64,000 nucleotides of DNA from Dastarcus helophoroides. Its lineage: Eukaryota; Arthropoda; Insecta; Coleoptera; Bothrideridae. Position 1 is the first letter of the stretch. Each line of letters opens with the position of its first letter. The notes beneath the pieces are model-generated. The model had not been told where the DNA came from and did not search any database. It saw nothing but the letters and a program-made list of their open reading frames with translations. The stretch spans positions 41,462,783 through 41,526,782 of the forward strand of contig CM053331.1 in the NCBI GenBank assembly GCA_028583605.1, written 5' to 3'. The position numbers were made by a program, and so were the translations under genes. This document shows, in pieces, positions 1 through 64,000 of the stretch.

Positions 1-505
1 AAGATAAGCTGAAATGATATAGGGTGGTCTATGTAAGATAACAAAGTTATCGCTGTTTGAATTTACCAAAATATGCAGACCTGAATTCAACACTCGGTAT
101 AATGTTTTTGGACTTATGAAAGTTGTGCAAGATAGCTTCGTATGTGTTCTACTTATATACCAAACATGAAATAAATATCTAGTTTCTGGAAAAAGATACA
201 AAGAATTTCGTGGAACTTTGCATCTGTCAGTGTTTTTATAAAAATCCAATTATCTTAAAAACTATGAATTTTAGGAACAATGTTTGTTATTCAAAGTGGC
301 CTTAAAATATTAAATTAAATCCCAATATGCAAAAATATATATCTTATTTAAAATAACGAAGTTTGTGTCGACTTTCGGTATAATCGGAAATACTAAAACA
401 AATATTTTAATTGTGTTGGTCTTATCGTCTTTGCTACGTTGCCAAATTTTCAAATGTTTTAGATGAGTACTTTGCTAGATATCGATCGCGATGATTCCCG
501 GTGGG
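1..505. other. Upstream AT-rich DNA, nothing recognised
   Basis: No coding region or repeat family is recognised here. A near-consensus Gli/Ci site (AGGGTGGTC, one mismatch to TGGGTGGTC) lies at 21-29. One such site is expected by chance at this scale. Confidence 0.5.
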
Positions 506-507
506 AC

Positions 508-678
508 ACACTGTATAGGTCCCGCTTCGGGTTCTAGAAGGAACAGCAGATAAGACTTATCGTTTGCCGAAATTTCTGGAACGCTCATCTGCCGTTTGAT
601 TCATTATTGCGGCCGCTTTCCCTTATCAAATTTTCTAGAAAATTCTTACCTAAATTTTATAATTACATTCTGTTACTG
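508..678 (-). mobile_element. Partial LTR, same family as the solo LTR at 31972-32352
   Basis: The stretch from about 517 to 678 aligns by eye with 32165-32352. Both share the order GGTCTAGAA-like, CAGATAAG, CTTATCGTTTGCC, a CATCTGCC-like block, CGCTTTCCCTTATCA and a terminal TGTTAC/CGTTAC box. The opposite half of the LTR, with TATA and polyadenylation signal, is missing, so this is an old truncated copy. It has the same orientation as the complete copy. No target-site duplication can be assigned. Confidence 0.6.
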
Positions 679-679
679 T

Positions 680-1955
680 ATGTACCCCAAAGATGATGTC
701 AAAAAATAATGCATAAATGACTCACCTGAATGCCCGGTGTTTTCTGCCTAAGGTTTGCCAGGGAAGGGAAAGGAAAAATAGGAAAAACCCCTGCAAAACA
801 CTAATTAATTAACCGACCGAAAATTTTACCATTGCCTTCTCTGGTGGCCGCGCAATAATCTCTGTCTTTCGTTATCGTATAAAACACCTGCTGGCACCAA
901 CCGCACTTTTTCATATATGGCGCCAACAGTTACAATGTTTTAGGTTGTGACAGATTCTGTTAGGTTGTGTCGGTTAATTATTTTTCTAAGATGATTTATT
1001 TTATGGAATTTCTATTTTACTTTATATTAAAGCGGTTGATTAACAAATCAGAAATGTAAATAGAATTATTTTCGTACTAGTTTCACGTGGAAAACTGTCA
1101 ATATTCTCAGGCTAATCACTGTAACAATATCTAATGGAACAATGATAAGCTTTTTTCAAAAAATGTGTGAGATTAAACTTTGGAACAAATTTTAAAATAT
1201 TGTATTTGACTAGTCTATGTGTGTGCTACATTTCGACTTTGATATGAAATTTTGAACAGGCAAGTCAACCAAGATTCAAACTGAACTCGTAATCGGTGAA
1301 ATGACTCATACGCAATCATTGAACGTTCTGATATCGAACTTCTAAAAACGAATATTCTAGAACGCGTGAGAGACAAAATATATAAGCTGGTTATCGCCCT
1401 CTGATATCGTTAATTGAAAACTATACATATGAAAATCTGTTCTGTTAAATTATAAATTACCGAACCGGTAACACGTAAAAATATTTCACTCTTAATTAAT
1501 TTTTTTCACAAATGAAAAAAATTCAAAATAAAACATTCCAAAAAAAGTATTTCAAATAATATAAAAATCTCAACTAGTTGGCGACGTATTCGCCGTTCGG
1601 TGGTACGTCTATGGCTTCATTACTGGACATTGCGAACGAGTGTAATCACGGTTCTGTATGTCGGCATACCTCAATGGCGAAAGGCACCGATTGACAAACG
1701 GATACATTTTAAATGTGACAGGCGGCTCTGTAGATTCGTCAAAATACAAAACGTCCGCACCGCCGTCGACATTGTACGTCCGAGTTTAATATCGCGGGTG
1801 CGCCGAAAAAGGCAACAACCCGAGATAGATCCTTTCAGCGCGCGATGATTTCATCGGATGCGGCTCGGAATCGCGCCCCCCCCCCCTTTTTTTTCGCGCT
1901 GATTCAACCAATTTTGTTAGTTTTATTATTCCTGGAGCATCAATTTTTGACCTAG
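680..1955. other. Unassigned AT-rich DNA with one GC-rich block
   Basis: No gene is recognised. Positions 1560-1870 are clearly more GC- and CpG-rich than the surroundings and carry a chance-like 82-codon reading frame without recognisable domains. A C-run followed by a T-run lies at about 1874-1892. The GC-rich block could be a regulatory element or remnant host sequence. Nothing decides this. Confidence 0.4.
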
Positions 1956-2018
1956 CTGTAAATATTTTCAACTTTTAGCACGTTCGATTGTATTACAAAA
2001 TATTTAATTGACATTGTA
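1956..2018 (+). mobile_element. Degenerate copy of the Penelope-type terminal arm
   Basis: The stretch matches the + strand arm at 50018-50087 by eye. Both share TTTTCAA, then AGCACGTT, TTACA and ATTTAATTG in the same order and spacing, with scattered substitutions. No hammerhead core is visible beside it, so only the distal arm survives. Confidence 0.45.
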
Positions 2019-2205
2019 ACAAACTGCAGTGTTTATTTAATTAATTATTAGTTATCGTAATATGTATTTTGTATGAATTATTTATATGACGTAACTTTTC
2101 AGAATGTATTAACAAGAACGTTAGGGGACACCCGCCGGCCACCGAAAGAAATAAATTCGAAAATTTGGAATTGTATGACCAAAATAAATGGACATTTAAG
2201 AAAGT

Positions 2206-2435
2206 CGTAGACTGCAAATTCCTGTGCGGTCCAGTTTGACACAGTGAGGACTTCTGTCTACGGATACTTTTTTTATAGAACTTCCAAGCTATCTCGTTAG
2301 CTCTTTATCAAACGGAATTTTCCCCAAAAATTACAACTATCCTTGTTTAAGAAGGTGGTTCATCGCTATGTGTCCTTGTTTCCGCGTTCTACTCGCAGTG
2401 CTTCGAAGGCATAATAGGATTATCCTTTGCGAGTG
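2206..2435 (+). mobile_element. LINE 3' fragment (copy A)
   Basis: This is the extreme 3' end of the window's YADD-type LINE family. It begins at the block coding NSCAVQ-like residues and includes YRTSKL and FPKNYN-like residues. It ends with the family terminus GGCATAATAGG and CTTTGCGAGTGG. It is strongly 5'-truncated, as is usual for target-primed reverse transcription. Instead of the A-rich tail of other copies it passes straight into a GA/GACA simple repeat. Confidence 0.8.
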
Positions 2436-2535
2436 GAGAGAGAGACAGACATATGGATAGACAGACAGACAAACAGACGGACGGAGAGAGACAGATGGTG
2501 AAGTACAGAAAGAGAAAGAGAGAAGAGGAGCAGCC
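2436..2535. repeat. GA/GACA microsatellite-like tract
   Basis: An imperfect purine-rich simple repeat of GAGA, GACA and GGAC units starts exactly where the LINE 3' end stops. Confidence 0.8.
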
Positions 2536-3900
2536 AGATGATGTTTAGCGCAGCACTCATCCCGTTTATTATTACGGGAGCGTTTTATTGTTGGCATCCA
2601 GTGAGTAATAACGGTCGTAGAGGAGGATTTGACAGGCGCTTATTATCCTGTAATTAAGACCAGTTTCAATGCTCGCCGCTCTATGCAAATCGAACGCTCT
2701 TAATAAATATTGCAAATAAGATTTACTTAATGCACCAGTTTTCATAAAATTACGGCAATTCGTATTCCGAACGCTTCCGGCAACATTCGTTGCGTTTTTG
2801 TATATTACGATATGCAACGACTAACGGTTTGTCATTGTCTTCGGTTCATCCGATAAAAGACGCATTGCTGAGGCTGAAAGACAACGTCATACACCGTTTG
2901 GTACAATATTTCTTTTCAGAAACTTCCATCCTTTACGGGAAAAAGGAAACCTATTATTTTAATTCTCTTTATATTTGGTTGTTACTCAAAAATGTTGTCA
3001 AAATTTGATCGGAACATAACCAAATGCTATTTTCAAATGTCTCGTTAACTGTCTAGTGAATTTCAACTATTTTTATCTTCCCCCCCCCCCCCATTTAGAT
3101 CGAATTGAAGAACTGAATCAAATCAACATCAGTCTTTGTTTGGAGCGCTTACTGTATCTAAACTGTGGAAATAAAAATTGCGGAGGCAGCTCGTAATGGT
3201 TTGTGGAAATGAAGCGAACGAGCCGATTCAGCCTACTGCGACTTTATTTGGTCTGGTGCTAACGCAAAACAAATGAAGTATTCAGGTTAACAAGACGGCA
3301 ACCTATTATAATAAATGGCCGGACGAAAGAATGAAACGTAAACCGGCGGACGTGTAATGTAAACGTGAACTCGTAAAATTAATAACCGCAGAAGGCGCAT
3401 TTCTCTGTAATATTTTTACAGGTTAAGTTACCTCGAAACACTCGAAAGACCCATTCATTAGACGTTAGCCACCGATGGTTGTCATTACGGTCGTTTCCCA
3501 TAATTTGGAATCGCCTCCTAATGACTTTCTTTGGCTTGTACGTATCACAATGGAGTTCGGTTTTACGTGCGGACCTCGAAGATTCCCACGTTTCTCGCTC
3601 ACTTTTCGAGACGAATTAGTCCAGAGTCAAACGCTCTGCAAGTTTTTTCAATTGTTTCGCTAGTCATTTGGCTAATATTTTCTTTTGACTATTTTTTGAA
3701 AATCACCAATTAAACTCGAAAATATTGATTTTTTCTACAAACTTTTTCGACATTTTTTTGAAAAAATTTATTCAAGAACTTTTACCTCATAGATTTTTTG
3801 ACAAGATATTTAAAGTGTTTGAATAATTGAAAAGCAGATATTGACAAATTTCTGAAAAATTTGAAAAAATTGATGACTAGAACGCTAATAATTATAAACT
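2536..3900. other. Unassigned AT-rich DNA
   Basis: No gene or repeat family is recognised. A 13-base C run lies at 3080-3092. The short reading frames present have no protein-like features. Confidence 0.5.
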
Positions 3901-3904
3901 TGTA

Positions 3905-3965
3905 AATGTAAATGTCAGTTTTGCTGGCGAAAGATAACGCGTAATTATCACTAATTATTAGCGAC
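3905..3965 (+). repeat. Palindromic-repeat family d, fragment
   Basis: The fragment contains GTCAG-TTTT-GCTGGC followed by GAAA and then CGCGTAATTATC. This is the diagnostic part of the repeat seen complete at 40005-40262. The hairpin immediately before GAAA is kept. Confidence 0.55.
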
Positions 3966-3999
3966 GGCGCGACGACGTTGTAAAGCGACAAAATCTTTT

Positions 4000-5955
4000 A
4001 AAGAAAACTAATTAATTTAAAAAATGGATGTATCAAAATGGAAGCTGGTAGTTCTTAACTTTTTAACTCGCTCGAGCGAGTATTACGTATCAAATCGATG
4101 CGTTCTAAGCAGCATTTAATAAAGCCGTGACGGTAATAAGTCGTAGGTGATTTTACATAACAATCTCCCCGTGCTAAAGCTAGTGGGAACGAAGTAGGTA
4201 CCATGGAATTTGGATGCAGGTTCTTTCACTCCGCTGCCCGCTGGGTTCTGCGTCTCCGTCAGATGCACGAGCCGCAGGTCAAATCCTCGTATGCGCGTCC
4301 TCGTCTATCCTTCAGCATTTTCGAGCTTCGTCCACGACTGGACCGACCTGCTCGAACAATATTTCTATTTACTTTATCGCTCGAGAAGAAACTGAACACT
4401 CCTACGAATTTAAATCTGGTTCTGGGCATCAATAAAAATAAATACTTAAATTAATGCGGCTTTCCTGTTTCCAGTTCGAGGCGTTCACACTTTTAAAATG
4501 ATGCGAACGGGGGGCCGTAAGGTAAATGCGCCGCTAAAATCGGCGAAAGCGACTATGTATTCGGAAAAATTAATTTAGCAAAGTGCGATTAAAAAGTTAC
4601 AACTTATGAATACAAAATTAGTCACTTGCGAGTTTTCGCTGGTGGGCAGAGGATAATTTATTTGCACGTCCGGGGGGGGCAATAAATTTTTCAATACTTT
4701 TATTGTTTAAAACCACTCTCGTGTAGTCGAGATACTCGCTTGCTTTGCATTTAAAAAAATATGCCTCTCCATTCGTACGAGGTCTTCTCAATTAAACGAT
4801 AACATTTAAATGCACAATTTCTCGCCTGAAACATTCCTGTTGCGTAAACGTTAATGAGGTGTTTACCTTTAGATTTACCTCGAGAATTATTTCAATAACA
4901 TTTTTATGGTCGATTTTTTTTAATCAAGTAAATATTGAAATATTTAATATTCGTTTAGCGTTTTTTTGGAGTGGCGGTTGTGGTGAATAAAAAGTGCAAG
5001 GAATTCACACGGAAATTATTATTTATTAGAACTTTGTTTATCAAAGCATGCTGTTGTTCATGTATAATAAAATTAGCAGCATATTTATTACACTTGATAA
5101 CGCAAAACCGGGCGCATAGGGTCTGTAAATCATTATACAAATATTTATTAGGTCATTTCGATGTCCCGTCTAAATTACTCTCTGTATATGGAACTCGTAC
5201 CTAAAAAAAGCATTCCAATAAAGATATAAGTACACCGCTTGAGGATCGAGTGTATGAAGCTTTTTATTGGTATTGACGCCTGTAACATTGAATTTAGATA
5301 GAAACTTTCCCAATGAATGTAAATGCGCCTTAAAAGGTAATGATTCAATTTGGGTCTCAGCCGCAGTCGATACCAGAGGGAAGATGCTGACCGTCCGTGG
5401 ACCGCGTAGCAAGAGAGTTGGAATGCACACGGAGGCTGATCAAAAAAAGAAGACCGTCGGTCGAAGCGGAGTGTAGAAGATTGGGTTGACCTTGAATACA
5501 TAAATGAAGTTATTAAGACATTAGGCGGCCGTAGCCACACTCGTTCGCCTCGCTTGAATTATATTATTATATCTCTCAGCAAAATCACGGGAGCTATATC
5601 TAATTTACTGGATGTATTAATTATAGGAAACACGGACCTGTCACATTTCGACCTCCGATGGAATCGGTTCGCAGACGCACCGTCGGACTCCTCGAAAATT
5701 GAACCGTATCATTAAATTCGTAGCTTGAAAAATGGAAAATGAAACTACCCAATGCCCATGAATTTATTTACCAACAAGCGTAGTCACTGATTTGCGAAGA
5801 AAGCGCGATAGAATTTTAGATAACCTTTGTATTACTTTAACATTTTTTTGCGTCCGGGATTTACAATATCCTGACATTGAAACAAAGGACACAAAATGTT
5901 TATCCCACTGTGACTGATTCAAGCTGTAGGTTAGGTTAGCAAGCTTCAAAATGCC
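4000..5955. other. Unassigned DNA
   Basis: Overlapping short reading frames at 4203-4454 and 5175-5540 lack any recognisable motif and look like chance in slightly GC-richer sequence. No repeat family is recognised. A 14-bp perfect palindrome (CTCGCTCGAGCGAG) lies near 4067. Confidence 0.45.
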
Positions 5956-5959
5956 ATTT

Positions 5960-6240
5960 TAGCTAATAAATAGGGGCTGATTTAAGGATGTCCAATATAT
6001 GCAACTGCACAGGGATCTTCATCATCTAGGTGGCCTCATTTTTTTCATATTGTGCTCAGTTCTATAAAATGTTAGGGCTGATTAGTTTTGATCACCAAAA
6101 ATATTATGCAAACGACATGGAAGGTGGTTATAACTTTTTTTTGGGTATGACGACCTTTCATTTTAGACGTCAAAAATATTATGCACATGAAATGGCAGTT
6201 TTTGTAACATTTTCATGGGGATCTCCACCAGTGTGATACA
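5960..6240 (+). mobile_element. Possible non-autonomous hAT-like remnant with internal repeats
   Basis: The start (TAGGGGCTGATTTAAG) resembles a worn hAT terminus of the kind followed by TGCA and GGCCTC. Inside, a block with AAAAATATTATGCA and an ATGG-rich tail occurs twice, about 75 bp apart. No clear right terminus or 8-bp duplication is seen. Confidence 0.3.
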
Positions 6241-6414
6241 CAGCAAGGTTCCTTCGCTTTTGCTAATGAAATTTCAAAGACGTCTCGCAATTATTGGTAA
6301 TTACCGTTATGGCGAAGAAGGGGGTAAAATCTGAACTTTGATAAAAAAATAGTTGGCAAATATTTTGTTGGGGAAAATGGTATTTACCTGTGGCGTGTTG
6401 CAACTTCTAGAAAT

Positions 6415-7125
6415 TAAGGAAATTAATCAGGAAAAAAGAGTAAAAGCGACTTTTTCCCTTTCAAAATTTGAAAGAGATTTCGAATTACAATTCAGAATAC
6501 AATCGAATATAATTAAAACTAATATTTTATAAGTAAAATCGAAATTTCAAAATCAATTAAATACAAACAAAATTCGAAATTTTGGGAGCAAATTTGATAT
6601 ATTTTATGAATAAAACGGAATTAAATTTCTGTATCTAAATTTTCTAAAACAAGACTAATATTTTGGGAACAATGACAAAATTTTGGGGAAAAATGCGAAA
6701 AAGTTTAAAATATTCCGTTTAAACCAAAAGATTTGTAAAAACTTCTTAAAAAAACTAGAGCTTTGTAAAATATCGAGTTTTTATCGCAAAAGTTCGAGGA
6801 AAAGGACGACGTCAAATTTAAATGCGATGTTTTTTTAAGAAGGTGAAAGCTTTTGCTCAATAGTCGACGTTTGCAAAAACAAAATCAAATATACAGATAC
6901 GTATGTGAGAAAAAAGAGGTAACGATTTTAAACCTATAATAAAAAGAGTAAAAAATTCGAATTTTCGAAAATAAAGTTAAAATCTCGAAGACAGTCGAAA
7001 TAGTGAAAAAGACTCACAGTAAACATATAAAATTTGCAAATTTAAATTAGAAAATTTATGAAATAAGTCACAATTTTAAAATCCCGAACTTTTGACTTTC
7101 AACTAGATAGATTTTTTTTCTTGAA
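6415..7125 (+). repeat. TCGAAATTT-type degenerate array 1 (A-rich on +)
   Basis: This is degenerate short-period sequence built from AAAAA, TCGAAATTT and AAAATTTTG pieces with no fixed register. It abuts the 5' side of LINE copy B. Confidence 0.65.
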
Positions 7126-7194
7126 ATTTTGACTTTGAAGCTGCTTTCTAGAACGACTTTGAAATATCGAGACTGCAGGCGAAATTTTGAGAAA

Positions 7195-8218
7195 AAAGTC
7201 GATGGCATTTTATCAGAGACATTTGCGATTAATGCAGAGGTGCCTCAGGGCTCTGTTCTGTCTCCGACTCTATTTCTGTTACACATAAATGATCTCTTAG
7301 CTTCAATTTCCAATCCTATATACAGCTACGCAGATGATAGTAGCCTTGTATCATCTTTTTCCTTCGACCAACCATTATCCGTCGCTGCTTCAGTTCGACT
7401 AAGGGAACTGCGGGATTTCGAAATCATTCTGGAATGAGGTAAGAAAAATTTGGTCGATTTTAACGCTTCAAAAACTCAGGCTGCGGTTTTCTCTAAAAAA
7501 CATCAAGAGATAATGCAACAAACATACTAAGGGACGGTAAAATCCTTCCGATGGGATCTAATCTATCTATCCTAGGAGTAAATGCGTGCACTAACTTCTA
7601 TTGGGACGATCATGTGCGCATCATTGCCAAATCCGCCTCTCAGAAGCTAGGCTTTCTTTTTCGAGCTAAAAGGTACTTCACATCTCATCAGCAATTCACA
7701 CTATACAAAGTTCAAGTTAGGCCAATACTAGAATACTGTTCTCATGTTTGGAGTTCAGCCCTAAAGCACACTTGCTCTTTTGGATTCAATCCAAAGAAGA
7801 GCGATTCACCTAATTGAGGACGAGACTTTGACCGATTCTCTCGAAACACTAGAGTACAGGCGAATGGTTGGTGACTTGTCTCTTTTTTACAAGTACTATT
7901 ATGGAAGATGCTCGCAGGAACTAATAGGATTGATCCTCCCAAGCCCCAAGGGCAAGATTCTTGAGGCGTAGAAGACAATCTTGACACCAAATTGCTGTGC
8001 GGTCCAGCTTGACACAGTGAGAACTTCTGTCTACGGAGACCTTTTTCTATAGAACTTCCAAGCTATAGAACGCGAAAGGAATTTTCCCCAAAAATTACAA
8101 CCTATCATTGTTTAAGAAGGCGGTTCATCGCCATTTATCCTTGTTTCCGCATCCTACTCGCAGTATTTTGAAGGCATAATGGGGCTACCCTTTGCGAGTG
8201 GATTAAACTTAAAAAAAA
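7195..8218 (+). mobile_element. LINE fragment with partial reverse transcriptase (copy B)
   Basis: This is a broken non-LTR retrotransposon ORF2 of CR1/L2/jockey-like organisation. Readable pieces in order are PQGSVLSPTLF (RT motif B), HINDLL, the catalytic YADD at 7327-7338, DFNASKTQAAVF, GFLFRAKRYF, YKVQVRPILEYCSHVW, and the C-terminal YRTSKL and FPKNYN blocks. It ends in the family 3' end and an A run. Several frameshifts and stops make it inactive. The palm N-terminal part and the endonuclease are absent. It sits between two TCGAAATTT arrays. Confidence 0.88.
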
Positions 8219-8665
8219 AATCTCGATTGTTACAATGAAATGTTAGGAAATATAAAAACTTAATTCAAAAGAAACTCGATTCGGGCCGAAGGCTTGCAAA
8301 ATTAAAAAGATGAAAGAAAAGTCTAAATCTTGACTTTTAAACCCAAAATTCTTAGAAATTTACAGATTATATTACCTATTTTGAGAGAAAGGTCGATGTT
8401 TTATTAAGTAACTAAAACAAAATTGTAGTGGAAATTTTAAGAAAAAAGTCTTCGGATATAAACTAAAGATTTTGAAAAATTCTAAATAAAAAAAACAGAC
8501 ATTTTACATTCTAAACTTAAAAGTTGTGTAAACATTGATATTCACATGGCCGAAATTTTGATAGAAAGGTCGAAGCTTTTGGAAATAAGTGAGCTAGACG
8601 TTCGAACTGGGGAATTTAAGAGACAAGTCGAAATTTCTAGAAAAACTCGAAGAAAAAAATCATTT
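8219..8665 (+). repeat. TCGAAATTT-type degenerate array 2 (A-rich on +)
   Basis: The array starts at the A run that ends LINE copy B and keeps the same A-rich strand, as if continuous with the tail. Confidence 0.6.
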
Positions 8666-8814
8666 TGCGAGGGAAGCTGCACTTCCTTAGCTTTTACGAA
8701 GGATACGTAACTGGCATTATATGCACATACAATGTAATGGATGCTTTACTCTACTATAGACTGTGGATCTATGATTCTTCGTAAACAGAATAATGTGTAG
8801 GAATAATGTGGAAC

Positions 8815-9180
8815 AAACAGATGGACGGAAGGATTGGATGAGTTAATCGGATAAATGATGGATTGGATGGATGGATAAATGTATAGGTGAATGGATGGAT
8901 AAACGGATAGATGAGTGGATGGATGGATGAATGGAGTCAATGGCTAGATTGATCGATAAATAAATTGGACAGCTAGATGAATTGGACCAATGGATGCGCG
9001 AAACGAAATGGGATAGAAGGAAAATTAAGCGAGGAAGACCAGGAAGGAAATAATAAGGAAAAGGAAGAAAGGGAGGGAGGGAGGTAGGGAGGAAAACATG
9101 GAAGAAGGGAAGGAAAGGAAGTAAACAAGAACAGCAGCAAGCGATGAAAGAAAAAAACCAAAAAAATGAAAGGAAACTAG
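8815..9180. repeat. GGAT tract followed by GGAA/GGGA tract
   Basis: Positions 8815-8990 are an imperfect GATG/GGAT tetranucleotide array. Positions 8995-9180 turn into GGAA and GGGA purine repeats. The TCCC/CCAT reading on the other strand gives spurious low-complexity frames. Confidence 0.85.
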
Positions 9181-10070
9181 GAAGGCATGAAACATTGAGT
9201 TTATGCTTTGCCTAAAGTCCTTCGTTTTCGATCAATTCATTTTAACCTGAATTTTGAAGAACCTAAGTTTTGATTAATGATTTTTTTAAAAGCAGGCTTA
9301 ATAAAATTCAGATGTTGAAAATGATAAAAACTTCGATGTAATTACAACGCAATTTCTCTAGTCGTGTACAGTAAAAGTTACAAGCTTTTTAGAGTTTTAA
9401 CGACGAGCGGTTGCGTTCGCTACTCTGATGAACGCAATTACTGCTGTATGAAAAATGACCATATAGACAATCAATAAAAACATACGTGGAATTTATAATA
9501 TTCCATGATCAAACTCGCTCGGCGGATTGTAAATATAGCAAAAAGCGGCGTAAAAATCGTATACGTATGTTACGTATCTGTGTACTTTCTGCGCCATAAG
9601 CATTACTGCAATAACTAAACTGGATAAACTCGCGTCTTGTCATGCCTAAAAATATGAGGATCAATCAGTTACTATTTTACTATTTTTTCTCATTTTCTTC
9701 ACAATCGTGGAGACCGATTTATATAATATTAGAAAATTTACTAGTTCGAGCTTCTCAACGTGTAAATAACAAAGTAATTATTAGACATCCGTAAGGACAG
9801 ACAAAAATGAATTCCAGTGAATATTGTTTCACGGCTTGGACATCGGCAGAGACGATTATTACATGTGCGCACGCCCGTCTTCAGATAGAGTGCTATCTTT
9901 TCAGAATACATGTCGTGAAAATCGACTAACTCAGATTTTCTCAACATTTTTGAATCCATGACTCCGTTACGAATAAAAATAGAAATCAAACGATCCCCCT
10001 TAAACACCTAAAAAATTTGGAATTCCAGAAAATGTAAGTATTTTTCCCAAAATTTTGATTGTCGCAAATA
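9181..10070. other. Unassigned AT-rich DNA
   Basis: No gene, repeat family or clear signal is recognised. Confidence 0.5.
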
Positions 10071-10074
10071 AGTG

Positions 10075-10253
10075 CAGTCAGCTTCGGATATAACGAAATC
10101 TGCATGTAACGAACGACCGCTTATAATGAACAGAATTATGATCCAAAGCTCCATAAGAAAGTATGTTTTCTTTTGTTCGTTTATAACGAACATCCGGCTA
10201 TAACCAACTATTTAAAGATCTCCTTGGCGATTCGTTATATCAGAAGTTGACTG
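10075..10253. mobile_element. pogo/Tigger-like MITE
   Basis: A 179-bp element has near-identical inverted termini. The left end reads CAGTCAGCTTCGGATATAAC and the right end, reversed, CAGTCAACTTCTGATATAAC, both continuing GAA. The CAGTC start and ATAACGAA body are typical of pogo/Tigger-type ends. The right flank begins TA but the left flank is TG, so the expected TA duplication is not intact. The interior carries further TTATAACGAAC repeats. It has no coding capacity. Confidence 0.65.
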
Positions 10254-10309
10254 TATATCTATAGTTTACGTAGTTATGTCTTTAACTACTTTCATTAATT
10301 GAATTCACA

Positions 10310-10800
10310 TTTCAATTTGCATCACGATTTTTTGACTCTAGATTAGAATTTTAATCAGAAAATTTGACTTTGATGCTAAAATTTTGAATTTATATTCAAA
10401 ATTTCTATTTTTGTCCTAAATATCGGATTTTTTCTAAATATTTCGATTTTAATTTCAAAATTTCCCCACTAAACTCAACTCAAAATTTCCATTCTTGAAA
10501 TTTCAAGTTTTAGTATCGAATATTCAAATTTGAAGAAGAAATTTCGCTAAAGGAATTTCGGAAATAAAATCGAAAGTTCAAATTAAAAGTCAAAAGTTCG
10601 ACTTCGAAGGCGAAAAATTTCTACTTTGAAGTCAAAAGATTTGAATTTAAGTCTAAAAATCTAGAATAATTGAAATCCATAAGGGAAAAAATTTTTAATA
10701 AACTCATTTTTTTTCAAACTATGGAAATTTTCGGTTTTAGGTTAAAATTTCTGATTTTCTAATTGTTTTTAAAGCATTTCCAGATTGAACTGATCAAATG
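10310..10800 (-). repeat. TCGAAATTT-type degenerate array 3 (mixed)
   Basis: T-rich TTTGACTTT and ATTTCGATTTT pieces dominate, with an A-rich switch near 10540-10690. No LINE fragment adjoins it. Confidence 0.6.
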
Positions 10801-11319
10801 TCCAATATTGTATTTATAGAATTAAACAGTGTTAAAAAAATACGAGTCAGTGCGCCGCCACTGGCGATGGGACGCCTTTGCTAACTTCATTAGGACTCTG
10901 AGAGTTTTGAAGTATCTAATTGAAGATGAGCGAGATAAGACAACAACACAGGTCTCATCGGCTTCCAACACTTCGGGATCGTCCGCTTGTAATTTCACCA
11001 AATTGGTGTGTTTTTTGTGACCTCCAAATAATAACAGCCTCTTTTTAGGAACATCTGGTTGAAGTTGAAATATAAAATACCTATCATAATCAAATTCCTC
11101 GACTCGGAGCCTCCGAGCAGCCTTCCAAATATCCCCGCGCGTAATGTGTTAATTTACTGAAGAAAAATTACCTCCTGGAGCGCTCGTTACGAAATATATA
11201 AGCCCCCTCAACTATCATTATATTATTATTTTTTTATACTATTTCCATTTTTTTATTTATATGTTCTTAGCATTAAAAATACGCTACTAGTTTAATGTAT
11301 TTAGTAAATGTTTGTTGGG
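10801..11319. other. Unassigned DNA
   Basis: A 63-codon frame at 10829-11020 sits in slightly GC-rich sequence but resembles no family I recognise. Nothing else is seen. Confidence 0.4.
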
Positions 11320-12245
11320 AACTTTTTCTCGAAATTTAGACTTTTTTTGTAAATTTCGATTTTTAAAAATTTTGACTACAGATGTCTTATAACGAAACTC
11401 AAGGGATTGAATAAATTGATTCGTTATAAGCGAAGTTCGTATTAAAGGATAAATGCTTAATACAGGTTGCTTCATTGTAAGCCAAAGTTCGTAATAAGCG
11501 GATTCATATAAGAGGGCATTAATGTAATATTTGAAAATACTTTTTAAAAATTTCAACTTCAAAACTTCGATTTTAAAGTATTTACTTTTTTGAAAATTTC
11601 TTTTTTTTGAAATTTTCTTCCCCACTTTCAAGATTTTTCGAAATTTTGATTTTACCAACTTTCCATTTTTTTTTGAAAAGTCTGATTTTTTTAATTTTGA
11701 CTTATTTTCGAAATTTTGACTTTCATTATTGTGTTTGCTTTTTAGAAAAATTCTGTTCTTTAATTTCGACCTTTTTTTTACTTTTTAAAATCTGAACTGC
11801 TCGAAATTCGACTTCTATCTAACAATTCTGACTTTTTTTAAAGATTCCAGTTTTATTTCAAATTTCGATTTTTTACGAAATTTTTACCAAAACGTCAAAC
11901 TCTTTTTGAAAAATGTCACTATCGAAAATTTCGATTTTTTTAAACTCTCTCGTTTAAAAAAGTATACCTTTTCAAAATGCAATTTTTTTAAATGTCGGCA
12001 TTTGAAAATTTCTACTTTTTCAAAATTTCCAATTATTCAAAATTCCCACTTTTCTGAAAGTTTGGATCAATTTTGAAAATTTCAACTCTAAAAATTTCGA
12101 CTTGATTTCTTTTTTGATTTTTTTTTTGATTTTTTTTTTCTGATTATTTTCTCGAAATTTTTACTTTTTGTGTTTTGATTTAAAAAAATGCTAGACTTAT
12201 GAAAATCTCGACTTTTTTTCAAGTTTCGATCATTTTCAAACCATC
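11320..12245 (-). repeat. TCGAAATTT-type degenerate array 4 (T-rich on +)
   Basis: This long array of TTTCGATTTTT, AAATTTTGACTTT and GAAATTTT pieces is interrupted by a pogo-related insert at 11378-11520. Confidence 0.65.
11378..11520. mobile_element. pogo-like MITE remnant inside array 4
   Basis: Repeated TTCGTTATAAGCGAAGTTCG-type and rearranged copies recall the interior and ends of 10075-10253. Termini are eroded. Confidence 0.4.
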
Positions 12246-12621
12246 ATTTTCAAACCATCGACTCGGATGTCTCCCCCTGGATACGGGACTGAACAGAAGA
12301 CGCCACGTTATGATAAGAACAACCTTTTTAATAAACTTTTGTCCAATTATTCAGTTTTAGTATTCGCAATATAATATATAAATAAGTAGATTAAGAACAA
12401 GGAAAATCCTTCAAGATTGCTTTCATAATTCCATTAATTCATTTTTGCAACCACCATTAACTAACAGAATGTCTGGTGCTATGAACATTAAATTATTAGA
12501 TAATTCCACGAAGTATTGGACCCCAAAAATATTAAATTTGCACAAATGCAGCGCAAAGAATACTATGGGTTCTTAGTGGTTGAAATAATGAAAGGGTCAT
12601 TTTCCGAGGCGATTGATGCAT
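12246..12621. other. Immediate upstream region of ci
   Basis: This stretch is free of the AT-rich array and of recognised transposons. It is the natural place for proximal promoter elements, but no specific site is claimed. Confidence 0.35.
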
Positions 12622-12655
12622 TATATATAGAATGATGCGCCTTTCTCTGGCAGTG
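12622..12655 (+). promoter_or_regulatory. ci: Candidate core promoter of ci (TATA plus initiator)
   Basis: TATATATA at 12622-12629 is followed about 30 bases later by GGCAGTG (A at 12652), close to the arthropod TCAGT initiator. The spacing is right for TFIID-directed initiation. It would give a 5' leader of about 500 bases. If the acceptor-like sequence at 12685-12699 is used instead, transcription starts further upstream. Confidence 0.35.
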
Positions 12656-12699
12656 TGTTTAAAAAAGTCATTAAGATTAATGTTGTTATTTGTTTGCAG

Positions 12700-13152
12700 C
12701 TCGCCTGCACCGCCACTGAAGTACAAGAGAAGTCGAGAATGCAAGTCCATTCCCTGGCAGTCGGCTGGGGAACAGGCCCCTCCCCGTGCGCCCCTCTTCT
12801 ACACTCGTTAGTTGAGTTGTAAGAACTGCCTGTCAACTGCTCGCCTGCCTTTACCGAGTCTACTCCAGTTAGTTGTCCGTAGTCCGAAGTCTGGCAATGT
12901 TATGCACTTCTTGTTAACCGCCGATGCATGCGCCATCCGACTCATCGACAACATTTGCGCGACCACCAAACTCACCGGATTACATTTGGACCTGTGCGAA
13001 ATGCCGCGCCGTGTGCCGACACACATTAATTGAGACATCAAAACTCGATCGACTCGTGACATGCCGAGTAGTGTTGTGCGGTCCCATCGGATTTTCCTCC
13101 TCGGATGACCCAGTCGCATGTGGTGGACACAGTGATGTGATAAATACGTGCG
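12700..13152 (+). other. ci: Probable ci 5' untranslated sequence
   Basis: GC content rises sharply here compared with flanking DNA and stays high through the coding exon. The left edge follows a strong 3' splice-site sequence (TTATTTGTTTGCAG, ending at 12699), so this could be the start of a second exon with a non-coding exon 1 upstream. Several upstream ATGs occur, including a frame from 12924 that overlaps the main start. These could depress translation. In-frame TAA lies three codons before the ci ATG. Confidence 0.45.
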
Positions 13153-13337
13153 ATGCCAGAAAAAGAGCCGGATTTTCAGGCCGCTATGTCAGCAGGATTG
13201 CCCCTGCAATTCCCGTCGGCTTTCGCAGCATTCCACGCGCCGCTACCGGTCGATCAGAGGACGCACGACGGAAGGTACGTGTGGGACCCGAGGATGCAAC
13301 CGCCTGGAGGACCGTTCCATCCGCCTGCTCCACCAGG
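13153..13337 (+). CDS. ci: First coding exon of Gli/Cubitus interruptus zinc-finger transcription factor
   Basis: Cubitus interruptus is the insect Gli protein, the transcriptional effector of Hedgehog signalling, processed to a nuclear repressor or activating full-length form. The 61 complete codons contain FAAFHAPLPVDQRTHDGRY followed by VWDP. This matches the conserved Gli N-terminal block that in vertebrate Gli2/Gli3 reads FPAFHPPVPIDARHHEGRY then HYDP. A proline-rich PPAPP follows. The start at 13153 is supported by an in-frame TAA three codons upstream and a purine at -3. The exon ends at a consensus donor: the last exon bases are GG before GTGAGT at 13338, leaving two bases of a split codon. 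The zinc fingers and all later regions lie outside this exon. Recognition is by one short conserved block, so another Gli-type paralogue is possible. Confidence 0.8.
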
Positions 13338-13574
13338 GTGAGTGTCACGATCTCAAAACGTCTTTTTTTGTCACAATACGTCCATCGAAATCCATTAATA
13401 AGAGGAAAAAGGGTTAATTCAATGAAATTATATGTTTTTGTAGAGTAAGGATCAGAAGAACGCTTTATCCTTTAGAACAAAACTTAATGATAATGATCAT
13501 AGCAATGATGATAGTAATAATAATTACACGATTCACATATCAAATGTAAGAGAATTTATATTCTACCGTTGAAT

Positions 13575-13790
13575 TTTTTAAGGAGTTGACATATGCTGGA
13601 CAAACAAAAAGGTCAATGAAAAGTAGGTTTAAAGAGCATATTGATTATTCCACAAAAAGAAGAGAAATTTAGTGAACATTTACATCGTGAACAAGAAGGT
13701 CAATGAAAACTAAGTTCAAAGAGCATGTAAAGCACATTAAATAGAGGAAAAAGTCCTAATAATCATTTAATAATATTGCACACAATAAAA
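13575..13790 (+). mobile_element. Penelope-like GIY-YIG endonuclease fragments (two tandem partial copies)
   Basis: Copy 1 (13593-13668) reads TYAGQTKRSMKSRFKEHI before a stop. It corresponds to the YIG strand and catalytic-arginine helix of the GIY-YIG nuclease domain found at the C-terminus of Penelope-like reverse transcriptases (family form YVGQTKRSLKTRFKEH). Copy 2 (from about 13693) reads TRRSMKTKFKEHVKHIK, then a stop. Both are short and broken. The duplication points to rearrangement or repeated insertion rather than a single element. Confidence 0.65.
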
Positions 13791-13799
13791 ATAAATAAG

Positions 13800-13990
13800 A
13801 TATGTCATAAACGGGATTCTAGAGCAAACACTGTGGCTTATGATAAAGTCCAGAGATGCTTACGTACCACATCGTCAATCTATGAATAATTATGTGATAC
13901 TTGTTTCGTCAGGACTGACATTGTCAAGCAAATTATTAATCTTATAACACTGAGATAATTCATGTCTGTTGAGATTTAAATCGATAACTA
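13800..13990 (-). repeat. Palindromic-repeat family d, diverged copy
   Basis: The stretch AACACTGTGGCTTATGATAA, then AGTCC, ACCACATCGTCAAT and AATTATGTGATAC runs in the same order as 53220-53300 and the reverse of 40160-40262. In place of the hairpin the minus strand reads CCTGACGAAACAAG. Confidence 0.5.
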
Positions 13991-14424
13991 TTGGAAATGG
14001 GGTGTGTATGAACTATTTAGTTCAATAAAACACCACACTTTATTTATCGAGACTTTATTTATTCAAGAGGTCTCGGAAGGTGTGTGTTGTCGCGACGAAA
14101 TTATAATCTCAACTTCACAGTCGAAAAGGAATCTTTTCGTAATATTTCCAAATACATCTGGTATATTTCATGATACAGTGCTAATATACATGTCAACGTT
14201 AATCCCTTAAAACCTATATTCAGAAAAGGGACTGACCAGTGTTCTTAGAATTAATCATCCACCTAAGAGTGTTCCAAATAAGTACCCGTATCAGATTTCA
14301 CTTCGTAAAAGATACAGCGAAACTCATAAAGCATTCGAGGGTGTCTAATATTTTACTTTAAAATAAGTACTGATAGATTTTTGCTCTCACGTAATGAACG
14401 TGATTTCCAACAATAACAATAACA

Positions 14425-14485
14425 GTCCGGCTGGCGGAATACGTATTGGGTAACTTTTCATTAATTGTTATTGTTGTAAAAGGAT
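14425..14485 (+). repeat. Palindromic-repeat family d, short fragment
   Basis: CAGTCC-GGCTGGCGGAATACGTATTGGGTAA corresponds to the hairpin and GAAATACGTATCGCGTAA segment of the family, with several changes. Confidence 0.4.
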
Positions 14486-14504
14486 ATAACTTTCTTTAGA
14501 GATA

Positions 14505-14740
14505 GGCGAGGTGTACAAGAATATCAACAAAAACTAGGTTGAAAAAGCATATTGACCATTTTAAATAGAAAAAAATCAAATTTTTAACGATAAAATCAAG
14601 ATAATAATAAATAAACTATGATATTTTGCAGGACAAATCAAAATATCCCTGAAAACTAGATTGAAAGAACCTATAAATCATGTTAAACAGAGAAAAAAAC
14701 TAATAATTCCTTTGAAAACGTCATAATGAAAATACATAAG
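14505..14740 (+). mobile_element. Penelope-like GIY-YIG fragments, third and fourth copies
   Basis: From about 14516 the frame reads TRISTKTRLKKHIDHFK before a stop. From about 14619 another reads FAGQIKISLKTRLKEPINHV before a stop about 16 codons on. Both align with the GQTKRSLKTRFKEHI core in 13593-13668. Together with that region there are four partial repeats of one nuclease motif within 1.2 kb. Confidence 0.55.
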
Positions 14741-14819
14741 ATATGAATTCCAACCAGGATGTGCGATGTAATTAAGGTTACACAGGTCCACACATTCAGA
14801 ATTTGTCACTTTTGACAAA

Positions 14820-15790
14820 ACTTCTCTTACTGCTTTGAGATTTCGAATTTATTCTCGAAATTTGACTTCTTTTTTCAAAATTTACTTTCCAAAAATGTCG
14901 AATTTTTACCTCAATTCGTATTTATTTTTAAATTTCGACTGTTTTTAAAATCTCACTTTCTGCAAAATTTTAACTTTTTATCAAAATACTCCCTTTTCTC
15001 AAAATTTAGTCAATCTATTGAAAGAAGTAAAAATTTTGACAAAAAGATTCATTTGCAAATTTTGAAAAATAGTTTTTGCAAATTGTGAGTTTTTGTGAAA
15101 AGATAAACATTTCGAGAAAATCATCTTTGGAAATTTAAGCTGTTTTTTCTAATAGTGGAGATTGTTTTTCAAAATTTTGACGTATATCTCAATATTTTCT
15201 GATCCGCGGTGGGTCAGGCTTGGGCGCTTCTCTCCCACGTAGTCAAGCAGTCAAGAGAAAATAAATACATTATCTGAGAAATTTCAACTCTTTTTTTTGA
15301 AGTTTTAACTTTTTCTTAAAATGCGAAATTTGGTCAAAACTTGACGATCAGCTTTTTATTAAAATTCGATTTTTTCTTGAAATTTTGATCTTTTCTCGAA
15401 ATTTTTTTAAAGTTCTTTTTTGTTTTTGGAAATTTTAAGTTTTTCCTCAAAATGGTAAAGATTTTCTCTGAATTTGCTTTTTTTTTGAAATTCTATTATT
15501 TTTCCTAACATTGGGTGTTTTATGAAAATTTTGGTCTTTTAGAGACTACAAAATTTTTTTATTGTTCTTTAAAGATAGATCTCTCGACATTTTGATTTTT
15601 ATCTGAAATTTCCGTATTTAATATTTTCGAACGTTGACTTTTACACTAAATGCTTTTTTTCACTTTTCTCGTAAAATTCTTTTTTCTAAGATTCCGCGAA
15701 ATTGTCTTTTTCACGAAATTCTGTAATTTTTCTTAGTACTCGTCTCATTCTGGACATCTCAACTTTTTTAAATTTGTTTTTTTTTCTTTT
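14820..15790 (-). repeat. TCGAAATTT-type degenerate array 5 (T-rich on +)
   Basis: TTTTTCAAAATTT, GAAATTTTGA and AAATTTCGACT pieces fill almost 1 kb and run into the 3' end of minus-strand LINE copy C. On the LINE sense strand the array is A-rich. An unrelated GC-richer patch interrupts at 15200-15250. Confidence 0.65.
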
Positions 15791-15794
15791 TTTA

Positions 15795-16243
15795 AGTTTA
15801 ATCCACACGCAAAGGGTAATTCCATTATGCTTTCAAAGCACTGCTAGTAGGATGCGGAAACAAAAATAGATGGCGATGAACCGCCTTCTTAAACAAGGAT
15901 AGGTTGTAATTTTTGGGAAAAATTCCTTTCGGTAACAAGTTCCATAACTTGAAAGTTTTATAGAAAAATGAGTCTCCGTAGACGGTCTTCTTAGACAGAA
16001 GTCCTCACTGTGTTAAGCTGGACCGCACAGGAATTTGTTGCTTCCGACTGCCTAGTACGCCTCAAAAATCTTGCCCTTGGGGGGATCAATCCTATTAGTT
16101 CCTGCGAGCATCTTCCATGATAGTACTTGTAGAAAAGAGACAAGTCACCAACCATACGCCTGTGCTCTAGCTAGTGTTTCGAGAGAATCGGTTAGACTCT
16201 CGTCATCAATTAGGCGAATCGCTCTTCTTTGAATTGAATCCAA
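15795..16243 (-). mobile_element. LINE 3' fragment (copy C)
   Basis: The reverse strand carries the family C-terminus: IQRRAIRLIDDESLTDS-like, LSLFYKYYHGRCSQELIGL-like, then the YRTSKL/FPKNYN/FKKAVHRHLSLFPHP-like end and an A-rich tail. The 5' truncation falls at the TTTTGGATTCAATTCAAAG block. Frameshifts are present. Copy D lies head-to-head with it, 200 bp to the right. Confidence 0.85.
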
Positions 16244-16440
16244 AATGCAACTTGTATCTCAAAATTCGCCTTATTTTCGAAATTTCGATTTTTAACTCAA
16301 AATGCTATGTCTTAATGTTTCTGGAAATGTTGACCTTCCTCCAAATTGGTCATTGCTTGAAATATTGACCTTTGAAAATTCGTTTATTTTTTTCTAAATT
16401 TGCCTAATTTAAAAAAAAAGGCTAATTAACTGTTTACAAA

Positions 16441-16715
16441 GGGAAAGATTCTTGAGGCATACAAGACAGTCGCAGACAGCAAATTCCTGTGCGGTCCAGC
16501 TTGACAGAGTGAGGACTTCTGTCTACGGAGACTTTTTTTCTATAGAACTTTTAAGCTGTGGAACGCGTTACCGCAAGGAATTTTCCCCAAAAATTACAAC
16601 CTATCCTTGTTTAAGAAGGCGGTTCATCGCTATCTATTCTTGTTTCGGCATCCTAGCCGCAGTGCTTTGTAGGCATAATGGGGTTACCCTTTGCGAGTCG
16701 ATTAAGTTAAAAAAA
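16441..16715 (+). mobile_element. LINE 3' fragment (copy D)
   Basis: It begins at the KILEAYKTV-like block and runs to the family 3' end (TTTGCGAGTCGATTAAGTTA) and A run. It is divergently oriented to copy C. The 157-codon frame through here combines LINE sequence with the following AT-rich array and is not a gene. Confidence 0.85.
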
Positions 16716-17190
16716 AAGTTTCTTGTAAACTCAACTTCTGGATTAATCCAGGAAGTTCTACTGTTCGAAAATTCGAAATTAAAATTGAAGTTTCAGATTA
16801 AAGAACCAAGTCCCAATCTGAAATTAAACTTCAAATTACGACGTTATAATCAAGTTATTGAGTTTAAGACTGAAATTACGAAAAAAATGATAAAACTTCC
16901 AGTAGCAACTCGAGGAAGAAAGTAAAAATTTCGAGCTTAATGTCGAAATTCTGTCTTCACTCTCGAAATTTCGTTTTTGATTTAACAATTTCGAATTTAA
17001 CCTCGAAAGAAAGACTTATTTAGTTTTAAAATTTTTAGATTCAAATCGAAATTTGGAGAAAAAAAGATATTATGGCATAAAATTTGAAAACTTCAGCTCT
17101 AATACGCATAAAGTCGAAAATTAAAAATTACAAATTCGAGAAAAATTAAAAATTTTGGGAAAAAATTCGAAATTCTAAAAATAAATTAAT
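16716..17190 (+). repeat. TCGAAATTT-type degenerate array 6 (A-rich on +)
   Basis: The array follows the A tail of LINE copy D on the same strand sense, with many TTCGAAATT pieces. Confidence 0.65.
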
Positions 17191-17299
17191 TACATGATAG
17201 GTATTTCGCCAAGTAAACTAACATTATCAAGCGTATGGACTCAATTCTTAGCATAGATTAATGATCAAAGAATTCGATCCTTCGTTTGCAAATTTCTTA

Positions 17300-17420
17300 A
17301 TTTCTTTTTTAATTAGATTGGCACGCTTGAGAATGCGAGTGTTGCTGGCGAAATACGCATCGCTTACTAATTAGATATCGATGCGGTAGAAGTGCGAAAA
17401 CTTCCTTGCCTGTTTTAGTA
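17300..17420 (+). repeat. Palindromic-repeat family d copy
   Basis: It matches 40135-40222 in order: GCTTGAGAATG, GTTGCTGGCGAAATACGC, ATCGCTTACTAATTA, GATGCGGTA and GTGCGAAAACTTCCTTG. The hairpin stem before GAAA is partly lost on its left side (GCGAG for GCCAG). Confidence 0.6.
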
Positions 17421-18109
17421 TAAAAGTTTTGCTTTTAGTTGCTAAAATGTTAGGTATTTAAGGGTAAAAATCTCATTTTAGAGATTTTATGGCACAAAAA
17501 TAGGCATCCCTTGTTTCTTAACAAAGAGCGCAACTTTCCTGTCATACCGCGCGCACCGAGTGTTCATTTATCAGTCGAATTGTGCTGTCAGTACTTCTCT
17601 GATGGATTCCGTGCCCCCTGTCGTCCCGGCCGACAATGATTGGGCTGGTTTTTGTCAGGATACCTCAAGTCACAGTCTTGTGAAGAGAACAAGGGCATTC
17701 TCGAAGACATGTCTATACATCACGGCTATTCGGCGAGGAAGTCGAACCGGGGGGGAAACAATGTCATGAAATACTTTCGTGTCATTGACGATTTATTTTG
17801 TTGGAATCGTTTGCTCAATACGCAACTTCTAATAGTATAATCGTAGATCACCGTGCATCGAGACTGTTTAAAATATTCCAAAGGCATTAATCTGCATTGG
17901 ATCTCGCGAGTGAAAGATTATAATTTATTATAACCGAAGGCAGGTCGGTTTATTTATGGGCAATTGTCATCAACCTACATCTTATCGATAAACAAGCAAT
18001 GCAGTTAATTATTATGGACTATCTATAAATATCCACACACCTACTAGGAGGACTCCAATATCAAAATACATTTATTACCACATTTATTTTAACTGGAAAC
18101 TCTAAAGCC
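17421..18109. other. Unassigned DNA
   Basis: No gene or known repeat is recognised. Short frames at 17560-17840 have no recognisable domains. Confidence 0.45.
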
Positions 18110-18165
18110 TGAGGCGTTTCGTATCGACAATTTGTAATAATTACGCGATACGTATTTCTACGGCC
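18110..18165 (-). repeat. Palindromic-repeat family d, short fragment
   Basis: TAATAATTACGCGATACGTATTTC is kept (reverse of GAAATACGTATCGCGTAATTA). The flanks are eroded. Confidence 0.45.
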
Positions 18166-18204
18166 AAATTCTTCTGAAATGTTTCGTCGCCACTGGGTAC
18201 AGTT

Positions 18205-18386
18205 AACAAAAAGGAAGCGCTTTAGCATATTTATATTTTAGACCGCTTCGGGAAGTTTCCATCTCAAGAAAACATCTAGTCGATGTGGTCGACATGGACG
18301 GACATCACTTCGCGATAACAACTGTCTGACACATTCCGTAAAGGGGTCCATATAATTCACGATTTCTAAATCATCAGTTCGTTACA
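18205..18386 (-). mobile_element. LTR-like repeat family b, partial copy
   Basis: It shares CACTTCGCGATAAC, TCTGACACATTCC, GGGGTCCATAT and the terminal TCAGTTCGTTACA box with the complete copy at 37940-38249. The TATTTATA (reverse TATA) block is present near 18225. The distal end is truncated. Confidence 0.6.
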
Positions 18387-18414
18387 ATACGATTCGTGGA
18401 CGAAAAAATAGAAA

Positions 18415-18600
18415 TCAAAATTTCGGTAAAAGCAAATTTATTTGAGAATCTGAACAAAACATTAAATTTGGATTCGAAATTTTAAAATTTTATTATAAAC
18501 CTGTTCCTATAAAAGTCGCAATTTCAAAAAATAATTATCCACAATTAGAGATTTATGTGTAAATTTCGAAAATAATAATTGAAATTTTTAAAAACGAAGT
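18415..18600 (+). repeat. TCGAAATTT-type degenerate array 7, short
   Basis: A-rich AAATTTCG and TTCGAAATTTTAAAA pieces follow the LTR fragment. Confidence 0.45.
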
Positions 18601-18780
18601 AACGAGTGATCTTTATCGAGAAACAAAAATATCACCCTTCAGAACTGCCAACGTTCAATGTTTGGATTAGACCGGAGTCTATTTAGGCGAAGAAACGACA
18701 TAATCTCTCGAATGTTTTCAAAGTAAATAAACTCCGTTTAATGTGGATTTTCTGCAATTTGTTGGATTTATTTAAGGATT

Positions 18781-19293
18781 TTAGACCGGAACATCCAAAA
18801 TAACAAACATTTTAACGACATCGTTAAAGCCGTCCCCGCACCGTCCGGTCCCGACCTTCTTCTTTTCTTGCTCTTTCCCTGAACCTTTTAAACGCGCACA
18901 TTTCGTAGAAATGCGTAACTGCGACGCATCACTACGAGTCTTTAAAAGCTTCGGTACTTCGACAGGCTCATGATCGCCTTTGTGCACTTGAATGATGGCC
19001 GGTTTCCCCGATTTAGGGAGCCCGTAGGTAGTCCAAAGCCCATGGACCTATATGGCATTATTGTACGATCTTAAAGGAAGGCACGCACGGTTGGTTGGTC
19101 CTTTTGTCCGCCGACTTGTTACAGATTTATATTCTTTTTTCGAAATCATTGTCTTTGGACCTTGGTCGTCTGCAGGCTGTTTAAGCTGCTTAGAGGAATA
19201 AAATGCGAATATTAGGTAAGCGGCTACTCCGAAGAGATATTTACCAGCTTTTCCAATGTAATAGACTGTTGGAATATTTCCCAAGATCTTAAT
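18781..19293 (-). pseudogene. Unidentified broken reading frame with a hydrophobic segment
   Basis: On the minus strand one frame stays open from 19293 to 18781 except for a single TAG at 19050-19048. The first half contains KAGKYLFGVAAYLIFAFYSS, a plausible transmembrane segment followed by a basic stretch. The second half is hydrophilic (GDHEPVEVPKLLKTRSDASQ, then a KEQEKKK run). I recognise no family. No ATG begins it, but an AAG before ATC TTG at the 5' edge could be a weak splice acceptor. About 165 sense codons with one stop is more than AT-rich noise usually gives, so a dead nested gene, a processed pseudogene or a coding exon are all possible. Local GC content is raised, which weakens the argument. 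Confidence 0.25.
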
Positions 19294-19380
19294 TAATGAG
19301 ATCGAATATTAAAACAATGTGCGTTTGGGTTCCCTTTCCTAATCATGGTCGAGTTAACAAATTAATTTTTTTTCGGGAGT

Positions 19381-19560
19381 TTATATAGCCGGAGACCGTA
19401 TCAACGAATTTGAACAAAACATCATTCTGTAGTCTGCACGAACTCTTTAAAAGGATAGATAGCTGATTAAGTTACTTTTATTAGGTTTATCCAAAGTAAT
19501 TTTATAAATAAGAAAGTATATCTAATCGACAGCATCATCTATCGCTCTTACTGGTTTTTA
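19381..19560 (+). mobile_element. Penelope-type internal fragment (STNLNKTSFCSLHELFK segment)
   Basis: The + frame reads STNLNKTSFCSLHELFK with the same residues as four other dispersed copies (28.4, 33.8, 41.6 and 48.3 kb). In the 41.6-kb copy the segment is joined to a Penelope-type C-terminus. Flanking CATCTATCGCTCTTA resembles the end of the 48.04-48.48 kb copy. Confidence 0.55.
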
Positions 19561-19684
19561 ATTAAAATCAGAGACAAATTAAAACATTAAAAAAAATGAT
19601 TCGTCAGTTTAACACATTTAGAACTCTCTTCAATTCTGGATAGTTTTTGTGTTGTAATGGCAATTATTCATCTAATTTGGTAGA

Positions 19685-20475
19685 AGTTTAGCTTAAAAAC
19701 TTAAAAATTCTTTAAAGAAATTTCATGGAAAAATCAAAATTTTAAAATAATTTTCAAAGTTTCTTTTTTTCTCTGAAAAATTCAACTTTCCAGTAAAAAA
19801 TCGAAAATTCGAAGAGAAATTAAGATTTCGAAAATAACGTAAAATTTTGCAATTTTTGTAGAAAAATAAATACCCTTGAAGTAAAAACTCGGAATTGAAA
19901 ATATTGAAACAAAAATCTATAAATTGATACGAAAAACTCGAAATTTTGAAAATAATAACGAAATTAACAAACGTCGAAATCTAATAAAAAACGCGATCAA
20001 AATCTTCTAGAAAATAAGTTGACATTTTAAGATTAAAATAGATTTTTTTTTAAATAAAGTAAAAATAAAAGCCCAACACCTGAGAAATATAATTTTGAAT
20101 TTAATTAGAGACATAGACAACAAAAAATTGTAATATAATTTTAAAAAACCGGAAAATTAAAAAAAAAACGTTTCTGAAATGTCAAGAAACTGGACAATTC
20201 AAATTTAACCTCTCAATTTAAAAAGTAAAAGAAAAAAAGGGAGCCAACTTTTTAATTTTAAAAAACCAAATTTAAGAAAAAACTACAAGTTGAAAGCGTA
20301 AATACAAAATTTTGATAAAAAGTGATTAGACTCGCAATTTTTGGGAGAATGGAAAGAAAAAATCGAAAAAGTTTCGAGTATTTTTTAAAAATAAATTTGA
20401 TTTAAGTTTTTCCTCCAATTTTCAATTTTCTCAAAATGCTCGGTTTATATTTTAAAATTCCTTAAAGTCGAAACC
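19685..20475 (+). repeat. TCGAAATTT-type degenerate array 8 (A-rich on +)
   Basis: AAAAATCGAAAATTCG, AAATTTTGAAAATAA and AAAAACTCGAAATTTTG pieces run to the 5' edge of LINE copy E. Confidence 0.65.
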
Positions 20476-21140
20476 GATGGGATCTAATCTATCTATCTAG
20501 GAGTGAATGCGAGCACTAACTTCTCTTGGGACGATCATGTGCGCGCCATTGCCAAATCCGCCTCTCAGAAGCTAGGCTTTCTTTTTAGAGCTAAAAAGTA
20601 CTTCACATCTCATCAGCTAGTAACACTATACAAAGTTCAAGTTAGGACAACACTAGCCAATACGGTTCTCATGTTTGGAGTTCAGCTCCAAAACACACTT
20701 TAGATCTTTTGGATTCAATTTAAAGAGGAGCGATTCGCCTAATTGATGACGAGAGTCTGACCGATTCTCTCGAATCAATAGAGCACCGGCGCTTGGTTGG
20801 TGACTTGTCTCTTTTCTACAAGTACTATCACGGAAGATGCTCGCAGGAACTAATATGATTGATCCCCCTAAGGGCAAGGTTCTTTCTTGAGGCGTACTAG
20901 ATAGTCGGTGACAGCAAATTCCTGTGCGGTCCAGCTTGACACAGTGAGGACTTCTGTCTACGGATACTCTTTTTTCTATAGAACTTCCAAGTTATGGAAC
21001 TTGTTACCGAACGGAATTTTTCCCAAAAATTACAACCTATCCTTGTTTAAGAAGGCGGTTCATTGCCAACTATCCTTGTTTCCGCATCCTACTCGTAGTG
21101 CTTTGAAAGCATAATGGGGTTACCCTTTGCGAGTGGAAAA
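20476..21140 (+). mobile_element. LINE 3' fragment (copy E)
   Basis: It starts at GATGGGATCTAATCTATC and reads FSWDDHVRAIAKSASQKLGF, FRAKKYFTSHQ, YKVQVR, VWSS-like, IRLIDDESLTDS-like and LSLFYKYYHGRCSQELI. The YRTSKLWNLLPNGIFPKNYN C-terminus and the family 3' end follow. Stops and frameshifts break it. The RT catalytic region is absent. Confidence 0.87.
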
Positions 21141-22884
21141 AAATACCAGAAATTTAAAAAAAAAGTCTCAGTACCACAAAGCAAATTAAAAAAATTAATC
21201 GAAGTTTAAGAAAGTTTTTAATAATTTCAGAAATAATAATCGACTCCAGTGTGACATCACTATCATGGCAGCGTTCCAAACAAACTCGGTTAACAATCAG
21301 GAGCGTCCTGTTAAGGGAAATGTATGGATTGATTTGCTCCTCTGCAATTATTGAATAAAATTTATTTTTTCGATTTTTTCGCTTATGCTGCCTTTGTTCT
21401 TTATACACGTTAATCAGTCGGGCTACTAAACTTTCCAATACGGTATGGCGTAAATTGGACGCGCGCATAGCCGTAATTCGCCGAAGAATTCGGTTGACTT
21501 TTTAAAAAAGTCATTTAAGCCGGAGGGGCGGCCCCGATGACAGCGGCTCGACGTCTTCTTAAGTGGTCCACTTTTTGGGCCCCCGAGTTTCGTGCAGGCT
21601 TGTCGTTCGGTGAACGCGAGCACGTCATGATGGCAGGACGACATCGGACACATCGGCTGCTCGGAGTAAAAAGCCCCCAAGAACTATCGGACGTACACGT
21701 TTTGCAAAAGGCAGGCCGTATATTATCCGCGATTGACGTACCGATGTGTGTTCGACGATTATTTTTGAGAACTACATTCCGGCTGGTATGTCTTTATGCT
21801 GCCAATGCACATAATGACGATTTATATGTATTAAAGGCGGCCGCAAAAAAGTTGTCTTACTAGATTTTTTCGTGTAAACTGCCGTTCGCTTCTTCTCGAC
21901 TCGCTTTACATTTTACTTATTAGGCAGCGGTGAAAAACGTTTTCTATTCTCGATGTTACAGTTTCATTATGCGTTCGCTGCGTTTTAAATCTAATGAAAT
22001 ATGCAATACTTGATTACCAAGGGACTAATTTAAAAATATCGGAAATATACGTAAAAATTTGATTTAACTTTCACATTTAATAAATATGTTTTATGTTCAG
22101 GCGCGAAATTATTCGAACTTTCGATTTCTTGTTCCTGTAGATTTAGAAGAAAATACTTGAAAAATAAAAACAGTGGTTTTTTTTTGAATTTTCAAAGGTT
22201 AGCGGGGAGTAGTTTAAAATCGATCGCAAGATTTATGCGGAACCGACAGAAATGAAGGCGCTTATAAATACACATCAGGAAAGTCAAACACTGTCCATAG
22301 GGAGAATGTTAATGAAAGATTTAACATTGAGAGCTAATAGTGGGATAGATGGGTGGCGCCTTGTATTCTCCTACACCGGTGTAAACGATTCAACGTAGAG
22401 CGCAGCGATCAGTGCTGGTGAAGATTTCAGTAGTACATCTAACGTGTTTTGTTACGAGATTACTACTGACAGGCAACAATTTTAATAAAATTTGCGTACC
22501 ACATGCTGTTTGTTCTTTTAGTCCGTTGATTTAATCAACGTCTGAGACAAAATAAAACTGATATTCTTTGATAACCAAAATAAATAAATGAAATTTCTTA
22601 AACAAAATAAATAATAATTCTAATAAAGAATATAACATATTAACTCTTTAAACATTACAATATAAGGAGTTCAAATAGGCCGCCACTGTGCTAAACAATA
22701 TTCCAGGCTGTTGTAAAACTCTCGACGAGTTTTTTCTAACATCTAAACTGGAAGATACGACCATGCTGCTTCAAAGTAGGGGAATACGTTCAGCGGCCGT
22801 AGAAAACTATGGAAGGGACAATTCTTAGCGTTTTACATGGACAATGAAAATTTTTCCTTATCTGTATAGTCAGAGAGATAAGAA
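21141..22884. other. Mixed unassigned DNA
   Basis: An A-rich remnant follows the LINE to about 21220. Positions 21430-21870 are GC/CpG-richer with open frames on both strands (21537-21863 +, 21426-21680 -) that share no recognisable motif, so neither is called. A TATAAATA lies near 22265. The rest shows nothing. Confidence 0.4.
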
Positions 22885-22965
22885 CATGCAAAGTGCGGTA
22901 TGGCGCAATTGATTGGGGGGAATCTCGGGTAGTAGGTCCCGGGTTCAATTCATAGATAGCTATTC
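22885..22965 (+). repeat. Possible tRNA-like (SINE head) sequence
   Basis: TGGCGCAATTGATTGG at 22901-22916 resembles a pol III A box/D arm. GGGTTCAATTC at 22941-22951 resembles a B box at tRNA-like spacing. The acceptor and T stems do not pair properly, so this is not a functional tRNA. Confidence 0.3.
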
Positions 22966-23099
22966 CCTTCTGATTTATAACTACTAATAGTGTTAAAGTC
23001 AGAGCATATTAGTAAGGGACATTAGCTTGATTGTGCACGAAACGAGAAAATTTTGCTTTATCAAAAATCGCTCAATGTGCTCACTTCCAAGAAACCAAA
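22966..23099. other. Unassigned DNA between the SINE-like head and array 9
   Basis: No gene or repeat family is recognised. Confidence 0.4.
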
Positions 23100-23500
23100 A
23101 CAAAATGGATTTTTTTTTTCAAAATGGGACTAAATTTCGAAATTTCGACTTTTTTTTCTTTAAATTTCGATTATTTTGTGGGTGTTTCAAATAAAAACAA
23201 TTGATAATCCCAAACAATTTATTTATTTTTGAATTTTTATCTTTCGTTAGAAGAAAATGTTTATTTTTTCTGATGAATTTCACTCCTTTCTTTTTTAAAT
23301 TACGATTCTTATAATTCCGAAATTTTTAGTTGTTTTCCTAACAATTTCGAATTTATGCTTTATATTTTAAATCTTTTCCTAATTACACAACAACATTTCA
23401 GTTTATGATTTGAAAAAAAAGTTAAAATCTTTAAATTGTCGCAATTTAGAGTTAAAAGTAGAAATTTAAATTGAAAATCGAAATTTTAGAAAAAAAGTGC
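23100..23500 (-). repeat. TCGAAATTT-type degenerate array 9
   Basis: It is T-rich (AAATTTCGACTTTTTTT) at the left and A-rich at the right end. Confidence 0.5.
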
Positions 23501-23749
23501 CACACTTAAAAGGATGAAGTCAACATTGTGGAAAAAATATGAAAATGCGAGGATATATTTTTGAAATGAAGAATTTGAGTAGAGTAATGCACAGACCAAT
23601 AGGTTTGACCATTTATTAGGTTCGAAGTTTGGAAACCAAATACGGGTTTCGATCTTGTTAGATCTCGTCAATTTGGTATATCCAACTCGAATGCTAACAA
23701 ATGTTCCAACAATTAAGTACTAAAAAATTCACAGACGTCAAGCGTGTGA

Positions 23750-24120
23750 CTCTTAGTACTATCACCTATTGGCGATTCGAATTAAAAGTTCGCGCCAACT
23801 ATCAGCTGATCGCAAGTAGGTCGCTTGCTTATAACCTATCTTTAAGGCTATAATATGTATGTAAAGATTAGGCATTTCCTATAAATATTTTCTTATTTTG
23901 CCAAGCAGTTTTTATAATTTTCAAATAATTATATGTATATTAAGAGGACAATAACTAAGCTAATTAAAACAAGCCGACTGTTTATACAAATTATAATGGA
24001 TTCGGGGAAAAAGCTTTTATGTTTTGGAATAGGGGCGAGATTGATTGCAGTGCATAAGCATCTTAATCTTGTTTTTACAGCTCAACTTCTGTATGGAATA
24101 ATTGTTAAAAGGTAAATTTA
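23750..24120 (+). other. Small open frame followed by a splice-donor-like sequence
   Basis: ATG at 23996 opens 39 codons (MDSGKKLLCFGIGARLIAVH and on to GIIVKR). The frame ends in AAAAG followed by GTAAAT, a plausible splice donor, with TAA immediately after if unspliced. A TTGTTTTTACAG acceptor-like sequence lies inside at about 24080. Upstream DNA from 23750 is transposon-free. I recognise no family. It might be a small nested exon or chance. Confidence 0.2.
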
Positions 24121-24572
24121 TCATTATAGCCTCAATCCTCAGGAATATTATTTTAATTTACTAGAACAGTTTAACATTCTAAAAGTTGTAAGTGACGAAT
24201 AGGTTGGAAGATAATGTAAAATTTCTTGAAGTCGTAAGTTATTTGAAAAGAACTAAATAATTTCTTAGAAGGCGTAGTAATACTTAACACTAGTTAATTT
24301 TGTTGTTCAGTTAAAGACTGAAAATGTTTAGGGGAAAGGCTTCTGAATGAAAGCCACGTTTATTATTGGCGTGTAAAAGAAGAAAATGGAGAAAAATTAA
24401 AATAAAGTAATAAGGTTTGAATTGCACATTACATCGAATAAAATTCCTTCATGATAGCATCCACCTATTCCTAACTACTGAATTAAATTACTACTTTCAA
24501 AAATTGTTTATCTGATGCTTTAGCCCCCCATATCTTACTGATAAAAATGATAATCACCACTAATAAACTGTA

Positions 24573-25127
24573 TTAACAATAAATGCCACAATAAATATTA
24601 AAAAGTCTACAATATTTTGACAAGTGACTGATATGACTGGACCAGGGTTCGTTTTTTAGCACCGTAATCAGCCAAGAAGGATTTATTTTAGTGATGAATT
24701 TTAAAATTTGGTTACCCTTACCATTTTGATCCTGCAGCATAGACATGTTGCTGCTTAAACTAGAATTTAAGTACATTCTGGAATACTTCTAATGTTTGGA
24801 AATTATTTAAAACATTAGCCACATAGTTATGGTATCGTAAATGTCCTTCTTGAGGAGAAATGCTGGCTGTAAAACTATATTTAAAATTGATAACATTTTG
24901 TAAAATTGATCATTAACTGTCTCAACAATAGAAATGTTACGGAAGAGAAATAATAGCGCTGTATATAAAATATCATGGTTTTTAGTTTCATAAACAAAGA
25001 ATGTTAGCAAGAGCCTTCTAAATATTTTCTCTTGTATATTTTTGTGTAATGCAGCCATAAACAATGCCAAAAATCTTTTATTTGTTTTTTATTTGATTTG
25101 AAGTAAATTCCATTTTCTATAATAATG
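24573..25127 (-). pseudogene. Unidentified protein-like frame, possible nested gene or pseudogene
   Basis: The minus strand has ATG at 25127 (MEFTSNQIKNK, then a stop). A +1 shift at an A-rich run leads into a long coherent frame containing FMAALHKNIQEKIFRRLLLT, NHDILYTALLFLFRNISIVE and FYKMLSILNIVLQPAF. After a TAA the same frame continues with DQNGKGNQILKFITKINPSW and HISHLSKYCRLFN. The composition, with alternating amphipathic helices (HEAT/ARM-like by eye), looks protein-like despite high AT content. I recognise no family. One frameshift and at least two stops suggest decay, unless the stops are removed by introns. The frame is antisense to ci within its first intron. Confidence 0.35.
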
Positions 25128-25129
25128 AA

Positions 25130-26550
25130 TAACTAAATTTAAAGTCTATAAATATAGGTAGGTATAAACAAATGTCTCCAACTACTTTAGGTACTTAGGT
25201 ACAAACTAATCAAACCATTAACTTCTGATTCTAACATCAACCGAAAATTGAACGCTTGTTATGGCTACATTCACAAAGCAAACGCTATATCAAAATGTAA
25301 ACAAACCTGTGACCTACAAGCAGTAGTTATAATTGTCGCCACCAGAGGGAGTGATCCTTAGCTGGAAATGCCAATTGGTTCATAGAGAAACTATGGCCAT
25401 TGCTAAGAATGTCGTATGCAAGTAGAATGCAAGCTAGAGTACTGTTGATAAAAAAAGAATATAAAATTTCATTAAAGAGTGCAACTGGTCATTTTCTTAC
25501 ATAACAACTTTTAACTTTACTTGTTCAATGCTACGGTTATAGCGCTTTGTTTAGCAGGTTAATATAAAATTTCCTTTTTTTTTAGTTCGTCGTCGAAAGA
25601 TTCTCTTCATGTAAATATCTCGCAGGGCAATTAGAAACGTCCCTAATGATAACATTTAAATGCGCAGCGGTGGCTCGGCAATTATTTACTGGATTCTGTC
25701 GCAAAAACTTCAATAGGCAGACATCCAACGATAATTGCTCCGACTCGACCAATTACCTGTCCGCTATTCGTCGCGATCGCTTTCCACCAAAAATACTTGA
25801 GATTTTATTGCCGTGCTCATTTCTTTAATAAAACATTCTGCAGCGGCATCGGAAATGTCTGGAGATACGGCGAATTTTTTGTCTTCAGCGATCGAGTCAT
25901 CGAGAGGGACGAGAACTTGTGCGGAATAAAGCGCTTATTTGGGAAATATTCTGTTATCTTCCGTGTGAATGGAGCGCGCAATAAATTGTGAAAAGCGAAA
26001 ACCTGTATACTAAACGCGGCCGTATCGGGTGACAAAATGAGTATTGCCCAAGCTATTAGCATCTTCAAACATATCTATCACCAATAATAAAAATTCCGAT
26101 GCCGAGTTTTGAAGTTGTCGCAGCGACTCGACTCGGACGAGAAGAGTTACAAAATTTCACCTGATCCTCCATAAAGCAGAGTAAACATTTAAAAGTTAAT
26201 ATTGAGATGTAAATTGGTAGATGGTCGCTCTTGGTGTTAATGCATGTGTTTGTAGAACTTGATTCCGTAATAGAGCCGCATTCCTTCCTCCCAGAACGGC
26301 AGTGACATCGACTAAACTCTCAAATTATGCGGCGTTACCGGAGTAACTTCGAATTTATTTTTAACGAACGCCCATGCCATTCATATCGTTATATCTTCGG
26401 AAATATGTTCATTAATTGTGCTCGTCGACCGGTTTCAGGATTGCGCCGCTTAATTCCGAACTTCCTTAATTGCGATCTTCCGCAACTAGTTCGGCTCGTT
26501 ATTTGCAATCCCACGATGGCAATTAAAAAGCATCTTTGTCACCAATTTTA
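25130..26550. other. Transposon-poor DNA, candidate regulatory region
   Basis: No gene or repeat is recognised. Positions 25600-26060 and 26270-26550 have more balanced base composition and many TAATT/ATTA homeodomain-type cores, as expected for insect enhancers. There is no direct proof of function. Confidence 0.3.
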
Positions 26551-26554
26551 AAAC

Positions 26555-26598
26555 GCGACCGTCGTTTGGTGGGAGTGTGCGAAAAAAATCGAAAAGCT
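26555..26598 (+). repeat. Left copy of a 45-bp direct repeat
   Basis: GCGACCGTCGTTTGGT followed by AGTGTGCGAAAAAAATCGAA recurs at 27136-27182 with few changes. The pair brackets the hAT-like element at 26616-27080. Confidence 0.7.
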
Positions 26599-26615
26599 TA
26601 GATCTTCCACTAAAC

Positions 26616-27080
26616 CAGAGTCTCCAAACTTTCGAGCATTAAAGTCATACTGATTCCTCCAGTAAGTTCCCAGGACCAAAATGGAAATAGGTGGTATTCT
26701 CTATACTCTACCTATGCGCTAACAGATGGCCTTGGTAGTACCTTCGAAAGCATAGTCAGTGTTGAAATACAAATCTTGTCCCCTGAAACCGAGAAAGATT
26801 AAAAAACACAACAGAGGTTGCTCTAACACGTTTCGATATCCAAGCTATCATCTTCAAAGAGATACTTCCACCAAAAAAAAATAGTCAACGTTGCCAGATT
26901 AGTAGAATTTTTGGCATCTAGTAGAAGATTTGGTAGAACAATTTGCTTAGTAGAAAAGTTTGGTAAAATTTTTGTCGTTTAGTAGACTTTTGTTAACATC
27001 GATAAGCTATTAGCCATCGGGGGCCGGATTAATGACACGGGCTGGTCGTTGACATGCGGGCCATAGTTTGAAGACACCTA
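26616..27080. mobile_element. Non-autonomous hAT-like element with a Penelope-type insertion
   Basis: The left end CAGAGTCTCCAAACTTTCG and the reversed right end TAGGTGTCTTCAAACTATGG match each other and the common hAT terminus CAGGGGTCTYCAAAC. GGGCC-rich sequence just inside the right end is also typical. No transposase remains. An 8-bp duplication is not evident. Positions 26755-26872 are a separate repeat inserted inside. Positions 26900-26990 hold a loose TAGTAGAA-TTTGG tandem. Confidence 0.5.
26755..26872 (-). mobile_element. Penelope-type terminal repeat family b, copy 1
   Basis: It shares CTTGTCCCCTGAAACC, AAAGATTAAA, GTTGCTCTAA and CGTTTCGATA with the copies at 29.3, 41.2 and 42.0 kb. 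On the minus strand the hammerhead-like order is TTGAAGA (C3 mutated to T), a hairpin, then GAAAC at 26832-26836. Confidence 0.6.
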
Positions 27081-27135
27081 TATTGGACCGTTCGGTTTAT
27101 TATCCGAACCGTTGCGATATCGGTTAACATTTTTG

Positions 27136-27182
27136 GCGCCAACCGTCGCTTGGTTTAAGTGTGCGAAAAAAATCGAAACGCT
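27136..27182 (+). repeat. Right copy of the 45-bp direct repeat
   Basis: GCGCCAACCGTCGCTTGG then AAGTGTGCGAAAAAAATCGA pairs with 26555-26598. The 540-bp interval and the repeat length exclude an ordinary target-site duplication. Confidence 0.7.
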
Positions 27183-28160
27183 CGTAAAAGTTCGATATTT
27201 ATGTAATGCGATCGCGTTGCTGCTGGTAACTTTCTGTGATGGTTTTGCTCGTTATGTGGGAATTTTGAGAACATGAGGCAAATTACGTTGAAATATGGTC
27301 AGCTAGGACTTAAATTACCCCGAGATGTGCTCATATTTCTTTGTTTAAATATAGAGGAATGCAGAGGAAATTCAGAAATCGTGACCATTTCCCGACGGCC
27401 TCGTATAAGCAACGTTAGAGATTCATTAATTGAACGTTGTATATATTTAGAGTGAGTTATGGCCGCAAACGTATTAATTATTAAAACATTTTCTTATAAA
27501 TTATAAAGCGAGTTTAGCGGAAACGAATTCTCGCGGTAAACATGCTCAAAATATCTCTTTGGTTTTTGTTAAAGCGAGCGGAAAATAATCTTTCGTTGTA
27601 CAGGGAGCGATCAATTAGTGTTACAAATGCACCATGAAAACGACTTATTAACGCTTTCAAGCACAATCGTCCTAGATCGTGGCGAGTGCGTCGGCTGCCC
27701 CATCATTTTTATTAAGATTCCGATTTTCATTTTTTTTCCTATCATTTCCACCCATTTTACTATCAAGTGTTTGTTTTTCAGAAAAAAATTTTACTCCACA
27801 ATTGAGGATAAATAGCAATATGAATTATTATTAAAATAAGAAAAATTAAAATCCAATGAATGACTATTTTGTAAGTAAAATATAAAAAACTTTTGGTTCA
27901 AAGCAAGACGGACATTTTTAATATTGCATCTTTCATTTTCCGAATATTTCTTTAGCTTTGGAAGTCATAACACGGTTTAAAAACTATTAAATGTTAGCTG
28001 TTACCCGCTATTTCGTTCCCCGAATTAGATAAGTATTCGATTTTACATGTTGATGAAAAAATAAGAGAGAGTTTTTAAATTTATTAAATTTATTGACAAA
28101 TTTTTTTTGTTTTAATGTTTTGCTGGTCTTAATTAAAAACCAAATTGGTTTGGATCCACG
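27183..28160. other. Unassigned AT-rich DNA
   Basis: No gene or repeat family is recognised. Several ATTAATTA-type cores occur near 27420-27480. Confidence 0.45.
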
Positions 28161-28164
28161 TAAT

Positions 28165-28600
28165 AAATCTAAATTAAGCAGATATTAACGGTTTTGAAGA
28201 GTTTATGCAGATTGCAAAATAATGTTTTGTTGAAATTCGTTGATACGATCTTGTGTATATTTAGCTTCCTCGTAGCGAGTTTCCAGCTTTATATTATGTA
28301 GCACAGTTGCGTCCTATCGCGCCAAATGAAGCTGTCAGAACATTATATTAAAAAATCCTACACTGCTAAGTTGCGATAAGGTTCTGCTTTATCGTTAGAT
28401 GACGCTGTCGTCGCTGTCAGATCATTAGTTTACACGGAAAAAGGAGAAATGTCATTTCCTCTTTGTGAATATATTATTAGTTTACAAGTATCTGAAACAG
28501 TTTTCCGGGATAAAACCTATTCTAATAACGATCCCGAATTACAAGGGTCCGTCTATACCAATTTTCGTCAAAATCGCTTCAGTAATTGAGCCGAGGAAAG
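28165..28600 (-). mobile_element. Penelope-type internal fragment
   Basis: It is co-linear with 41560-41960. The minus strand reads STNFNKTLFCNLHKLFK, preceded by two imperfect tandem units of TCTGACAGC-, CGATA- and CGCAACT-type sequence about 75 bp long. The outer part (AAAACTGTTT-, GGTTTTATCC-like) is also shared. No intact frame is left. Confidence 0.6.
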
Positions 28601-29271
28601 CCCAAACCCCTTTCGCATTTATACAAGTTAATTGCGATTTCTCTCTAAACAAACTAAAACGATTCTTCATATTTCTTTGGCCAAACGGCCCTACCTCGGG
28701 GAAAATTGGCGACGACGAAAAAAGACAAATAAACAATTAGCACCTTTTAAAACAAATAGTGCTAAGCATCTAATTTGAGGGACTCACGGATATGTGTCGG
28801 GAACCGAGTGCGACTTTAAATACACCGCAAATATAAATATTGAATTAAGCTGAACAAAGTTTACATATATCGGGTGATATTGTACACAGAGATTTATTTA
28901 TTTTACAATCCGGTAGTTCGGATGTTAGCTACCGTTTTATCTGCGAGCGTATAGAATCGCCCTCGGGTGTCATTCGCATCGCAATGTAAAACAGAAAGTC
29001 GATTGATTGGCCAGAGCAAACACTCTTCTGTTGCACTTTATTGAAAGAAGGTTATCAACGTAATAAATAGATACAGTTGCACAAGGAACTTTCGCCTTGA
29101 CCCTTCATTCTTGTATAACATCATCACATCGTGATAATCAAACGCGAACATTTCCAACATTTTGAGAGAATTCCGGTGAAACGTGGGAAAACAAATCGAA
29201 AACCAATTAGCTTTCCACTGGACAGTCGTCACGTCGGGTCAAAATCAAAGCAAACATAGATCCTACAAAAA
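28601..29271. other. Unassigned DNA
   Basis: No gene or repeat family is recognised. Confidence 0.45.
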
Positions 29272-29445
29272 TTGAAACAGAAATCTTGTCCCCTGAAACC
29301 AAAAAAGATTAAACAACAAAAGGTTGTTCTAACGCGTTTCGATAGCTAAGCCATCATCTTCAGAGAGATTTTTCTTGGTTTCAGAGGACAAGATTTGTAT
29401 TTCAATTTTTGAAGATAACTAAGGACCAGTACGTTCCACCAAAAT
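29272..29445. mobile_element. Penelope-type terminal repeat family b: inverted pair
   Basis: Positions 29272-29370 are a minus-strand unit with CTGAAGA (29363-29357), hairpin arms GATGGC/GCTATC, and GAAAC. Positions 29371-29445 are a plus-strand terminus (CTTGGTTTCAGAGGACAAG onward to ACCAGTACG). The same inverted arrangement occurs at 41966-42200. Confidence 0.65.
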
Positions 29446-29754
29446 AGATCCTACAAATTCATTACCAACTATTCGAATAAGGGCACCGACTATGACCAAA
29501 TTATTAAGAAACGTTGTTTTGTATCTTCTACCGATAGGAATTCGGGTAGCGGATCCCGTGAGCAAGGGGCTATCTCCTCCGAAAATAGGACGCTCCGACG
29601 TCAAATTTGAACGGCACCCTCGGGGGACATCGTCCTTCGCCCCGCGTGAGACTTTTACAGAAGGAAAATGCCAGAAGAGGTAGATAAAAGCGTTTGAATT
29701 TTCAATCAAGGTGACCTTGAATTGACGTTAACGAAATCTCTAACTGTACTCGAT
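29446..29754. other. Unassigned DNA
   Basis: No recognised feature. Overlapping frames at 29419-29709 and 29492-29683 on opposite strands are treated as chance. Confidence 0.4.
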
Positions 29755-29875
29755 CGCAGAGAGAGGCTATAGTTCAGAAATCAACCGCGGGCGGCGTCAG
29801 TTTGCGCACGCGCGTCTAAGCCTCGCTTCAGCGGCGAGCAGCGTACCGCACACGCGTGTACACGCAACCATTGTT
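29755..29875. promoter_or_regulatory. CpG-rich block inside the intron
   Basis: Dense CG dinucleotides (ACCGCGGGCGGCGTCAGTTT, then GCGCACGCGCG and ACACGCGTG) contrast with the AT-rich surroundings. A TCAGTT initiator-like word lies at about 29799. It could be an alternative internal ci promoter or an enhancer. There is no coding signal. Confidence 0.25.
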
Positions 29876-30766
29876 TGACCAATATAAATTAAACTAGTTT
29901 AATTGTTATTAATGATACAACAAACGTGTAAAAATATATACTGGGATTTCAATAAGAACTTATCTAAACGGGCGTACCAAGTACGATCATATTAAATTGA
30001 GCCGAGCTTTTGACTTGTCTTTGGTAAATTAAGTTGTTGGATTAATTTCGCCTCGAAAGGTATGTCTAGAATGCGTTTTAAGCGCTTACGTTCACGACCT
30101 AGCGCGAACAAATAGTACGCAATAATAAAACGTCCAGACTTGTAATATTTTACGGTTTACTGGTACATTGCAGGTAATTTAATACCCCGGTGACTTATTT
30201 CAGTTGATAATTTGCCGTTCGCGTATTGAATTTCAGGAGTGGTTTTTCCAGTTAAGCGTTCGCCAGGTCGACTTGTTCAAATTAATTAACTCATCCATGA
30301 GATATTAGCGAAACAAAATGATAAATATTCCGTAGTGAAATGTTCGGGTATAAGAAGTAATTATATCTACCTTGGTAGATAACGAGTCAAAACAAGAAAT
30401 TGATAAAGAAGATGGATGGCCTGGTAAAATGAAAAGAAGCCTCATTAAGGAGCTAATCTAGGGTTTTTGATTGATGCACCGAGCGCCAATTCGCTACAAT
30501 ACCTAGTGGCGTAGCAACATGTCAGTCGAGGAGGTTTCAATCGGTTAGGAATTTACCTAATTAGCGCTATTTTTTTACTTCAACAGATCGCAAGATTTTT
30601 GTTGTTTAACTTTTCGGTGTCGCCTATATCTTCTTCAAAACTCCAAATAGTAATTTACTTGTAGTTTTCTTCAAGACTCGACTACTCGAATACTCAATTT
30701 TGTGTAATTTCGAGAAAGGATTTTTTATAATTTCGAATTTTTTTTCGCTTTATTTTGACCCCCAAA
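29876..30766. other. Unassigned DNA
   Basis: No gene or repeat family is recognised before the LINE fragment at 30768. Confidence 0.45.
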
Positions 30767-30767
30767 A

Positions 30768-31212
30768 CACAATTTAACTCTTTTGGATTCAATTCAAAGA
30801 AAAGCGATTCGCCTAATTGATGACGAGAGTCTGACCGATTCTCTCGAAACACTGGAGCACAGGCGTATGGTTGGTGACTTGTCTCTTTTCTACAAGTACT
30901 ATCATGGAAGATGCTCGCAGGAACTAATATGATTGATCCCCCTAAGGGCAAGATTCTTGACGCGTACTAGATAGTCGGAGACAGCAAATTCCTGTGCGGT
31001 CCAGCTTGACACAGTGAGGACTTCTGTCTACGGATACTCTTTTTTTCTATAGAACTTCCAAGTTATGGAACTTATTACTGAAAGGAATTTTCCCCAAAAA
31101 TTCCAACCTATCCTTGTTTAAGAAGGCGGTTCATCGCCATCTATCCTCGTTTCCGCATCCTACTCGCAGTGCTTTGAAAGCATAATGGGGTTACCCTTTG
31201 CGTGTGGATTAA
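30768..31212 (+). mobile_element. LINE 3' fragment (copy F)
   Basis: It is 5'-truncated at AACTCTTTTGGATTCAATTC, close to the breakpoint of copy C. It carries IRLIDDESLTDSLETLEHRR, LSLFYKYYHGRCSQELI and the C-terminal YRTSKL/FPKN blocks with frameshifts. It ends at CCTTTGCGTGTGGATTAAA. It is very similar to copy E. Confidence 0.87.
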
Positions 31213-31965
31213 AATTTAAAAAATCTTTAAATCTAAAATTTCGATAATATTTTGTCTAGAAAATTCGAGTTTATTCCAAAAATTTATGTAAATTTTACTT
31301 TTTTGGAATTTCCAGTTAAATTTCGATTGTAAAGTTTAAATATTTTGTGTGGATTCCTTAATAAAAAATGATTTCCCATTCACTGTAAATTCGGGCTTTT
31401 GAAATTTTCGAAATTTTCATTTTATTGTCAAAATTTCAAAAATTTATTTATTTTTTTCGTCTATTTTTTTATGGAGGGTCGATTGTAAAACCAAAAGGAG
31501 ACATCGATTAAAATTTCTAGTCGAAATTTCGAGGTTAAAAGTCAAATAAAAAAGAAAAAATGAAATTAGAAATGGTTCTTCTTGAACTTTACGAAGTTTT
31601 TCTTCGAAATTTCGATTCTCCTTTCAAAAATCCAATCCAAAGTAAAAATTTTGAGAACTGCTGTATTTACTCTATTACGAAATCATTATGATTTTCGTTT
31701 TCGAAATTTCTACTTTTATTTCAATTTTCGAACACAAAATTTGAGGAAAACAATGTTTTTTAATTACAAAGTTATTTGAAACTCAACTTACATTTTATTT
31801 GGAGACAAGATTTTTTTTTGTGACATTTTAAATTCTGTTTTGAAATTCCGAATTTTTTAGAGAATTTAATTTTTTTATGAAATTTCAAAATTTCAACTTT
31901 AATTTTCTGTTAAAATTTCGCATTTGAAAGTTAAAAGAAGACGAAATGTAATTATGTATATGCAT
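31213..31965 (-). repeat. TCGAAATTT-type degenerate array 10 (mixed, T-rich right half)
   Basis: GAAATTTTCGAAATTTTC, TTTCGATTCTCC and AAATTTCTACTTTT pieces follow LINE copy F. Unlike at copies B to E, the A-rich strand is not the LINE sense strand. Confidence 0.6.
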
Positions 31966-31971
31966 AAATAT

Positions 31972-32352
31972 TGTTACGGGCTTTATCGGTTCGAATTGAT
32001 TCACACGTGAATTGAAAATAATACCCACTTTATTACTAAACTAAACTTGGATCACCACAATTGAACAATTAACTCACTTATTATTGACTTCTACTAACTC
32101 ACTAATTACACTGACTCTAACTGACTGACTCGAGGGAAAGCTGATCGCCTTTTATAGTTTTGGCATCCAGGGTCTAGAACAATCCGGCAGATAAGGCTTA
32201 TCGTTTGCCAAAATTTCGGGAATGCTTATCTGCCACTTGCTTCGTTATCACGATCGCTTTTCCCTTATCAGACCATTCTAGAAACTTTTTTTATGTACTA
32301 AATTCTACAATTCTATTCTAAATTCCATTCCATCTATTTACATTGCGTTACA
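31972..32352 (-). mobile_element. Solo LTR, Ty3/gypsy type (family a)
   Basis: The 381-bp unit begins TGTTACGGG and ends GCGTTACA, the inverted TG...CA ends of an LTR. It is flanked by a 4-bp duplication ATAT (31968-31971 and 32353-32356), the size produced by gypsy-group integrases. Read on the minus strand it has TATAAAAG (32156-32149), an initiator-like TCAGTCAGT about 30 bases on, and AATAAA (32034-32029) before the end. There is no primer-binding site or internal region, so it is a recombined solo LTR. A truncated relative is at 508-678. Confidence 0.85.
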
Positions 32353-32369
32353 ATATAAATAGCCTCTAT

Positions 32370-32960
32370 CTCAGGTCTTTACCTGAAGAAATTTTAACCA
32401 CGAAATTAATGTTTTTTTCGAAATTTACAAAAAAAGATTTTTTACCAAAATTTTATATTTTGATTTTGGGAGAAAAAAAAAATGAATTTCGAAAAAAAGT
32501 CGAAATTTCTAAAAACGGGAACGATTGAATTTTGAAAAATAAAAAGTCGAAAATTTGAAAATTGGAAAAGAAAAGTTGAAATTTTCAAAGAAGAAGAAGT
32601 CTAACTTTTCAAATAGAGTCGAAATTTTCAGAAAAAATCAAAATTTTGAAAAAAAGTCGACATTTTCAAAAAGTTGATAATGATAAAAGTCAAAATTCAA
32701 AATAAGAACTACTAAGAACTAATTGTCAGGAGTAAATATTCCAAAAAACTGAAAATTTTTTTAATGTAAATTTGGAAACTTTATAGAAAGTCAACATTTT
32801 GAAAAAGTCGATGCTTTCAAAAAATTAAATTTAAAAAAGAAATTTTGAAAAAATGCCGAATTGATTGTTATTATAGTTTATTGTGACACTTTGAAATAAG
32901 ATTAATTTTGAAAAAATATGAAAGTCGAAATTAAAGAAAAAAAAGTAGATATTTTCCGGA
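32370..32960 (+). repeat. TCGAAATTT-type degenerate array 11 (A-rich on +)
   Basis: This is the clearest example of the unit: GAAAAAAAGTCGAAATTT-like words recur every 18-24 bases with drifting spacers. Confidence 0.7.
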
Positions 32961-33039
32961 GAAAGTAAAGTCTTGACCAAAGGTTCTTTGCTAAATTACT
33001 CGATTCTTTCCTCAATTTTCGATAAAATTTGAAAGCATA

Positions 33040-33112
33040 TTTTGTCCATCCGGCACCGGATCCGCGGACCCCTTCTTCCCCCCTCCCCATGCCAAAGTCG
33101 CGAGCCGCCATT
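33040..33112 (-). mobile_element. DNA transposon terminus (hAT-like, degenerate)
   Basis: The minus strand starts CAATGGCGGCTCGCGACTTT, near the CAGTGGCGGCTCGTGA end seen in many arthropod non-autonomous elements. A G-rich stretch follows. No partner terminus is found nearby. Confidence 0.3.
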
Positions 33113-33740
33113 GGAAAAGAAGTCGAATTTCGAGAATAAAATCAAATAAATTTTTTCGTTTGACTGTCGAGCCAGAAAAGACATCAACTACTTTAAGTGT
33201 TACTGGACTTTCGTTGCTTGAAAAGCGAATTGCGGAAATGTAAGTTGACACGTCCGACTTTTACTGATCGAAGTGGCATGTTACTCAAGAAAATTGTCTC
33301 GTTTGCTTTAAAACTGTCACACACGACATAAGTTATTTGTTATTAAGTTTAACGCGGCCCATGCGACGTCAAACGACGAAATGTGTTGCTTTAAAGGTTC
33401 TTTTTTTACGAGAATACAGAAGATTGAAACGTTCACGAATAAACGTCGCTCAGATTTACGATCGAATTTTAAGACATCCTGGAGCTCTTGAGGCCAGAAC
33501 TTCCGTCAGCGATTGAACCGAATTGGTTTAAAAGTTGAAATTTAATCTCTAAAACTGTTTGATAGGGGTTGACAACTTAAATGAAAGATCACTAATTTTT
33601 AAGTTAGAAATATGAAAATTGGTGTCTAAGCTTCTGTTTATAAATAAAAGTCAGTTGTATCAGCGTATAGGAAAATTCATCTCCAAACTTTCGACACCTG
33701 TGTACTCTTTTCATATTTTTTCGTGACGTTTAGTACCCCT
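33113..33740. other. Unassigned DNA
   Basis: No gene or repeat family is recognised. Confidence 0.45.
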
Positions 33741-33744
33741 CGTT

Positions 33745-33910
33745 GCATCCTATATATAATATATAAATGAGGTAGTGTGTTAGTCCGTTTTTTAGTCTTC
33801 TGAACGTATCAACGAATTTGAACAAAACATTATTCTGCACGAACTCCATAAAGCTGTGCAAGTTGATTAAGTTAGTTTTGTTACGTTTATCCAAACAATT
33901 GAATTTTTAA
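33745..33910 (+). mobile_element. Penelope-type internal fragment
   Basis: It begins with TAGTCCGTTTTTTAGTC-like sequence shared with 48.09 kb and reads STNLNKTLFC in the same frame as the other copies, then diverges (TNSIKLCKLI). It is abutted by a hAT terminus on its right. Confidence 0.5.
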
Positions 33911-33914
33911 TTTT

Positions 33915-33996
33915 TGGGCCTCCCGTGCAGCGCATACCCCCATCAAACTCTTCCTGTAACCCTGAGGATACGCATACCACACTTTGGGAAACACTG
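33915..33996 (-). mobile_element. hAT transposon terminus
   Basis: Read on the minus strand it starts CAGTGTTTCCCAAAGTGTGG then ATGCGTATCC and GGGTATGCGC. This is the widespread hAT end CAGTGNTTCCCAAA with its GGTACGC-rich subterminal block. The other end is not found, so only a fragment or a tightly truncated copy remains. Confidence 0.6.
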
Positions 33997-34100
33997 CTCC
34001 AGGGAGGTAAAATCTATTAATAAAATTGATAGCCCGAATCGTTTGCTCTAGAAATATAAAATTTGGCCCAGGAGTTCCTTACATAGCGTGGGTGAGCACC

Positions 34101-34303
34101 AAGTAGTGCTGGATTTACGTATAAGCCATACAAGCTATAGCTTAGGAGTCCCAGGATCTTGGAGGGTCCCCAAATATGGTTGAAGACCTTTATTTTTAGT
34201 TAATAAAATTGTTGGTGTGAACTTTTTTTTGCTCGCAACACTGGCCTCGTATCTCAAATAGCTTAGGGTCTCATCAGATCTAAAACCGGTCCTAGCACCG
34301 AGA
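34101..34303. mobile_element. Non-autonomous hAT-like element, degenerate
   Basis: The left end AGTGCTGGATTTACG plus AGCTTAGGAGTCCC is mirrored on the right by AGCTTAGGGTCTC and the reversed GGTGCTAGGACCGGTTTTA. The two termini are inverted relative to each other about 200 bp apart. The minus-strand frame of 187 codons that overlaps it is a by-product. Confidence 0.4.
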
Positions 34304-37300
34304 AAGGATTTTTGAAAATTCATCTCATACGTGTAGGGGATATGAGAAAGTTCGCCGTTTTTGAAGTTAGAAACTTGATTTGAGAAAAGCCGGTTCCTGA
34401 GATACCGCCGTTGAGAGAGTCCACGGCTAGCGTACAACATAATCTTCGATGAAGGCGACAGCAAAGTTAGATGAAAAGAATCGTAATCGAGTCCAATGTT
34501 TTTTCGAGTCGAAGTTGATAATCGGGCACAAGATAAATCACAAAGCAATAAGCTCGCCTGACGTCCGTCGCACGGCCCCGGGGCGAATTCGGTTTTGCCA
34601 GCATCGCGGCCGTCGTGGTGTCCGGTTGGGCGTCCAACCAAGAGCTTGTTCATGTCCGTGCATCTCATTTGAAAACGCAGGCAGTCCTCAGAATCCAAAG
34701 GTAACTGATTTAGTTGTCTAGAATATCGTGGGCGTGTTCTGTTTGTATCTGGAGGTCAGATGGTATCTCGGTGAGACGGGGATGCGCACGATTTATTGCT
34801 GTGAAATCCATCCTCCATAACTCATGGCCATCGTGATAGTGCAGGGTTGCCTCGATTGTTGGCGGTGGTGAACATCGACTTTGGCCACACTAAACATCGC
34901 GACTACATTTCTCTATCAGCAGGTGGCATCGTAATGGTACATTGTTCGCACATTATACCGTTGTTGCTATCATTTGGAGTTTTGCCCGTTGAAAAGTTGC
35001 TTTAGTCGGAGACTCGTGGAAGTTTCGTATACTTGCGAGTGTTCGGAAAAGTCAAAACTGGGCTTGAATTAGATTACCTTTAGTTTGTTTCGTAAACGTA
35101 ATAAAACAACAAAACATCGCGTAACGTAAACAACTATCCAAAGGTACGAACAGTTTAAGCAAAATTATGATTTGTTAAATTGATATAAAAAGCGATTTGT
35201 TTTAAGGGTAAATCAAAGATACTTTTAATAATTAATATAGTTTGGACGGGGGCGCCGCCGTTCGTATATTTCTTATTAGATTAATCGATCGGACCTCGTA
35301 ACTAATGTATTAGAAAAATTGTGCGTTGTCGCTGGATATTTTTAATTAATCGTCGTAAAACTCCCAGCTAAAGTTAGTTTACCAATTTAATGACGGTGAA
35401 TTTTAATTTACGGCAGTGATTGTGGTCGATCGTTTTTAATTAGTAAAAGTCAATTACTTCGTCCATATGCCCAAAGTTATTAAGACGGAGCCCGATCTGT
35501 GAGAACGTGAGATTGCGATGACCGTTCGGTCGGACCTCGACGAAATACTAATCAAGTTATAAATCATCGGATATTTAGTCGTTTATTGTATTATTTAGCA
35601 TTGAGGCGTTTATATAATTTAAATCGTGGAATGTGAACGGCTTTCGGCCAGGAAAAAATACGAATAAATTAAGATTAGTGTTGTCGAATTTCTGCATATC
35701 TTATAAGACATAAGGATTACCGCGGCGTTAAGATAATTTATTGCTTGTAAGTCCTCTTGTGTGCTAGTGTCAATTATGGATAGAATTTAATTCCGTGTCA
35801 TAAAAATAACAGAATATTTTTATCGATTTTGTTATTTATCACTTCATTCGTTGCTAAATGTGTAAAATAGTCAATATCGTAAAAAAGGTAAAAATCTAGA
35901 TTTACATACATCTCGACTGATACTAAATAGAATTTTGATAATTAACTACTCTTCGGGATGACGACTATTATGATAATAAATTTCAAGATCATTTGGGCTC
36001 ATCCAAATGGATTCCTCGCTCGACCCGAGAAACGAGAAATGTCTTATTTCGCGCTCAGGCGTAGCGATTTGTCGACATGTGTGGCAGGTTTCAATTACAC
36101 GACAATTTAAATGTGAGTCCAAGTCGTGCCCTGATCTGAATATTAAAATGTCCGACAATTATGCCTGATTACAGTCCTTCGGATTGCGTCAGGGCGATAC
36201 ATATGGAGGATGCCATTTAAGATGATGAGTGTAATTGGAATTTTTTCCATGTTCCGAAGGTGTGATCGTCGGAGCTAATGATGTGACGATTTGGCGAATG
36301 ATTCATGATGAGCATCATCAAATCTAATTTCGAACGAGCTTATTATGCCTTCAGATTGCATTACCGCCATTACCGGGGCTATAATGATCCCGCGCAACTA
36401 TATTGTGATTCGATAATTACCGGTGTCCTATGCATTTTTGTCCCATTGTGTATAGGACGCTCCACGCGGTCAATTAAATGTAAATATATCGTTTAATTGT
36501 TCATTTACATAAAACCAGTCCATTTTCGAAGTTTAATCTAAATCTTTAGAACGCCCATAATTGGATAAGATAGAGTCGTGTAATTATAGATTCAAATGTT
36601 CCGATCGGCCTTGCCTAAGAGAGAAAGCCAAAGTGAGACAGCGTGGAAAATATCGATAAATTTCGAGGGACCTCCAATAAATACTGTTAACAAAAAGGGC
36701 GTTGTACACCGTTAAAACTCGTACACGAATTGGGCCTTCGCTCACGATAAATCTATCAGATCGTTTTCCATTCCGGAGACGATATTTATTTAAAAGAGAT
36801 ATAAACAACAAAGAGCTGCGTTATCCGCTCCGGGATTGAGACATTTAGTTATTTATTTCTTCGAGTTAATACAGCATTGAATCAAAACACTCATTATATC
36901 TGATCATCAGATCTTAAGTTAGCTCGGAGATGCATATCGCGGACAACCTCGAGCGCTCGAAACAAGTTATAAGGGTAATAATCCAAGCTCGGGCCGGTAA
37001 ACGATTTAAACGGCGAGTACGGACGACCGATTGATTTTCCTCCGAATCTAGAATCGCCTTTTTCGCTGAATCTGTCACTTGAAACTGAAAATGCACACGT
37101 ACAATAGCTACCTTGAAACGAGAAAAATGAATCTGTTCGCGTAACGTAAGTCTACTGAGATCGCCGGTAAAAGTGAAAACTTAATTTAACAGTGTCTATG
37201 TAGTCTAGTTCCGTTGGAAATATTTGAAAATAAATGCTGTCAAACAGACCTACCTTTTTTTATTTGTGGTTTGGACAAGCTTGTACGTAATGTCGACATT

Positions 37301-37935
37301 GAGGATGTTAGTAACGCAAATTAGCTTGATGGTCACTCGAGATGTTAACGTTCAACTATAAGTTTAACCCTATCAAAAGTCACCCAACGCGCCTAAAGAA
37401 GTTTTCGCTTCAAAAATCCTCCTGAGCTAAAGCTTCATCGATTCCAAATAATAAAGTTTATGATGAAATCGGTTGTAATAGAGGAGCTTTCACTGCTACC
37501 ACTTTGACGGGCTTTCGTTGGCTCGAGTGGAAGCAATCGTCGAAAAGTGGTCCTTTGATAAGTTAACAGATGGTCCTGTCATCTTTCGTGAAGTTACACA
37601 TGCACATGTAAGATTATCTCGGGAGATTTAAGGTGCCGTCTAAAGGTTTGAAAAATGACAGAGACGCGTTATTAATTGTCGAGGAATCTAGGTGCTCGAT
37701 CTGCGTTTCGGCCCAAGCGGAGAACATAGTGAGGCGTTCAGCTTAACGAAATCATTAACAAATTTCCTGGAGGACGTTTCACGGGTAATCGAGTTAAATC
37801 TATATAGCTAATTACAAGTGGCGTTGGCTAATTACACGATGAGGACGACAGAGTTGAGTTGTTTTAAACTAAATTAGACTTGCTTAACGCCAAATTGTTT
37901 ATAAACTATGGAAGAACAACATTTTTTAACCGATT
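34304..37935. other. Long transposon-poor stretch, candidate enhancers
   Basis: No coding or repeat family is recognised over 3.6 kb. The base composition is balanced with many ATTA/TAAT cores (35250-35780, 36180-36560, 36860-37000). This is the longest transposon-free part of the intron up to here, which is compatible with selection against insertion. Confidence 0.35.
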
Positions 37936-37939
37936 ATAT

Positions 37940-38249
37940 TGTTAAGTGTTAAATTCGATTATAAATTTGGATGAATTTAAAACATTGCAAGAAACAGAAC
38001 ATAATACAAAACGAATTACTTGAATCAGTTACAAAATATTGAATGAATCACAATAGAGGGGAGCGTATATTTATATATTACATTTGCTTCTGGATGTATC
38101 CACCTCGGGAAAACCTGTAGTATGTTTTAGATTAGACTGTAAAGTCAGGAGATGTGCACCTGCACGCGAGTCACTTCGCGATAACTATCTGGCACGTTCC
38201 ATAAAGAGGCCCATATACTTCGCAATTTTCAACACATCATTTCGTTACA
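37940..38249 (-). mobile_element. Solo LTR-like element, family b (complete)
   Basis: The 310-bp unit begins TGTTAAGTG and ends TTTCGTTACA, flanked by ATAT on both sides (37936-37939 and 38250-38253). On the minus strand it starts TGTAACG and has TATAAATA (38075-38068). The ends, the 4-bp duplication and the central TATA box fit an LTR. Four other copies or partial copies are at 18.2, 50.6, 52.3 and 56.0 kb. The internal retroelement is not in the window, so the superfamily (gypsy or BEL) is open. Confidence 0.7.
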
Positions 38250-38253
38250 ATAT

Positions 38254-40004
38254 GTATCTTTAATGTATATGTAATTTTGAAATCATTATTCCTTTTTCAG
38301 TATTGTCCTTTTTTTCAAGAGAAGTATTCGAAAGATCGTGACAAATATGCTATTTAAAATATTATTAATTCATGCGTCAGAATTTGAATTTTGGAGTTTG
38401 TCATTAATATTCGTGGCGGTTTTTCCTACAAAATATTTACCTGTATCCGGCGCTAACGCATTCGTTTGACCCCCGGATGAAATTAGATCCGAAATCGGCG
38501 TTATAAATAACAACGTCGAGTATTTACGATGGCATAAAGGATCTCATCAGCTGCCATCATCTGCTAAACATAATTTTGCTTTAACGAAGTCCCGACTTTT
38601 TCTTAATTATCGGTTGTAATGCTGGCGCTTCTTTTTTGATTCAACTTATGGAATCCCAAAAAAAGCCCGAGCGTTGTGTTGGTAGAAATAAATGCCGTTT
38701 CATACATCGATAACGCGCCGCCGACTAATCGTCGTGTCAATTTTGGCCGAGCGAATAATAAATCTCGCCCGCTCCTGCCCCGATTATTTTGATAACGTTG
38801 ACTTTTATTAATGTGTAACTCATAATTTTATTAATGTGTAATTCGAGATTACTCGGCGCAATTGCGATTTTATAATCGGGGAGGAAGTTAATCGAGTACA
38901 AAAGCAAAGAAACTACAAATTAAAGAAAAATTAACACGATTCGTAGAAGCCTCGTAAATGATACATAATTCAGAAACTATTAATACATAATAAATACAAC
39001 AAAGTTGAAGCGATTTGCTCTATGATTTCATTAACAGATTATAGAAATCATTGAGGCCATCCGAAATTTTAAAATTTCATGAACAATTATTCTTAGGTTA
39101 AAGACGCCTGTCGAATATTTATAAATAATTAGAAACTATTAAGAAAATTCGAGATATCGAATATTCTGGTATACGTAGAACAACAAAATGTGTCTGCAAT
39201 CGCACCCCAAGTAATTTGTTTGTAAATTACGCTTACACGAATAAATTGTTTGCTTATCTTGTTACATGAAAGTGTAAAATCCGGATTGTTGAATTGTGCC
39301 TACCAGTAACGTGTAACAAAACGTTCATATTTGTACTCGACGGTTCTCTCTTCAGCACATACCCAGATACTTGTTTTTACTTATACCTAAGAAAAACTGA
39401 GAGATGTTCACAATTCGCTTTAAAGAACACTCAAGTTTGATTTATCTTTGTTAAGACGTACGATGCTGTCGCACGAATTAAAACGGCCAGAGGAAAACAT
39501 TGATTCAATGACAATTTGTTCGAATGCGTCCAATTATCAGAAAAGGCCGAATGTCCACGGAATGGAGTTTTTGTCGGTTTGATATTCGGCTCTAACAACC
39601 GAAGAATGTCGTAACAATGGGTCTATTATCTACCTGATGGCATTCGAGTTTAATTATGTCTATGCCCGTTTGGTCGAGGTGAAGACCCTCTTGTTTACAC
39701 CGACAACGCTCGTCGAAATCTCCAGCTCACCGATCTGTTTAGAGAGCGATTTCCGTAACGAAACGCTCGGGCTGTCCTCGTGGTTACATCTTTCGAAATA
39801 ATTTCATATGTAGAAAAAAAAACATCGATGTGTTTCTTATAACTATTATCGATCAAGTAGACAAGCGATGACTACATCTTTCGTTGAGGATATCTAAAGT
39901 GATTTCCGCCAAATACTAAAATACCCAATCGAATCAAAGAATCGAATTTACAAGCCAAGATTATAGAAATTTATAGCGAAGCATTTGTAAAAAAATAATA
40001 AGTC
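38254..40004. other. Transposon-poor stretch, candidate enhancers
   Basis: Positions 38450-38900 and 39480-39800 are the least AT-biased and contain ordered ATTA, CGATAA and CATCATC words. No coding signal is present. Confidence 0.3.
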
Positions 40005-40262
40005 CAAGAAGGTTTCACCCCTTTACCACATCGGCAATTAAATAAATAATTACGCGATACGTATTCCGATATCGATTTGAATCTCAACGTAGATGACGTC
40101 GATGCATCTTTTGCTAATCTTTTTGGATTAGTAGGCTTGAAAATGCCAGTTATGCTGGCGAAATACGTATCGCGTAATTATTTATTTAATTGCCGATGTG
40201 GTAAAGGGGTGAAACCTTCTTGAATTTATTCACAAGCACAGTATTTAATTCAGTGCTTTAGA
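40005..40262. repeat. Palindromic-repeat family d, best copy
   Basis: Inverted arms of about 60 bp match perfectly: 40005-40065 (starting CAAGAAGGTTTCACC) against 40162-40222. The right arm extends further to about 40262 (CAGTGCTTTAG), matching 53215-53250. The right half also contains GCCAG-TTATG-CTGGC immediately before GAAA (40144-40162), a hairpin next to the GAAA word as in hammerhead stem II. The preceding TTGAAAA is only a poor match to CTGANGA. No clear target-site duplication or coding capacity is seen. Confidence 0.7.
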
Positions 40263-41159
40263 GAAAAAAAATAGTAGTTTCACGTAACCGAAATTACCCT
40301 ACTAAGCAGACTAAAATCTGTCTCTTTTTGGAAATTTTAATTACGCAAACAAATCGTGTCTGAAAATTCTCCAGTAGGCGAAAGGAACCAAAGAAAATTT
40401 GTAGAACGCTTAAACAGTTTTTTCAAGTGGGGGGAATGGCGTTTGCGTCGGACGTCCCGACTAAAAATAAAATTCTCGCGCGTTTCGCAAAAGGAACAAC
40501 AACCCGGGTGTCATACAATACAAGGCGAAACACAACATAAACAAATCCGAGTCGTAAAGAATTAAAATTCACACATGCAGCACGAAACGCATATATTTTA
40601 AACTACCGACGAGAACGAGTTGTAATATTTACATTTTACAGTTTCGTGCTGTAATGGGACGAAAACGTTTTTATTTCTACCTGGTGCCAAAATATTATGT
40701 CTTCGACTGGGAATGTTACGACTGAATTTACCTGAGCCGGAGAGCGATTTTCACGCTTAGAAAGTCACGTTTCGCTTTAGTGGCCATAAAATGGAGAAAG
40801 GTATTATAAGAGAAGATAAAAAAATCGGAAAAAGCTGTACCTATATACAGTCTAGCTCGCTGGTCATTATGTCATTAAGTTTCACAGGGACATTTAGTAA
40901 AGAGAGAAAGTTGAAAAAAAATTATTCGAGGACAAATCAACCCATAAGTACCTCTAACAGAGCGCTTCTGATTCACATCAAATGGTTTAGGACTTGTTTG
41001 TCAGTAGATGTTTATCACATTGTCATCCATTTCACAGGTACATGACAAGGAGAACAGGTGAGAGTGTAACTAATGGCAACATATCATTTCGCCCTTTAAT
41101 TATTTGTATTTTTATATCTTTGAAACTAATATGAAAACAATTTTATCTATTTTGGTGTA
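40263..41159. other. Unassigned DNA
   Basis: No gene or repeat family is recognised. Frames at 40356-40565 and 40791-41045 look like chance. Confidence 0.45.
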
Positions 41160-41965
41160 ACGGACTGGTCCTTGGTTATCTTTAAAAATACAAATGTTGT
41201 CCTCTGAAACCAAGAAAGTTTAAAAAACACAAGAGAGGTTGCTCTAATGCGTTTCGATAGTCAGGATATCATCTTCAGAGAGATACTAACACCTAATTCT
41301 AAAATTAACCCTTATATACTAAGAATATTCACTTCGTGCAGGATCGATTGCATCCGAAGGTGCATGCGCATCTAATCATACATGTCGTAGTGTCACAATT
41401 CCTTATCTATCAACCTTAACTATGATGAGTGGCCTAAAGGCCCAGCGCAACCATTCATAAGGTTGTCTCTAGCCTTATGGATGGCTAAGCTTTCACAACC
41501 ATTTAACATAGAAGTCTTATTTACTACTCTTAACAGTTTAATATTATTATCTATCCTATGATCTAATTTAAAAAAATTAAAGAATTCGTGCAGATTACAA
41601 AATGATGTGTTGTTCAAATTTGTTGATATGTTTATGTGCATATTTAGTTATCTTGCCAGTCTCTAGCGATAAATTGGCTAGCAAAGTTGCGCCTTATCGC
41701 ATTAGGTGGCGCTGTTAGACTCTTATATTAAACGAATTTTACGTGCAAAGTTACAATAAAATTCTATCCTACAATTACACGACGCTGTCAGATGATTTAT
41801 TTACATAGAATGTGGAGAAAGGTTATTTACTCTTTCGGGATATGGTATTAGTGTTTAAAACAGTTTTCAGGGGTAGAACGTATTCTACTAACCATTTCGC
41901 CTTGCAAAGTACGTCTGTACAAATTGTTATCAAAATCGCTCCATTAATTAAACCATTTTTTTTTG
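41160..41965 (-). mobile_element. Penelope-like element remnant with C-terminus and 3' terminal region
   Basis: Read on the minus strand, an upstream segment (co-linear with 28165-28600) leads into the C-terminal frame at 41641-41420. An untranslated stretch follows, then the family-b terminal unit with a hammerhead-like motif at 41282-41242 and the end ACCAAGGACCAGTCCGTTA. Gene-sized RT and GIY-YIG parts are missing, so this is an internally deleted or decayed copy. Order and content fit Penelope-like elements, whose terminal repeats are known to carry small type I hammerhead motifs. Confidence 0.6.
41420..41641 (-). pseudogene. C-terminal remnant of a Penelope-like polyprotein
   Basis: The frame contains STNLNNTSFCNLHEFF, then DHRIDNNIKLLRVVNKTSML and ESLAIHKARDNLMNG before ending at GPLGHSS. 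The pattern, with a basic KLL-VN- start, an E-L-I-K helix, LMN and GPL, is what follows the GIY-YIG core in insect Penelope-like proteins. There is no upstream catalytic part. The first half is the segment preserved in four other copies in the window. The nearest ATG is internal, so the start has no meaning. Confidence 0.55.
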
Positions 41966-42200
41966 TAGAACGCCTTTGGTTACCTTCAAAAATTGTAATA
42001 CAAATGTTGTTCCTTGAACCAAAAAAGATTAAAAAACACAACAAAAATTGCTCTAAGGCGTTTCAATAGCTTAGCTATCATCTTCAGGTTAATTTTAGAA
42101 TTAGGTGTTAGTACCTTGGCTATCGAAACGCGTTAGAGCAATCTTTGTTGTTTTTTTTAATCTTTTTTGGTTTTAGGGGACATTTGTATTTCAGTTGAAC
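41966..42200. mobile_element. Penelope-type terminal repeat family b: second inverted pair
   Basis: Minus-strand unit 41986-42091 carries CTGAAGA (42087-42081), hairpin GATAGC/GCTATT and GAAAC. Plus-strand unit 42112-42195 begins at GGCTATCGAAACGCGTTAGA and runs to TTTGTATTTCAG. The plus unit lacks the CTGA half. Confidence 0.65.
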
Positions 42201-43067
42201 CTTAGAAGCAGACAAACAAATAGACACTGTCGCATTTGTTTAATTAGTTTATTTAGTTAGGATTATTAGATATTAGTAGAACTTGTAACTGATGAAAAAG
42301 TTGATCTTTTTTCTGCACTCTGTTTGATCGACCGAGGATATAGTGCAGTTGCGGCGTTCAAAGTACACCTCTGGCGAAAATCGATCGTAAAGTAATGTAT
42401 TTACTTCCAATAGTAGACCGGTTTAAATATAAGGCTTAATCTGTATTTATTTCCTTTCGTCGGCTCTTTGATCATCGCTCTAGCCAGTAGATGCGGTCGC
42501 CCGATTTTGTTATTTCGCTGAAATCTCGGCGAACGTTTTCTCTTTCATTGTTCGTTTCTGTCGTCATCGGTAGTTTTGGGGAGGAAAAGAAAACTTGTAT
42601 CGACTGCCTGTTACGGAAAAGAGAAAAATAAATTGTCAGTGAATCAAACCGGTCATTTTGGTCACATTGAGAAGACGGTCATTGCCAACGACCGTGACAT
42701 AGTCGATAGTCAATGAAAATGAAAATTTATTGCGACTGTGCTTAAGTGTGGTAATAACTCGCGCGCCTGCAAACTTTTCTGTTTTCGTGCTTGCAATTTC
42801 ATGGAATGTTTCCGTGATATTTTCATTGAGTCGATGGCGAGACTCTCGGTTGCTTCTCAATTAGATCGTTTCGCCTGATTTCTATAAAAGTCGATTAAAT
42901 TGTTAATTAGTTTAATGGGGAGTCGTAAAGAATATTGTTTATATTTCTCGAAGGTAATAATCCGAACGTTTTAAGTTCTGCTTTAGCTGGATAGCTGCCA
43001 ATCGGGCAAATCGATTTAGCTCTACTGCGGCTGTAGTTAAATTTAAGTTTGATACAGATTTGGAGTT
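42201..43067. other. Unassigned DNA
   Basis: No gene or repeat family is recognised. Balanced composition at 42450-42900 may reflect regulatory DNA. Confidence 0.4.
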
Positions 43068-43160
43068 ATCCCGTTATCGGTGTTGCTGGCAAAATACATA
43101 TTTTGTTATTGTTACTAATTATCTACGTCCAAAAGCATTGACCTGGCTGTTTATAACGTT
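43068..43160 (+). repeat. Palindromic-repeat family d, diverged fragment
   Basis: TTGCTGGCAAAATACAT, GTTATTGTTACTAATTA and later AGAAGGTTTTAC keep the family order with many substitutions. Confidence 0.4.
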
Positions 43161-43224
43161 TAAAAGAAGGTTTTACTTGTCTAATGTTATTCCCTAGGCC
43201 AAGTTCGTCTATATGGACTAATAC

Positions 43225-43745
43225 AAGTGATTTTTTTTAATTGAATCCACTCCCAAAGGGTAAACCCTATTATGCCTTCAAAGCACTGCGAGTAGAATGC
43301 GGAAACAAGGATAGATGACGATGAACCGCCTTCTTAAATAAGTATAGGTTGTAATTTTTGGAAAAACTCTTTTGTTAACGAGTTCCACAGCTTGGAAGTT
43401 CTATAGAAAAAAAGAGTCTCCGTAGACAGAATTCCTCACTGTGTCAAGCTGCACCGCACAGGAATTTGCTGCCTCCGACTGTCCTGTATGCCTCAAGAAT
43501 CTTGCCCTTGGGAGGATCAATCCTATTAGTTCCTGAGGGATCTTCCATGATAGTACTTGCAAAAAAAAGACAAGTTACCAACCATACGTCTGTGCTCTAG
43601 TGTTTCGAGAGAATCGGTCAAACTCTCGTCATCAATTAGGCGAATCGTTCTTCTTTGAATTGAATCCAAAAAACCTAAAGTGTGTTTTGGGACTGGCCTT
43701 CAAACATGAGAACAGTATTCTAGTGTTGAGCTTTGTATAGTGTGA
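43225..43745 (-). mobile_element. LINE 3' fragment (copy G)
   Basis: The reverse strand starts at the block ISYSHYTK-like (an altered HQLLALYKVQ) and runs through CSHV, IRLIDDESLTDS, LSLFCKYYHGR-like, then the YRTSKL/FPKN C-terminus and family 3' end. It is one of the copies not touching a TCGAAATTT array. Confidence 0.85.
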
Positions 43746-44894
43746 GTAGCTGATGTAATAATTGGTGTGTTAGACGTTAACCATTGTGCTATGTAAACTT
43801 TCCAATACTGTATATGAAGAGTTAAGAAACAAAACCTTCTTCTGGAGTAACGATAGAAACCAAGAAGGAAAAATACATGTATTATTATTATTATGCGTGA
43901 TACGTCTGGCATCTATTCGTTTCTCTTTAGTTTACCCATTTGTAGTATCCACGTTTTGTGATAGAAATCTTATCGCTATGCATATCGTGTGGATCTTTTG
44001 TCTTTCCACTAATCGGTTGCCATGATAATTAGCCGCTCGTCGGCGTTCGGTATGAATTCCACGTTTTTTCCCTAAAGGACACAGGAACTGGCGCGTAGGT
44101 AATGATTAATTGCATTTTCCTTAGAATGAGCGTGACCACAACAAATCCCGACTGCAGCGCACACATTATTACACTTAGAACGATGCGTTATGGCGTTATA
44201 CTTAACGTTGAATAGATTAGATCTAGTTAACCGAGGTATTATTGCAAATTAGCAACTTAATTTCTCAATTTCAAGGTCCGCGGTGTGTGCTTCAAATAAT
44301 TATGGACTTATTAGCCGGGTAAGGGATCTAAACATCTTTTCGATTGCAGTGTGCGATATGTACTAACGATATTTCTTTTTTACAGGTAAGTTTCCCGATG
44401 GAAAATCCAGAATTCGTAATTACTATCTCAATTGTACTCCGAAGTTCCGAAAAATGGTAAGGTTAAATTGTTGAATATTAGTTGATTTAATTTTTAAACC
44501 ATTAATTTATCTAATCAGGATGTACGATGTAACTAAGATTACAAACATTACCAGTCATGAGTAACTTCAATTCTTTTATTATCGGGTGCACCATAATAAT
44601 GGCCATTAAACATGAGCGAAGTCAAAATTTTCAAGAAATGTCAAAATTTCAAGAAATTGGGAAATTTTGAAGAAAAATGGAAACTGCAGATGAATATAAA
44701 GCACCCTAGCTACGTCTATGTCTTGAAGATAAGTTCCTGTCGTTAAACTATGTCAAATGCTTTGGAGATGTCGAAAATGTTTCCAGTTTACCCATTCAGT
44801 GATATTTTTCAGCCATCCCTAGCAGCTAGTTGCTAGTAAGAGGCAGCGTTACTTCAATTCAAATTGTTTTTTGGAAAGGATGTCAAAATCGTTG
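43746..44894. other. Unassigned DNA
   Basis: No gene or repeat family is recognised. A small patch at 44630-44680 resembles the TCGAAATTT array. Confidence 0.4.
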
Positions 44895-45150
44895 GTGCTG
44901 GTCTGCCGGTTATTTCTCTTCTCCCTCCACTCTTGCTATCTTCTCCCGTTCTCTTTCTTTCTCTACTTATTTCCTCTCCCACCTTTTCTCTTTCTTTCTA
45001 TTTCTTTATTTTTCTTCTCGTCCATTTTATTTCCGCTCTCTATAATTTCTCTCTTCTTCCTCTTCTCTTTGCTCGAGCACTAGCTCTCGCTCCCCCACCA
45101 TCTTTCTATATTTCTTTTTCTATTTCCTTTTTTTTTCTCATTTGTTTTAT
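44895..45150 (+). repeat. Polypyrimidine (CTT/TCC) tract
   Basis: About 250 bases are almost purely C and T on the + strand. All long frames here are low-complexity S/F/L runs. Confidence 0.8.
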
Positions 45151-47615
45151 TACTATTCCTACATGCACAATTTTTGTATATATACTTTGGCATCGTTTAA
45201 AAAATATAACGACCCCCGGAACATTTCGTAAGTGATCGAAGTTGGGCTTAATTGAGTTATGAAGCGGACCACGACGGGGATATCTCTCGCAGGTTGTTGT
45301 TACATGGGCGGTGCCGGTTCCACGATCCCGAAACCCATAATTGCGGCAATTTTGTTTTCTCATACTTTATCGACTCGATATTCTCGTTTTGTGGTGTCCG
45401 TTCGTTTTTGGTTGTGCGCTGTGTGCATCGATGATGCACGGCCTTCTGGCCGCGATATTTCGTGCGTCGCTTCGTTAAATAAGTGCTTAAAGCTCTCGCA
45501 GGCACAACAGGTTTTTAAAGGTTCCGAAATGAAGCAATCTCGCGGTCGACTATTATCTGGGTCGGTTAATTCCGACGAATATCGACCGACCGTTGACAAA
45601 GGACGAAAATTTGTATCGTCGTGTCCAAATGCGAAATTTGCGAGTCGACATCGAAGATGAAATCGATTCGAAATTAAAAATAACTCGAAGTACATCGAAC
45701 ATGTTTACTTCGAGTTCACAGAGATCAACAACCTTGAGGTTAATAATAGAACCATCACAATTGTTCATTACTGTCATCATTTCCTCTATTCGCGATGTTT
45801 TCAAGAGACGGCAATTTGCTTGCGCATGATTAAGTAATTATTGAGCGCGCTGCTCAATCGTACGATTTGTTTTCTTCTTTCGTTCGTTCGTTGCCATCGC
45901 ATAAAACCACTTAATCAAAAAGTGCACAGATCGAGAAAACTGTTCTCTTCGGGGCTTCTACCCGGAGAACAATCGCAAGGCAATTCACCGCGAAGGGGCC
46001 AGTTCTTTGTTCGTCCGAAATTCCACTCGGTCGCTCGTTTTGTTTGTTTTCGCCCGACCACTTACTCGAAACGGTTTGTTTGCATAACAGGTGGCGATGG
46101 AAACCTTATATTAAAATTGGATCAAGAGCTAATTCGATTTTTGCCTCGGGGGTTCGCTCGAAAATAACAAATTGAGATTGAGGCGGATTCGTTATTGTTT
46201 GACGTCCCGTCATAAATTGCATTAGCAATAAATGGTCAAATTTGTCTTTGCAACCGTTTACCTCTGCGCGAGTTAATCTCGGGGACGTTTTCTTACTAAA
46301 ATTATGAATTTAAACTTCACTAAATTTCAAAAAAAACCTACTAGCTTTAAGTTTCACTTCTGTCTGCCGTCCTCATGACTGTCTAATTTGCTTTGACTTC
46401 TATTTTTGGGATCTCGATTCCAACAGAATTAAAAAAATGCTTTAAGCAAAATGTACATGGCTTCAAAATAAATAATTTAAAAAAATGTTAATGCGATTTA
46501 ACTTTGAAATTAATTCTAGCTTATCTATATGTACTTAGTACTCGAACATTTCCTGTAGCTAATGTTAATTTTGCTCATAATATAATAACAGCTTACAAAT
46601 TGAAAATAGTATCCATTGTTTTTCATGGGTCAGAGTTCGTCGGACCGCAATTAACATGGAGATAAGTCCTTGATACGTTTCTAACTTTTTTTTTGTTTTC
46701 ATGATTATTAAAACTACCAGCATGATTGTTTTTTAACATCTCGGGATATAGACGTAAGCATGAATTATGAACTGTTATATATTACGTTTGTTTACAAATG
46801 TTATATCTTCTTTCTGTTTAAAAATGGCGACTTGCTTATTATACTTCCAAATGATTTATTTTCTCGGCATCTGCGAAGCATACAATAATAAAATTTGCCC
46901 ATAAATCATCAAAGAGTGAAAGTTGCATCTAAACCGTGCCCTACCTCGATCAATTCGCTCGGTTGTTTTACGTGTAAAATAATTAAAAAAGGGCTTAGAT
47001 CCCCGTCGTTTCAATTACGCTTATCTTATCCGCGGAAGGAGTCTAGCAAAATATATCTTTTGTGAGCTTAATAAGGCGACTAATTATTCAATTATTAAAA
47101 GTAGGTGCATCATAACTGAAACTTTATTAAGTTGAAATTATCATTTTTTATTTATGGTTTCCGTAATTTCGTTAAGTATCCTTTGCGTAACAACATCCGG
47201 TCACTGTGACGTATTTATGATAAAAGGAAGATGGTGCATCATAATGATGGCTGGCTGACATATACTCTGTGTGACAAGAATTCAAAATAATTGGGCTAAT
47301 TAAATTCCAAATATTTCGAACCGTCTCGAGTTCTGCAAGTTGAATTCTCACAAAGTAGAACAGGAGCAAAAGATGCAAAAGACGAAAATTCAAGAATCTT
47401 TTCTGATACTGACTAAAGTATTAGATGTTGGCTTTTTTGCATTTATTTTATTTAAGAATTAAGGAGAATCGATGTTAATTTTCATATGATTATATAAACA
47501 TCGAATTTTTGCTATTGATTTGGAAAATATAGAATATCGCATAATCGATGTTAAATACCAAAAAAATAAAGGACAAGAACAAACAACCTCCATATTCGTG
47601 ACTCGATAATATCTA
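45151..47615. other. Transposon-poor DNA
   Basis: Overlapping frames on both strands at 45230-46170 come from raised GC content. None shows a domain. No repeat family is recognised. Confidence 0.35.
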
Positions 47616-47619
47616 AAAA

Positions 47620-48010
47620 TTTCACGTTTAAATTTAAATTATTCAAAAGAAAGTCGAAATTTCGATTAAAAAACCAGAATTTTTGTTGGTTTTTATTTTA
47701 AGTTTCGAGTTTTTTTTCGATACTATTCCAATCTGAACTTTTCGACTTACTCAAAAGCTAAGAGTTGGACATTTAAGAAGAAACCTTCTGAGCTACTGGA
47801 AATTTCGAGAAAATTCGCAATAACGAGTTTCTTTTGTAATTCTATTTTTTTCGTGAAATTTGACGTGTAAATTTATGTTTTGCCTAAAATTTAGTGTTTC
47901 TATTTTGGTTTCTGAAACTGAGTTTAGAAAGCCAACACTTTGTAATTAAAGCCGAAATTTCCACAAGTCGACCTTAAAAATGTTTCATTAAAATTAGTTA
48001 ATCGTAAAAA
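47620..48010. repeat. TCGAAATTT-type degenerate array 12
   Basis: AAGTCGAAATTTCG and TTTCGAGTTTTTTTTCG pieces alternate between strands. Confidence 0.5.
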
Positions 48011-48034
48011 TATATTTTCGCAACTCGATGTTGA

Positions 48035-48480
48035 ATACCTTATCTAATAAATAAAAGCGAAAGTGTGTTTGTCTGTTAGTCCGTTTGCTGCGGATTAATT
48101 CTGTAGCGTTTTATGCTCAAAAACTGTTCTAGACGCTTTCAAACTAATATTATATCCAGAAAAACCAAATTTTCTATGTAAATAAAGCGATATAATGGCG
48201 ACAATAGGTAGATAGTTGACGTCATCTAACGATAAGCCACAATCTTATCGTAATTTTGCACTTTAATATAATATAACGATCTGACACCGTAATCTAAATA
48301 TACACATAATCAAATCAACGAATTTGAACAAAATATCATTCTGCAATCTGTATTATGTTTTTAAAGTTGTGAATTTTTGATGAGTTACTTTTAGTACTAA
48401 TTTTATATCCCAACCGATGAGGATGAGACGGACAACACCATCTATCGCTATATTATATCGTATCGAGCGTTTCTTGAATT
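48035..48480 (+). mobile_element. Penelope-type internal fragment (longest + copy)
   Basis: It starts AAAAGCGAAAGTGTGTTTGT and CTGTTAGTCCGT. It contains GTCATCTAACGATAAG and CGATCTGACA, then the frame STNLNKISFCNLYYVFK. It is co-linear with the reverse of 28165-28600 and 41560-41960. Confidence 0.6.
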
Positions 48481-49765
48481 TCTATTTTTTTTCAAATTTC
48501 CTATTTTTAATTTTTCATTTAAAATGTTTGCTTTATTCGAAAATCAAATTTAATTTTGTTAAAATCTACTCATTATTTCGCATTTAAGTTAATTTGAAAA
48601 AAAGTCGAAATTTTGAGAGTTTTGCTGAAAAATTCGGAATTTATTTATTCATTTTTTTATTTGATTTGCAAAAATTAAAAATTTCAAGTTTAAAATAGAA
48701 TTTTAAAGAAAACACTCAGCATTCGGAATTTCTTCTATAAAATTCGAATTTTTCTTGAAGTTATTTTTTTTAATGTTATATTTTTCGTTTAAGAATTCTA
48801 CTTTAATCGAATTTCGCGATAAAAGTCGATATTTTAAGGTGAACTCAGTATTTCAGAAAAAAGCCAAAGTCAAAAATATGCTTTTTAAATTTCAACAAAA
48901 AAGTAAAAAATGTTTGGCAGATTCGTGTTTTTTCTTGAATTTCCGTTTATTCTCAAAATTTAAAATTCAAATTTCTGATTTTTATGTCTTACTTGAAATT
49001 TCGATTGAAAAGCATTTTTTCTGCTTTAAACTTTAAATGTTCGACCGTGTTCATGAAATTTTGAGTAATATAAATCAAAAGTTTGTGTTTAAAGTTGAAA
49101 TTTGGGGAAAAAACTTGGAATTCGCTATGAAATCCGAAACTTCCAGAAATAAAAATCCGTAAAAAAAATTGAAATCTGAAGAAAAAATTTAAAATCAAAA
49201 CAAAAACTTGAATTTGCAGAAAAAAAATTAAAATTTCGTTATTTTTAATACTCATCTGTTCACGAAATTTTAAGTCGTAAAATCCAAATATTTGTTTCAA
49301 GTCGAAATTTGGAGAAAAAATTCGAAATTAGCGATGAAATCTGAAATTCTCAAATTAAAATTTGTAGAAAGCATTTGAAATTTGAAGAAGAATTGCAGAA
49401 AAAAAATGAAAATTTCGTTTTTGTTTTCTATATTTTTTTGAAAAAATTTGGAATATTAAAAATCTTGTAAAAATTCTCGAAATGAAAAATAGTTTAGAAA
49501 TTTCAATGATCTTTTTTTCTCGTAGTTTTAAGATTTCAAATTGTTTGATTTTTCGCTGAAAATTCTGATTTTAAGGTCGAATGTTTCCGTTTTAATCACA
49601 GATTTTTCCATTTTCTTCCTGAAATTGTAGTTTCGAAAAATACTGTCAAATGCTGGAATAATAATGGAAATGTCAATGGAAAATTCGAAATTTCGAGAAT
49701 GTTTAAACAAAAAATGTTAAAAAAATAGAAACTCCAGGTTGGAATTGAAAATTTTGAGAAACAAC
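48481..49765. repeat. TCGAAATTT-type degenerate array 13 (longest)
   Basis: Almost 1.3 kb of the short-period sequence, T-rich on + to about 49010 and then A-rich. The strand preference flips inside one block. Confidence 0.65.
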
Positions 49766-49769
49766 TTGA

Positions 49770-50087
49770 TGACAAATGACCAATTAAATGTTCTGTAATT
49801 AAACAGTTAAACGTGCTTAAAATTAAAAATATGTACAACCGCAACCATAGACTAGTTTCGGCCTTCCTTGGCCTCGTCAGCATGGTATGGTGGTTGTATA
49901 CACTTCCAATTTAAAGCCGTTAGTCAGTCGTATAAGTATCCAAGAGAGCAAACCTCCATTGGGTGACTTGTAACTGACTTTTAACTGTTTATTACGCAAA
50001 CATTTTCGCTATATGCTGTTGTACATATTTTCAATTTTAAGCACGTTTAACTGTTTAATTACAGAACATTTAATTGGTCATTTGTCA
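49770..50087. mobile_element. Penelope-type terminal structure: 70-bp inverted arms around a hammerhead ribozyme
   Basis: Left arm 49770-49839 (TGACAAATGACCAATTAAAT onward) is the near-perfect inverse of right arm 50018-50087, with one or two mismatches. The minus-strand ribozyme at 49834-49898 lies just inside the left arm and uses its inner end as part of stem I. The right arm has no ribozyme. Inverted terminal units of this kind are typical of Penelope-like insertions. The two family-b pairs in this window have the same layout. No protein-coding part is present. Confidence 0.65.
49834..49898 (-). ncRNA. Type I hammerhead ribozyme, apparently intact
   Basis: Read on the minus strand: the stem I 5' strand is 49898-49881. 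The core CTGACGA is at 49880-49874. Stem II is GGCC/GGCC (49873-49870 with 49863-49860), closing an AAGGAA loop. GAAA is at 49859-49856. Stem III is A-U and C-G around a TA loop. GTC lies at 49852-49850, with predicted self-cleavage after C17 at 49850. Stem I pairs six bases next to the core, including a G-U, then has an internal loop of 5 and 3 nt and a perfect 7-bp outer helix (TACAACC with GGTTGTA). Every invariant hammerhead nucleotide is present. The tiny stem III is the form reported for Penelope-like elements. Such ribozymes probably process element transcripts, sometimes as dimers. Confidence 0.85.
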
Positions 50088-50299
50088 AAACTAGATGAAA
50101 GTAAAGTCACGCCGAGGACGTTTGTATCTATGGATGTTGCGATGCAACCCGTGATACAAGCTTTGCCTCATCTACGTGAACTTTGCAATTGCAGTCTAAT
50201 TTTCATTAGATTCTAATGAAATTAGATTTCAATTGCATCGTAATAAACTTGTATATATTCGTATATACAAGGCTTATTATCTCAGCAAACAACTTGATA

Positions 50300-50475
50300 T
50301 TTCGAGGAAACAGTACTTTTTTTTGGCAAAATCGACTTTTTCACTTTGTCTCGAAAATTTAGACGTACCCTTGGTTTCATAAAGTCAAGCTTTCGATTTT
50401 ATTTCTAAGATTAAAAAAGGTTTCAAATTTTCGAATTTAAATTTGAACTTTCGATATCAAACACGAGGGAAAATT
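50300..50475. repeat. TCGAAATTT-type degenerate array 14, short
   Basis: TTTCGAATTTAAATTT and CTCGAAAATTTAG pieces lie right of the ribozyme element. Confidence 0.4.
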
Positions 50476-50616
50476 TTCGCATGAAAAGGTTTCCAGGTTA
50501 CAATCTACAGTTTAGGGATAAGTGTTGTGAACGTTGATGACTAAAACAGAGTGATTGAAAATATAATATTAAAAAACGGATCTTTACTAGTTGACGACTA
50601 AAGAAAAAGAAGATAT

Positions 50617-50877
50617 TGTAAACGAGTGGATGTGTTGAAAATCGCTTATTATATGGACCCCTTTATAGAACGTGCCAGACAGTTGTTATCGCGAAATGAC
50701 TCATGTCCCCGAAGCAGCTGTAGGATATAAATATACGCGCTCCCTCATTGTGATTCATTTCATTGAGTACATTCATTCAGTAACTGATTAATGGTATTCC
50801 TTGTATTATGTAATGTTTCTTTGTCCAAGTAAAGGGTCTAAATTCAAGACATATTTATAATTGAACAAAACATATCA
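50617..50877 (+). mobile_element. Solo LTR-like element, family b
   Basis: The 261-bp unit starts TGTAAACG and ends CATATCA between ATAT copies at 50613-50616 and 50878-50881. TATAAATA is at 50726-50733, followed by CGCGCTCCCTCATTGTGATT. It aligns with the reverse of 37940-38249 along its full length, including the AAATTCA and TTTATAAT-GAA blocks near the end. Confidence 0.65.
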
Positions 50878-50881
50878 ATAT

Positions 50882-51373
50882 GTAAAGTTAACGACATAAT
50901 TACCTGGTTTTCTCTATTTCTTTGGCCAAAATACTGGAGAAACCGTAAAATATGGGAGATGTGGCAAGAAGGCCAGTTGAAATATGTTAGGGTCGAAAAC
51001 TCTAAAAGCTTTCAGATGGTCTTTGGGGGTGCTTAAATGACTTTTGAGAATCGGCGGCAACGCTGGGTGAATTTGACCATTCGTGGGCAAAAAGCGGGCT
51101 AAGTCTTCGGATGAAGCCCCCCTCCCTTGGCCCCGTCGTCTCGGGGCCGAACTCATGCTAATAACTTGCCGGCTGTCCCTAAATTGCGAGCCAACATCAT
51201 TAGTTCTGTCATCCAGCGCACGTAGCGGCGCGATACACAGCCATCTTGACCGCTCCGGGCACTTTGCAATCCACGGCTCAATCATCCTCGCGGTCTTATT
51301 TCGTCGTGATTGTGTTTTATTATATTGTCGGTTCGGGAATAAGACATTCTGGCCAGAGATTGGTCTAGCGGCA
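50882..51373. other. Transposon-free DNA, left part of a GC-rich block
   Basis: GC content rises at 51050-51560 and open frames overlap on both strands (51083-51562 + and 50914-51285 -). Neither shows a domain, so I treat them as non-coding. Confidence 0.35.
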
Positions 51374-51382
51374 TGGGTGGTC
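51374..51382 (-). promoter_or_regulatory. Exact Gli/Ci consensus binding site
   Basis: TGGGTGGTC on the + strand is GACCACCCA on the minus strand, the published consensus for Gli and Ci. It lies in a transposon-free GC-rich block of the ci intron, so autoregulation is conceivable. A single 9-mer is expected about 0.5 times per window by chance. Confidence 0.3.
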
Positions 51383-52295
51383 GAGACTCACCTCCCGACT
51401 CGACTTGTTGCACTCACTACACCGACTTCAGTATACTCTCGGCCTTACGACATCCATCTTCTCTCTCATGGGCACCTTTCGCAAAAGACGCGATGCTGCG
51501 TGTTACTACCACCACTAAAGTTGACGGTGTGTTACTGTTACATTGTTGACGTCGTGACGTAAAAAGCAACTTTAATATGCACGAACAAAATCTCGAAATT
51601 TTGAAGAAAAGCATGAGCATGCAAAAGTTTTCCATCGGCACAAGTGATACCGAGTCGTGTCATCATCTCGGAGGCGCGTTAAAAAAGACAAAACCGCGGG
51701 GGTAAAGAAATCGGCTAAACTAGACAATAGACAAATCACAAGTCGGATCGACACCTGCGCTTTTGTCGAAAGAAAACCGAGAAAAATTCGAAGGCCTTTT
51801 AATTAGCGGCTCCGGCAGCTGCCTGAGGAATGACATTCAAATTATAAGGGTTGGTCGTCTCGCGTTTACGGTGCAATAGTGTCATTTGTGGCTCGTTATT
51901 AAAAGCTAGTGTTTTTCTGTGTTCTTTCTAGTCGAATTTTTTGCCCCCGCAACCACTTTATAATCCAGCCAAAGCTGTATAACAGTTTCGTCGGTGTTTA
52001 CGAGTGCTTTGTGGAATTTTACCTGGAGATCTCAATAGTGGATGACACTAAAAGCTTAGAAAGACCTTGACTTGAATAACAACAGGAAATTTACAAGTAA
52101 GTCGTAACTGCATGGTTTTTGTAACGACGAAGTTGTAGATTTGAAAAGTGACAATATTGTATGTCCCTATGCTCCAATATGAAAATATCCAATCTCAAAA
52201 ATAAGAATTTTTTCTGTAGAAAGTTATTCCCTCGATCAGCAGAAAGATTAACCTAACATTATTATATTTTCAATCTTACGCCTTGGGCTCGACGT
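51383..52295. other. Transposon-free DNA
   Basis: No gene or repeat is recognised between the GC-rich block and the LTR fragment at 52.3 kb. Confidence 0.4.
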
Positions 52296-52299
52296 GAAT

Positions 52300-52562
52300 T
52301 TTAACACTTTGTTTAGACAAAGTAAAGAAACTTAACGACGAATTATATGAATCAAGTATTCAATGAATTACGATAGGGGAGCGTGTATATTTATATTCCA
52401 CACCTGCTTCTGGATGTTTTCATCTCGGGAAACCCTCTATTACGTTTGATGCGGTCAGGAGGTGTACACTTGCACATGAGTCACTTCGCGATAACAACTG
52501 CCTCGCACGTTCCATAGGCGGATCCATTTACTTCGCGATTTTTAGTACATCAGTTCATTACA
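52300..52562 (-). mobile_element. LTR-like repeat family b, nearly complete
   Basis: It carries the GGGGAGCGTGTATATTTATA block, CACTTGCACATGAGTCACTT, CGCGATAACAACTG and the terminal TCAGTTCATTACA. The left end is eroded, so no duplication can be assigned. Confidence 0.6.
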
Positions 52563-52869
52563 ATACTCTACAAGATTTATTTTTCTACCGAAGAAAGGAG
52601 CAACACTCTCTTGTAGGATTGAACTAATTAGGAACTAATTCTTCTTTTTCCTCGTCTTTTTCTTCTTATTCCAAACTAATAACGTTAGTTATCTGTTAAA
52701 AATAAAGGAATTACGTTGGAAGAAAAAAGATTCTGATTGTCCATCTTCTTCTGTATGTAATACGCTTAAATTTTTTTATCAATGAAAAAGGTGTTGTCTA
52801 CGGCAAAAATTAAACATTGAAATTAATTCCCCTTCTAACCTAATAAATGTATTTATTTCAATGGTTTGT
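52563..52869. other. Unassigned AT-rich DNA
   Basis: No gene or repeat family is recognised. Confidence 0.45.
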
Positions 52870-53180
52870 TTATAAATTAAAAATTTTAAGGAAACTTGAA
52901 AATATCGAGTTTAAATTCGACACTTTTAAAAAAGTTGAAATTTCTGAACAAGCTGGAAGCCTATTATATAAACAAATTCAAATTTAAACTTCGACGCTTT
53001 TTTTTAAGTATAGTCTAAATTGAAATCAAAAAAATTAAACATTTTGAGAAAAACACTCGAAATTTTTAGAGGATATTCGAAATTTCGCCAAAAATCAGTT
53101 GTTCGAATTTCTGTAAAAAATATTTACCGAAAAATTGAAATTTTGATGGCAGTTTGAGAAAATATTTCCTATTTTTTTAT
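52870..53180. repeat. TCGAAATTT-type degenerate array 15
   Basis: Short block with CTCGAAATTTTTAG and ATTCGAAATTTCG words. Confidence 0.5.
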
Positions 53181-53204
53181 TTTTTAAAGCAAATGAATCA
53201 TCTT

Positions 53205-53410
53205 GGAACCTTTTATGGAACTAAAGCACTGAACTAAACACTGTGGCTTGTGATTAAGTCCAAAGAAGGTTATACCCCTTTACCACATTTCGCCAGTAGA
53301 ACTGGCATTTTTAAGCGTACTAATCTAAAAAGATTAGCAAAAGGTGCATCGACGTCATCTGCATTGATATTCAAATCGATTTGAATCTCAATGCAGATGA
53401 CGTGAAATGC
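53205..53410. repeat. Palindromic-repeat family d with a near-perfect internal palindrome
   Basis: The left part (ACTGTGGCTTGTGATTAAGT, AGAAGGTTATACCCC, TTCGCCAGTAGAACTGGCAT) is the family in reverse. It keeps GCCAG/CTGGC beside TTTC. Positions 53352-53403 form a 52-base inverted repeat centred on AAATCGATTT with arms ACGTCATCTGCATTGA. Confidence 0.6.
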
Positions 53411-53670
53411 GAAAAATCAGCATTTCGAAACATTTTCGAATTTCTATAAAAAACGTTTAAAAGCAAATTTTGACAAAATTTTTTTAGAGATAAATTGATG
53501 TTTCATCTTTACAGAAATTTTTTTAAGCATTGTCAAAATGGTGCGAGGAAACGTAAGAATTATATACGAAAAAAGTCGAAATTTTGCGAAGTCAAAATTT
53601 CTGTAAAAAATTTAGAGAAAAGTCGTTTTGTATTTTCTTGTTGCGGGCTAATTTCGGAAAAAAAGTATAT
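53411..53670 (+). repeat. TCGAAATTT-type degenerate array 16
   Basis: AAAAAGTCGAAATTTTGCG and neighbouring pieces follow directly after the palindrome. Confidence 0.5.
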
Positions 53671-55965
53671 CTATTATTGATTCCAATAGTGAAAATCTTC
53701 ATAATCACACTTTTGTTTTGTTTTTTATTATCACTTCTTTCTCCTATTTCAAGTTAACTGTTTTTACTGAGCTATCTTAAGCTTACCAGTAAAAGCTGTA
53801 GATTTCGAAATGCAGATGCATCCTTCTTTATTAATTTTGTTCTTATATTCGAATGTCATCGTTTCCGTTGAAGAACCCGCGTTATCTATCTAGCGATGAA
53901 ACTTACGGTCGTAACCGACCTTTATACCGCATCTTTGGAATAGTAATTGACGCAGTACGAGATTGGAGCTGATGCAAATGCAACCAGATAGTTTTCAAGG
54001 GAAGTGCCATCGTAAAGCGAGATGAACCAAGAATTTATGTGGCTCATTGAATGCGCCAGACTGGACCAGTGACTCGGAGCTAATACACTTAACACTCGAA
54101 AGGAGAAAGACACGGTTTAGCCGCTACAGCAACATCAGATATGTGAACTAGTCGAGAATGCCAATTAACGACCGAGTGACCCACCCTCGCGCGGACATCG
54201 TTTCTCGTTCCCTGACTCTTCACGTGACCGTAGGTGTTAATAGGGACCTTATCGCTCTCGGCCGTTTCCATGCGCATTTTTCGAATTAAAAGCCGGTAAA
54301 TTAGTTCGTTCTCCGGTAGATGCTTTAATTAGCGAAAGGTGGCGCAAATAAATACCCCGTGATCTCGCTTTTACTTCGAATGTGAACCTACCCGAGTGGG
54401 TGAGGAGGCCGATGTACCACCACCTGCTGATAAAAGATTGCAGCTTCGGCAGCGATAAAATCTAACACCCGACCGTCCATTTCGCACACTGCGAACGCCG
54501 TTTGTCCCGAACAGTCTTATTTAAGATATCACTCGCAGTAACATTAGTTACGCCCTATTGTGCCTTTTGACACTTCCGAGAAATCCAATCCACGGCAACG
54601 CCACAGAATCCTACAATCTTTATTTGCCGAGCTTTAGAAATCATTTGAATTTCGAACCGTGTGCCGTTAGTACTATTCCAGATTAAGTGATTATTAAGCT
54701 ATAAAAATTGTTCAACATCCGGTTAAAAATCGACTCAAGAATGCTCTAATTGCGTTACTGTGGGGGTTAATTGGGCTCTTCGGCACCTGCCCCAAATCGC
54801 TTTCAAACAAGCGACTTTCTTTCGACATAAAGGTTTCTATTCGTCTATTCCAAAGGCCGTAATTAATAGACAATTTATTAAACACTTCATGGCCGCAACA
54901 CGGGTGTATCGGTATAGGAGGGAGCAGGAGCGGCAGCGGCAGCGCTGGTCTTCACCCAAAATAAAGCAAAAGCGACAAGTGGCAGCGTGACTTAAACGAT
55001 GATGAAGTTACAAAATCCGGTTTCTTTCTCGAGAGGGTATAATAAAGTCGTTAATCATCGCAACTTTAAAACCAGCCCCATTGATATTCCCTGCCTCTCA
55101 TATGAAAATTTTATTTCACTTTGTAATTACTTTATCTAATCTTGATTTAAAACTCGAGACGAGATTAGGAGGTCAGTGGCGTACTCGATCGGGAGTGTAT
55201 TTTTCAAATCGTAACTGTAAAATATGAAAAATTTCTGCGGTTACCGGTTAATTCAGAAGCGGGACCGCGCTCCATGGTCAATTAATAAAAGGACGGGACG
55301 GATTATGACATAAGGTATAATGCCTCCGCTCGCCATCCGTGCATACTTTTAATTGTATTTACAACTGTACAAACCTCCCACATATTTATAACGAACGACT
55401 CGAACTCGAGGTGATTCGAACGATGGCGCTGTTGAGTCTCCAATCGTTTTTTTATCCGACCAGCAAAAGTCCGATGGTATTACCAACGACTAAAAACGTG
55501 GAACACCTGATAATGCAGGCTGAGCGGATCTGCATTTTATTCCACCATAAAAGCTCCGTGGCGATCGTGGCTGTAAATTACAACAATTAAGAGCGAAAAG
55601 CATCAGCGGCGAATGAAGAATTTAAATATCATTTAGCGTTATATCGTCCTTGCTTTTAGTGTATCGTAAAAGTGCGATGGGTTTCGTAATAAATTTCAGG
55701 TTTAATTGATTCGATACGCAACACGCTGCCACGGTATATGGGACGATGTTAGCTAGCTGCTAATTATTCCATCCGTAATAATATCTTCTTTTAAACGAGC
55801 AATGTTGATCGCTTGTCTGCGGTCTGGTCGTCGTCTGTAGTTTTTTGTGCTGATAATAGAATTTGGTTTTATAGCCGTTGGTCGATCAGGGCAAATGTTT
55901 TTTTTTTCCACCATTATACATTGATTTTATTTTACCTGTCTTTAGCAAAACCTAATTGAGATATT
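53671..55965. other. Transposon-poor DNA, candidate enhancers
   Basis: More than 2 kb lacks recognised repeats and has balanced composition, especially 54090-55760. Frames at 54760-54990 and 55339-55590 have no known domains. ATTAATTA, CGATAA and GTAAT words are frequent. Regulatory function is inferred from the lack of insertions only. Confidence 0.35.
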
Positions 55966-55971
55966 TTACAT

Positions 55972-56236
55972 TGTAATGAATTGATGTGTTAGATATCGCG
56001 TCGTATATGAACCTCTTTATGAAACGTACCAGAACGTTATGTGTAGGTGTACATCTCCGGACCAGAGTGTCTGACTACCACATACTAGAAGTTTTCCGGA
56101 TCAGGTGTAGCATATAAATATACACGTTCCTCTAGCGTGATCCATTCAGAACTGAATTCAGTATTCAATAATTTTCTCCCTTTACAAACATTTTTTTGTA
56201 AGGAGTTTAGGGATAGATAATTGAACAATTTTAACA
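55972..56236 (+). mobile_element. LTR-like repeat family b
   Basis: It starts TGTAATGAATTGATGTGTTA and ends TTTTAACA, with TATAAATA at 56113-56120. It is more diverged than the 38- and 50.6-kb copies. The flanks (ACAT, AGCC) show no duplication. Confidence 0.6.
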
Positions 56237-56399
56237 AGCCAACACCTAAGAGTGTATCAAAATTAGTATGGAAAATATAATAACAAGGTTTTTACAACCA
56301 AAAACATTGTATTAAGAATATATGAATAAAATAACTAAAAATATGTTTATACGTGCTGGATTTTAAAATGCAACCCCTAATTGGTTGGAAAAGGGCCTG
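56237..56399. other. Unassigned AT-rich spacer
   Basis: No gene or repeat family is recognised. Confidence 0.4.
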
Positions 56400-56850
56400 T
56401 CTCCAAGTTTTAATATGGAAAAATGGCAAAAATTTTGTTTCTTAATCGAAAAAAATTTTTAATATTTGAATTTTCAATGGAAATTTTAAGTAATGGAAAA
56501 AAATTTAAAGTAAACTTGAAAATATAAGAAGTTAAAAAAAATCGAAAAAAAAAAGAAAACTCGAAAGATTGATATTTAAAAACTTTAATAAAAACATTCG
56601 TTATCGAAATGTTTACTTTCCTCAACATTTTTAGTAGTAATTTCGACTTTTTTTGCAAAATTTAGATTTATATCAAAATTTCTTTTTTTTAAGTGTAGAT
56701 ATTTCTGCTTCATGGAGATTTAGAATTTTTCTGCGAATATCAATTTTAATCTAGGAACTTTAACTGTTTTTACGAAATTGTCAGCTTAAAATTAAAATTT
56801 CGAAAAATTTTAATTTCGAACAATTGCGACAATTGACTTTTTTTAACTTT
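56400..56850. repeat. TCGAAATTT-type degenerate array 17
   Basis: It is A-rich to about 56590 and then T-rich, again with an internal strand flip. Confidence 0.5.
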
Positions 56851-57480
56851 AAACGCGGGACATAGTTTGGGAAGCCCCCATATAAGGTTTGTTTAAATGC
56901 TGTCCGAGAGCCCCGGGACTTGCATCGACTGGTATGCGTTTAATTAATTATTATGAATGAATATCTGGTGCATCAGTAAATATAAAAATGAGATTGGTAA
57001 CAAAGGGTGTCGTGCCTTGTTGCTTCATTCATGAATATTTAATTGAAAGATGGCGAAAGAGATAAACTGCTTCACGACACAAGATACGGCTCTAGTTCCA
57101 ATTACGTGTTGCTTTTTTCGCAGCACGCTCCGAGATTGAATTAGAAAAAGCTACGCCTTTGTGTTTCAAAGTTAGATACTTTGTGAGCTTTATCAGAGCT
57201 GGACCGTTTACACTGGACAACTGCAGCCGCAATTTGTAGCTTTGGTATCATACTCTTGAAATGCAGGATTTAGGTATCGTCCATCACTTTTCCATATTAC
57301 TAGGGGTCCTTTATTAATTTCTACTTAGTAAGTGGTGGCTCGTCGTAAAAGCCGCGAGGTCGCGTGCCTCACCTCGAGAAATGGGCGACTCGCTGTCTTC
57401 TGTTTCATATAAAATATTTACTGAAAAATATTACTTATCATTAAAAGTACGACTTACCACATGTTTAATACAAAATAAGT
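56851..57480. other. Unassigned DNA with a possible DNA-transposon terminus
   Basis: AGTGGTGGCTCGTCGTAAAA at 57332 followed by GCCGCGAGGTCGCGTGCC resembles the CAGTGGCGGCTCGT class of termini (compare 33040-33112). No other end is seen. The rest is unassigned. Confidence 0.3.
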
Positions 57481-57486
57481 ATCTAA

Positions 57487-58690
57487 GTGACTTGGAATGA
57501 AGTATACATGGCTAGGTTTTATGCAATTCAGAGAAGTTGGTATGAAGTCGTCGTCGATGGCATCTCATCCGAGACATTTGCGATTAATGCAAGGGTGTCT
57601 CAGGGGTCTGTCCTGTTTCCTACTCTGTTGCACATAAACGATCTCTTAGCTTCAAATTTCAAACCGATATACAGTTACGCAGATGATAGTAGCCCAATGT
57701 TATCTTTTTTCTCCGACAAAACATTATCCGTCGCTGCTTCAGATCGATTAAGAGAACAGCAGATACACATAATTAATCGGGATCTCGAAATCGTTCTCGA
57801 ATGGGATGAGAAATATCTGTTCGACTTTAACGCTTCAAAAACTCAGGCCGCGGTTTTCTCTAAGAAAACATCAAGGGATAATGCAACAAACAAAAAATCC
57901 TCCCGATGGGATCTAATCTGCCTATCCTAGGAGTGAATGCGAGCACTATAACAAATTCTCTTGGAACGATCATGTGCGCTCCATTGCCAAAACCGCCTCT
58001 CAGAGCTAGGATTTCTTTTTAGAGCTAAAAAGTACTTCACATCCCATCAGCTACTCGCACTATACAAAGTTCAAGTTAGGCCAACACTAGAATACTTTTC
58101 TCATGTTTGGAGTTCAGCCCCAAAGCACACTTTAGCTCTTTTTTATTCAATTCAAAGAAGAGCGATTCGCCTAATTGATGACGAAAGCTTGACCGATTCT
58201 TTCGAAACACTAGAGCACAGGCGGATAGTAGGTGATTTATCTCTTTTCTACAAGTACTTTCATGGAAAATGCTCACAGGAACTAATAGTATTGATCCCCC
58301 CAAGGGCAAAGTTTTTGAGGCATACGAGACAGTCGGAGGCAGCAAATTCCTGTGGAGCTCAGCTTGACTTTTATCTACGGAGGCTCTTTCTTCTATAGAA
58401 CTTCCAAGCTATAGAACTCGTTACCGAACGGGATTTTTGCGCCAATGACTCATGTGCAGGTGTTGTACGTCTTCTGGTCATACCGTCTGGACTTTGGAAT
58501 AAACTAGATGTTTTTCCGAGCCATCGAACTCGTTACTCGTTACCGAACGGAATTTTCCCGAAAAATTACAACCTATCCTTGTTTAAGAAGGCGGTTCATC
58601 GCCATCTATCCTTGTTTCCACATCCTACTCGCGCTGCTTTGAAGGCATAATAGGGTTATCCTTTGCAAGTGGATTGAACGTAAAAAAAGT
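57487..58690 (+). mobile_element. LINE fragment with partial reverse transcriptase (copy H, longest)
   Basis: This is the most complete copy of the YADD LINE family. In order: DGISSETFAINARVSQGSVL, HINDLLASNF, catalytic YADD (57676-57687), RDLEIVLEWDEKYLFDFNAS, KTQAAVFSKKT, GFLFRAKKYFTSHQLLALYK, VQVRPTLEYFSHVWSSAPKH, IQRRAIRLIDDESLTDSFET, then the YRTSKL-like C-terminus, family 3' end and a short A tail. One frameshift near 57930 separates the RT half from the thumb half. An LTR-derived insert splits the C-terminus at 58437-58525. Endonuclease, ORF1 and the first RT motifs are missing. Confidence 0.9.
58437..58525 (+). mobile_element. Insertion inside LINE copy H, partly LTR-family-b sequence
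   Basis: About 90 bases interrupt the LINE. GAACTCGTTACCGAACGG occurs on both sides (58414-58431 and, with a TTACTC insertion, 58526-58550). The insert starts GCGCCAATGACTCATGTGCA, like GCGAAGTGACTCATGTGCA on the minus strand of 52300-52562. Confidence 0.5.
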
Positions 58691-58819
58691 TACGATGCAA
58701 TAATATCGTGGATTGTGTTGTCCATGCAACGAAAGGCACGCGATCTGAAGAACCAATCAGAAATAAGTTATATATTCTCTGTAATTTATTTGCGAAGTAT
58801 TCATAATTAAATAAATAAA

Positions 58820-58842
58820 CTGTCAGAATTATTTTCTGACAG
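58820..58842. repeat. Perfect 9-bp hairpin
   Basis: CTGTCAGAA and TTCTGACAG flank a TTATT loop, 38 bases before the hammerhead-like motif. Confidence 0.8.
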
Positions 58843-58880
58843 CTTACAAAAAATTTTGTAAAGGAATATATTTGAATTGG

Positions 58881-58925
58881 TTTTCTGACGACGGGCAGAG
58901 AATAACACTGCCCGAAACGTTAAAA
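58881..58925 (+). ncRNA. Hammerhead-like motif, imperfect
   Basis: TTTT (stem I), CTGACGA (58885-58891), one extra C, stem II GGGCAG/CTGCCC with an AGAATAACA loop, GAAAC, GTT, then AAAA (stem I) follow the hammerhead order. The unpaired extra base between the core and stem II and a one-pair stem III make activity doubtful. It may be a decayed terminal repeat of another Penelope-type family. Confidence 0.4.
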
Positions 58926-59006
58926 TTTTGAATAATCTTGTTGTTATTTATTTTTTACGTCGTTTGAATTTTAATATAGTTTTAAGTGTTTTTCAGTGTT
59001 GAGTCC

Positions 59007-59072
59007 CAAACAGCGATTGACAAACCAAGATCCAACGCAATCGCTGTTTGCGGCAATCTAAAACAGATTGCC
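59007..59072. repeat. Two adjacent perfect hairpins
   Basis: CAAACAGCGATTG (59007-59019) pairs with CAATCGCTGTTTG (59038-59050). GGCAATCT (59052-59059) pairs with AGATTGCC (59065-59072). They lie between the hammerhead-like motif and a hAT transposase fragment. Confidence 0.7.
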
Positions 59073-59221
59073 ATTCCTTAATAGAAGGTACTGAAATTTA
59101 GGATTGTGAAAGGAGTGACCGGCGAAGAAAAAGCCAATAAACTGAATAAAAAAAAAAAAAAAGAAATAAGTTATATTATAACTGTTGGATTTTGGGAATA
59201 TTATTGCTGCTTTAAATATAG

Positions 59222-59494
59222 TGTCATTTACGTCAGAAAATTGAAACATTTTCTGAAACAATAAAATTACTAAATATAATTTTAACAACATCAATGACAA
59301 CAGCAGAATCCGAGCGTTGCTTTTCGACGTTAAAAAATATTAAATATTTCTTAGGCCATATCATGAACAATGATCATTTAAATGCATTAGCGATGAAACT
59401 TATCAATTAGAATATAGCAAAGGATGCAGACAATTTTGATAAGAAAGTAATAAAACAGACATTTCTTTCAAAGATTATGGAATTGATTTTATAA
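59222..59494 (+). pseudogene. hAT transposase C-terminal (dimerisation domain) fragment
   Basis: The + frame reads QKIETFSETIKLLNIILTTS, then MTTAESERCFSTLKNIKYF, MNNDHLNALAMKLIN, a TAG at 59408, then FDKKVIKQTFLSKIMELIL and TAA at 59492. The (T/S)AESERCFSTLK-IK-FL---M-(N/D)-RLNALAM pattern is the hAT C-terminal dimerisation domain as in ZMYM1-like transposases. Catalytic parts upstream are absent. The internal stop and truncation make it dead. An A-rich AATAAAG follows the stop. Confidence 0.85.
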
Positions 59495-60710
59495 AAATAA
59501 AGTTTGTGTTTTTGTGTAGTTCAAGTAGTACATTATATTAATTGTAACCATTTATTTGATATTCAAAAGTAATTTTCATGAAAACCCAATGAAACAGAAG
59601 CAATTTTAATTTAAGATTATACCTTTCGTATGCTTTTGTATAGTTTTACTACAAAAGTGAATCGAGTTTTTAAGTCATTATTAATTAACGTAAGATTCTT
59701 ATATACCTTTTGCATCTGCGCCCTCTCTATCAAAAAAACACGAGCCGCTTATTTACTGAGTAAATTATTTACCAAGTCAATTACGGATTCTCTTCTAACG
59801 TTAGAAATACCTTCTGTATACGTCTCTTTAGATTTCTGAAATGGAACAAATTGTATTTTTTTAATCACTCGAGTTTTTTAATTCACAAAATAACAAAAGG
59901 AAGGGAATATAAATTCATTCAAGTGAAGGCATCTGCCTGCCAGTGGCATACAAAGTAAAATGTTTACAAAGTAACAATTTTCCGAAGATTACAAATTCGA
60001 CGTTCGAGTGCAGTGCTAAAGCGAAAATTGCTGTATTTATTTAATAATTTGCTAGCACTCAACCTAGCGCTCTTAAGCCGTTTCGAATGCCCCTTTCTAC
60101 GAAACGCGCTGTTAGTACAGTAATTATATCTAAATGCAAAGCCCATTAAGATAAGACTGCGACGTGGTATGCGGAGTATTAAAGCTCTAAGTACACGGTA
60201 ATTGTTTCATTAATACCCGTCTTATTGGTAATTTTACACCTTGAGCCAAGCTGCGGGATTCTCTAGACGCCGCAATCTCTCGAAATGACCGGACACTCCC
60301 GCAGCGGACGCCCATTAGACTTGTCGGCTAAGTGGCAATATTTTCCGGAATTTTAGCCGGTTTGCCGCCACCGTCGCTTATAGAATCGCCAACATAATTC
60401 ACGATTTACCTACGACCGGACCAATTAAGCAATCCATGCCCATATACTTCTTGTTGTTTTTAACACATTTATACATCCCGTTCTCTTCAGTCATTGATGT
60501 TTTAAAATTTTAAAGTTTTCCAAGTTTTGCCAAAGCTTCGTCGGTTTCAGCTGAAATATTTTATTCCAAATTGTACTTGAAAGTAAAATTTTAAAAAGAA
60601 AAAATCGCAAATTTTAAATTTAAATTGAAAATTTTGGGAAATAAATTTTTGTGATTTTATTAATTTTGTTTTTTAAATTGATTTGAAAGAAGTACATTCT
60701 GTCAACTACC
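59495..60710. other. Mostly transposon-poor DNA
   Basis: No gene is recognised. Positions 60000-60450 have balanced composition and could be regulatory. Positions 60520-60700 are a weak TCGAAATTT-type patch. Confidence 0.35.
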
Positions 60711-60714
60711 CGCT

Positions 60715-61070
60715 CTCTATAAAGACCGAGTCCAACGTAGAAGTATCGATTCACGTCTGGAGCTCTAACCTTTTAGATTCTGTTCAATGAAGAACAGATC
60801 ATCTAATTGGTGAGTTACTCCATACGTTAGAGCACGGGAGGATGGTAAAGTATTTTCATGGAAGATGTGCCCAAGAATCGATGACTCCGATTCCCAAAGC
60901 GGCATCTTAAATTGGACACATTAAATTCTTATATATATTGGCACAATTAGAAATTCTTGTATGTATGGATACTGTTTTTATAGAACTTCCAAAACCGTAG
61001 ATCTTCTTATCCAGTGGTTTTTTTTTTCAGGAGAATTACAACTTATCGGCATTTTATCCCCTCCCCCAAC
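60715..61070 (+). mobile_element. Highly diverged LINE 3' remnant (copy I)
   Basis: HVWSSNLLDSVQ, DHLIGELLHTLEHGRMV, KYFHGRCAQESM and YGYCFYRTSK appear in order in shifting frames. They correspond to HVWSS-, IRLIDDESLTD-LEHRRMV, KYYHGRCSQEL and the YRTSKL end of the YADD LINE family. Divergence is far higher than in copies A-H, so it is an older insertion or a sister subfamily. Confidence 0.6.
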
Positions 61071-62225
61071 ATGTAGTGTTCCAGGGTACCGTTTACAAGT
61101 GAATCGGAAAAAGCGTAACTACAAAGTTACTAATCTAATTGTTAAAAGTAAAAGTAACTCAACTCGTCGCGTAAGTAGCAGCTTTATCTTCATTCACTGT
61201 CCGGAGGATTTTAAGAACCTTATCGCCGTCTTTAACGGCATCAAAGGTTGAGACATCGAATAGTAAACTCATGCGACTATTTTGCTCTTATAAATAATTC
61301 AAACGTTTGTCGTTTCGAAGAAGGCGATGGAATACATATTTTCACACATCGCGGGATCTCCAGTAGCTACGTACACAGTATACATGGTGTGGTTGGATGG
61401 CAAAGACGGACCATGTTCCATGCAAATGTTGGCGTAACGTGACTGTGAATATGCATAAAGCGAAACCACTCCGCAAACTCAACATCGTATAATAATTAAT
61501 TTAAATCGCTTAAGCAACGGAATTAATTTATAACACGGCTTTTAATTGAGGTTGATTTAATATATCAACACCGTTTTCTTTACTAATTAAACCAATGGCT
61601 TCAGCCGTCGAAATGAAAAATTGTTCCACGCAAATTAAGGTTCTCTATTCTTGTTATTTGGTTCTCATTAATATGTACCATATGATGTATAATTTTTTCG
61701 CCACTGGAGCACCTTTATGCCTATGTATGGTGTAGAAGCGACAAACACTTACGACAATGACCAAATAACATGTGTCTCATACTGAATGACCATGACCGCG
61801 AAAGCTTTCGTGATGACATATGCCTATAACTTTATTATAAAATATAAACTTAAGAGGAGGATAGCATAAAAGAATGTGATGTAGAAAGACTAAAATTCCC
61901 TAAACGTCATAATTAAAAATATATTCACTATTGTGTCATTGCTGTTAAGTTGTACCTATGTAATAAAAGGATATTGAATCCTTTATTATAACTCTTGTCT
62001 CGATTTGTATTTCAAAAATAATAACCTTTTCTATAGCAACTCAACATTCAGAACAACAACAACAAGAGTTATTCTGTCCGTTTCTTTTTTACCCTTTTTT
62101 TTTGTTTTACGAAAAACAAAAAGAAAGATTCGCTTGTTATTACTATCCGATGCATATCTATTATCAAATATGTATTTTTTTATGAGTTTGCATTTTTTAA
62201 AGCAAAATGCATTCACTTGAGTTAT
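61071..62225. other. Unassigned DNA
   Basis: No gene or repeat family is recognised. Frames at 60961-61442 extend from LINE remnant I and have no separate meaning. Confidence 0.45.
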
Positions 62226-62315
62226 ATTTCACAAAAGTTTTATTAACGTCCAATCGGTTTTAGACGATTAATCCAGCTCATACATTTTTTGAGCATACAT
62301 TACTTCTTCAGCTCA
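62226..62315 (-). mobile_element. Possible terminal repeat of another Penelope-like family
   Basis: The minus strand reads CTGAAGAAG, a hairpin GCTC/GAGC, then TCTAAAACCGATTGGACG and TTAATAAAACTTTTGTG. The order resembles the CTGAAGA / hairpin / AAAC terminal units of family b, but the GAAA word is changed to TAAA. Confidence 0.25.
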
Positions 62316-62316
62316 C

Positions 62317-64000
62317 AATGTAGACGTGTTTCTTCTAAGCGAAACCAAACTGAATGGAAGCAACAAGATGAAAATACCAAATTTTGCAATGTACAAAGCA
62401 GACAGAAATAAAAGAGGAGGAGGAACAGCAATACTAGTTAAAAGAAACCTAGATCATTTCATTCCAGACCAGCCGGAAACAAGTCACTTAAAGTATAATA
62501 TGGTGACAATTAAAATGGAAGATAACAAAGAAATCAGAATAGCATCGGGATACATCCCACCGAATAAGGAAGTTCTTGACGAAGATTTTGAAAAAATATT
62601 CATTGCAAACGAAGAAACGCTAACTGTAGGAGATTTTAATGCAAAACATCCGCAATGGAATTGCAGAACAAGGAATACCAAAGCCACAGCGCTGGAAAAA
62701 TATGTAAAATGACATAGGTGTTTTGACTCCCAGTGAATCAACACATTATGGCCATATAGGACAATCTGACATACTAGATATAGGAATATTTAAGAACATA
62801 ACCAGGAATACGGAAATATATACAAAATATGAATTATAAGTTCAGATCATAATCCGATATTCATACATATAGGAGAAGAAGGCTTAGTGAAAGGACAACA
62901 GTTAGTTAAAAGAACTAACTGGCTAAGTGTCAAAAGGTATCTGGAGGAAAACCCGACAATAATAGAGGAGATATCAAATAACAACGAATTGGAAAGAAGC
63001 GTCAAAAAGATACAAGAAAATATTCCAAATGCCGTCAGCTCGGCGAAATATGAGGAAAGACGGAATTATAGAAGAAATATTCGCTATATAAAAGAATTAG
63101 TAAGAGAGAAAAACAAGTTAAAGAAGAAATATCACAGGACACTTGATCCACAGGATAAAAGAAATATTAACAGAGCACAGACTGCATTGAGGCAGGCCTT
63201 AGAGCAGCAGAGAAATGCAGAATGGGATAGAAAACTAGATGAAGTAACAGTGCAAGATAATTCCCTCTGGCAATTACATAAATTTGTAAAAAGGGAAATA
63301 ACTCAATCTCCTTGTATGCACACTTCAAGAAGAACTGTGTATACTCCGGAAGAAAAAACGGAAGCTCTGGCTCACCACTTGGAGGAGCAGTGCCATCCTA
63401 GCTACAAAAATTACCATGCTGAACAAATAGCGCAAGTGAACAGGCTTTTGAGACAAAAAGCAGAAGCAAATGAGCAAATGAAAATGGAAAACCAATAAGG
63501 GAAACAAATGTGGAAGAAATTAAGATGATAATCAAGAATATGGCAAAGAAAAAAGCACCAGGAAGAGATCAAATCTCAAATCTGGCCATAAAAAAATTTC
63601 TCGGAAGTGGAGATTGAAAATATCAAGAAAATTATCAACTCGATAATAAAAATGGAACATTTTCCAAGCATATGGAAATTGGCACAGGTAGTGATGATTC
63701 CAAAGCCGGGAAAAGACACCACATATCCCCAAAATCAAAGACCGATAATTCTTCTCCCAGCCATAGGTAAAGTGGCAGAAAAAATAATCCGCTCAAGATT
63801 GCAAGAAGAATTGGAAAGATAAGAGGTAATACCGGAACAACAATTTGAATTTAAGCCGGAACACAACACCACACAACAGGCGTTGAGGTTGGTCGAAGAA
63901 GTTGTCAAGGCTTTTGACAAAGTCTAGCACAAAGGACTATTAAATAAAATGCATAGAGCGAATATTAATCCCAAATTAACAAGAATAATGCAATCCTATT
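62317..64000 (+). mobile_element. Jockey-clade LINE, 5'-truncated, runs off the window
   Basis: ORF2 of a jockey-like non-LTR retrotransposon. The APE-type endonuclease part has FLLSETKLNGSNKMKI, GGGTAILVKR, the catalytic GDFNAKHPQWNC block (62629 onward) and SDHNP (62842-62856). A linker with a basic coiled-coil-like region follows (62887-63498). RT begins with KKAPGRDQISN, then PKPGKD, QRPIILLPAIGKVAEKII and AFDKV, where the next codon is TAG in place of tryptophan. Frameshifts near 62710, 63490 and 63600 and several stops inactivate it. ORF1 and the first endonuclease strands are missing. It is unrelated to the YADD fragments. Confidence 0.9.

Follow-up and report, generated by a model that had tools for sequence, protein, structure and literature searches.

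Animal non-LTR retrozymes have been described as short non-coding tandem units that carry one type I hammerhead ribozyme each, with low GC content, target-site duplications (TSDs) longer than 4 bp and a circle that is predicted to pair extensively with itself. Their named hosts include insects, and Penelope-like elements (PLEs) were called "a strong candidate" for their mobilisation by the describing authors (PMC7229834). The family described here bears on how animal retrozymes return to DNA, since its inserts show, to the base, a PLE-like signature of insertion.

It has been reported that the pseudo-LTRs (pLTRs) of PLEs bear minimal hammerheads and are found in inverted as well as in tandem arrangement (PMC3846280, PMC7761336). 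Also on record for PLEs are a neighbouring pLTR in inverted orientation, a tail that may be present on one of the inverted pLTRs and, in the quoted copies, TSDs of 8-10 bp (PMC3846280). In the Anolis PLE PAc, an AC-rich stem loop 111-118 nt into the ORF serves as the start site of reverse transcription and the hammerhead cuts at +26, from which we computed a start site 85-92 nt downstream of the cut (PMC11167929). The Anolis PLE protein exists in purified form, and start sites in vitro were alike for the top and bottom strand. Hammerhead mutants of this PLE inserted normally, the hammerhead cut only when the protein was present, and no RNA reads ended at the cut (PMC11167929).

In this study, we analysed a hammerhead of the beetle Dastarcus helophoroides and its surroundings; "the window" denotes the whole 64,000-nt stretch of DNA. 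Our preferred reading, to which we give a probability of roughly three in four, is that a non-autonomous retrotransposon without coding capacity, of the animal-retrozyme type, has inserted once at this locus by means of a PLE-type enzyme in the manner of the cycle proposed below.

The hammerhead ribozyme at 49834-49898

An earlier note on this DNA had described an intact type I hammerhead on the minus strand at 49834-49898. All the core bases that it named, CUGACGA, GAAA, CUAG, U16.1 and C17 at 49850, were present in the sequence and in the pair table, and they contain the type I hammerhead core CUGANGA, GAAA, U16.1 and H17. Cleavage is predicted between C17 (49850) and 49849 of the minus strand. 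Stem II was GGCC/AAGGAA/GGCC, and stem I comprised 6 pairs (one G.U) and 7 pairs with the internal loop ACCAU/UGC between them, both as claimed. Stems I and II stand in type I order, and stem III can form only between two molecules or units. The note was right about the type I topology, the small stem III and the strand. Its 2-bp stem III with a TA loop stood in part: the monomer has A15.1-U16.1 and, beside it, one C-G pair that closes a 2-base loop, but this amounts to practically no stem III. The predicted minimum-energy fold of the monomer pairs C3-U4-G5 and differs from the hammerhead fold. Since the stem III segment is the self-complementary ACUAGU, cleavage as a dimer is likely, and from their sequences hammerheads of this kind are likely to be dimer ribozymes.

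The covariance search suggested in the note gave no score above threshold with either RF02275 or RF00163. No match was found in the whole 64,000-nt window at the Rfam gathering score, and Hammerhead_HH9 (RF02275) reached 25.1 bits (E 5e-4 in a 501-bp slice) against a cut-off of 52. In the RF00163 search of the beetle's own genome, in which 73 of 91202 candidates were scored, the only match listed was another locus, L001 (32.6 of 34 bits), and 49834-49898 was not among the matches listed. The window ribozyme shares with Hammerhead_HH9 the topology, a 4-pair stem II with a 6-base loop and a stem I of 6 pairs whose internal loop is similar. It differs in that its stem III is nearly absent and in that it belongs to a multi-copy mobile element.

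The note had also considered a chance origin very unlikely, and our counts agree. Searches of both strands with a loose hammerhead pattern gave one occurrence in the window and a single one in 200 dinucleotide shuffles taken together. Stronger against chance than this shuffle test, the core pattern test was passed by 42 of the 45 complete hammerhead regions found in 32 inserts of the same repeat family. The three failures were one unit each of L032 and L021, in stem III bases, and L017, at A15.1 and its neighbours. Because of this repeat-family evidence, the sub-threshold covariance result is outweighed, and judged by its sequence the element at 49834-49898 is a real hammerhead and not a chance resemblance.

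We then compared the ribozyme copies with one another. The 12 invariant core bases had no substitution in approximately 43 aligned copies, an alignment that left out L036 and matches below 88% and in which L017 ends before its damaged core. At N7, which is free in the consensus, the aligned copies had C in 32 cases, T in 10 and G in 1. Minority bases were fewer in the ribozyme without N7 (12/1652) than in the rest of the unit (284/16543; Fisher p 0.0014, with copies that are not independent). The ribozyme was not the least variable stretch, and the 39-base segment that includes N7 ranked 92nd of 466.

The insert and its 466-bp repeat unit

The earlier note had described the ribozyme as lying in a host intron and had linked it to Penelope-like retroelements. 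The ribozyme does not stand free in the intron: it sits in a 516-bp mobile insert (49771-50286), and its carrier is a 466-bp non-coding unit and not a coding PLE. The insert is flanked by a perfect 12-bp TSD, AAACAACTTGAT, on its left (49759-49770) and right (50287-50298), read on the plus strand. We numbered the unit from the base after the ribozyme cleavage site, so that it starts and ends at this site. Mapped in this way, the insert is a partial, head-to-head copy of the unit. The sense arm, on the minus strand at 49771-50017, runs through unit 299-466 (50017-49850) and unit 1-79 (49849-49771) to an outer 3' end at unit ~79. The opposite arm, on the plus strand at 50014-50286, covers unit 7-279 and has its outer 3' end at unit ~279. 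The two arms overlap by 4 bases at the inversion junction. A 74-bp inverted repeat (49770-49843, 97% identical to its partner at 50014-50087) results because unit 7-80 is present on both strands. Neither a poly-A nor a repeat tail was found at the ends of the insert. The insert holds a single ribozyme and is probably a dead end. A different TSD candidate, ATCTAGTT/ATCAAGTT, was dropped when mapping of the 466-bp unit placed the ends elsewhere.

As the note had proposed, the insert most likely lies in an intron of a ci/Gli gene. Gli-type zinc fingers were found on the plus strand of L003, about 10.7-11.2 kb beyond the window end, and the best PDB match of one 55-residue zinc-finger piece was 2gli (E 4e-41). 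We take 13144-13338 (plus strand) to be a probable N-terminal exon of this gene; a Pfam search of this exon gave no match. The ribozyme on the minus strand is antisense to ci, also as stated before. Because of this orientation, ci pre-mRNA would carry only the complement of the ribozyme, and a role in ci is unlikely.

A genome-wide search for further copies, recommended in the note, revealed a multi-copy family. With a 371-bp query against the beetle's own genome (539 Mb, 50 contigs), at least 130 matches were obtained; 40 of 1917 first-look candidates were scored, and all family counts are lower bounds. We mapped 32 distinct inserts, namely the window insert and L007-L037, leaving out the duplicates L006 and L038-L042. 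The family looks young from its sequences: 39 of the 45 ribozyme regions had an identity of 97.6% or more to the reference unit, among copies picked for likeness to the window. An older relative of the region downstream of the ribozyme, ~80% identical and with no ribozyme seen beside it, lies at 1957-2010 (plus strand).

L036 contained five core-intact hammerheads, two on the minus and three on the plus strand, in an array of 466-bp units. Each of its tandem units follows the last without a gap at 466 bp, and no ORF lies in between; tandem non-coding units with one type I hammerhead each, the arrangement of retrozymes, are thus present in L036. The unit has 36.5% GC, and the longest stop-to-stop frame of the concatenated unit is 89 codons. 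Both the GC content below 50% and the TSD longer than 4 bp are those of retrozymes. Folded as a circle, the unit is predicted to reach -148.2 kcal/mol, against -96.7 +/- 5.9 in 100 shuffles (z -8.7), and its antisense strand folds about equally well against its own shuffles (z -9.0). The unit is slightly longer than the published animal retrozymes, whose repeats are 150-450 bp and whose RNAs are ~170-400 nt, and unlike theirs its stem III is as minimal as in PLE ribozymes (PMC7229834). We class the 466-bp unit as a new non-LTR retrozyme of animals, which a PLE probably moves in trans.

Insert ends and the Penelope-like elements of the genome

TSDs of 10-19 bp were found in 24 of the 32 inserts, at an accepted score of at least 9; the upper null value was 4-9 at all loci except L025 (14). 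Twelve of these TSDs were 12 bp long and six 13 bp, two were 11 bp, and lengths of 10, 14, 15 and 19 bp occurred once each. No accepted TSD was found in the other eight inserts (L013, L021, L025, L028, L031, L032, L033 and L037). The TSDs were 78% AT compared to 65% for the window, as calculated for 23 of the 24 with L012 left out.

Head-to-head structure with both 3' ends outward was found in 23 of the 32 inserts, 20 of which have a TSD. The remaining nine were single-strand in unit mapping, either 5'-truncated or tandem, with a 3' end near 74-85. The inverted share is inflated, because the query match of L007-L018 spanned the inverted part; it was 8/17 among L019-L035. All 23 head-to-head inserts had one end at ~79 (range 72-84) and one at ~278 (273-285), never two alike. 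The sampling did not select for this one-of-each rule, except that the window insert itself has it. The two end sites lie 199 nt apart in the unit, and in the predicted fold of one sequence both fall in hairpin loops, at unit 78-84 (UCAAAAC) and at 277-280 (AGCA, on a 3-pair stem).

The position of the inversion junction varies among inserts. Junctions at the cleavage site were considered and rejected, since 4 of 53 inner 5' ends lay within 3 nt of it (L007, L023, L034 and L018); inner ends were counted by base-level extension, with two L035 ends left out. In the junctions of L007 and L023, one arm continues three bases past the cleavage site, followed by the same extra C (GACC). The 5' end of the L033 insert (L033:1185-1212) carries a perfect palindrome, CGCAACCATAGACTAGTCTATGGTTGCG, with the stem III hexamer at its centre, as if a cDNA had folded back there.

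We also examined the PLEs of the same genome. A GIY-YIG search gave at least 91 matches, with 150 of 1070 candidates scored. PLE-A (L074) has RVT_1 and GIY-YIG on one 417-codon frame, and L056 served as the PLE-B reference. Each of the two has two alternative 3' end positions, about 35-37 nt apart. Eight of the 12 two-strand PLE copies were head-to-head with one short and one tailed end; L045, with two converging pieces, was left out of this count. These eight were the PLE-A copies L044, L046, L067 and window 39999-40265, and the PLE-B copies L060, L062, L068 and window 29268-29444, with the end types of L046 and L067 assigned on decayed sequence. Two recognisable 3' ends were absent in the other four (L047, L059, window 41976-42191 and 53221-53403).

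TSDs were weak or absent in most of the PLE copies tested. The relic at 29268-29444 has a perfect 14-bp duplication, ATAGATCCTACAAA, and that of L044, also 14 bp long but with a single mismatch, scored higher than every null. The 8-bp duplication of L062 was just above its nulls, while those at the re-placed boundaries of L046 and L067, also 8 bp, were within or at theirs. At 39999-40265, a 9-bp A-rich duplication is no better than the best of 100 random nulls. There was no clear TSD at window 41976-42191 or 53221-53403. Nothing was found in the TSD test of L060 and L068, so their two arms could be separate insertions. Further PLE-A or PLE-B relics were seen in the same intron region of the window at 13826-13929, 17315-17372, 26762-26822 and 41150-41573, as well as at 41976-42191 and 53221-53403.

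The note had tied the ribozyme to Penelope elements and had regarded the debris around it as theirs. The connection was upheld. The retrozyme inserts share the head-to-head plan of the PLEs of this genome: a tail on one end only was present in 23/23 inverted retrozyme inserts, as in the 8/12 PLE copies. True PLE relics are indeed present in the window; the pieces at 57487-58395 and 62293-63495 look LINE-like instead. The former has an RVT_1 match below its cut-off and the latter an Exo_endo_phos_2 match. Similar LINE-like pieces, judged by eye, lie near 7111-7968, 20488-21111 and 43379-43699.

Like the Penelope/Poseidon PLEs, the retrozyme combines a minimal hammerhead with a putative reverse-transcription start downstream, head-to-head copies, an optional longer tail on one end, an AT-rich target and TSDs (PMC3846280, PMC11167929). 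The extra stretch measures 30-40 nt in those PLEs and 199 nt in the retrozyme. The nearer retrozyme end lies 72-84 nt past the cut (mode 79), around the predicted UCAAAAC loop, compared to the 85-92 nt of Anolis PAc. The unit lacks an ORF with reverse transcriptase and GIY-YIG, the coding hallmark of a PLE; being non-coding, it could do no more than use PLE machinery non-autonomously. Similarity of the retrozyme ends to the PLE-A or PLE-B ends was within shuffled controls, which points to neither family as the partner PLE. Head-to-head anatomy with two fixed 3' ends was not found in the excerpts of PMC7229834. We found no literature match for retrozymes with head-to-head inserts; Cervera and De la Pena 2014, Lunse 2017 and Arkhipova 2017 could have reported some of these features before. 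These PLE-like insertion scars suggest, at the sequence level, that PLE enzymes move ribozyme-bearing elements.

Origin of the inserts and a proposed cycle

We considered whether the 466-bp unit is no independent retrozyme but a pLTR, present singly or in tandem, that belongs to an autonomous PLE. The hammerhead-bearing, inverted and tandem pLTRs described above would fit this, as would a decayed unit relative (74-81%) ~0.8 kb downstream of the PLE-A GIY-YIG domain in L046 and unit pieces beside PLE sequence in L048 and L052. However, the pieces in L048 are nested in a PLE-A copy, between PLE-A 999-1062 and 1060-1670, for which reason L048 was also rejected as a PLE-retrozyme chimera. In addition, 27 of the 30 GIY-YIG loci searched had no unit match, none was found in the 3.1-3.3 kb of each of the PLE-A copies L044, L047, L049, L050, L059, L067, L069 and L072, and the units of L036 abut with no ORF in between. 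We consider a pLTR origin unlikely.

LINE twin priming can make inversions, and TSDs of 12-15 bp are LINE-like. A LINE reverse transcriptase could have moved the unit in this way with no PLE involved, and LINE-like debris is present in the window. Twin priming, however, gives an inverted piece inside an element that has one 3' end, whereas both outer ends of the retrozyme inserts are of the 3' type and map to two fixed sites inside the RNA, like those of the PLEs of the same genome. The window insert also ends without a poly-A or repeat tail, and we regard the LINE route as improbable. The 97% inverted repeat around the ribozyme, together with the TSDs, could also recall a DNA transposon of the MITE type whose terminal inverted repeats measure 74 bp and which has a hammerhead by accident. 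This has a very small probability, since the repeat is an internal overlap and no terminus, and in 23/23 inverted inserts the two outer ends differ in their unit position (79 and 278). Moreover, the inversion point is variable, 9/32 inserts have no inverted arm in unit mapping, and the arrays run head to tail. The retrozyme inserted by a PLE-type enzyme remains our preferred reading.

In the cycle that we propose for this retrozyme, tandem genomic units would be transcribed, and adjacent hammerheads would pair via their stem III, the self-complementary ACUAGU, and cleave the transcript to 466-nt units, which may be circularised. A PLE-type protein would cut an AT-rich target on its two strands, with the cuts mostly 12-13 bp from each other, to leave the duplication observed at the inserts. 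Each cut strand would prime at a different internal RNA site, unit ~79, just 3' of the ribozyme, or ~278, where the ends are observed. The two cDNAs would then join head to head at a variable point, as seen in the inserts. The two short RNA sites are named here as candidates for PLE start sites.

PLE proteins may move animal retrozymes, with a dimeric PLE complex that would hold one ribozyme-processed, perhaps circular, RNA at the two hairpin loops and start cDNA from one loop per cut strand. This would explain the one-of-each ends in every head-to-head insert, a rule that bears on how PLEs prime both strands. We propose it tentatively, at somewhat less than even odds, which we lowered because Anolis PLE start sites are the same on both strands in vitro. 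The Anolis results count against a separate site for each strand and against the idea that cleavage is required (PMC11167929).

Two further hammerheads of this genome are also self-complementary at stem III, with ACCGGU in L001 and ACAUCGAUGU in L065. The stem II sequences of the window, L001 and L065 hammerheads (GGCC, GATC and GCTC with their partners) show paired changes. At L001:1442-1661, on another contig, the different hammerhead lies in a head-to-head inverted repeat whose two arms share their end sequence; six bases of the CUGACGA core region have been lost from one arm. The third hammerhead, on the minus strand of L065, lies ~1270 nt upstream of a PLE-B-type GIY-YIG; it has the stem II GCUC/GAGC, and its self-complementary decamer replaces stem III.
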